A DNA stretch of 37,657 nt from Phycisphaera sp. (GTDB lineage Bacteria > Planctomycetota > Phycisphaerae > Phycisphaerales > Phycisphaeraceae). Numbering within the stretch: position 1 is the stretch's first letter; every line of letters begins with the position of its first letter. The notes below the pieces were generated by a model. It made no database searches. It worked only from the letters and a program-made list of their open reading frames with translations, and was not told where the DNA came from. Of this stretch, positions 1 through 37,657 are shown piece by piece. The translations under genes and the position numbers were made by a program. The stretch spans positions 1 through 37,657 of the forward strand of contig WGMF01000030.1 in NCBI GenBank assembly GCA_016125215.1, in the 5' to 3' direction.

Positions 1-2
1 CA

Positions 3-122
3 ATCCTCCAGGTTTTAAGCGTCTCGCTTTTCGAAAAAACCCCGCTTTTACAGGCGTTTTCGAGACAAAACGAAAATACCAAGACCGACCCATTCGCTAA
101 CCAGTTGTCGCTGTTCGAGTAA
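3..122 (+). CDS. 3' end of an IS4-type transposase (partial)
   Basis: A reading frame open from the window edge gives 39 residues and ends in TAA. It contains LFEKTPLLQAF and closes with NQLSLFE. A segment of the form L-Q-x-L-S-x-x-L-F-E-K-T-P followed by a terminal Q-L-x-L-F-D/E is characteristic of the C terminus of IS4-family transposases of the DUF4372 type, which catalyse cut-and-paste transposition with a DDE active site. The DDE core lies outside the window, so activity cannot be judged. The identification rests on recalled family pattern and the fragment is short. Confidence 0.6.
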   Translation: MLQVLSVSLFEKTPLLQAFSRQNENTKTDPFANQLSLFE

Positions 123-139
123 TGTTGGGACAGTAGTGA
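123..139 (+). mobile_element. probable right terminal inverted repeat of the IS4-type element
   Basis: Directly after the transposase stop comes TGTTGGGACAGTAGTGA. GGACAGTAGTG-like ends just behind the stop codon are seen in IS4-group elements, so this is the likely right end. The other end is outside the window and no target duplication can be tested. From about 140 to 345 I see no gene or structured element. Confidence 0.35.
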
Positions 140-345
140 TATCTCCTAAGTAGTGAGTTGATCCATTCGTGAACTGATCAAGAGATGTCAATCGTATATT
201 CACAGTCTATCCGATCACGCCGCGGATTCGTGCTCGACCGACAACGCCGGCAAGGCGACATCTGGACCTCGCCTTAACCCGTGCCGGGTGCCACATGGCG
301 TGGCCGCGATGGCCGCCATGTGCAAGACGTGGATTAACGTGCGGA

Positions 346-678
346 TCAGGCTTTCGTCTCCCATGGTCCACGAAGCCATAACGCAACCCAGGATATCGCC
401 ATACCAAAGATGAAACTCAACACGGCGTTGAACGGCACACCGATCGCCGCGGTGTAAAACATGAACTCCTTCCCATCCCGGTAATTGTCGCCGCCCCACA
501 TCCAGGCGATCATTGCGCCGGGCCACAATAGGTACTCGATCACCGGCAAGCGATGCACTCCGGACAGGGCCGACACAGACACCGCGAGGGTGATCAAAGC
601 TATCCCAGCGCTGACGACCAAGGCGATTTTCAAGTGGCTCTTCAAGATCGACCTACAACAGCCTGCAATATCCGGCAT
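346..678 (-). CDS. small membrane protein, three predicted helices
   Basis: Encodes 110 residues with hydrophobic segments near 18-38, 46-62 and 74-102, so an inner-membrane protein with about three helices. The loop between helices 2 and 3 has a charged GGDNYRDGKE stretch. The ATG has GGGAG about ten bases upstream, which supports this start. The gene follows the radical SAM gene on the same strand after 28 bases and is probably co-transcribed with it. I do not recognise the family. The competing frames on the plus strand across this stretch look like shadows. Confidence 0.6.
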   Translation of the reverse strand: MPDIAGCCRSILKSHLKIALVVSAGIALITLAVSVSALSGVHRLPVIEYLLWPGAMIAWMWGGDNYRDGKEFMFYTAAIGVPFNAVLSFIFGMAISWVALWLRGPWETKA

Positions 679-706
679 TTCGCTTCACTCCCAAACAGGT
701 GAGGGG

Positions 707-2065
707 TCAGGTCAACACGGGCAACGCAACGACCTCGCGTTCCCGCGCTGGCGTTCGCGGCCCGCGCCGGTATTGCTCCGTGAAGCCCTGTCGCCTCTCG
801 TGCGTGGCGCTGTCGTTGTAGAGGCGTGTGACGAGACCGAAAAATCCGCGGCGCAGTTCTTCGACGCTCATCGGGTCGGGCTGGTAGTTGATGTCGAAGA
901 GCGTGCAGCGGTCCCACTGGCCGTCGTGGGTGAGGCGGTGTTGTGCTTTGAGTTTTTCATACAGAGGCGTGCCGGGGAAGGGGGTCATGTACGTCACCTG
1001 CACGTCGAAGGGTTGGGCCTGTTCGACAAAGTCGCGCACGTCATCGAAGGCGCGCGTCGTCTGCCCGTCGAGGCCGAGCACAAAGCAGGCGTTGACCCGT
1101 ATGCCGTGCGACTGAATGCGCTGGATCGCGTCGTGGTACATCGGCCAGCGGGTGTGTTTCCAGTTGCGGTGGAGTTCGAGTCCGTCGAGGCTCGATTGCG
1201 TCGGGCTTTCAAAACCGATGAGCACCTCGGCGCAGCCGGCTTGCGCAGCCAGGGCGATGAGTTCATCATCATCGGCAAAGGAGATGTCGGTCTCGGTGAA
1301 CCAACGGATGTGGCGCTTGGCCAACTCGGGCAGGAGTTTGAGCCAGTACGCCCGGTTCACAAAACTGTTGTCGTCGGCAAACTCGATGAACGGCCGTTTC
1401 CACAGCGAGCAGACCTTGTCCACCTCGGCCAGCACGCGGTCGATGGGCTTTTGCTTGTAGTGCGGCGTGAGCAGGATCGAACTGGCACAGAACGCGCACT
1501 TCCACGGGCAGCCCCGGCTGGTCTGGATCGTGATGCGGTTGTAACGCTCCATGTCGAGCAGCTCGAAGCGCGGCAGGGGGGCGTGGCGGATGTCGAAGGG
1601 TTTGCCCCTTGCATCGTAGATCGGTTTGAGCGCCCCGAGATCGGCGTCATGCAGGATATCGAGCCAGACGCTCTCGCCCTCGCCCACGACGCTCGACGCG
1701 CCGACGGTGTGCGGTTCGTGGGGGAGCGTCGTGACGTGCAGGCCGCCCATGACCACCTGTTGCCCACGTTCGACAAGCCGTTTGGCCAGCGCGTAGGCTT
1801 CGAGCGACTGGGCGCTGAACGTCGAGATGGCCACGAGGTCGGCATCAAGCAGTCCCACCGGTAAGGGCTCGGGTAAGTCATCGACCTCGATGTATTCCAC
1901 CTCGTGTTCGCTGGGCGTCATGCCCGCAAGCGTGAGCAACCCCAGACTCGGCAGCGACGCGATGGTCTTGCTGCGCTCGACAAAGCCCGGCAGGGTCAGG
2001 CCGAGTTTGAGCAACTCCGGGTCCCGCGCACGCACACCACTCATGGCCACCAATACGATCTTCAT
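707..2065 (-). CDS. B12-binding-domain radical SAM protein
   Basis: A 452-residue protein with an N-terminal cobalamin-binding-like Rossmann domain (about 1-140, including GGLHVTTLP) and a radical SAM TIM-barrel core. The iron-sulfur cluster motif CPWKCAFC gives Cys186, Cys190 and Cys193 in the CxxxCxxC spacing that binds 4Fe-4S and S-adenosylmethionine. Later motifs (FADDNSF, LIGFES, FVLGLDGQT, PFPGTPLY) match the class B radical SAM family that includes hopanoid, lipid and methyltransferase-type enzymes. The substrate cannot be read from sequence. AGGAG lies well placed before the ATG. It sits between two small membrane-protein genes on the same strand, which hints at a membrane-associated modification, but this is inference. 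Confidence 0.88.
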   Translation of the reverse strand: MKIVLVAMSGVRARDPELLKLGLTLPGFVERSKTIASLPSLGLLTLAGMTPSEHEVEYIEVDDLPEPLPVGLLDADLVAISTFSAQSLEAYALAKRLVERGQQVVMGGLHVTTLPHEPHTVGASSVVGEGESVWLDILHDADLGALKPIYDARGKPFDIRHAPLPRFELLDMERYNRITIQTSRGCPWKCAFCASSILLTPHYKQKPIDRVLAEVDKVCSLWKRPFIEFADDNSFVNRAYWLKLLPELAKRHIRWFTETDISFADDDELIALAAQAGCAEVLIGFESPTQSSLDGLELHRNWKHTRWPMYHDAIQRIQSHGIRVNACFVLGLDGQTTRAFDDVRDFVEQAQPFDVQVTYMTPFPGTPLYEKLKAQHRLTHDGQWDRCTLFDINYQPDPMSVEELRRGFFGLVTRLYNDSATHERRQGFTEQYRRGPRTPAREREVVALPVLT

Positions 2066-2085
2066 GGACAGTCACTCCTGAATCG

Positions 2086-2496
2086 TTAAAGGCCCACAGC
2101 ACGCAACTGCAACACCACGGACCAGACCACGCCCGTGAGCAACAGACCCACGGGGACAAAGAACACCTGACGGGCCGGCTTAAAGAAGGCGCTGGCAAAA
2201 CAGACGCTGGGCATCGCCACGGCACCGAGCACGAGGCACCACGCGGGCGTCCAGAGTTCAGATGTGTTGCCCGCGTTTTGGAACGTCAACGCGAAAGCGA
2301 GATTGACAAACGCCAGCCCGAAGAAGGAGATGTGCCCCAGCCGAATGAGCCTGCGACGCCAACCCGCAAAGCCGCCGAGGAAGTTTTCATCGTGGAACTT
2401 CAGTCCGATCACCGCGCCGCTGGCCATGCCCAGCGCGATGCCCACCCACGCGGCGATGAGGTTGAGTTGCGGTGCGGTCATGGCGGGGCCTTTCAT
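2086..2496 (-). CDS. small integral membrane protein, four predicted helices
   Basis: Encodes up to 136 residues with hydrophobic stretches near 12-31, 52-70, 82-103 and 109-130 and little soluble sequence. The start could instead be the second Met (ATG at 2481), giving MTAPQLNL; neither start has a convincing Shine-Dalgarno site. The radical SAM gene begins 20 bases downstream on the same strand, so the two are probably one transcript. The family is not recognised. The hydrophobicity pattern and coding context argue that it is a real gene. Confidence 0.65.
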   Translation of the reverse strand: MKGPAMTAPQLNLIAAWVGIALGMASGAVIGLKFHDENFLGGFAGWRRRLIRLGHISFFGLAFVNLAFALTFQNAGNTSELWTPAWCLVLGAVAMPSVCFASAFFKPARQVFFVPVGLLLTGVVWSVVLQLRAVGL

Positions 2497-2607
2497 GGGC
2501 GTCCGCCATGACTAAAACAAGCCCTGTGCCACCGGCGGGGTGTTTCGTAAGGCGTGTCGCAGCAGGTAGATGCCGTTGTTGGCCGGTGAGGGCGGGGTAA
2601 ACGGTCT

Positions 2608-2635
2608 TTTATTTAGAGTACATAAAATGTATAAT
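2608..2635 (+). promoter_or_regulatory. sigma-70-type promoter of the sigma-54 activator gene
   Basis: A perfect TATAAT at 2630-2635 lies 16 bases after TTTATT (2608-2613) inside a short AT-rich island of otherwise GC-rich DNA. Transcription would begin near 2642, only about seven bases before the ATG at 2649, so the message would be almost leaderless. Confidence 0.5.
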
Positions 2636-2648
2636 TAATATCCATATT

Positions 2649-4211
2649 ATGTCCAACAAAAAAACATCCGCGGGCCTCTTTGCAAGCGACGCCGAACTGG
2701 CCCTGGCGCGGTCCATCGTCGCGCTGGCGTTCTGCAATCCGTTTCTCCCCGAACGCAGGCAATATGAAAGGCAGGTGCTGGGCGAGCGTTTCGTCGAGGC
2801 CGGCGAGAGTTGGAGCCTGGACACGCGTAGCCCGGCAACCGAGGCCGCGACCAACGTCACGCTCGTGCGCGAGGTCCTGCACCCGATGGTCCACCGCCTT
2901 GCGGACTCGCTGCGGGACAAGCCGACCATCCCCGATGCGGAGCGCGAACTCTTCGACGACCTGGCGCTCTACCATCTTTACGAGACGGTCTCCGACGATA
3001 TCCAGGCCCTGATCGAAAGCGAACCCTCCACGCGCTCGCGCAAGGCCGGCACGATCTTCCGCAAGGCCAGGGCGGAGGTCGCACGCACCTGGCCCAACGG
3101 TGAAGAGGGGCTTGCCCACCACGGCGGACTCGCGCACGTGCTGGCGTGTTTCTATCAACTCCGCCGGGCGTTCCACCACGTCTTTTCGTTCATCATCGGT
3201 CGCTCGCGGGCCTCCGTCCGTCTGCGCGCGGACATCTGGCAATCGATCTTTTCACACGACCTGCGCCGCTACGTGCGCGTGCTCCACAAAACGATGGGCG
3301 ACATCACCACGCTCGTCGTCGGCCCGTCGGGCACGGGCAAGGAACTTGTCGCGCAGGCGGTCGGGCGGTCACGCTACATCCCCTTCGACGCGGCTTCGGG
3401 GCGGTTCCTCGGCGACATGGAGGGTTCGTTTGCGTTGCTCAATCTCTCGGCCCTCTCGCCCACGCTTATCGAGTCCGAGCTGTTCGGCCACAAGCGCGGC
3501 TCGTTCACCGGGGCTGTCTCGGACCGCGACGGGTATCTGGCCGCCTGCCCGAAGTGGGGGTCGGTTTTTCTTGACGAGGTCGGCGACCTCGAGCCTGCGA
3601 TCCAGGTCAAACTCCTGCGCGTGCTCCAGACGCGCATCTTTCAATCCATCGGCGACAACCGCGACAAGCGCTTCGAGGGCAAAGCCATCGCCGCCACCAA
3701 CCGGGACCTCTCAGTCCTGATCGCACAAGGCCGATTCCGTGCGGACCTCTATTACCGTCTCTGTGCCGACACGATCCGCACACCGAGCCTGACCGAACAG
3801 ATCGGGGGCCACCCCGTCGAACTCGAACGGTTTGTGCGGTTCCTGGCGCGTCGGCTCCTTGGTGACGAGGCCGACACGGTGACGGGCGATGTCATGGCGT
3901 GCATCGAAAAAGACCTGGGCCTGGACTACGCATGGCCGGGCAACGTGCGCGAGCTTGAGCAGTGCGTCCGACAGGTGGTGATCCGCAAGACGTACTCGCC
4001 CATCGAACAACCCTCCGCCGGCGATGAAGTGTCGCGCCTGGCAGAGGACGTGCGGTCGCGTGCGCTGAGCCTTGAGGCATTAAACACACGGTACGTCCGT
4101 CTGGTCCACCGCGACAGCGGGTCTTACCTCGCCGCGGCCAAAAAGCTCGGTGTGGATCGGCGCACGGTCAAAACCCTCGTCGACAAAGGGCGTGAAAGTG
4201 GACTGTATTGA
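2649..4211 (+). CDS. sigma-54-dependent transcriptional activator (AAA+ enhancer-binding protein)
   Basis: A 520-residue protein. Residues 205-400 form a sigma-54 interaction AAA+ domain: Walker A GPSGTGKE (225-232), the sigma-54 contact loop GSFTGA (284-289; usual form GAFTGA), Walker B VFLDE (306-310), sensor I ATNRDL and the arginine finger region RFRADLYYRL (362-371). WPGNVREL follows near the end of the domain. A C-terminal helix-turn-helix is plausible around 495-515 (SYLAAAKKLGVDRRTVKTLV). The first 200 residues are helical and match no receiver, GAF or PAS domain that I recognise, so the input signal is unknown. It would drive ATP-dependent opening of sigma-54 promoters. One such promoter is in this window (25239), but a regulatory link is unproven. 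Confidence 0.88.
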   Translation: MSNKKTSAGLFASDAELALARSIVALAFCNPFLPERRQYERQVLGERFVEAGESWSLDTRSPATEAATNVTLVREVLHPMVHRLADSLRDKPTIPDAERELFDDLALYHLYETVSDDIQALIESEPSTRSRKAGTIFRKARAEVARTWPNGEEGLAHHGGLAHVLACFYQLRRAFHHVFSFIIGRSRASVRLRADIWQSIFSHDLRRYVRVLHKTMGDITTLVVGPSGTGKELVAQAVGRSRYIPFDAASGRFLGDMEGSFALLNLSALSPTLIESELFGHKRGSFTGAVSDRDGYLAACPKWGSVFLDEVGDLEPAIQVKLLRVLQTRIFQSIGDNRDKRFEGKAIAATNRDLSVLIAQGRFRADLYYRLCADTIRTPSLTEQIGGHPVELERFVRFLARRLLGDEADTVTGDVMACIEKDLGLDYAWPGNVRELEQCVRQVVIRKTYSPIEQPSAGDEVSRLAEDVRSRALSLEALNTRYVRLVHRDSGSYLAAAKKLGVDRRTVKTLVDKGRESGLY

Positions 4212-4216
4212 GATTT

Positions 4217-4271
4217 CTTCCGGGGGTTTTGCTTCCGGGGATTTTACTTCCGGGGGTTTTACTTCCGGGGG
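4217..4271. repeat. four tandem copies of a 15-bp unit carrying the CCCCCGGAAG motif
   Basis: Read on the minus strand, the unit CCCCCGGAAGTAAAA recurs with 15-base period (cores at 4217, 4232, 4247 and 4262 on the plus strand); the copy at 4232 has one fewer C in the run. The array begins six bases after the TGA of the sigma-54 activator and runs into the 3' end of the convergent FHA gene, where CCC CGG AAG TAA supplies the last codons and stop. The array has no spacers, so it is not a CRISPR. It may be the product of slippage on a dispersed motif found elsewhere in the window. Confidence 0.9.
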
Positions 4272-4915
4272 TCGTCTTCGTCTTCGTTGAGCATGGGCAG
4301 TTCGAGGGCTTCGTCGTCTTCTGCCAGGAGAGGCAGGTCGTCGTCGTCATCGAGCGAGGGGAGTTTGTCGAGGGCCTGATGCGGGCTGGGGTCTTTTCCG
4401 CCGGCCATCTGTTCGAGGGCGGCGATCGGGTCGTCGAGGTCGACGGTGGGGGTGTAGTGTTCGTCTTCGACGGTCATGGGTTCGTGGTCGTCGAGGTTGT
4501 CGGCGATGGTCTCGGGTTGAGCGGGGGCACCGGACGCGGCGCCGGTTTTGCCGGCCATGGACTCGCGCTTGGCGGCTTCCACGGCACTGGTCTTGGGCGG
4601 GGTGATCTGGGCGGGCTGACCGTCGATGACCACGGTAAACTTGACGGGGCCGACCTGGATCTCGTCGCCGGCGTTCAGGATGGCTTCCTGGATTCGGCTG
4701 CCGTTGAGGAACGTGCCGTTGCTCGAGCCCAGGTCCTTGGCGGTGAGCTGGTGACCCGCGGTGTCGAGACGGATTTCGCAGTGCTGTCGGCTGACGCTCG
4801 AAAGGGGGATGCGCAGGTCGCAGTTATTGGTCCGCCCGAGCAGGGTGCGATCTTTGTTGACCACAAAATCCCGCCTCGAACCGTCCGACTTGAACATGAC
4901 CAGATTGACGTTCAT
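4259..4915 (-). CDS. FHA-domain protein with acidic C-terminal tail
   Basis: I place the start at the internal ATG at 4915 (MNVNLVMF), giving 218 residues; an upstream in-frame Met at 4957 would add 14 residues lacking family similarity. Residues 1-98 form an FHA domain, which binds phosphothreonine peptides: GRTNNCDL near 27-34, SRQHCEI (42-48) and DLGSSNGTFLNG (61-72) are the conserved binding strands and loops. The remainder is low complexity and very acidic, with runs of Asp and Glu. It is probably a cytoplasmic adaptor in Ser/Thr-kinase signalling. The extreme C terminus (DDPRK-stop) is encoded by the tandem CCCCCGGAAG array. Confidence 0.88.
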   Translation of the reverse strand: MNVNLVMFKSDGSRRDFVVNKDRTLLGRTNNCDLRIPLSSVSRQHCEIRLDTAGHQLTAKDLGSSNGTFLNGSRIQEAILNAGDEIQVGPVKFTVVIDGQPAQITPPKTSAVEAAKRESMAGKTGAASGAPAQPETIADNLDDHEPMTVEDEHYTPTVDLDDPIAALEQMAGGKDPSPHQALDKLPSLDDDDDLPLLAEDDEALELPMLNEDEDDPRK

Positions 4916-4947
4916 CACACACTCTGCCCACCAGGCAAAAATCGATC

Positions 4948-6159
4948 TTGAAAACACAGTCTAACCCCCCCATTCCCGCAAGACAAACCGGTCCTCGGTC
5001 GGCTGATCCGCCGTCCGGGCCGGCGGTCCGTGGCCTGTATCTGCACGTGCCGTTTTGTTTTCACAAGTGCCACTACTGCGATTTCTACAGCCTGGTCAAC
5101 GACCCGTCTGAGGACGCGGACAAGCAAAGGGCGTTCATCGACCGCCTGGTCGGTGAACTTGAGCACCAGCACGGGCGCTATGCGCTGGAGATCGAAACCC
5201 TCTTCGTCGGGGGCGGGACGCCGACGCTATTGGAGATTGGGCAGTGGGGGAGGTTGCTGGACGTGTTGCACAGGCTTGGGTTGATCGATCCCCGTGCGCA
5301 GGGAGTTGAGTTCACCGTCGAGGCCAACCCGGAGACGGTGAACGAAGACCTGATGCGCAAGCTTGTCGACGGCGGGGTCAACCGCGTGAGCATCGGGGCG
5401 CAGAGTTTCGACACGGGTTTACTCAAGACGCTCGAGCGCTGGCACGACCCCCGGAATGTCGAGCGCGCGGTGAAGACCTGCCGTGATGCGGGGATCGGGA
5501 ATCTGAACCTCGACCTGATCTTCGCGGTGCCGGGTCAGTCCAAGGCGCAGCTTGTCCACGACCTCGATCGCGCGCTAGCGCTCAAGCCCGAGCATCTGAG
5601 TTGTTACTCGCTCATCTTCGAGCCGAACACCCCGCTGACCCAGAAGCGCAAGATGGGGCTGATCCACAGCGTGGACGAGACGCTCGAACGGGAGATGTAC
5701 GAATATGTCATCGAGCGTTTGACGGGCGAGGGTTACGGGCACTACGAGGTGAGCAACTTCGCGCGGCCGGGTCGGCGTTGTGCCCACAACATGCTCTACT
5801 GGACCAACGCCAACTTCCTTGCGGTCGGGCCATCGGGTGCCAGCCACATCGACGGGCGACGGTGGAAAAACGAAGCGCATCTCGGGCGGTACCTTGCGGG
5901 CGAGGGGCAACCCCCCGTCGTGGATGAAGAACAGCTCGACCCCGCACGCAGCGCGGGTGAACAGCTCATGCTCCGCCTCCGGCTGATCGAGGGTGCGCCG
6001 CTGGCTTGGCTGGATTCACTGCTTCACGCAAAGGACCAACGTCGCAGGCGCATCGACGACCTCGTCGAGATCGGGATGCTCGAGCGCAACGCGACGCACC
6101 TGCGCCTCACCCGTCAAGGCCTGTTCGTGGCCGACGCGGTGATCGCTGAACTGTTGTGA
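4948..6159 (+). CDS. hemW: HemW-like radical SAM protein (heme chaperone)
   Basis: About 403 residues. CFHKCHYC gives Cys37, Cys41 and Cys44 of the radical SAM cluster; the residue pattern continues DF rather than the extra Cys of true HemN oxygen-independent coproporphyrinogen oxidase. GGGTPT, SIGAQSF, LDLIFAVPGQ and the HNxxYW motif (HNMLYW) are HemW hallmarks. HemW transfers heme to target proteins rather than oxidising coproporphyrinogen; older annotations often call it HemN. No ATG exists in frame before the conserved GLYLHVPF, so TTG at 4948 is the likely start. It diverges from the FHA gene with about 30 bases between them. Confidence 0.9.
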   Translation: MKTQSNPPIPARQTGPRSADPPSGPAVRGLYLHVPFCFHKCHYCDFYSLVNDPSEDADKQRAFIDRLVGELEHQHGRYALEIETLFVGGGTPTLLEIGQWGRLLDVLHRLGLIDPRAQGVEFTVEANPETVNEDLMRKLVDGGVNRVSIGAQSFDTGLLKTLERWHDPRNVERAVKTCRDAGIGNLNLDLIFAVPGQSKAQLVHDLDRALALKPEHLSCYSLIFEPNTPLTQKRKMGLIHSVDETLEREMYEYVIERLTGEGYGHYEVSNFARPGRRCAHNMLYWTNANFLAVGPSGASHIDGRRWKNEAHLGRYLAGEGQPPVVDEEQLDPARSAGEQLMLRLRLIEGAPLAWLDSLLHAKDQRRRRIDDLVEIGMLERNATHLRLTRQGLFVADAVIAELL

Positions 6160-6199
6160 TGACCCCTGATGAAATAGCCCCCGTCGGACAGCCCCCGTC

Positions 6200-6829
6200 T
6201 CAACCGCGTTTGCGTGGGCTTTTCTTTTTGCCGGCCCTGGATGTGCGTGGCTTTTTCTTCACGGCTTGGGTTTTTCCCGCCGCGGCGTGGGCCGTGGTGT
6301 AGCGTTTGATCGAGGCCAGCACCTCTTCCCGTGCCTTGTCCGCCGACTCCCAGCCCAGGGTTTTGACGATCTCATCACCGTCGGGGTTTTCCAATTCTTT
6401 GTACGTCGCAAAGAAGTGTTCGACCTCCTTGAGGTAGTGGGGCGGCACGCGCCAAAGGTCGTTGTGTTCCTTGAAGATCGGGTCGGAGTTGGGCACTGCC
6501 AGGACCTTGTAGTCGTTCACACCGCGGTCGGTCATCTTGAATAAGCCGATCGGTCGGGCCTCGATGAGGCAACCGGAGAAGGTCGGCTCGTTGACCATCA
6601 CGAGGATATCGAGCGGGTCGCCGTCTTCCGCGAGCGTCTGCGGGATGAAGCCGTAGTCCCCGGGGTAGTGGAGCGAGGAGTAGAGATATCGGTCCAGCCG
6701 GATCAGCCCGATGGCTTTGTCGACCTCGAACTTGCTGCGTCTGCCCTTGGGGATCTCGACGATGACATTGACCACGCCCGGCACTTCGGGGCCTGCGGGC
6801 ACTTCGAGATATCGGTTCCACTTGGCCAT
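6200..6829 (-). CDS. ppa: inorganic pyrophosphatase, family I
   Basis: From the Met at 6829 (MAKWNRY) the protein has 209 residues; an upstream Met at 6841 would add four. It hydrolyses pyrophosphate to phosphate in the cytoplasm and pulls biosynthetic reactions forward. The family signature DGDPLD (69-74) with flanking aspartates binds Mg2+, and SKFEVDK, YPGDYGFIP and KVLAVP are conserved in soluble family I enzymes. The last ~28 residues form a Lys/Arg-rich tail absent from the enzyme core, perhaps for nucleic-acid or polyanion contact (inference). It converges with hemW, whose stop lies 40 bases away. Confidence 0.95.
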   Translation of the reverse strand: MAKWNRYLEVPAGPEVPGVVNVIVEIPKGRRSKFEVDKAIGLIRLDRYLYSSLHYPGDYGFIPQTLAEDGDPLDILVMVNEPTFSGCLIEARPIGLFKMTDRGVNDYKVLAVPNSDPIFKEHNDLWRVPPHYLKEVEHFFATYKELENPDGDEIVKTLGWESADKAREEVLASIKRYTTAHAAAGKTQAVKKKPRTSRAGKKKSPRKRG

Positions 6830-6995
6830 GGCGGGTCTCATCGGGTGGGTGTGGAGTGTCGGGGTGATCGTTCGCGGAGGCGATTGAACCCTTGCCTAGT
6901 TTATCGGCGATCAGCCCGCCCGACTCCACAGGCGTGAAGTGACTGACGGACTGCGCTAGGGTGCGATCACAACCGACAAGACCGATCGCATCGGC

Positions 6996-8675
6996 TTACG
7001 TTAACCGAGCCGCCACCGCGCGGGCGCGGAGCGTCGCTGCGCCCGTGAGGTTGTAGACATCGACAAAACCGTTCTGCATCAGGATGCGCGCCGCCACATA
7101 ACTCCGCAGGCCCGAGGCACACGAGACGGCCGTCGGTCGTTTCGGGTCCAGTTCTCCCAGGCGATCACGCAGGTCGTCGATCGGGATGGCCACGGCGTGG
7201 GGGGCGTCGGCCAGCGGCGCTTTGGCCACCTCGGCGGGGGAGCGCACGTCCACGACCTGATAGCCCGAAAGGTCCGCGTCGGGGTCGAGGGTCTTGACCA
7301 AACCGTCGAGCTGGTTGCACGCGGCAAAAGCCGCCATGTGGACGGGGTCCTTGGCGCTGCCGAACGGCGGCGCGTACGCCAGGTCCAGCCCTGCCAGGTC
7401 GCGCACGGTCGCCCCGAACGCCATCGCGGTGGCGATGACATCGATGCGCTTGTCGACGCCCTCGCCGCCGACGGCCTGTGCGCCGAGGACCCTGCCGGTG
7501 TCGGGCGCGTAGACGAGTTTGAGCGTCATGGCCTGGGCACCCGGGAAATAGCCGGCGTGGTTGTTGGCAATCACGATGACGCTGCGCGCCGGGATGTCGA
7601 GCCTCCGGGCAAGCTTGCGTGTCAGGCCGGTCATCGCGGCGGTCTTGTCGAACACACGCACGATGGCGGTGCCCAAGACACTGGGCATCGAGCCGGCGCG
7701 ACCTGTCACGGCGTGGTCGGCGGCAATGCGGCCGGCCCGGTTGGCAGGGCCGGCCAGGGCGATGCGCATCATCTGTCCCGTCGGGCCGAAGGGGTACTCC
7801 GCCGCGTCGCCCACGGCGTAGATGTCCGCGTCGGCGGTCTGCATCACCCGGTTCACTTCGATGCCGCCGCTCTTGCCCAGCGCAAGCCCCGCGTCCTGTG
7901 CGAGTTTGACGTTGGGTCTGACCCCGATGCCGAGGATGAACAGGTCCGCGTCGAGTCGGGTGCCACTCTTAAGAACAGCGGCGTGGGCTAACAGATTGTC
8001 AGACTCGAACCGTTCGACGGCGTCGCCCAGGTGCAGCGCGACGCCTTTGGCTGCCAGCGTTTCTTTGATCGGCTGTGCCATCTCCGCGTCGAAGATCGGC
8101 AAAACCTGCGGCAGCAACTCGACGAGCGTGACGTGGATGTTGAGGCAAGAGAGTTGCTCGACCATCTCCAGGCCGATGTAGCCCGCCCCGATGACGACCG
8201 CCCGTTGGACCTTGTTTCCGTGGATCGTGCCGAGGATGCGGTCGGTGTCTTCGAGGTTGCGCAGCGTCAGGACGTTTGAGCTTTCCACGCCGGGCAGCGT
8301 CGGCACGAGGGGCGAAGCGCCGGGCGCGAGGATGAGCCTGTCGTAGGCTTCTTCATACTCGGTGTTGCGATCACGGTCGAGCACCCGGACGAGCTTTCGA
8401 TGGCGGTCGATGGCGGCGACCTCGTGACGGGTGCGCACGTCGATGCGGAAGCGTTTGGCAAGCAGTTCGGGTTTGGCCACGAGCAGCCTGTCCCGCTCGG
8501 CGATCTCGCCGCCGACGTGGTAGGGCAGGCCGCAGTTGGCAAAGGAGACGTGGCGGTCCTTCTCGAAGAGGACGATGTGCGCGTGTTCGTTCATCCGTCT
8601 GGCGCGGCAGGCTGCCGAGGCGCCGCCGGCCACGCCGCCGACGATCAGAATGCGGGGGGAGGGTTGTGTCTTCAT
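6996..8675 (-). CDS. CoA-disulfide reductase / NAD(P)H polysulfide reductase with C-terminal rhodanese domain
   Basis: A 559-residue flavoprotein. GGVAGGASAA is the FAD-binding loop, Cys48 in SFANCGLPYH is the single redox cysteine of the CoADR/NADH-oxidase group, and VVIGAGYIGLEMVE binds NAD(P)H. After the dimerisation domain, residues about 465-559 form a rhodanese module with the candidate active cysteine Cys519 (SCASGLRS). CoADR-rhodanese fusions reduce CoA disulfide, CoA persulfide or polysulfide. It is the second gene of an operon, 38 bases behind an ArsR-family regulator, which fits control by a sulfur or redox signal. Whether the substrate is CoA disulfide or persulfide cannot be told here. 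Confidence 0.9.
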   Translation of the reverse strand: MKTQPSPRILIVGGVAGGASAACRARRMNEHAHIVLFEKDRHVSFANCGLPYHVGGEIAERDRLLVAKPELLAKRFRIDVRTRHEVAAIDRHRKLVRVLDRDRNTEYEEAYDRLILAPGASPLVPTLPGVESSNVLTLRNLEDTDRILGTIHGNKVQRAVVIGAGYIGLEMVEQLSCLNIHVTLVELLPQVLPIFDAEMAQPIKETLAAKGVALHLGDAVERFESDNLLAHAAVLKSGTRLDADLFILGIGVRPNVKLAQDAGLALGKSGGIEVNRVMQTADADIYAVGDAAEYPFGPTGQMMRIALAGPANRAGRIAADHAVTGRAGSMPSVLGTAIVRVFDKTAAMTGLTRKLARRLDIPARSVIVIANNHAGYFPGAQAMTLKLVYAPDTGRVLGAQAVGGEGVDKRIDVIATAMAFGATVRDLAGLDLAYAPPFGSAKDPVHMAAFAACNQLDGLVKTLDPDADLSGYQVVDVRSPAEVAKAPLADAPHAVAIPIDDLRDRLGELDPKRPTAVSCASGLRSYVAARILMQNGFVDVYNLTGAATLRARAVAARLT

Positions 8676-8714
8676 GGGAGACCTTGGGGAGAAAAGTGTG
8701 TCGGTCGGAGTGGG

Positions 8715-9026
8715 TTAGCCCAGGTGCCTGCGGATGCATCGGATGACGCTGCCGGCGTGGGGGTTGGTGACGTGGTAGTAGACCTCGCGTCCCTTGCGCA
8801 GGGAAGCGAGCAGGTTTCTGGACTTCATGAGATTCAGGTGCCCGCTGACCGCGGCGTGGGGCAGGCGCATTTTGAGCGCGAGCTGGCCGACGGTGAGCCT
8901 GCGAGCCAGGAGCAGTTCGACGATGCGCAGCCGATGCGGGTGGGCGATGACCCTGAGGACGCCGGCGGCGTGTTCGAGCGCCTCGTGGGGCAGGGCCGTG
9001 CGCGTCGGGCGTGTGGTGTGTTGCAT
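8715..9026 (-). CDS. ArsR/SmtB-family transcriptional regulator
   Basis: A 103-residue winged helix-turn-helix protein. ALEHAAGVLRVIAHPHRLRIVELLL is the usual N-terminal helix region, LTVGQLALKMRLPHAAVSGHLNLMKSRNLL the recognition helix-turn-helix, and RKGREVYYHV the wing. It lacks the metal-binding ELCVCD motif of ArsR/SmtB and has a single Cys near residue 96 (VIRCIRR), so it is not an obvious metal sensor. As first gene of an operon with CoA-disulfide reductase it probably senses thiol or sulfide stress (inference). A GATAT-N6-ATATC inverted repeat just before its start is a likely autoregulatory operator. Confidence 0.88.
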   Translation of the reverse strand: MQHTTRPTRTALPHEALEHAAGVLRVIAHPHRLRIVELLLARRLTVGQLALKMRLPHAAVSGHLNLMKSRNLLASLRKGREVYYHVTNPHAGSVIRCIRRHLG

Positions 9027-9034
9027 CAGATTAA

Positions 9035-9050
9035 GATATCAAAATATATC
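9035..9050 (-). promoter_or_regulatory. probable ArsR operator overlapping the promoter
   Basis: GATAT and ATATC half-sites separated by six bases form an inverted repeat eight bases upstream of the regulator's ATG, in an AT-rich island. On the minus strand TTGTTT, a 16-base spacer and TATCTT form a plausible promoter whose -10 region overlaps the repeat. Symmetric AT-rich sites of this kind are typical of ArsR repressors. The binding itself is inferred. Confidence 0.5.
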
Positions 9051-9289
9051 GATAAAACAATCCATTACGCGCCGCGGGTTGGGCGGTTGTTTTCCGCTGC
9101 GCACAAACCCATGTCTCGCACACTCTTCCATCTCTTGGCAATAACACCGGGTCGGGGGCGTTACATTACAGGTATCGGATCGCCCGGACGCCGATGTCGG
9201 TGTCCGTCCGTGCGGCTGCGACGGGTTGTTACCCGTTGGGCCTGATGGGCTTATCCACGTTTCAACTCCCCCCACGTTGAAGGATGCTG

Positions 9290-11413
9290 ATGATGAAGCT
9301 TCGAATGTATTGGGTTCACTCCGTGTGTGCGGTGGCGCTGGCGGCCGCCTGGAATCTCTGTCCCGCTCTGCCCGTCATGGCGGCGCAGGCCGACAGCGTG
9401 GCCTCAACTCACGGCACGGGCGACCGGTACGCCCAGATGCTTTCGCAGCTCAAAGCCGAGATCGAACGAGCCCTTCCGAAGGTGGATGCGCAGAAGATCG
9501 CCGCTTACGACCAGGCGCGCAAGGCGGAGGAAGCCGCTGAGAAGCGCGTGGAGCAGGCACAGTCTGCGTTTGGTGAGATCAACAAGGCCCGTGGCCTGAT
9601 CGGTCACGCCAACTGGTGGATCGGCGATGCGAAGAAGAACGTTGCCAAGGCGCAGGACGCCCTGAAGAAGGCCAAGACCGACGCCGAGCGCCAGGCGGCA
9701 AAGAAGACGATCGATGAACAGACCCAGCGCATGCACGACGGTGAAGAGGCGCTCAAGGAGCGTCAGGCTGCGCTGGATAAGGCTGAAAAAAACGAACCCA
9801 AACTCACCGGGGAACTCAACGCAGCCAAAGACGCCCTGGCCAAGGCCAAGGCCAGCACGCTCTCGGCGTTTGATGCGCTGGGCCTCAACGCGTTCCTGGC
9901 CGGCGACAGCCTCGATACCAAACTCATCAAGTTCGAGGTGCTCTTCGGCGGCACGCCTCAGGGCTTTTCCGAGTTTGCTCAGCAGGGTGAAGCGCAGCGG
10001 CAACTGATCGAAAAGCTCCTGAGTGACAACGACCTGATGAAACAGATGGTCATGGCCGACGGCCCGACGGGGGGGAACTACGGCAAGGCGATGGAGATTT
10101 ATACCGCGATCCAGCACGCCAGCCCCAAGGCGGGCGAGGGTGTGCTGCAGCGCCTGGCGCTGGCCATTGCCCTCGAACACGCCCAGCCCATCAAGCAGGG
10201 CAATGCGAAGAATGACGTCGACGCACCTGCCATCATCGACCCCGTCAAGCGATACCTCGCATACGAAAAAGCTTATCTCAACAGCGAACTGGACCCGGCG
10301 TTCAAGGACCTGAGCACGTGGGACCTGCGCTTCGTCGTGGACGGAGACGAGCCGGACGAAACCCTGGCGTGGGGCCGAGAGATGCTCCGCAACTACCGCC
10401 CCGACCACATCACCAACAATGATTACAAGTGGCGGTACGTCGGCTCGGTGGCCAGCGAGATCCGTTACGGCTCGGATGACAACAAATACGATCAGCCCGA
10501 TCTGCAGAACTACCAGAACATCCTCAAGAACGGCGGGGTCTGCGGTCGGAGGGCGTTCTTCGGCCGATTCATCCTCCGTGCCTTCGGCATCCCGACCACG
10601 GCCCGTCCGCAATCCGGCCACGCGGCGCTGGTCCACTGGACACCCGATGGGTGGGTGGTGAACCTCGGGGCCGGCTGGGGCAGCGGTTGGACCAAGACCC
10701 GTTACAAAGACGACCTGGACTTCCTTGCCACGACGCAGGCCCGTGCGGACATGGCTGCCTACATCCAGGTCAAGCGTGCCCAGTGGATCGGCGATGTCAA
10801 GGGCGAAAAGCCCGTCTTTGGCTTCAACGAAAAAGCCCAGCCGGGTTTCTGGTACGGCGTGTCACTCTCGAAGCAACGCGAGATCATCCAGCACACCAAG
10901 ACCCTTGCCGCCGCCGGTGAGGAGCTTGGCGAATCGAACTCTTCGGACATCGGCGCAGCCGGGAGCGACCAAACCATCTCCGAAGCCGACCGCAAGATCA
11001 CCGTGGACAGCCACGGCGTCATCACCATCCCCGCCGCCGCGTGCAGCGATCCCGTCAAGAGCACGGGCAAGATCATCTTCATGCCCAGCGACGCGGGGGG
11101 CATGCAACTGCACTACAGCCGAAACGGCGGCGGGTCGTTTGAATACACCCTCGACGCACCGGCCGCGGGCAGGTACGCGCTGGTGGCCAAGGTCGTCACC
11201 CCGAGCTGGCAGCAGCACCTGATGCTCACCGTCAACGGCGCGAACCCGCCGATCGACATCGAGCTGCCCTTCACGGTCGGCATGTGGGGCCAGACCCAGC
11301 CCGCGGTGGTCGAGCTGGTCAAAGGCAAGAATGTCCTGAGCTTCACACGCAGGTCGGACGGCCAGGCCAAGGGGTTCAGCATCAGCCACTTCACGCTCAC
11401 GCCGGTGAAGTAA
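9290..11413 (+). CDS. exported coiled-coil protein with transglutaminase-like domain
   Basis: GAAGG at 9279-9283 is best spaced for the ATG at 9290 (MMKLRMYW); an ATG at 9284 touches that site. The product has about 707 residues. An N-terminal signal peptide ending near VMAAQA is followed by a long Lys/Glu/Ala-rich coiled coil (about 45-190). A central domain carries GGVCGRRAFFGRFILRAFGIPTTA and SGHAALVHW, giving Cys418 and His444 as a transglutaminase/papain-like pair, with an Asp at DGW as a possible third residue. The last ~120 residues look like a carbohydrate-binding-type beta domain. It probably acts outside the cytoplasmic membrane, as peptidase or crosslinker. Substrate unknown. Confidence 0.8.
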   Translation: MMKLRMYWVHSVCAVALAAAWNLCPALPVMAAQADSVASTHGTGDRYAQMLSQLKAEIERALPKVDAQKIAAYDQARKAEEAAEKRVEQAQSAFGEINKARGLIGHANWWIGDAKKNVAKAQDALKKAKTDAERQAAKKTIDEQTQRMHDGEEALKERQAALDKAEKNEPKLTGELNAAKDALAKAKASTLSAFDALGLNAFLAGDSLDTKLIKFEVLFGGTPQGFSEFAQQGEAQRQLIEKLLSDNDLMKQMVMADGPTGGNYGKAMEIYTAIQHASPKAGEGVLQRLALAIALEHAQPIKQGNAKNDVDAPAIIDPVKRYLAYEKAYLNSELDPAFKDLSTWDLRFVVDGDEPDETLAWGREMLRNYRPDHITNNDYKWRYVGSVASEIRYGSDDNKYDQPDLQNYQNILKNGGVCGRRAFFGRFILRAFGIPTTARPQSGHAALVHWTPDGWVVNLGAGWGSGWTKTRYKDDLDFLATTQARADMAAYIQVKRAQWIGDVKGEKPVFGFNEKAQPGFWYGVSLSKQREIIQHTKTLAAAGEELGESNSSDIGAAGSDQTISEADRKITVDSHGVITIPAAACSDPVKSTGKIIFMPSDAGGMQLHYSRNGGGSFEYTLDAPAAGRYALVAKVVTPSWQQHLMLTVNGANPPIDIELPFTVGMWGQTQPAVVELVKGKNVLSFTRRSDGQAKGFSISHFTLTPVK

Positions 11414-11448
11414 CCCGAAAAGGCTTCAAGTCATCCACGATCAACGCC

Positions 11449-11479
11449 CCGGCTTGTGCGACCCACAAGCCGGTTTTTT
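11449..11479 (+). terminator. rho-independent terminator
   Basis: CCGGCTTGTG (11449-11458) pairs perfectly with CACAAGCCGG (11464-11473) around a five-base loop and is followed by TTTTTT. It ends the transglutaminase-like gene. On the minus strand there is no comparable T run, so it mainly serves the plus strand. Confidence 0.92.
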
Positions 11480-11507
11480 ATTGGTGTGCATCGTGTGCTG
11501 GTGGCTT

Positions 11508-11762
11508 TCAGTCCGGGCGAGTGTTTCGGCTCTGCAGGTCGCACCACGCCTTGTTGGGGTCGTAGACGAACTTGAGCTTGCGCTCGTTGAACGCCTTGCC
11601 CCAGTCGTCCCAGTCGAGCAGCTCCAATTCCTCGGGTTCGCCGAAGGGTGAGCCGCCGATGCGGATGCGGTCGGGCTGACCGGGCAGACAGCCGGGCCAG
11701 TAGCCGTTGGCTTCGCACCACATGCGGACCTGATCGACATTCGTGGTTTCATAGACAGTCAT
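11508..11762 (-). CDS. small uncharacterised protein
   Basis: From the Met at 11762 (MTVYETTNV) the product has 84 residues; the frame is open further upstream, but that extension looks non-coding. It is soluble, acidic and rich in Trp and Cys (MWCEANGYWPGC, LDWDDWG), with no signal peptide. It lies between a terminator and a divergent sugar-isomerase gene. I do not recognise the family. Confidence 0.6.
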   Translation of the reverse strand: MTVYETTNVDQVRMWCEANGYWPGCLPGQPDRIRIGGSPFGEPEELELLDWDDWGKAFNERKLKFVYDPNKAWCDLQSRNTRPD

Positions 11763-11892
11763 GCGCAGCGTCCGTGTGTGGGGGGTGTGACCGAGTGACG
11801 TATTCTGCACACATCCGCCCCACTCGGCAAGGCGTCGCACGTTCGATAAACTCGTTTGACTTGGCAAACCCCCATCGGGAAAGGTCGCGCAG

Positions 11893-12729
11893 GTGATTAA
11901 GAGCATCAGCTACTGGTCGGTCAAAGGCGGCGAGTCCTGCCCGATCCCAGACGCGATCGCGCAAGCCAAAAACGCGGGCTTTGCGGGGATCGAACTGTGC
12001 ATCGGCAAGTCGGCGGTCATCACACCGACCACTTCACAGGCCGACTGCGAGGCCATCCGAAAACAGAACGACGCCGCCGGTCTCGTGGTCCAAACGCTTG
12101 CCAGCGGAATGAGCTGGGGCCTCAACCCCGTGAGCGACGACGGGGCGATCCGTCAACAGGCCATCGAGGCCCACGCCGCCGCGCTGCAGCGCGCCGCGTG
12201 GCTGGGGTGCAAGGCCCTTCTCTTCGTGCCCGGTGTGGTCAAAAGCCCGATCGCCAAAGACGTGGTCCGTTACGACCACGCGCTGGCCCGTGCCGCCGAA
12301 GCCGTCCACCGCCTGCTCGAAACCGCGGATCGCGTCGGCGTCGACCTGTGCATCGAAAACGTCTGGAACGGCTTTCTCTACTCGCCCGTCGAGTTGGCGC
12401 ACTTCATCGACCAGTTCAAGAGCAAGCACGTCGGCGTCTACTTCGACGTGGGCAACGGCCTGGGCGTCCACCAGCACCCGCCGCACACCATCGAAATCCT
12501 CGCTCATCGCATCAAGCGAGTCCACATCAAGGACTTTCAGCTCGTCTTCAACACCCCCGGGTCGTTTTCGTTCTGCGATCTTCTTGCCGGCCAGGTCCCC
12601 TGGCCCGAGGTGATGTCCGCCCTGCGCGCGATCGGTTACGACTCGACAATCGTCGCCGAGATGATGCCCCACGACCCGGCCCTCCTCGCCCGCACAAGCG
12701 CCGCGATGGACCACATCCTCGCCATGTAA
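11893..12729 (+). CDS. sugar phosphate isomerase/epimerase-type TIM-barrel protein
   Basis: GTG start with AAAGG about ten bases upstream; 278 residues. It belongs to the xylose-isomerase-like TIM-barrel superfamily. Candidate metal ligands are Glu155 in CIENVWNG, Asp185 in YFDVGNG, His211 in VHIKD and Glu256 in VAEMMP, which is the usual Glu-Asp-His-Glu set of sugar and polyol isomerases and epimerases. Such proteins interconvert keto- and aldo-sugars or epimerise them in the cytoplasm. The next gene on the same strand encodes a Gfo/Idh/MocA dehydrogenase, a common partner in inositol and uncommon-sugar catabolism. A repeat element sits between the two genes. Confidence 0.88.
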   Translation: MIKSISYWSVKGGESCPIPDAIAQAKNAGFAGIELCIGKSAVITPTTSQADCEAIRKQNDAAGLVVQTLASGMSWGLNPVSDDGAIRQQAIEAHAAALQRAAWLGCKALLFVPGVVKSPIAKDVVRYDHALARAAEAVHRLLETADRVGVDLCIENVWNGFLYSPVELAHFIDQFKSKHVGVYFDVGNGLGVHQHPPHTIEILAHRIKRVHIKDFQLVFNTPGSFSFCDLLAGQVPWPEVMSALRAIGYDSTIVAEMMPHDPALLARTSAAMDHILAM

Positions 12730-12795
12730 CGCAGACTTACAATGCCTATCCAGATGAACCACTCCGGCAACACAAGCAGTATCGGTGGCAGAGAA

Positions 12796-12912
12796 GTAAC
12801 CGCAGATTGCGCAGATTTCACAGATCAATACAGATTGATGTCAGGGAATATCAGCCTGAATTATGCCTCGAATCTGCGTCATCTGCGGAATCTGTGGTTT
12901 CTGTCTCGACGC
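12796..12912 (+). repeat. ATCTGCG palindromic element, copy A
   Basis: Begins GTAACCGCAGATTGCGCAG and ends GGTTTCTGTCTCGACGC. The left half (CGCAGATTGCGCAGATTTC) and right half (ATCTGCGTCATCTGCGGAATC) are complementary, so the RNA or single strand could form a long imperfect hairpin. Three further copies occur at 19177, 19983 (inverted) and 23358. It lies between the sugar-isomerase and Gfo/Idh genes. Confidence 0.92.
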
Positions 12913-12994
12913 TTACATATTTCCCTGTGCGTAGTTGTCTAAGGGTTGGTCATCATGTCAGGCGGTCTTACACTCTATTAGAGGAGCTCGAACC

Positions 12995-14020
12995 ATGACA
13001 CGAGTCGGCGTCATCGGACTGGGCATGATGGGCAGGACCCATCTGGATGTTTACACCAAGCTGCCCGACGTCCAAGTCGTCGCGCTGGCGGACATCGACG
13101 CCGAGCGGTTACACGGCAGGACCCAAGCCACCGGCAACATCGACGGCCAGGCCCGGGGCGGCGGCAACCTGGCGGACGCCAAAAAATACGACGAGGGCAA
13201 GAAACTCATCCGCGACAAAAACGTCGAGGTCGTCGACATCTGCCTCACCACGCCGATGCACCTGGCCTACGCCAGGGCCGCCATGCGGGCCGGCAAGCAC
13301 GTGCTCGTGGAAAAGCCGCTGGCTCGCACCTACCGCGACGCCAAAAAACTTGCCGACCTGACCGAACACTACCCAAGCCTCGCCATGCCCGCGCAGTGCA
13401 TGCGATTCTGGCCCGGATGGACCAACCTCAAACAAGCCATCACCGACCATCGCTACGGCAAGGTCCTCTCCGCAACATTCCGACGGCTCGGCGGCCACCC
13501 CGGCGGCGATTTCTACTCCAACGGCGAACTCTGTGGCGGGGCGATCCTCGACCTGCACATCCACGACACCGACTTCGTCAACTACTGCTTCGGTCTGCCC
13601 GATGCCGTCAGCTCTCACGGTTACACCACCGTCACAGGCGAACCCGACCACGTGGTGACCGCTTACCACTACAACGACAAGACCGGCCCATTGGTCGTTG
13701 CCGAGGGCGGCTGGTCGATGGCCAAAGGCTTTGGCTTCAAGATGCTCTTCACCGTCAACTTCGAGCACGCCACGCTCGACTTCGACCTTGCCCGACCCGA
13801 CAAACTCCTGCTCACCCAGCCCGGCCAGAAGACGCAGCCCGTCCCCCTCGACCCCGGCATGGGCTACGAATACGAGATCAAGTATTTCCTCGACTGCGTG
13901 CGACGCAACGAAGCACCCAAGACCGTCACCCTCCACGACGCGGCCATCGGCGTGGCCATCGTCGAAGCCGAACGCAAGAGCGTCCTGGCCGGCGGCAAGC
14001 GTGTGAAAGTGAAAATCTGA
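12995..14020 (+). CDS. Gfo/Idh/MocA-family oxidoreductase
   Basis: The ATG at 12995 (MTRVGVIG) has GAGGAG at ideal distance; an upstream in-frame start at 12935 would fall in non-coding DNA. The 341-residue protein has the NAD(P)-binding GLGMMGRTH motif at its N terminus and the family's EKP motif in HVLVEKPLA, whose Lys participates in catalysis. The C-terminal sheet domain includes GGGDFYSN-like and LDLHIHDTDFV segments, placing His in the substrate pocket. It oxidises or reduces a sugar or polyol in the cytoplasm. It follows the isomerase gene and probably acts in the same pathway. The exact sugar cannot be told. Confidence 0.92.
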   Translation: MTRVGVIGLGMMGRTHLDVYTKLPDVQVVALADIDAERLHGRTQATGNIDGQARGGGNLADAKKYDEGKKLIRDKNVEVVDICLTTPMHLAYARAAMRAGKHVLVEKPLARTYRDAKKLADLTEHYPSLAMPAQCMRFWPGWTNLKQAITDHRYGKVLSATFRRLGGHPGGDFYSNGELCGGAILDLHIHDTDFVNYCFGLPDAVSSHGYTTVTGEPDHVVTAYHYNDKTGPLVVAEGGWSMAKGFGFKMLFTVNFEHATLDFDLARPDKLLLTQPGQKTQPVPLDPGMGYEYEIKYFLDCVRRNEAPKTVTLHDAAIGVAIVEAERKSVLAGGKRVKVKI

Positions 14021-14041
14021 TTGGATCGGGTTGGGAGCAGG

Positions 14042-14584
14042 TCATTCGGTTTCCAACGGTTCGTCCTGGCCCAGGTGGCCCTCGACGCGCAGCAGGGTGG
14101 TCAACAGGGCTGCGAACTCCGGGGCGATCGGTCCGTCGCCCGGCTCAAAAACCACTCGGTAGTAGCTTTTGCCCTTCAGGTTGCTGCGGATGGCGATGTC
14201 CATGCTGCCGTCGGGGTGGTCCTTGAAGATGGGCAGGTTGTGTTTGACCACAATCTTCGTGGAATTCTCAACCGGCAGGTCTTTGACCTGTTTCAGCACG
14301 AGCTGTTCGAGCTCGGGCGTCATCACCGGTTGCTTGTCGGGATCACGCTCGGGATAGACGGCCACGCTGGGGTTGTCCATGCCCAGGTTTTTGAACGCCA
14401 CCGTGTCCACGCCGACGGTGTTCCCCCGAAAACGCAGGACCGTCACCGTCACTTTTTCCTGCTCCGAACCCTCGTTTGCTGTCGCGTAGGGATGGGCCAG
14501 GATCAGTGTCAGCATGGCTGTGAGCAACATCAGGCAGCGCGTGCGGGAAAAAATCCCTGACGGTTGGGGCGTTGAGATGTTCAT
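14042..14584 (-). CDS. exported protein of unknown function
   Basis: AAGGAG precedes the ATG. The 180-residue product starts with a basic N region, a hydrophobic core (CLMLLTAMLTLILA) and a likely signal-peptidase site near residue 36 (ATA-N). The mature part is about 145 residues of mixed strand and helix, with no Cys and no motif that I recognise. It is convergent with the Gfo/Idh gene, whose stop lies 21 bases away. Confidence 0.72.
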   Translation of the reverse strand: MNISTPQPSGIFSRTRCLMLLTAMLTLILAHPYATANEGSEQEKVTVTVLRFRGNTVGVDTVAFKNLGMDNPSVAVYPERDPDKQPVMTPELEQLVLKQVKDLPVENSTKIVVKHNLPIFKDHPDGSMDIAIRSNLKGKSYYRVVFEPGDGPIAPEFAALLTTLLRVEGHLGQDEPLETE

Positions 14585-14773
14585 GTTGCGACTCCTTGAA
14601 AGAGAGGGTTAGCCGTCGGAGAACAAGAGGACCACCGCTTCCGAAGGGTGTGACGGGACCCCGTGACCCATCCCCCGTGAACTCTGAGCCAATGGATCAG
14701 GCACCATCGAGAGGGCGGGGTGCGGTGACTCGGCCCACCTTACATGATTGACCGCGATTTGACCAGCATTTTT

Positions 14774-15787
14774 TTACCCCGCCTGGTGCATCTGCAGCAG
14801 GTTGTCGGGGCTTTCGGGTTGAAGGGTGCGGGCGCTGAGCAGGGTCGCCATGCAACAGGAGAGGGCCGCGGCGTCGTCGGCTTCCTGTGTGACGAGCGAG
14901 CCGGTGCTGGCGTGCTGGTCGATCAGGCGTCGCCAGTGGTGGGCAATCAGGTCTGCAAAAGATGACGAACTCTTCGCGGTGTCGGTCGTGCGTTCGTCGA
15001 GGAGCCTGCCCCCGTGGTCGTAGAGGGCGTAACCCAGGTCGTGGACACGCAGTTGGCCGGCTGATCCGGTGATGTTCAGGCCACGCGCGGTTCGGCCGGC
15101 CCGGTCGCTGACCTGGATGACGGCGGCACAGTTGTCGGGCATGCGTGCCAGGGCGCAGAGGTGCCCGGTGGCGTTACGCAGGGCTTCGGGGGGCGAGGCC
15201 TGCGGCCCGGTGAGCGTGGCGGTGATCGCGGTGGGGCCTTGCGTGAAGTGCAACACGATGCGCCAGGCTTCACTCAAGCGAGCGTAAAGCGAGCAGTCGC
15301 TGGACTGACCGAAGCCCGAGTAACCGATCGACTGGATATCGCCCAGCGCTTCCTTGGGGTCGGCCGCGGCCAGGTAGCCCGGGGCCTGCATGAAGTCGGG
15401 GACACGGACGATCCGACCGGTCACGGCGGCGTTGGCACCGGCGGACGCTTTGCCACGCAGCACGGCCAGTTCGTCGAACGTGCCGGCCAACGGTTCGGTG
15501 GTGAGGAGGATCGCCCCTTCACCGATGGCCATGCGCAGGTCCTCGCGGTCGGCGTTTTGCATCGTGAGCATCAGCACGAACGCGGCAGGATGATCGACGA
15601 GCATCTTGCGCAGGTCGTCGCTGTGCGGGCAGTCGAGTTTCTGGGCAAGCGTGGAAAGCTCGGCGGATCGCGGCCCGCCGACGGCCAGGGGGCGGACCGC
15701 ATGACCCATGAGTTCGATGACCTGCGTGGCCAGGCCGGCACGCGGCGCGTCGGTCCAGAGCGTGATTTCAGGGGCGTGTGTCGGCAT
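14774..15787 (-). CDS. degenerate Gfo/Idh-like protein
   Basis: I start at the Met at 15787 (MPTHAPEITLW); a Met at 15835 would add 16 residues overlapping the rnpB promoter side. The 337-residue protein follows the Gfo/Idh layout: an N-terminal Rossmann-like half, ILLTTEPLAGTFDELA where normal members have a V-x-x-E-K-P-L motif, then a C-terminal sheet domain with HDLGYALYDH. The glycine-rich nucleotide loop is not recognisable and the catalytic Lys of EKP is Glu. It is therefore probably not a working dehydrogenase and may be a binding or regulatory relative. It is divergent from rnpB. Confidence 0.65.
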   Translation of the reverse strand: MPTHAPEITLWTDAPRAGLATQVIELMGHAVRPLAVGGPRSAELSTLAQKLDCPHSDDLRKMLVDHPAAFVLMLTMQNADREDLRMAIGEGAILLTTEPLAGTFDELAVLRGKASAGANAAVTGRIVRVPDFMQAPGYLAAADPKEALGDIQSIGYSGFGQSSDCSLYARLSEAWRIVLHFTQGPTAITATLTGPQASPPEALRNATGHLCALARMPDNCAAVIQVSDRAGRTARGLNITGSAGQLRVHDLGYALYDHGGRLLDERTTDTAKSSSSFADLIAHHWRRLIDQHASTGSLVTQEADDAAALSCCMATLLSARTLQPESPDNLLQMHQAG

Positions 15788-15853
15788 GGTGATTGACCAA
15801 ATTACCATAAAGCCCGCGACGCCCCCCCGGATCATCGCCAGTCAGATGGTCGA

Positions 15854-15859
15854 TATAAT
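15854..15859 (+). promoter_or_regulatory. -10 element of the rnpB promoter
   Basis: A perfect TATAAT lies eight bases before the inferred RNase P RNA 5' end. No good -35 hexamer is visible at 16-18 bases upstream, so only the -10 element is called. Confidence 0.6.
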
Positions 15860-15866
15860 GCTTATG

Positions 15867-16311
15867 CGTGGTGTGACCGCGCGGCCGCCCCCGGAAGGTT
15901 CGCCCGAAGGGGGAGGAAAGTCCGAGCACGACAGGACACGGTGGTGGGTAACGCCCACCCCCCCCCGGAAGTTTTCCCCTTCGGCAAAAGACATAGGGGT
16001 CTACTTCCGGGGGGGAGGGATAGCGCCACAGAAAACATACCGCCCCGAGCTTGTCGAGGGGTAAGGGTGAAAAGGTGGTGTAAGAGACCACCGCCTGACT
16101 GGTGACAGTCAGGGCACGGCAAGCCCCACCGCGTGCAAGACCAAACAGCCCCCCCGCCCCCGGAAGTTCGCTTTCGGGGGCACACCTCGTCCGGGTGTCT
16201 GGGGGGCGGGTAGGTCGCTCGAGCCCTCTGGCAACAGGGGGCCTAGAGAAATGGTCGCCCCCGGAAGTCAAACACCGGGCAACAGAACTCGGCTTACAGG
16301 TCACACCCGCC
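15867..16311 (+). ncRNA. rnpB: RNase P RNA, bacterial type A
   Basis: The catalytic RNA of RNase P, which trims the 5' leader of tRNA precursors. GGTGTGACC near the 5' end pairs with GGTCACACC at 16299-16307 (helix P1). Conserved blocks are GAGGAAAGTCC (from 15913), TAAGGGTGAAAAG (from about 16062), GTGCAAGACCAAACAG (from about 16131), the GGTCGCTCGAGCCC segment and ACAGAACTCGGCTTAC (from about 16282). At about 445 bases it is longer than the E. coli RNA. The extra length is a 5'-side helix and a ~50-base hairpin after GGTAACGCC whose arms are CCCCCGGAAGT (15962-15972) and ACTTCCGGGGG (16003-16013). Five copies of the CCCCCGGAAG motif fall inside this RNA. Confidence 0.95.
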
Positions 16312-16320
16312 GAAAGATAA

Positions 16321-16357
16321 GGCCGTGCCGGTTAACCCGGCGCGGCCTTTCTCTTTT
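16321..16357 (+). terminator. terminator of rnpB
   Basis: GGCCG-TGCCGG and CCCGGC-GCGGCC form a GC-rich stem around TTAA, followed by TTTCTCTTTT. It starts ten bases after the RNase P RNA end. Confidence 0.85.
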
Positions 16358-16381
16358 CGATGAGGTGTTCAACGCATCAGC

Positions 16382-16469
16382 GAGCCGGCCCGTGCCGGGC
16401 CGGTCCGGGGCGACACGCCCCGGCTCGCTTGCATTGCATCCGGGGCGACACGCCCCGGCTCGCTTGCAT
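16382..16469. repeat. GC-rich hairpin cluster with two 31-bp direct copies
   Basis: A 31-base unit beginning TCCGGGGCGACACGCCCCGG and ending CTCGCTTGCAT occurs at 16404-16434 and 16439-16469. Each unit has a near-perfect palindrome, CCGGGGC-GACAC-GCCCCGG. A related palindrome (CCGGCCCG-TG-CCGGGCCGG) precedes them. No gene is present here. It resembles intergenic hairpin repeats that spread by duplication. Confidence 0.85.
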
Positions 16470-16492
16470 GGATATTGAATCTGTCCGCTTGG

Positions 16493-16663
16493 TTACTTCC
16501 GGCGTGGTTTGAGCAGGCTTGTGACCAGCGAAATGGCAAAGAGGATGATAAAGATGAAGAAGAGGATGCGTGCGATGTCGGTGGCGGCGGCGGAGATGTT
16601 GCCGAAACCGAACACGCCGGCCACGATGGCGACGATGAAGAAGATCAAAGCCCATTTGAGCAT
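16493..16663 (-). CDS. DUF1328-type small membrane protein
   Basis: A 56-residue protein beginning [20 protein letters not shown], with a second hydrophobic helix [15 protein letters not shown] and a basic end (KPRRK). The pattern MLxWAxxFLxxAxxAGxFGF-x-G-I-A is the DUF1328 (YtjA-like) family, common two-helix inner-membrane proteins often linked to envelope stress; the exact role is unknown. GGGAG lies nine bases before the ATG. The last codons CGG AAG TAA resemble the end of the FHA gene and the dispersed motif. Confidence 0.9.
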
Positions 16664-16739
16664 GGCGAGCTCCCGTGTTGACCCGAACCACGCCTGTTCA
16701 TGCGTGGCTGTGATTTTTCACTCACTCATCACGCGCTTG

Positions 16740-18905
16740 TTACTCGACCATCTTCACGACGTTAGCCGTCGGCATGGCCAAAGCGCCGTGGGCGCCGGCG
16801 GCGGCGAGGGAGAGGTCGCCGACGGAGGACTTGACGAGTTCGAGCAGGGCGGTGGACTGGGTCGGTTCGAGCAGGTTGCCAAACGCCCGGGCGGACTCGG
16901 CAAGGCTGCCCAGCACGGCGACGCGCAGGTCGGTGGGCTTGGAGGCGTCGAGGCCGACCGCGGTGATGGCCTGCTGCGCCTCGGGGTCGTTGATGAGGCT
17001 CAGCACAGCCGCGGCGCCCTTGACGACGTCGCCCCGGTTGTCGTTCATCGCAGCGAGCAGCGCGTTGCGTGCGTCGGTGACGTTGTAGACCCCGGACGAA
17101 AGACCCATGGCGACCTTACGCAGCAGTTCGAGCGACTTGAGGGCGTAGCTCAGGGCTTCGTCGTCGGTGAGTTTGCCACCGGTCAGGGCCTGTGCGGACT
17201 CGACGGGGCCTTGGAGCTGGTCGGGGGCGGACTCGGTGACGATCAGGCGTTTGAACGAGCCGGCCTTGCGGTTGAGCTCGATCGAACCGACCGCGTCGGT
17301 GACCGCGATGATCGGGACGAGCACGAGCCGTGCGTTGGCACGGGCCTGTGCGTGGAGGTCTTCCACAGCCTGGGCGCTGCCGACGAAGACGATCAGGTCG
17401 GTCCCCGCGCGGCTGTTGACGAGGGGGAGAAGGTCGTCGAGCGATCGGCCGGCGTCGGCGTTGTAGCCCAGGTCGCGCAGCGAGGCGCTAAGTGTGTTGG
17501 AGGTCTGCTCATCGGTGGAGATGACCAGAGCCTGGAGACTGCCTGCCTGACGCAGCGCCTCGGCCAGGACGGGCACGACACGGTAGCTGCCGTCGAAGAC
17601 CTGCGTGGGTCGGGCGTTGACCAGAGCCTCGGCGGCGTTCCACCGCACGCGCTTGTCGGAATCGTCGAGGGCCGCGAGCAGGGGCTGCGAACCGCCGTTG
17701 AGGTTGAGCAGCGCATCGGGGCCTGCGGTGCGGTTGAGCGCGGCAATGGCGGAGAGCGCGAGCGTCGGGTCGTTGTCGCTCAGGGCACGGGCGAGCACGT
17801 CGTGCTGGCGCAGCGGGCCGGCGGCCATGAGGTAGAAGTCGGGGCTCTTGAGGTCGGAGCTGTAGCTCGGGTCGACCGCGCCCTCGGGCAGGTGCAGGCC
17901 CCGTCGGACGTTGGCCATGAGCCAGGTGCTCAGGGCCGGGTCGAGTTGCGGGTTGATGGTCAGGGCGCGTGAAGCGGCACGCATGGCCAGGACGTCGGCA
18001 AAGACCACGCCGGGCACGGGGATCGAGACGAGCTGCCGGGCTTTGTCCGAGTATTCCCAGACGATGCCCTGGCCGGTCACTTCGTCGGTGCCATCGAGGA
18101 CCGAGCCCCGTGTGCCCTTGGTGTAGAAGGACTGCGCCATGTCGAGGAACAATGACGAGGCGTCGGCTTCACCGCCCATCACCATCGATGAGGAGAGCTG
18201 GTTGGCGGCGGTCTGCACAACGCTGAGCACCGCGGGATCGACCTTGCCGGACTGGATCACCTGTGCGATGTAGGGCAGCGCCCGGCTGTAACCGATCTCG
18301 GAGAGCACACGCGCGACCTTACGCATCGGCTCGGGCTCGAGCGAGGAGAACGATTCACTCAGCGGGTAGACGAGCGGCTGACCGATGGCAATCATCGCGG
18401 CCATGATGTAGGGGTGCTCGTCCTGCCGACTGTTGTCCTGCAGCGATTCGAGCAGCAGCGGGGCGGCAAACTGGCCCGCGGCGCGGAGGCGTTCCACGGC
18501 GCCGGCCCTTTGACGGGCACCTTGGGAGAGCAGCTTGATATCCGCGGCGATGCGGTCGCCCTCGCGCATCCGGCTGATGCGTGCCTTCTGGATTTTTTCA
18601 GCCAGCAGTTTGGCGTTGTCACGCAGCGCATCCATACCCAGCGCCCTGCGGAGCGTGTTGGCTTCAAAGTCTTTGTACTCCCCGCTGCCCTCGACGGCTT
18701 CGAGCAGCGAAGCGTCGGCGGTGTTGAGCAGGTATTTTGCGGCGCCGTCAGCCTGATCCGGACGGGCGATGCGCACGTAGTGGTTGAAGTCGATCCACGC
18801 CTGCTGGGGCGTCATCCCCGCGTCCTGAGCGTGCGCCCACGTCGGGGCCAACAGAGATACGAAAGCGACCGCCAGGACAAAGAGCCGGGGTTGGGGCCTG
18901 TGCAT
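16740..18905 (-). CDS. exported HEAT-repeat protein with pseudo-receiver domain
   Basis: A 721-residue protein with a clean signal peptide (cut near AHA-Q, residue 26-27). Residues about 120-450 contain helical HEAT-like repeats, seen in runs such as AAPLLLESLQD, RVRWNAAEALVNARP and ALSAIAALNR; more repeats follow at 600-715. Residues 457-556 (ALVISTDEQTSNTL to FKRLIVTE) have the strand-helix rhythm of a response-regulator receiver, including ISTDEQ, LRDLGYNADAG, DLIVFVG and VPIIAVTD. The phospho-acceptor Asp is missing (DLIVFVG), so it cannot be phosphorylated in the normal way. The protein is probably a periplasmic or surface scaffold. Partners are unknown. Confidence 0.82.
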   Translation of the reverse strand: MHRPQPRLFVLAVAFVSLLAPTWAHAQDAGMTPQQAWIDFNHYVRIARPDQADGAAKYLLNTADASLLEAVEGSGEYKDFEANTLRRALGMDALRDNAKLLAEKIQKARISRMREGDRIAADIKLLSQGARQRAGAVERLRAAGQFAAPLLLESLQDNSRQDEHPYIMAAMIAIGQPLVYPLSESFSSLEPEPMRKVARVLSEIGYSRALPYIAQVIQSGKVDPAVLSVVQTAANQLSSSMVMGGEADASSLFLDMAQSFYTKGTRGSVLDGTDEVTGQGIVWEYSDKARQLVSIPVPGVVFADVLAMRAASRALTINPQLDPALSTWLMANVRRGLHLPEGAVDPSYSSDLKSPDFYLMAAGPLRQHDVLARALSDNDPTLALSAIAALNRTAGPDALLNLNGGSQPLLAALDDSDKRVRWNAAEALVNARPTQVFDGSYRVVPVLAEALRQAGSLQALVISTDEQTSNTLSASLRDLGYNADAGRSLDDLLPLVNSRAGTDLIVFVGSAQAVEDLHAQARANARLVLVPIIAVTDAVGSIELNRKAGSFKRLIVTESAPDQLQGPVESAQALTGGKLTDDEALSYALKSLELLRKVAMGLSSGVYNVTDARNALLAAMNDNRGDVVKGAAAVLSLINDPEAQQAITAVGLDASKPTDLRVAVLGSLAESARAFGNLLEPTQSTALLELVKSSVGDLSLAAAGAHGALAMPTANVVKMVE

Positions 18906-18997
18906 CGTAACACTCCCATAAGATGCGGGGACACGCGGACTAACGTAGAGAATAAACCAATTTATCCGTGGTGTGGTCCAGCGTCAAGGTGGGGGAT

Positions 18998-19380
18998 TCA
19001 CCGCCAAGACGCCAAGGACGCCAAGAAAACGCGGAGACATGCAGGGGGGTGCATTTTTTTACGGGTCCTGTTTTCAAGCTCTATCTAGCGTGATGGTCAC
19101 GACACTTAACAAATAGACACGAACACCTATCAAAATGAATCTTGACGGGTACATAAGGCACATCGGCAGCGGGGCAGTAACCGCAGATTGCGCAGATTTC
19201 ACAGATCGATATAGATTGAAGATCGGGAATACCTGCCTTGAATCTGTGCCATCTGCGGAATCTGCGGTTTCTGTATCGACGCTCACGATATTTCCATGAT
19301 GGCGACGTGGATCATTCTGTTAGGGTTTCTGAATGAGTTCTCCTCTCCGACCTTGGCGACATTGGCGTCTTGGCGGTTGA
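18998..19380. repeat. CGCCAAG inverted-repeat element split by an inserted repeat
   Basis: The arm at 18998-19037 (ACCGCCAAGACGCCAAGG...) and the arm at 19341-19380 (...GCGTCTTGGCGGT) are complementary. In its usual form this kind of element is a compact hairpin; here about 300 bases separate the arms and include a whole ATCTGCG element (copy B). I see no protein gene between 18906 and 19404. Confidence 0.75.
19177..19282 (+). repeat. ATCTGCG palindromic element, copy B
   Basis: Starts GTAACCGCAGATTGCGCAG and ends GGTTTCTGTATCGACGC, in the same orientation as copy A. It lies inside the split CGCCAAG element. Translations across it give spurious SVKSAQSAV-type peptides, which should not be annotated as genes. 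Confidence 0.93.
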
Positions 19381-19404
19381 CCCGATTGCCCTACAATCGC
19401 GTCC

Positions 19405-19938
19405 ATGTGGGACTTTCTCCAGACCGGTGGCGTGTGGGTGACGTTGGGGGTGTTGATCCTCGTGAACGCGGCGGGGGTGGGGCTGGTGGTGTTTCAGTTG
19501 CCGGGGACGTGGTTGATCGTGCTTGCGACGGCGTGCGTTTCATTTTTTATCCACGACACGATTTCGGTCACGACGCTGGTGGTCCTGGCGCTCCTTGCCA
19601 TCGGGGGCGAGGTGGTCGAGTTCATCGCCGGGGCGCGCGGCGCAGCGAAGGCGGGGGGGGCAAGGCGGTCGGCTGTTCTGGCCATTGCGGTGGGGCTGAT
19701 CGGTTCGGTGCTCGGGACGGTCTTCATCCCCGTTCCGGTGCTCGGGACGATCGTCGGCGGCTGCCTGGGCGCGGGCGTGGGGAGCGTGATGGGCGAGAAG
19801 TGGAAGGGCAGGTCGTGGCAACAGGCCCGCGCGGTGGGCAGGGGCGCGGCGATCGGCCGCTTCTGGGGCACGGTGCTCAAGATCACCATCGCATGCGTGA
19901 TGTGGGCCATCGCCACCGTCGCGGTGTTCTGGCCGTAG
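19405..19938 (+). CDS. DUF456 family membrane protein
   Basis: A 177-residue integral membrane protein with about four to five helices. It starts MWDFLQTGGVWVTLG; the QLPGTWLIVL segment and the glycine-rich VLGTIVGGCLGAGVGSVMGE segment followed by a helix ending VAVFWP are typical of DUF456 proteins. These are small inner-membrane proteins of unknown function, 150-180 residues long, which this length matches. The start follows the right arm of the CGCCAAG repeat with no clear Shine-Dalgarno site. Confidence 0.88.
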   Translation: MWDFLQTGGVWVTLGVLILVNAAGVGLVVFQLPGTWLIVLATACVSFFIHDTISVTTLVVLALLAIGGEVVEFIAGARGAAKAGGARRSAVLAIAVGLIGSVLGTVFIPVPVLGTIVGGCLGAGVGSVMGEKWKGRSWQQARAVGRGAAIGRFWGTVLKITIACVMWAIATVAVFWP

Positions 19939-19982
19939 ATGCTAACAACTCGAATCGACAGCGTTCCAGAAGAAGAGTCAGA

Positions 19983-20088
19983 GCCGATACAGAAACCACA
20001 GATTGCGCAGATTTCACAGATCAACATAGATTGAGGATCGGTAAGACCTGCCTTGAATCTGCGCCATCTGCGCAATCTGCGGTGACTT
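19983..20088 (-). repeat. ATCTGCG palindromic element, copy C (inverted)
   Basis: On the minus strand it begins AAGTCACCGCAGATTGCGCAG and ends GGTTTCTGTATCGGC, so it is the same element in opposite orientation to copies A, B and D. It lies between the DUF456 gene and the GH10-like gene. Confidence 0.92.
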
Positions 20089-20176
20089 CCCCTTTTCCGA
20101 TTTCCCGTGTCCCGGTTTTGCACGGCTGATGGGTATCCTCGATAATCGGATTTCACCGTAGAGAAAATTTTTCACC

Positions 20177-21727
20177 ATGCTCAAGTTCCTCGTCCACGAC
20201 AAAGGCAAGCCGGCGATCAACCACGTGGTGCGCAACGCGTACCTCGTCGGGTCGGACGGCACGGCCATGCGCGCGGACATCCGTTTCGAGCAGGGGATGG
20301 TCGTGTGCAACAAGCGTGACGCCGGTGCCGCGGCGCTGGCGCTGCAGCAGCAGGTGGGCGATTGTGGAGAGCTGACGCTGCAGACCTGCCTGCTCCCCGA
20401 ACGCGAGGAGCCTTACCTGCTCAACCTCGAACTCGTGCGTCACCGGTTGATGGTGCTCTTCAACAAGCTCGAAGACTGGATGATGCTCGACCTGGACCCC
20501 GAGCACCCGGTGGCCAAGCGGACGGAGTTTGCACGCAAGCTCTTCATTGAAGCGCTCTGCCTGCAGACCAGCGACCCCGCCCGGGCCGACCGCATGGCGC
20601 ACGAAGCGCTGGTCATGGCCATCGACGGCACAGAGGAGCTGGCGCTGGCGCACGCCGAGCTTTTACTCAACCGTCGCAAGGCCACCGGCTCACTGCCGCG
20701 CGCACCGATCGGATGCGGCGTGGCGCTCGACCAGAACAACGACCGTGTGCGTGGCGGGCTGGCTGCCAACTTCGATTTCGTCCGCCTGCCCACGCCGTGG
20801 CGCGCTTTGGCACCGGAGGAGGGCGATTACCGATGGGGCGTGCTCGACAGTTGGGTCGAGTGGGCCACCAAGTCCCGCTTCCCGATCACCGCGGGCCCTA
20901 TCGTCAGCTTCGACACCGCGGTGTTGCCCGACTGGATCTACATCTGGGAGCACGACTACGACACCGTGCGCGACCTGATGTACGAACACTGCGAGGCCAT
21001 CGTCAACCGCTACAAGGGCAGCATCCAGACCTGGGTCGTCGCCTCGGGCCTGCACGTCAATGCGCACTTCGGCTTTGCCTTCGAGCAGCTTCTCGACCTC
21101 ACGCGTATGGCCACCATGGTCGTCCGCAAGGCCCAGCCCAACGCACGCATCATCGTCGAGATCACGCAGCCCTTCGGCGAGTACTACGGCCAGAACCAGC
21201 GCTCGATCCCGCCCATGATGTACGCGGACCTGCTCATCCAGGGCGCGATCAACTTCGACGCCTTCGGCTTGCGTCTATTGCTCGGGCAGGCGGCCCCCGG
21301 TCAGTATGCACGCGACCTCATGCAGGTCTCCAACCTGCTCGACCAGTTCTCCGTCTGGCAGCGGCCCGTGGCCGTCACCGTCGCGGCGCCGAGCAACCCC
21401 GTGACCGAACTGATGATCGCCTCGCCCGACCCCGGCAAGCCCGTCGACGCCAACTGCGGACACTGGCGTAAGCCCTGGTCCCCCGTCGTCCAGAGCCACT
21501 GGCTCGAAGCGATGCTCTACATCACGCTGAGCAAACCCTTCGTCGAGTCCGTCACATGGGGCGAACTCGTCGACCACGAAAACAGCGAGCTGCCCCTGGC
21601 CGGCCTCGTGAGCGAAGAGCACCAACCCAAACAAGCGCTTAGACGCGCCGCCGCCTTCCGAAAGAGCCTGCAGGTGGCCGGCTCAAAAGTCTCACCGGCG
21701 GTCGGCGTGACCGACACGGAGGCCTGA
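20177..21727 (+). CDS. GH10-xylanase-like protein lacking the catalytic glutamates
   Basis: A 516-residue protein. Residues about 1-175 form an N-terminal region with a beta-rich start and a helical stretch (LARKLFIEALCLQ). Residues 176-480 resemble a glycoside hydrolase family 10 barrel: RLPTPWRALAPEEGDYRWGVLDSWVEWA matches the conserved W-x-x-x-x-P-x-x-G-x-(Y/F) opening of GH10, and TAGPIVSF and ALVNRYKGSIQTW-like strands follow in order. The acid/base motif WxVxNE reads WVVASG (286-291) and the nucleophile motif T-E-x-D reads VTVAAPS (400-406), so both catalytic Glu are absent. No signal peptide is seen. It is probably a carbohydrate-binding or regulatory relative, not a xylanase. It starts a run of closely packed genes. 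Confidence 0.72.
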   Translation: MLKFLVHDKGKPAINHVVRNAYLVGSDGTAMRADIRFEQGMVVCNKRDAGAAALALQQQVGDCGELTLQTCLLPEREEPYLLNLELVRHRLMVLFNKLEDWMMLDLDPEHPVAKRTEFARKLFIEALCLQTSDPARADRMAHEALVMAIDGTEELALAHAELLLNRRKATGSLPRAPIGCGVALDQNNDRVRGGLAANFDFVRLPTPWRALAPEEGDYRWGVLDSWVEWATKSRFPITAGPIVSFDTAVLPDWIYIWEHDYDTVRDLMYEHCEAIVNRYKGSIQTWVVASGLHVNAHFGFAFEQLLDLTRMATMVVRKAQPNARIIVEITQPFGEYYGQNQRSIPPMMYADLLIQGAINFDAFGLRLLLGQAAPGQYARDLMQVSNLLDQFSVWQRPVAVTVAAPSNPVTELMIASPDPGKPVDANCGHWRKPWSPVVQSHWLEAMLYITLSKPFVESVTWGELVDHENSELPLAGLVSEEHQPKQALRRAAAFRKSLQVAGSKVSPAVGVTDTEA

Positions 21728-21728
21728 C

Positions 21729-22079
21729 GTGAACCGTGAACCGATCACGGCCCTCTTGAGTCCCCGCAACCGCCTCCGGATGTGTGAGTGCCTGGTGGTC
21801 GGCGTCTTTGCCCTGAGCCTCTGGACGTGGTGGCAACGGCCCACGATAAACGCTGGCCTCTCGCCCGAGGCCATCACTTACCGCATCGACATCAACACCG
21901 CGGACCCAGGCGCGCTGCGACTCCTGCCCGGCGTGGGCAAGACGCTCGTGCCGCGCATCATCGAATACCGCGACACGCACGGGCCTTTTCAATCGCTCGA
22001 CGACCTCGACAAGGTCCCGGGCATCGGACCCTCCATCGTCGAACGCGCTTGCCCCTGGGCAACGGTCAGCGGTTTGTGA
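21729..22079 (+). CDS. ComEA-like helix-hairpin-helix protein
   Basis: GTG start one base after the previous stop, so the two genes are translationally coupled. The 116-residue protein has one membrane helix near residues 20-37 and then a ComEA-type HhH domain: IDINTADPGALRLLPGVGKTLVPRIIEYR and FQSLDDLDKVPGIGPSIVE are the two hairpins that bind the DNA backbone. Bacterial ComEA captures DNA outside the inner membrane for uptake, but single-domain relatives occur widely in genomes without known competence, so transformation cannot be claimed. Confidence 0.87.
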   Translation: MNREPITALLSPRNRLRMCECLVVGVFALSLWTWWQRPTINAGLSPEAITYRIDINTADPGALRLLPGVGKTLVPRIIEYRDTHGPFQSLDDLDKVPGIGPSIVERACPWATVSGL

Positions 22080-22147
22080 GCAAGGTAAAATGGTGTGCCT
22101 GTGTCGGACCGCTTGGCGTGACCCACCAACAGCGTTAATCTAAAACC

Positions 22148-23326
22148 ATGCCTATCCGCTTCTACTGCCGTGGTTGCCAGGCCCGCATCAAGGTCCCCGA
22201 CGCCGCGGGGGGCAAGAAGGTCAAGTGCCCAAGCTGCGGCCTGATCCAGCAGGCCCCCGGCGGCGCACCCTCAACCCCCGAAACCGCAGCCACAACCAAA
22301 CCCGCATCACCACCCGAACCCCAATCCCCCTCACCCGTCGACGAAGACCCCCTCGCCGCACTCGCGGCCCTCGCCGCCGGCGACGACCCAACCCCTCCCC
22401 CTCCCCCGGAAGTCAAGTCTAAGCCTGTGGCAGACAAGCCCGCGACCCCGGAAGTCAAACCCCCGGAAATCAAACCCCCGGAAGCCAATCTCCCGGCAGA
22501 CAAGCCCGCGCCTGCGCCAGTCAAACCCGCGCCCATACAAGTCAGACCGCCCGAGGACCGTGACGATGATGACGACGATGATGATCCGACTGACGCCCTC
22601 GCGGCGCTGGCCGGTGCCGCGCCCTCGGATGAGAGCGGATCGCCCATCAACACGGACAACGCCGGTCCCGCACACACGCAAGAGCAGCCCGCGTTTAATT
22701 TCGATCAGGACGAAATCGATGAACCCGACGACACGGATGACCTCGCACCCCCGCCAGCAGAAAGTTCTGAGCAGCCCGAAGACGAACCGGTCATCAACCC
22801 CGTGACCGCCGCGGCCGTGGCCGCCAGCGTGGGCGTCGGTGCCAAGGTCGCTGCGCTGCCCAAGCCGCAGCTTCCCGGTCGGGATGCGAGTGACCACGAC
22901 GCAGGCGGCACACCCTCCTCGCCCTCCGCTTCGCGTCCCTCCGCATCACGTCCCTCCGCCTCGCGCCCCGGCGGGCCCAGGGCCATCCCGCTCTCGACCC
23001 ATCCCAGCACCCACCGCCCCAGCGCTCAGATCAACGTGCCCCCCGTCGGGTCGCAAGCCCCGACAAGAACCAAGCCCGTCGTGCCCGGCGGCAACAAATC
23101 GCTCGGCTATCTGTCGCTCCTTTCGTGGGTGATGTTGATCGTGGCCGGCCTTTTCCTCGCGGGCGGCGTGCGCATGATGCTGGCCCAGCGCGAGGCTCAC
23201 GCGCGACTGATCGACCAGGTCCTGGCCGTCTCGATGGGCATCCTCGCCGCCATCGTCGCCCTGGGCCTCTCCGAAGCCCTGCGCGTCCTCAAACGCATCG
23301 GCCAAAACGCTCACCGCCACGATTAA
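22148..23326 (+). CDS. zinc-ribbon protein with long low-complexity linker and membrane helices
   Basis: A 392-residue protein. CRGC (Cys7, Cys10) and CPSC (Cys27, Cys30) make an N-terminal zinc ribbon of the type found in planctomycete membrane proteins. Residues 40-310 are disordered, with Pro/Glu/Val/Lys-rich (PEVKPPEIKPPEA), acidic (DRDDDDDDDD) and Ser/Arg/Pro repeats. Two membrane helices end the protein near 318-340 and 354-376. It sits after the GH10-like and ComEA-like genes on the same strand. The function is unknown; a membrane-anchored binding protein is likely. Part of the linker is encoded by tandem CCCCCGGAAG motifs. Confidence 0.82.
   Translation: MPIRFYCRGCQARIKVPDAAGGKKVKCPSCGLIQQAPGGAPSTPETAATTKPASPPEPQSPSPVDEDPLAALAALAAGDDPTPPPPPEVKSKPVADKPATPEVKPPEIKPPEANLPADKPAPAPVKPAPIQVRPPEDRDDDDDDDDPTDALAALAGAAPSDESGSPINTDNAGPAHTQEQPAFNFDQDEIDEPDDTDDLAPPPAESSEQPEDEPVINPVTAAAVAASVGVGAKVAALPKPQLPGRDASDHDAGGTPSSPSASRPSASRPSASRPGGPRAIPLSTHPSTHRPSAQINVPPVGSQAPTRTKPVVPGGNKSLGYLSLLSWVMLIVAGLFLAGGVRMMLAQREAHARLIDQVLAVSMGILAAIVALGLSEALRVLKRIGQNAHRHD
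22403..22484 (+). repeat. in-frame cluster of CCCCCGGAAG motifs
   Basis: Cores lie at 22403, 22446 (one C shorter), 22460 (final base A) and 22475. They are read in one frame as Pro-Pro-Glu or Pro-Glu with flanking Val-Lys or Ile-Lys, giving the PEVK-like linker of the zinc-ribbon protein. The last three units are 14-15 bases apart, close to the 15-base period of the array at 4217. Confidence 0.85.
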
Positions 23327-23357
23327 GCCCGGACCGTCGAACACATGGGCACGGGGA

Positions 23358-23475
23358 AGCAACCGCAGATTGCGCGGATTTCACAGATCGATGCAGATGA
23401 CAGACCCATTGAATCAGTTTTGTATCTGCCTTTAATCTGCGCCATCTGCGAAATCTGCGGTTTCTGTATCGATGC
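23358..23475 (+). repeat. ATCTGCG palindromic element, copy D
   Basis: Starts AGCAACCGCAGATTGCGCGG and ends GGTTTCTGTATCGATGC. The centre differs from the other copies and is a few bases longer, but both arms are preserved. It fills most of the gap between the zinc-ribbon gene and the photolyase gene. Confidence 0.92.
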
Positions 23476-23557
23476 GCCATTTAGTCGGTAGCCCTCTATC
23501 TTCAATGTCTCCCTTGATCTGTTTCATCGACCAGATCTGTCAGCCTAAGATGTCCGC

Positions 23558-25033
23558 ATGGCTGACTCGCCCGTGACCGTCGTCTGGTTCCGGCAGGACC
23601 TGCGTCTTGCGGACAACCCCGCGATCCTTGCCGCCATCGAGCGCGGGCAGCGCACGGTGATGCTCTACATCCACAGCACGGACGAAGAGGGGCAATGGCC
23701 GCCCGGCGGCGCGATGAAGTGGTGGCTGCACCAGAACCTCGACGCGCTCGACAGGTCACTCAAAAAACTCGGGCAGAGACTGGTCTACCGCAAGGGGCCG
23801 GCGCTCGAGGTGCTGCGTGAATTACTCAACGGCACGGGTTCGGGGTCGGCGGTCTACTGGAATCGGCGGTACGAGCCGACCGTGATCGAACGTGACAAGA
23901 AGGTTAAGGCGGCGCTCTCACGCGACGGTTACCACGTCGAGAGTTTCAACAGCGCGTTGCTCTACGAGCCGTGGGAGGTCAAGACCGGCACCGGCACGCC
24001 CTACAAGGTCTTTACCCCGTTCTGGCGCACCTGCGTCGCCTTGCCCGAACCCCCGGAAGCTTTCCCCGCTCCCAAATCGCTCCCCCCGCAGGTCAAGGGC
24101 ATCGAGTCGCTCACGCTCGATGACCTGCACTTCAAACCCACGCTCGGCTGGGCGGCCACGATGGAAAAGGTCTGGACCCCCGGCGAGGGTGGGGCGGCGG
24201 CAAGGCTCGAACGCTTCCTCGAATCCCACGCCGACCGCTACGCCACCGACCGCGACCTGGCAGGCAAGGGGTTGCATGCTAACAATCTGTTAGGCGCCTC
24301 CACGAGCAACATGTCAGCGTACCTCCACGTCGGCGCGATCGGCCCGCGTCAGGTCTGGCTCACCACACGCCGGATCACCCAGCAAGCGTATTCGCGCATG
24401 ACCAAGGGGCCGCAGGGCTTTCTGCGCGAGCTGGGCTGGCGCGAGTTTGCCTACCACGTGCTCTACCACTTCCCGCACACACCCACGCGGCCGTTGCGCG
24501 ATGACATGGCGGCCTTCCCCTGGCGCGACGACGACAAGGCGCTTCGCCTCTGGCAGCGCGGCAAGACCGGCTACCCCTTCGTCGACGCGGGCATGAGGCA
24601 GCTCTGGGCCACCGGCGTCATGCACAACCGTGTCCGCATGGTCGTCGCGTCGTTCCTCGTCAAACACCTGCTCATCCACTGGCGACACGGCGCAGAGTGG
24701 TTCTGGGACACGCTCGTCGACGCGGACCTGGCCAGCAACACGCTCGGCTGGCAGTGGACGGCCGGCTGCGGCGCGGACGCCGCCCCGTACTTTCGCATCT
24801 TTAACCCGATCACGCAGGGCACCAAGTTCGACGCGGAGGGTACCTATGTCCGGCGGTGGGTCCCCGAGCTGGCCAGGCTCCCCGAGGAGTGGATTCACCG
24901 CCCGTGGGAGGCCCCTAATCATGTGTTAGATCAAGCCGGCGTCGTGCTGGGCAAGACCTACCCTAAGCCCATCGTGGACCACCCCGACGCCCGTGACCGC
25001 GCCCTCGAAGCCCTGGCACAGAGCAAGCGCTGA
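23558..25033 (+). CDS. phrB: deoxyribodipyrimidine photolyase (class I)
   Basis: A 491-residue cryptochrome/photolyase that uses blue light and reduced FAD to split cyclobutane pyrimidine dimers. VWFRQDLRLADNPAI is the N-terminal antenna domain start. In the FAD domain, GWREFAYHVLYHFP, TGYPFVDAGMRQLWATGVMHNRVRMVVASFLVKHLLIHW and the tail DADLASNTLGWQWTAGCGADAAPYFRIFNP are the flavin and DNA-lesion binding blocks of class I enzymes. Length is normal. It stands alone on this strand after repeat copy D; no UV-regulatory box was seen. One CCCCCGGAAG motif (24050) falls in its inter-domain linker. Confidence 0.96.
   Translation: MADSPVTVVWFRQDLRLADNPAILAAIERGQRTVMLYIHSTDEEGQWPPGGAMKWWLHQNLDALDRSLKKLGQRLVYRKGPALEVLRELLNGTGSGSAVYWNRRYEPTVIERDKKVKAALSRDGYHVESFNSALLYEPWEVKTGTGTPYKVFTPFWRTCVALPEPPEAFPAPKSLPPQVKGIESLTLDDLHFKPTLGWAATMEKVWTPGEGGAAARLERFLESHADRYATDRDLAGKGLHANNLLGASTSNMSAYLHVGAIGPRQVWLTTRRITQQAYSRMTKGPQGFLRELGWREFAYHVLYHFPHTPTRPLRDDMAAFPWRDDDKALRLWQRGKTGYPFVDAGMRQLWATGVMHNRVRMVVASFLVKHLLIHWRHGAEWFWDTLVDADLASNTLGWQWTAGCGADAAPYFRIFNPITQGTKFDAEGTYVRRWVPELARLPEEWIHRPWEAPNHVLDQAGVVLGKTYPKPIVDHPDARDRALEALAQSKR
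24050..24059 (+). repeat. CCCCCGGAAG motif inside phrB
   Basis: Encodes Pro-Pro-Glu-Ala in the linker between the antenna and FAD domains (PEPPEAFPAPKSLPP), a region that varies in length in the family and tolerates insertions. Confidence 0.85.
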
Positions 25034-25238
25034 CCCGGCACACCCACGTCACCCCAAGCCCGATACCGATCCGTCGGCCCGCCCATTAATTGGCCAAGAG
25101 ACGGTCATTCCATCAAACGCTGCCTAAAAAGCGCGCACCCGCCGGGCGGTTCTCCACCGTTTCTTCACCACCTCGACCCGCTCGATTCCCAGCGAAAAAG
25201 CGGATATCCTGTTCCCCTGCTCGAATGCGGGGTGTTAT

Positions 25239-25254
25239 CGGCACAGTGGTTGCA
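25239..25254 (+). promoter_or_regulatory. sigma-54 promoter of glnN
   Basis: CGGCACAGTGGTTGCA matches the -24/-12 consensus TGGCAC-N5-TTGCA at all but the first base, with GG (25240-25241) and GC (25252-25253) separated by exactly ten bases. Transcription should begin near 25265, giving an untranslated leader of about 80 bases. No clear NtrC-type palindrome was seen upstream (25034-25238), which otherwise holds nothing recognised. Confidence 0.82.
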
Positions 25255-25346
25255 TGATGTTCCCACCCCAATCGCACCAGCCGGGGTTCGGCTGGCGCAC
25301 TGTCCAAGGTCTTATTCGTTTCCCCAACTCCAGGAGCGGTCCACCG

Positions 25347-27527
25347 ATGACAACCAACGCCCGTCACGCCGCCATCGCAGCGGTCACCAACTACAAACCC
25401 CTCTCCCCGGCGCTCGATTACAGCCAGACGCCCAGCCACGCGGTGTTCGGCTCGAACGTCTTCAATATGTCGGTGATGCAGGAACGCCTGCCCAAGACCG
25501 TCTTCAAGGCCCTCAAGAAAACCATCGAGCAGGGCGAGAAACTCGACGCCTCCGTCGCCGACGCCGTCGCCGTGGCCATGCGCGACTGGGCCATCGAAAA
25601 GGGCGCGACCCACTACGCACACGTCTTCTACCCGCTCACCGGCCTGACCGCGGAGAAGCACGACTCCTTCATCGAGCCCGACGGCAAGGGCGGCGCGCTG
25701 GCTGAGTTCAGCGGCAAGCAACTCATCCAGGGCGAACCCGACGCTTCGTCCTTTCCCTCCGGCGGCATCCGTGCAACCTTTGAAGCGCGTGGCTACACCG
25801 CGTGGGACGTCACCAGCCCCGCTTACATCCTCGAGAACCCCAACGGCACCACGCTCTGCATCCCCACCGCCTTCGTCTCCTGGACCGGTGAAGCCCTCGA
25901 CAAGAAAACCCCCGTCCTCCGCTCGATGCAGGCCCTGGCCAAACAAGCCACCAAGCTCCTCAAGCTCCTGGGCACCACGACCCCCGGCTACATCTACTCC
26001 ACCGCCGGCCCCGAGCAGGAATACTTCCTCATCGACCGAAACTTCTACTTCGCCCGCCCCGACCTGACCATCTGTGGACGCTCGCTCTTCGGTGCGCCCC
26101 CGCCCAAGGGCCAGGAGTTCGAGGACCAGTACTTCGGCGTCATCCCCGAGCGCGTCCTGGCGTGCATGCTCGAAGTCGAACGCGAACTCTACAAGCTCGG
26201 CGTCCCCGTCAAGACCCGTCACAACGAGGTCGCCCCCAGCCAGTACGAGATCGCCCCGATCTATGAAAACGCCAACGTCGCCACCGACCACCAGCAGCTC
26301 GTCATGATTACGCTGCGCAAGGTCGCGGAGAAATACGGCCTGGCCTGTCTGCTGCACGAAAAACCCTTCGCGGGCATCAACGGCTCGGGCAAGCACCTCA
26401 ACTGGTCGCTCGGCGGGCCGAGCGTCGGCAACCTCCTCGAACCCGGCGATACCCCGCACGAGAACATGCAGTTCCTGCTCTTCTGCGCCGCGGTCATCCG
26501 TGCGGTGCATAAGTATTCCAAGCTCCTGCGCGTCGCCATCGCCCACGCTGGGAACGACCACCGTTTGGGTGCCAACGAGGCCCCGCCCGCGATTGTTTCG
26601 ATCTTCCTGGGTGACATGCTCACCGAGGTCTTCGAGTCCATCGAGAAGGGCAAGGTCAAAGGCCCCAAGAGCAAGAGCTTCATGAGCGTCGGCGTCGACA
26701 CCCTCCCGCCGCTGCCCAAGGACTACGGCGACCGCAACCGCACCTCGCCCTTTGCCTTCACCGGCAACAAGTTCGAGTTCCGTGCGGTCGGCTCCTCGCA
26801 ATCCATCGCCGGCCCGCTGGTCGTGCTCAACACCATCGTCGCCGAGTCGATCGACTTCATCACCACCGAACTCGAGAAGGCCAGCAAGGGCGACCCCAAG
26901 AAAATGGCCGACGCGGCACAGAAACTCATTGCCTCCGTCTGGACCAGCCACAAGGCTGTGGTCTTCAACGGCGACGGCTACAGCGAGAAGTGGCACAAGG
27001 AAGCTGAGAAGCGTGGCCTGCCCAACCTCCGCAACACCATCGACGCGCTGCCCATGCTCGTCGAGAAGGACGCCGTCGCGCTCTTCGAGAAGTACGACGT
27101 GCTCTCCAAGCGCGAGCTGCACTCACGCTTCGACATCTACACCGAGCGCTACTGCAAGGACGTCAACACCGAGAGCCTGCTCTGCCTCTCGATGGCCAAG
27201 CAGAGCATCCTGCCCGCGGCTTACCGTTATCAGGGTGAGCTGGCGTCCACCGCCTCGGCGATGGCCTCCGCCGGTCGCAAGGCCGACACCACCTCGCTCG
27301 ATGCGGTGACCGACCTTGTGGCGGCCCTGGAGAAGGGCGTCAAGACCCTCGAGCACGCCATCGACCACAAGGCCTCCGGCGAACTGATCGACCACGCCAA
27401 GCACTTCCGCGATGAGGTCATCCCCGCCATGATCGAAGTCCGAAAGAACGCCGACGCCCTCGAGCAAATTATTGCCGAGGACATCTGGCCGCTCCCGAGC
27501 TACCGCGAGATGCTCTTTATCCGGTAA
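25347..27527 (+). CDS. glnN: glutamine synthetase type III
   Basis: The ATG at 25347 ([10 protein letters not shown]) has AGGAGCG about ten bases upstream; an earlier frame opening at 25254 overlaps the promoter. The 726-residue product joins ammonium and glutamate to glutamine with ATP and is the long type III form (about 700-730 residues; type I has about 470). [11 protein letters not shown] is the metal-binding strand, [20 protein letters not shown] the substrate/ammonium loop, and [13 protein letters not shown] and [11 protein letters not shown] the ATP and glutamate segments, all typical of GSIII. The sigma-54 promoter predicts nitrogen-dependent control. Confidence 0.97.
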
Positions 27528-27581
27528 GAACTCCCCAGCGTTATCTCAAGCTGCTTAGCTGACCACACCAACCCCCTTAAG

Positions 27582-27604
27582 CCCGCGCAGAGCGGGTTTT
27601 TTTT
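27582..27604 (+). terminator. rho-independent terminator of glnN
   Basis: CCCGC (27582-27586) pairs with GCGGG (27592-27596) and is followed by eight Ts, 55 bases after the glnN stop. Confidence 0.85.
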
Positions 27605-27790
27605 CATTTTTTGCCAGCTCATCAAAATATAAAATGCGTTTAGATTGAAAATTGTGAATCGAGAGAGTTTTATTACCTGATTCAGCTATGCTATATGTAG
27701 GTATACGGTCTTTCAATGCCTTCAACAGCAACGGTTGTGATCTTAAGGTCTGCATGAAAGAATAAAACAATCAGTCGGTGGACTTAAGAG
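27605..27790. other. AT-rich intergenic island
   Basis: This stretch is clearly richer in A and T than its surroundings, with runs such as AAAATATAAAATGCG and GCTATATGTAGG. TTGAAA near 27643 is followed by AT-rich hexamers, so a promoter for the next gene is possible but not certain. A minus-strand frame here (27555-27770) shows no recognisable features. Confidence 0.5.
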
Positions 27791-27979
27791 ATGGCCATTG
27801 AGCAACCCGATCCTCGACAGCATTTTCTGGAGCAACTCAGGCGGGTTGCGGAAAATCTCGAATTGCTCAAACGCGAAAAGCCCCTGGCTGAACTTTTGGA
27901 TCCGGATCAACTTGGGGTATTCAACCACGCCCTTTCTACCCTGACCGGCCTTGTCGGCAGCCTCGAAAAGAATCGATAG
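27791..27979 (+). CDS. small uncharacterised helical protein
   Basis: A 62-residue soluble protein predicted to be helical throughout (HFLEQLRRVAENLELLKREKPLAELL). No signal peptide, Cys or known motif. The Shine-Dalgarno site is weak (AAGAG directly before the ATG). It is the only plausible gene between glnN and the convergent exported-protein gene. Confidence 0.5.
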   Translation: MAIEQPDPRQHFLEQLRRVAENLELLKREKPLAELLDPDQLGVFNHALSTLTGLVGSLEKNR

Positions 27980-28048
27980 CTGTACCCCACACCGTGCCGA
28001 CGTGGGCAGGGTCTGGGTCCCCGCGCGAACGTGTCTGATGGCACGCGC

Positions 28049-28858
28049 TTACTGGGTCGGCTTGTCCAGGAACCGTTCACGCAACGCTTCGATGCCCATC
28101 TCACCCAGACCAAGCAGGTGCAGCAACTCGCCGGTGTCGGAAAAATCCAGACGCTTGCGCGGGTCGTAATACTCGAACGCCGCCTTCCACGACGGGCCGA
28201 ACACCGGGTGGCTCAGCGCCGCCTTCTCGAACGTCGCGTTGCCGCCCTTGACGTTGAGGTAGGCGTTGGCGTCGCGGATTTTGATGTAGTCCGTATGGGC
28301 CTTGGTGTATTCGAGCGCCTCTTCGTGAGTCTGCTTCTCGTTCCACACGCTGTGCTGCACGACGTGGACGTGTTTCCGGGTATCCATGTCCGGCTCGGTC
28401 TCGTGGATCAACTTGAGCACAGCGCAGGTCAGATCGGACTGACCGCCCTCCTTGACCCACACGTCCCCGTCGGCCTTGAGCGCCATCATCCACAGCGTAG
28501 CCAGTCCGGTCGTCACGTTGTCCCATTCTTCGTGCGCAGCGAACCAATTTTTATTGCCAAAGACCGCGTCCATCACCCTGTCGGACTCTTTCACGAACCT
28601 GTCTTTATTCTTGCCATACGCGCCGGAGACAGCCAGGCAGTGCGTCGTGAACCACTCGTGACCGTAGAGGCTTTCGAGGATCGTCCGATCCGCCGCGGCG
28701 CTGTGCCCGTCGTCCCTGTCCGGCGCGTGGTCGTAATGCAGCGAGATGATGTCCGTCTCGGGGTTGAAGGCGCGAGACGGCTTGCCACCCTCCTCGCCGC
28801 GCAGCGGGGTGGTCAGCAGCAAAGCTAAAATCACAATCCACGGGATGACACTTGCCAT
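28049..28858 (-). CDS. exported protein with His/Asp cluster
   Basis: A 269-residue protein with a signal peptide (hydrophobic WIVILALLLTTP, cut near residue 20). The mature N-terminal part has LHYDHAPDRDDGH, with His41, Asp43, His44, Asp47, Asp49, Asp50 and His52 in an HxDHxxDxDDxH arrangement that could bind metal. The rest is helical and Trp/Tyr/His-rich, for example HEEWDNVTTGLATLW and HVVQHSVWNEKQTHEE. It may be a periplasmic metal-dependent hydrolase, but the family is not recognised and no function is claimed. Confidence 0.7.
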   Translation of the reverse strand: MASVIPWIVILALLLTTPLRGEEGGKPSRAFNPETDIISLHYDHAPDRDDGHSAAADRTILESLYGHEWFTTHCLAVSGAYGKNKDRFVKESDRVMDAVFGNKNWFAAHEEWDNVTTGLATLWMMALKADGDVWVKEGGQSDLTCAVLKLIHETEPDMDTRKHVHVVQHSVWNEKQTHEEALEYTKAHTDYIKIRDANAYLNVKGGNATFEKAALSHPVFGPSWKAAFEYYDPRKRLDFSDTGELLHLLGLGEMGIEALRERFLDKPTQ

Positions 28859-28907
28859 CCCAGATATTTTACCACGTCCGTGATCTCACATCCGACACAG
28901 CGACGGG

Positions 28908-30788
28908 TCACGAGTTGCCTTGCAAGGTCGGCTCAACCGTGGCGTTGGGTTCCCGCGAACCGGGCCTGCTCCGCGCCGCCACCGCCGGGCCGAGGATGTG
29001 ATCGAGTTCGGGTGTGAACAGTCTGGCAAAATACTCCGCGCCGGCTCGGGTGAAGTGTCGGCAGTCCTGGCTGATGAAGCGGTGGTCCGGCGTGAAGATC
29101 GGCACCGTCATCTTGTCGTCGATCACCTTGTCGATGATGTCGATGTAGTGGTCCCCCCACAGGGCCTTCCATTTGAGGTGCTCCTCGTAGGTGGCCTCTT
29201 CGATGCGCGTCCGCTGGGCGTAGTAATCCTGGCCCCGGTAGTTGTAGTAGATGCCGTTGCTCGACCCGAAGTTCTTCGGCCCGACGCACCACATCTTCTG
29301 GGGGTCGGCCCCGAATTCCTCGATCAGGTGTTTGAGTGTTTCCTCGGTCGGGCCGCTGAAAAAGACAAAGTCCGCATCAGCCAGACGCTGTTTTGCATCG
29401 GGCGTGTTGTCAGCCGAGGTGAAATAGGTCAGGTCCAGGTCGTGGCCGAATTTCGACTCCAGCAGCACGTTGGCCCAGTCGCGCGAGAAGCTGTTGCCGA
29501 CGACCAGCACCTTCACCCTGCCGTCGTTATCGAACGGTTTGTTGCGGGCGTAGATGCGGTGGTTGTAGCGCGAGTGGACCCCGGGCGTGAGCTTGGCGGT
29601 GCTCAGGTCCAGCTCCGGCACGTCACGGATCACGCCGGCCCTGCGGTAGATGCCGAACGCCACCGACGTGGTGAGCACGAACGTCAGCCCCACCACGATC
29701 AAGACCGTGCGCGTGCTCACGCGCTTCTTGTCACGGAACGGCTGCTCGACGAGGTAAAACGAAATCACCGAGATGCCGAAGATCATCAGCGTCAACAGCG
29801 CCGCCCAGAGGTGGTCGATGTGCTCGAACACGAAGTAACGCGCAAAACTCACCACCGGCTGGTGCCACATGTACAGGCTGTAACTGATGAGGCCGACGCC
29901 CACCGCGAGCCGGTTTTCCAGCACCCACGAACTGACCCGCCCCGTGCTGTTGCTCGACATGAGGATGCCCAGCGTGGCCAGCACGGTGAGGAAGAGCTGC
30001 TCACGCTCGCCCAGGTAGGGGATGTCGAAAAGCAGCAGGCCAATCAGCGCGAACACCAGCACGGAGGTGAAGCCGTGCCGGACCACCCGCCCGTTGAGCA
30101 TCACCGCCGCCAGGCCGCCGAGCGAAAGCTCGAAGAACCGGAACGGCAGCAGGTAGAACAGCGCCGCCCTGGAGAAGTCCGAAAAATAAAACGCGATCGA
30201 CGCCACCGTCATCACGATCAGAATCGTGGGCAGCCATTTGAGTCGGCTCTTCGTGAGCAAGAGAAACAGCAGCGGGTAGACCATGTAATACTGTTCTTCA
30301 ACGCCAAGGCTCCACGTGTGCAGCAGCGGCTTGAACTCGTTGACCACGTCCCAGTAGTTGCGCGTCGTAATCAACTGAAGGATGTTGTTGCTGAAGAGGT
30401 TGGTGGCCACCACCGACTGGCAGAGGTTCTCCAAATCATCCGGAAGCATCACGATCGCGCCCACGATGAGCACCGCGATATTGACCGCAGCCACGAGCGG
30501 CAGGATGCGCCTGATCCGGCGAAGATAAAACTTCACGAGCGAGAAACGCCCCTCCCTGCTCTCGCGGTAGATGATCGTCGTGATGAGAAAACCGCTGATG
30601 ACAAAGAAGACATCCACCCCGAGGTACCCGTGCGAGAGGTAGCCAAAGTGAAACGCAATCACGACCATGACCGCGATCGCGCGCAGCCCGTCGATGTCCG
30701 GCCGATAGCCCGGGGCCTGCACAAACCACCCCGAGCCGGCGTCGGGAGGGGACGCAGGCGTGTTGGTTGCGGGTTCTTCCATATTCAT
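28908..30788 (-). CDS. acyltransferase 3 (OafA/YrhL-like) with C-terminal SGNH domain
   Basis: I place the start at the Met at 30788 (MNMEEPATN), giving 626 residues; the frame opens at 30863 but the extra part is not family-like. Residues about 28-375 are the ten-helix acyltransferase 3 domain, with YRPDIDGLRAIAVMVVIAFHFG holding the catalytic His47 and GVDVFFVISGFLIT following. Residues about 420-600 are an SGNH hydrolase-like domain: VVGNSFSRDW supplies the Ser, and DCRHFTRAG near the end supplies the D-x-x-H pair. The enzyme moves acyl groups onto envelope polysaccharides such as O-antigen. Strong family match, substrate unknown. Confidence 0.93.
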   Translation of the reverse strand: MNMEEPATNTPASPPDAGSGWFVQAPGYRPDIDGLRAIAVMVVIAFHFGYLSHGYLGVDVFFVISGFLITTIIYRESREGRFSLVKFYLRRIRRILPLVAAVNIAVLIVGAIVMLPDDLENLCQSVVATNLFSNNILQLITTRNYWDVVNEFKPLLHTWSLGVEEQYYMVYPLLFLLLTKSRLKWLPTILIVMTVASIAFYFSDFSRAALFYLLPFRFFELSLGGLAAVMLNGRVVRHGFTSVLVFALIGLLLFDIPYLGEREQLFLTVLATLGILMSSNSTGRVSSWVLENRLAVGVGLISYSLYMWHQPVVSFARYFVFEHIDHLWAALLTLMIFGISVISFYLVEQPFRDKKRVSTRTVLIVVGLTFVLTTSVAFGIYRRAGVIRDVPELDLSTAKLTPGVHSRYNHRIYARNKPFDNDGRVKVLVVGNSFSRDWANVLLESKFGHDLDLTYFTSADNTPDAKQRLADADFVFFSGPTEETLKHLIEEFGADPQKMWCVGPKNFGSSNGIYYNYRGQDYYAQRTRIEEATYEEHLKWKALWGDHYIDIIDKVIDDKMTVPIFTPDHRFISQDCRHFTRAGAEYFARLFTPELDHILGPAVAARSRPGSREPNATVEPTLQGNS

Positions 30789-31138
30789 CCGGGTTGAATC
30801 GCTTGGGGTCAACTCTTCATCGGTCACTTCGGGGCAAAACACACACCACCCCCGGACGCCCATGGCCCTTGCCCCCCTATACCCGGTTCATCGGACATAT
30901 TACGGAGCGATTTTGCCCATGCCAAGTGAAACCGGGCTCATGTGCGATAACCCTGATCGTCTGCAGGCTCCAGCCTGTTGATGCAACGAGGTCATGGCCG
31001 ATGCCCCACACGCTCTCTTTCGTTCGTGGCTACTCACGGCGACCAGACGGTCAGCCAAGGCCCAGGGTCTGGCAGACTCAACCCATGGTCCCTGTCATGG
31101 GGAGGATGAAGGTGGGGAGGATGAAAGTGTCAGAAAGC
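30789..31138. other. intergenic stretch without a clear gene
   Basis: No convincing gene. The segment contains a short direct duplication (GGGGAGGATGAAAG/GGGGAGGATGAAGG near 31098-31130). Possible upstream control of the acyltransferase gene is not resolvable. Confidence 0.55.
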
Positions 31139-31269
31139 ATGTGAGAAGCTGGACTGTAATAGCAACGGAGTGTATTGGGGTGCCACTGGCGGCTTGTCCG
31201 CCAGTGAAAAAGCCCTACGTAGACAGCAGTGGCGGACAAGCCGCCAGTGGCACCCCTAAGCTTCTCACA
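31139..31269. repeat. cruciform-forming TGCCACTGGCGG element
   Basis: Arms at 31177-31206 and 31227-31256 are complementary over about 30 bases with one mismatch around a 20-base centre. Each arm is itself a palindrome (CACTGGCGG-CTTGT-CCGCCAGTG). Outer arms GTGAGAAGCT (31141) and AGCTTCTCAC (31259) also pair. The TGCCACTGGCGGCTTGTCCGCC form resembles an intergenic repeat that I recall from planctomycete genomes, which I could not verify here. Confidence 0.92.
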
Positions 31270-31326
31270 CACTTTCTCAGGAACCCTGGATTTTTCCAGG
31301 CCCCTTGGATGTAGCCTCAGGTCGGC

Positions 31327-32478
31327 TTACCACGCGATGCGCAGGCCGACGGTCAGGCCGAAGCCGCTGTATTTTCCTCCGTCGGCGGCCCGGTCATGCA
31401 TCGTGGCGTATTGCACGCCGGTCTGGACTTTGAGCTTGTGCTTGTAGATGTAGTAGTTCACCCCGAGATAAATCTCCTGGTATTCGTCCCCCTTGCCCGA
31501 GACGAGCTGGCTGTCATAGCGCGCCAACCGGACCCCGTTGGCCATGTCACTCGTGACGTAGGTGTAGCGGACGACGCCCTGGATTTTGTCGGTGAAATTG
31601 TGGTAAGGCATCACCACGACGCCCCAGAGGTCGCTCTGTTTCCCATAGCCATCGCCACCGCTCAAGTCCAACAACAAGCCCCAACTCTCCGTGTTGAGAT
31701 TGAAATTGATTGAGCAGACCTGCTCCAACTGTCGGCTGACGCTGTTGTCGGGATCGGGGTCGTTATAAACATAATTGATGGTCAGTACCGCCCCCTTGAC
31801 GCCTAGGTCTTGGGCAAAGTCGTAACCCAGCGTGACCAAGGCAAAGATACTGCCGTCGAAATTCCCAAACTCCGGGTTGGCTTTGCCCGCGGAAAAGATG
31901 CCGGCTTTATAAATCCACTGGCCCGGCTTGCCCGAAACCGTGACGCCCGGGAAATACTCCTCCGGGAACCACAGATTGTTCGCAAGGTTGCTGCGGTCAA
32001 TCGTCAGCAGTTCCTTGGAGGAGGTCATGCCCTCGAGTGTGAAGCCGGCACTCTGCTTCCCAACCATCACCACAAATACTTCGCTCTCGCTCCAGGCCAC
32101 GTAGCAATCCGTGATCTTCTGGTAGAGCGGGTTCGTCTCCTGCGGGTTCAGGTCCACCTCGGCGTGCAGGGTGAAATGCTGGAACAACGTCGCCTTGGCC
32201 CCGAGACGAAATCGGCGGATGTTCAACTCGTCATGTTGGCCCTGTTTGGCATCGACGAACGCGTAGTCCACTTGAAATCGCCCGGTGAACTTCAGGCTTT
32301 GAATCACCGGGTCTTCTTTGTCTTCATACAGGGTGAAGTTTTTCCATATCTGGTCATACACCGAGGGTTCCGGCTTGATCGACAACGCCGGCTCACTTGC
32401 CGTTTCGGAAAACGCGACGCTCGGTGCGATGAGGGTTAGTGCGACTGCCCAGACTCCAATGGTAATTGTTCTTAACAT
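31327..32478 (-). CDS. outer-membrane porin, OprO/OprP-like
   Basis: A 383-residue protein with a signal peptide (cut near SVAFSE, about residue 24-25). KFTGRFQVDYAFVD, ELNIRRFRLGAKATLFQHFTLHAEVDLN and SGKPGQWIYKAGIFSA follow the order of the phosphate/polyphosphate-selective porin family. It ends in VGLRIAW, a C-terminal aromatic residue as needed by the outer-membrane assembly machinery. It probably forms a trimeric anion channel. A selective phosphate role is inferred from family. The gene is monocistronic, with an AT-rich region before its ATG. Confidence 0.88.
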   Translation of the reverse strand: MLRTITIGVWAVALTLIAPSVAFSETASEPALSIKPEPSVYDQIWKNFTLYEDKEDPVIQSLKFTGRFQVDYAFVDAKQGQHDELNIRRFRLGAKATLFQHFTLHAEVDLNPQETNPLYQKITDCYVAWSESEVFVVMVGKQSAGFTLEGMTSSKELLTIDRSNLANNLWFPEEYFPGVTVSGKPGQWIYKAGIFSAGKANPEFGNFDGSIFALVTLGYDFAQDLGVKGAVLTINYVYNDPDPDNSVSRQLEQVCSINFNLNTESWGLLLDLSGGDGYGKQSDLWGVVVMPYHNFTDKIQGVVRYTYVTSDMANGVRLARYDSQLVSGKGDEYQEIYLGVNYYIYKHKLKVQTGVQYATMHDRAADGGKYSGFGLTVGLRIAW

Positions 32479-33136
32479 GTTTTTAACTTTGTGGGTTAGG
32501 GTGTGAGATAGGCGTGAGGAAAAGGGTTTCCAATCGGAACTATATCGAGCTGAAAATAGAAACGGGTGAAACGAAAAGGGGATGCGCCGCAGGGACCTCT
32601 GATGTTCAAATCCGGTCGGTTGCTCACCGGGCGGAATAAATATACACCACGACGACCCGGACTACCAGAAAGCCATGCTCCAGTAAGCCGACCACCAGAA
32701 AGCCATGATCGAACGCGACTTGATGACCCGGTCGGACGAACGGGGGTTGAGAAGCAAACGTGCTCGAGAAGATTTACTTCTGACGTGGACGGATTTGAGT
32801 CGACCTGGTTCAGGCTGCATGAGCCATCCCCAGCAGGCACTGGAAACACAGGGCGATGCGTGACCTCTTCAATGCGGGGAGGGATTGGTCAATGCCAACA
32901 AAAACACGGGGGGTTATCGGTCGGTGTTGTGGAAAACTCGTGGTGAAAATCGTGGATCGAACCGAACATGGATGGGGGGGTACGGGGCTGGGGTCCGGCT
33001 GAATTTCCCCCGTTATTCGCTGGTTTTGCAGGATAATCAGGGACTTACGCGCGACCCGGTCCGTGTTCGTGCGGCTTGTTGATTTTTTCGGGACGCCCCT
33101 TCGGGCCCTTTGGGGGTTGCTGTCGTGGGGGGCGAT
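32479..33136. other. long intergenic region upstream of the rRNA unit
   Basis: No confident gene, tRNA or 16S fragment. CCAGAAAGCCATG occurs twice (about 32668 and 32696) in a short duplication, once before an in-frame stop. The plus-strand frame around 32640-32870 reads QKAMIERDLMTRSDE and might be a gene remnant, but family support is absent. A DnaA-box-like TTTTCCACA (complement near 32930) is isolated. Confidence 0.6.
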
Positions 33137-33164
33137 TTGACAAGCGTTCGGATCGTGTTACATT
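33137..33164 (+). promoter_or_regulatory. promoter of the 23S-5S rRNA unit
   Basis: TTGACA (33137-33142) and TACATT (33159-33164) are 16 bases apart. A start near 33171 would give a leader of about 455 bases before 23S rRNA. Confidence 0.8.
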
Positions 33165-33170
33165 ATTCCG

Positions 33171-33628
33171 TTCCCACCCCGGACCGGGTGTGAGTCTCCG
33201 CAAGGGGACAAGCGAACGGTTCGGAGTGGGGGAACAAGCATCGCAAAAAGCGATCACGGGTCGGATGAACACACGCGGCCACGGGCCGGTCTTCGACACG
33301 ACGGTTCTTTGACAAGTGGATAGGCCAAGCGGTTGCATGACGCACGTCGTGTAGGTCTTACACGGCTGTTAGAAGTGTTGTCATGCAATCATCGAGAATG
33401 AGCTCTGAGGAGCTTCTTTTCCCCCGAAACCATCAAACGGGACACCCCGTGACACTATCCCCGTCACGGCCCCCGCGACCGGGTTTCGGGACATGGAAAA
33501 GTGCTGTGTCTCAATCGTGACACAGCGGGTTATGCCGACCCAACACCCCCCCCGGAAGTGGACAAAGGAAACGCGGGTTTTTCACCGTGCTCCGGAGTCT
33601 GCGAAAAGGGATCGGTGCCAGGTCGGTG
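33171..33628 (+). other. rRNA leader with boxA, hairpins and processing stem
   Basis: GGTTCTTTGACAA near 33303-33315 matches the boxA antitermination site of rRNA operons. TTGCATGAC (33333-33341) pairs with GTCATGCAA (33380-33388), and GCTGTGTC (33503-33510) with GACACAGC (33519-33526). GGTCGGTGTGATCAAG at 33621-33636 pairs with CTTGATCATACCGACC at 36479-36494 with one wobble, forming the stem that brackets 23S rRNA for RNase III. One CCCCCGGAAG motif lies at 33549. Confidence 0.85.
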
Positions 33629-36486
<2,858 letters not shown>

Positions 36487-36834
36487 TACCGACCCCGCAC
36501 CGATACCCAAAACATATCGAATCACACGTTACTTAACGATAGAATATCAACTTTCTTATCTATAGAATCATGTGCTTCTTATCCAAGGGTTTCGTGCAGG
36601 GCATAACCAAGCCCCTCACTCATTCTCGATTGATAACAACACAACTATGCAAAGCCCACGGCGACCAGCCGTGGGATCACCATCCCCAATGCGGGATCAC
36701 CCCCCTCAATGCGGGATCACCATCCCCATGGCGGGATAAGCTCCCCCAAACGGGGGCGCCCCAACGACTCCTGCAACCCTTGGCCCATCCTGACACAACA
36801 GGCCCGCACCGCTTAATCGCGTTGCGTCAGGCCT
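36487..36834 (+). other. 23S-5S spacer with GGGATCACC repeats and hairpins
   Basis: No gene in about 350 bases. CCCACGGC-GACCA-GCCGTGGG (from about 36656) is a hairpin, directly followed by three GGGATCACC units with CATCCCC or CCCCCTC tails and a fourth degenerate GCGGGATAAG unit up to about 36760. CCCCC-AAAC-GGGGG-type pairing occurs near 36745. No tRNA is present. Confidence 0.8.
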
Positions 36835-36945
36835 TTGTCGGTGACCATAGCGACGGGGAAACACCTGATCCCATCCCGAACTCAGCAGTTAAGCCCGTCG
36901 CGCCGATGATACTGCAACCGCGGGAAAGTAGGTCATCGCCGACTT
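36835..36945 (+). rRNA. rrf: 5S ribosomal RNA
   Basis: About 110 bases beginning GTCGGTGACCATAGCGAC and ending GTAGGTCATCGCCGAC; the ends pair as helix I. CCCGAACTCAGCAGTTAAGCC and the CGCCGATGATACTG loop E region are diagnostic for 5S. It follows 23S on the same transcript, with a terminator just behind. Confidence 0.96.
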
Positions 36946-36948
36946 TTC

Positions 36949-36984
36949 GGGCCCCGTCAGCCTAAAGCTGCCGGGGTCCTTTTC
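36949..36984 (+). terminator. terminator of the 23S-5S unit
   Basis: GGGCCCCGTCAGC and GCTGCCGGGGTCC form a stem around CTAAA with small imperfections, followed by TTTT. It begins a few bases after 5S. Confidence 0.85.
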
Positions 36985-37077
36985 AACATCAGGGCTCGTA
37001 GCCCTCCCCCTGTGACTCGCCTAGACCTTCATTGTTTGAAGCCAGCTAACGCAGCCACGCAACCCAGGAGCTTCAAC

Positions 37078-37410
37078 ATGAAGATCTACGTGGGAAACCT
37101 CTCCTTCAAAACCGACAACGCCGCACTCGAGGCCCTCTTCGCCGAATTCGGCGAGGTCCAGGAAGCCTCAATCGTCACCGACCGTGAGACCGGTCGTTCA
37201 CGGGGCTTCGGCTTCGTCACCATGGACGACGAAGGCGCCAAGAAAGCCATCGACGAGCTCAACGGCAAGGAAATCGAAGGCCGTACGCTCACGATCAACG
37301 AAGCGCGTCCCCGCGAACCCCGCTCCGGCGGCTTCGGTGGCGGCGGCGGCGGCCGTGGCGGACCCCGTGGCGGTGGCAACCGTGGCGGCGGCGGCGGCGC
37401 CCGCTGGTAA
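37078..37410 (+). CDS. RRM-type RNA-binding protein with Gly/Arg tail
   Basis: The ATG at 37078 (MKIYVGNL) has AGGAG spaced eight bases upstream; the frame also opens at 37012 without support. The 110-residue protein has one RNA recognition motif with RNP2 IYVGNLSF (3-10) and RNP1 RGFGFVTM (about 43-50), then a tail of Gly and Arg with RGGPRGGG. Such small bacterial RRM proteins, known from cyanobacteria and planctomycetes, bind single-stranded RNA and are often cold-induced. Its place beside the rRNA unit is probably chance. Confidence 0.94.
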   Translation: MKIYVGNLSFKTDNAALEALFAEFGEVQEASIVTDRETGRSRGFGFVTMDDEGAKKAIDELNGKEIEGRTLTINEARPREPRSGGFGGGGGGRGGPRGGGNRGGGGGARW

Positions 37411-37435
37411 GCCAACCCAATCCGATCACACACCA

Positions 37436-37462
37436 CCCCGTGCTTCAAGCGCGGGGTTTTTT
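37436..37462 (+). terminator. rho-independent terminator of the RRM gene
   Basis: CCCCGTGC pairs with GCGCGGGG around TTCAA, then TTTTTT, 26 bases after the stop. Confidence 0.9.
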
Positions 37463-37525
37463 CATGCGCTGAGCGCCTCAAATCGTTGTGTCAATGCTGC
37501 GAACCCCGCATCGAGCCGATAACGT

Positions 37526-37657
37526 CCTGAATATTTCGCACATTTGAAGAAGCAGCTCTCATGCTGGAAGGTGTTGTTGGGAATCGCAACCTTAACCAGA
37601 CAGGAGAGCTGCCATGGACAGTGTATCGGTTGGTTCGGTGGAAGTTGAGTCGGGATC
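37526..37657 (+). mobile_element. possible left end of an IS1380-like insertion sequence
   Basis: CCTGAATATTTCGCAC at 37526 resembles the CCTG-A-TAATTC-type terminal repeats of IS1380 elements. About 70 bases on, AGGAGAG precedes an ATG at 37614, a usual distance from IS end to transposase start. Only 14 codons (MDSVSVGSVEVESG) are in the window, so the family cannot be confirmed. Confidence 0.3.
37614..37657 (+). CDS. truncated start of a gene, possibly a transposase
   Basis: ATG with a strong AGGAGAG six bases upstream, open to the window edge. Fourteen residues, acidic and Val/Ser-rich, give no family identity; the transposase suggestion rests only on the upstream IS-like end. Confidence 0.4.
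   Translation, partial: MDSVSVGSVEVESG

Follow-up and report, generated by a model that had tools for sequence, protein, structure and literature searches.

Copies of a genomically abundant decamer in outer helices of RNase P RNA in Phycisphaeraceae

The RNase P RNA gene of a Phycisphaera sp. genome (G000, the genome holding the window) raises the question of how a short dispersed word came to lie several times in one housekeeping ribozyme, and whether the helices that contain it are additions to that RNA. The window was the whole stretch analyzed, 37,657 nucleotides, and the word is the decamer CCCCCGGAAG. The gene was identified by Rfam search as a complete class A rnpB (257.6 bits against a gathering score of 100 bits, full-length), and it was the only RNase P RNA match in the entire genome. 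In the alignment to the bacterial class A covariance model, the conserved core aligned and the motif helices lay outside it, in agreement with the original prediction of an intact catalytic core. Judged by sequence, G000 has an ordinary RNase P RNA of class A.

Five copies of the word had been reported in this RNA, and all five were exact and in place (Table 1); a sixth site (16171, reverse strand) has one mismatch. The genomic word density of G000 predicts 0.09 copies in the RNase P RNA. When the RNA and 30 nt on each side were shuffled with dinucleotide frequencies kept, the mean was 0.0085 copies and the maximum 1, and five or more copies were reached in 0 of 2000. Helices were placed using the Rfam alignment and folds of single elements; the names P16 and P17 follow that alignment and the standard nomenclature, and ‘P19-like’ is a presumptive name. 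The copy at 15962 and the inverted copy at 16004 had been described as facing each other in an extra hairpin near P9. They do face each other, in a single predicted stem, and this hairpin is P9 itself, enlarged. A hairpin between the copy at 16157 and CGGGGGC was likewise recovered, with a UUCG loop, and CGGGGGC starts one position later than had been given (16175-16181, not 16174).

Table 1. Positions of the RNase P RNA gene, its motif helices (as folded) and other features in the window
Feature	Position	Strand	Remarks
Class A RNase P RNA gene (rnpB), complete, single copy	15869..16312	+	Rfam RF00010, model positions 1-367
P3 hairpin	15888..15913	+	motif 15888-15897 (+) is the 5' strand, pairing in the fold through CCCCC and the final G
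Enlarged P9	15960..16015	+	13-bp stem of motif 15962-15971 (+) with inverted motif 16004-16013 (-), paired over their full length (fold)
P16-P17 stretch	16148..16207	+	P16 outer stem 16148-16154/16201-16207; P17 16182-16198 (fold)
Hairpin between P16 and P17	16156..16181	+	GCCCCCGGAAG-UUCG-CUUUCGGGGGC, 11 bp; contains motif 16157-16166 (+) (fold)
P19-like hairpin, between 3' strands of P2 and P4	16260..16279	+	motif 16258-16267 (+) gives the 5' arm (fold)
ORF ending in motif array	4211..4957	-	array provides its stop codon (DDPRK, then stop); presumably FHA-like
Motif array, 15-nt period, 3' end of ORF	4214..4271	-	three exact copies and one near copy
Motif copies, partly 15-nt tandem	22403..22484	+	encode PPEVK-like linker; exact at 22403 and 22475
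Single motif copy within ORF	24050..24059	+	ORF product presumably a photolyase
Single motif copy upstream of 23S rRNA gene	33549..33558	+	
23S and 5S rRNA genes	33630..36944		
20-nt tandem units (GGGATCACC...)	36673..36749		between 23S and 5S genes
Repeat family (AATCTGCG type), ~50-113 nt	12745, 19126, 19941, 23352		direct and inverted
Near-perfect inverted repeat	31177..31256		30-nt arms (97%), 20-nt loop

No 16S rRNA match was obtained in the window at the Rfam gathering score, so a 16S gene does not lie close upstream of the 23S gene.

The motif helices had been regarded as extra. Hairpins were counted on minimum-energy folds, run without shuffle control, in the 38 family RNAs in which all anchors were found (G001, G004, G015, G020 and G028 were left out). 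In all 38 RNAs the P9, P12 and P19-like stretches each formed one hairpin or more, and the P16-P17 stretch held two or more loops in 32, a count that is rough in G003, G007, G009 and G037 because the anchor matched upstream and the stretch begins early there. The helices thus occupy ordinary positions of the family RNA, and additions throughout were rejected on position and length, P9 excepted, which alone is enlarged in G000. Its P9 stretch was 66 nt against a median of 34 nt, third after G030 (107 nt) and G044 (104 nt); these three longest stretches are the three with an inverted word pair, and the gain was about 32 nt in G000 and about 70 nt in G030 and G044. In G017 the P9 stretch is long as well (61 nt), without the word. 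Relatives with the same helices and no motif would have spoken against a role of the word, and this was borne out in part: G027 (6 copies per Mb) has a hairpin laid out like the one between P16 and P17, built from different base pairs and lacking the word. The growth of P9 in G000 is extra sequence. On these predicted folds, the word appears mostly to occupy standing helices and in P9 to have arrived with extra sequence; the longer P9 indicates that insertion or duplication also happens.

That the helices are built from a dispersed motif was confirmed across the genome. CCCCCGGAAG occurs 727 times in the 4.04-Mb G000 genome (366 forward, 361 reverse), against 13 occurrences (4 and 9) of the reversed control, and it was the commonest 10-mer in 400 kb sampled outside the window. 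A sample of 437,657 bases (20 stretches and the window) held 90 copies. At any of the 12 positions on either side the top base was common to at most 48 of these, and no longer shared element around the word was found in this sample. By a rough codon-usage method of calling ORFs, 65 of the 90 copies lay in ORFs, fewer than the 88% of the sample called coding (P = 8e-5); all six frames were used, and 42 of the 65 ran in the sense direction (P = 0.025). Close pairs were counted in direct and in inward-facing inverted orientation; G000 has 57 and 5, respectively, P9 of RNase P being one of the 5. Direct/inverted counts elsewhere were 379/1 in G015, 185/2 in G016 and 33/24 in G006. Copies cluster in some housekeeping genes (L078:5060-6101 and L083:12010-12322), with three in DNA polymerase I and four in an aminotransferase-like gene. 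The latter we take to be an LL-diaminopimelate aminotransferase.

RNase P RNA was then compared in 71 genomes, 43 of the family Phycisphaeraceae and 28 of other families; fragmentary matches in G024, G035 and G040 were left out of the counts. Word density in the family ranged from 0.9 to 328 per Mb, and the genus of G000 was represented by G000 only. The word was found inside the RNase P match in 8 of the 43 family genomes (18 copies) and in 0 of the 28 others; with 30-nt flanks, there were 23 copies in 9 of the 43, where the word densities of the individual genomes lead one to expect 1.1 over all 71. Copies lay in P3, P9, P16/17 and the P19-like helix of G000, P3 and P16/17 of G006, P12 and P16/17 of G028 (gene cut by the contig end), P9 of G030 and G044, P12 of G046 (two close units) and G011 (genome density 2 per Mb), and P16/17 of G049. 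In the folds, an exact inverted copy forms the other, fully paired arm in P9 of G000, G030 and G044 and in P12 of G028; G014 carries the near-word CCCCCGGAAT with its inverse in P12. The ninth carrier, G016, has four inverted copies upstream of the match or at its first bases, and a further three that lie at its last bases or past them. These arrays could pair and extend P1 according to fold prediction, and they were counted apart because they sit at or beyond the gene ends and belong only putatively to the mature RNA. A copy inside P1 of G016 was considered and dropped on the same positions. The 9-mer CCCCGGAAG occurred, within the stretch read, in 6 of 92 Phycisphaerae RNase P loci; at least four of the 6 are, by sequence, from the same genomes as the carriers.

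GC-rich RNase P helices could happen to use CCCCCGG, the overlap with the word being one of chance or composition. The 5' strand of P16 is C-rich in many relatives, and the single copies in G049 and L193 look so; since P16 begins with CCCC there, convergence could account for the P16 copies of G006, G049 and L193. As a general account this is improbable: for seven of the nine carriers no shuffle out of 2000 matched the observed count (7 did for G011 and 4 for G049), the reversed 9-mer gave one match over the 71 RNAs, and inverted copies in P9 and P12 are exact and full-length. Convergence is disfavoured for G000, G028, G030 and G044.

A link between the word in RNase P and its abundance elsewhere in the genome, implied in the original prediction, found support, in that the relatives carrying it there tend to have a high word density. 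Ignoring kinship throughout, the median density was 51 per Mb in carriers against 14 in the others for copies inside the match (P = 0.03) and 57 against 14 with 30-nt flanks (P = 0.008), and the four genomes with an exact inverted pair were all among the 13 of 43 at 44 per Mb or above (P = 0.006). Above 100 per Mb, 3 of 5 genomes carry the word inside the RNA against 5 of 38 others (P = 0.04, kinship ignored), the test being weaker than with G016 counted (4 of 5, P = 0.005, kinship ignored). Two genomes count against capture by abundance: G015, the densest (328 per Mb), lacks the word in RNase P, and G011, at its low density, has one copy. A DNA polymerase I tree of 46 genomes (40 scored, with G016 taken as a carrier; G028 and G049 absent) also counts against it, as presence or absence can be explained there with four changes; the helices differ within this count, which suggests more events. 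On the same tree, polymerase I of G008 falls apart from the four other members of its genus, which may reflect transfer, a paralogue or binning.

That structured RNAs attract the word generally was rejected. The word was found inside 0 of 30 tmRNA loci (of 43 genomes over the cut-off) and 0 of 30 SRP RNAs (of 45); the separation from RNase P is weak (8 of 43 against 0 of 30, P = 0.02), as only about 0.6 copies would be expected in 30 tmRNAs. The same counts bear on the idea of a selected function of the word in RNase P, such as the binding of a word-recognizing protein to the RNA or the gene. Several copies in outer helices of one RNA, and none in the 30 tmRNAs and 30 SRP RNAs, would be in keeping with this; its positions vary between genera, 35 of 43 family members lack the word, and the low tmRNA expectation makes the tmRNA zero weak. 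Such a function is very unlikely.

The origin of the word was traced at sites in two protein genes. At the MreB site, 30 loci (of 51 genomes with matches) were aligned without an indel; 29 of them encode GKTPGSI and that of G016 encodes GRTPGSI, and synonymous codon choice gives rise to the word in G000, G006 and G014. These are 3 of the 4 genomes at 60 per Mb or above, against 0 of 26 below (P = 0.001, with a cut-off picked after inspection of the data). In DNA polymerase I, the word lies at three G000 sites, where 29 relatives (of 48 others matched) show no gap or indel within 4-8 residues and differ from G000 by 1 to 8 bases. G006 and G022 have the exact word at the third of these sites, shifted one base further on, in another frame and encoding DPRK instead of TPGS. 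No correlation was found between word density and likeness to the word at the three polymerase I sites in the other genomes (rho = 0.03, -0.02 and -0.18). These alignments show that the word at one MreB and three polymerase I sites was gained by substitution in place, which is what an uptake-type word would lead one to expect. Without indels at these sites, the assumption that it is simply a mobile insert is unsupported for the protein genes.

For the RNA, the corresponding proposal is repeated insertion into RNase P helices of a small word-bearing mobile element (REP-, MITE- or Rickettsia-palindrome-like). The longer P9 stretches of G000, G030 and G044, with their inverted motif arms, are what such an element would leave. 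Near contig ends of G006 there are eight copies of a longer repeat (L345-L352), each with two inverted copies of CCCCCGGAAG separated by 11-12 bases; this single repeat accounts for 8 of the 24 close inverted pairs of that genome. A different dispersed repeat, GTGATGAGTG (41 copies in G009, control 1), forms an inverted pair inside P12 of the G009 RNase P RNA (G009:C1:3174188-3174257; locus L022), an indication of tolerance in the outer helices no less than of anything special about the decamer. Set against the proposal are the flanking bases in G000, its predominance of close direct over inward-facing inverted pairs, and the MreB and polymerase I sites without indels. A longer conserved element with terminal inverted repeats, as in RPE, REP and MITE sequences, was not found in G000 by flanks or pair orientation. 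Target duplications and empty sites were sought: MreB and polymerase I showed substitution, and the RNase P relatives were too distant for an exact empty-site reading. Repeated insertion of such an element is rather unlikely. Long, repeat-like P12 hairpins (TCTGAT-, GTCAG- and GGGGCC-type units) were also seen in G006, G019, G022, G023, G037, G038, G049, G059 and G081, and P12 appears to be a landing site for repeats of more than one kind.

The reading that we hold to be probable, with some reserve, is that outer helices (P3, P9, the P16-P17 hairpin and the P19-like hairpin) were captured by CCCCCGGAAG, a word multiplying genome-wide. The word would be under a genome-wide drive and would spread through substitution and local duplication, and the tolerant outer helices of RNase P, which need only pairing, would take it up. 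Because an outer helix needs only to stay paired, RNase P would accept the word at any place that already has a complementary strand or soon gains one, whether through strand-switch copying or through compensatory change. As driving force, biased uptake of word-bearing DNA, or biased repair or conversion towards the word, fits best as a candidate.

Precedents exist for parts of this arrangement. STRR sequences are reported in RNase P RNA of heterocyst-forming cyanobacteria (Vioque 1997, NAR 25:3471). CCCCCGGAAG is likewise a short repeat, abundant in its genome and present inside the RNase P RNA. Here the phylum is another, substitution in protein genes is a further source of the word, and inverted copies serve as its pairing partners in P9 and P12. 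The cyanobacterial unit presumably differs from CCCCCGGAAG. As for tandem units within the RNA, looked for as an STRR trait, G000 has single units, G046 two close units in P12 and G016 arrays at and beyond the gene ends; direct tandem arrays lie elsewhere in G000. Rickettsia palindromic elements are reported in tmRNA and M1 RNA (Ogata 2002, as described in PMC2229807) and are likewise dispersed repeats in RNase P RNA and protein genes. They measure 105-146 bp (PMC2229807); the unit here is a 10-nt word, around which the G000 sample showed no longer shared element. Planctomycete RNase P RNA was treated by Butler and Fuerst (2004), who may already have noticed such helices. No earlier report of CCCCCGGAAG was found in the literature searched, mostly outside subscription journals, nor of CCCCGGAAG among the matches listed. 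The present case departs from the precedents in phylum, unit, origin by substitution in genes and helix pairing via inverted copies.

Uptake sequences of Pasteurellaceae and Neisseriae (PMC2346458) share with the word hundreds of short copies and one orientation favoured in reading frames. CCCCCGGAAG also shows the strong over-representation on both strands and the spread without indels within genes that mark DNA uptake sequences, the latter at four sites in two genes only. It differs in that direct tandem arrays are frequent here, and a role in uptake would be a candidate one. A ComEC-type domain (PF03772), as expected for competence, was found in G000 and in 44 of 51 genomes and is non-discriminating. 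Literature on uptake words in planctomycetes was not found in a search that covered few subscription journals.

A short genome-wide word lies in an essential RNA enzyme of several genera, in helices that vary among them, and this poses a testable question: how far neutral or selfish sequence drive can reshape a ribozyme while its pairing is kept. CCCCCGGAAG would be a candidate uptake-type signal in Planctomycetota. A bolder form, which we put forward as speculative, is that this DNA uptake signal, or a similar sequence drive, has rewritten the outer architecture of the ribozyme independently in several genera, with the inverted copy giving the pairing strand. If true, a DNA-level drive would design RNA helices of a universal ribozyme.
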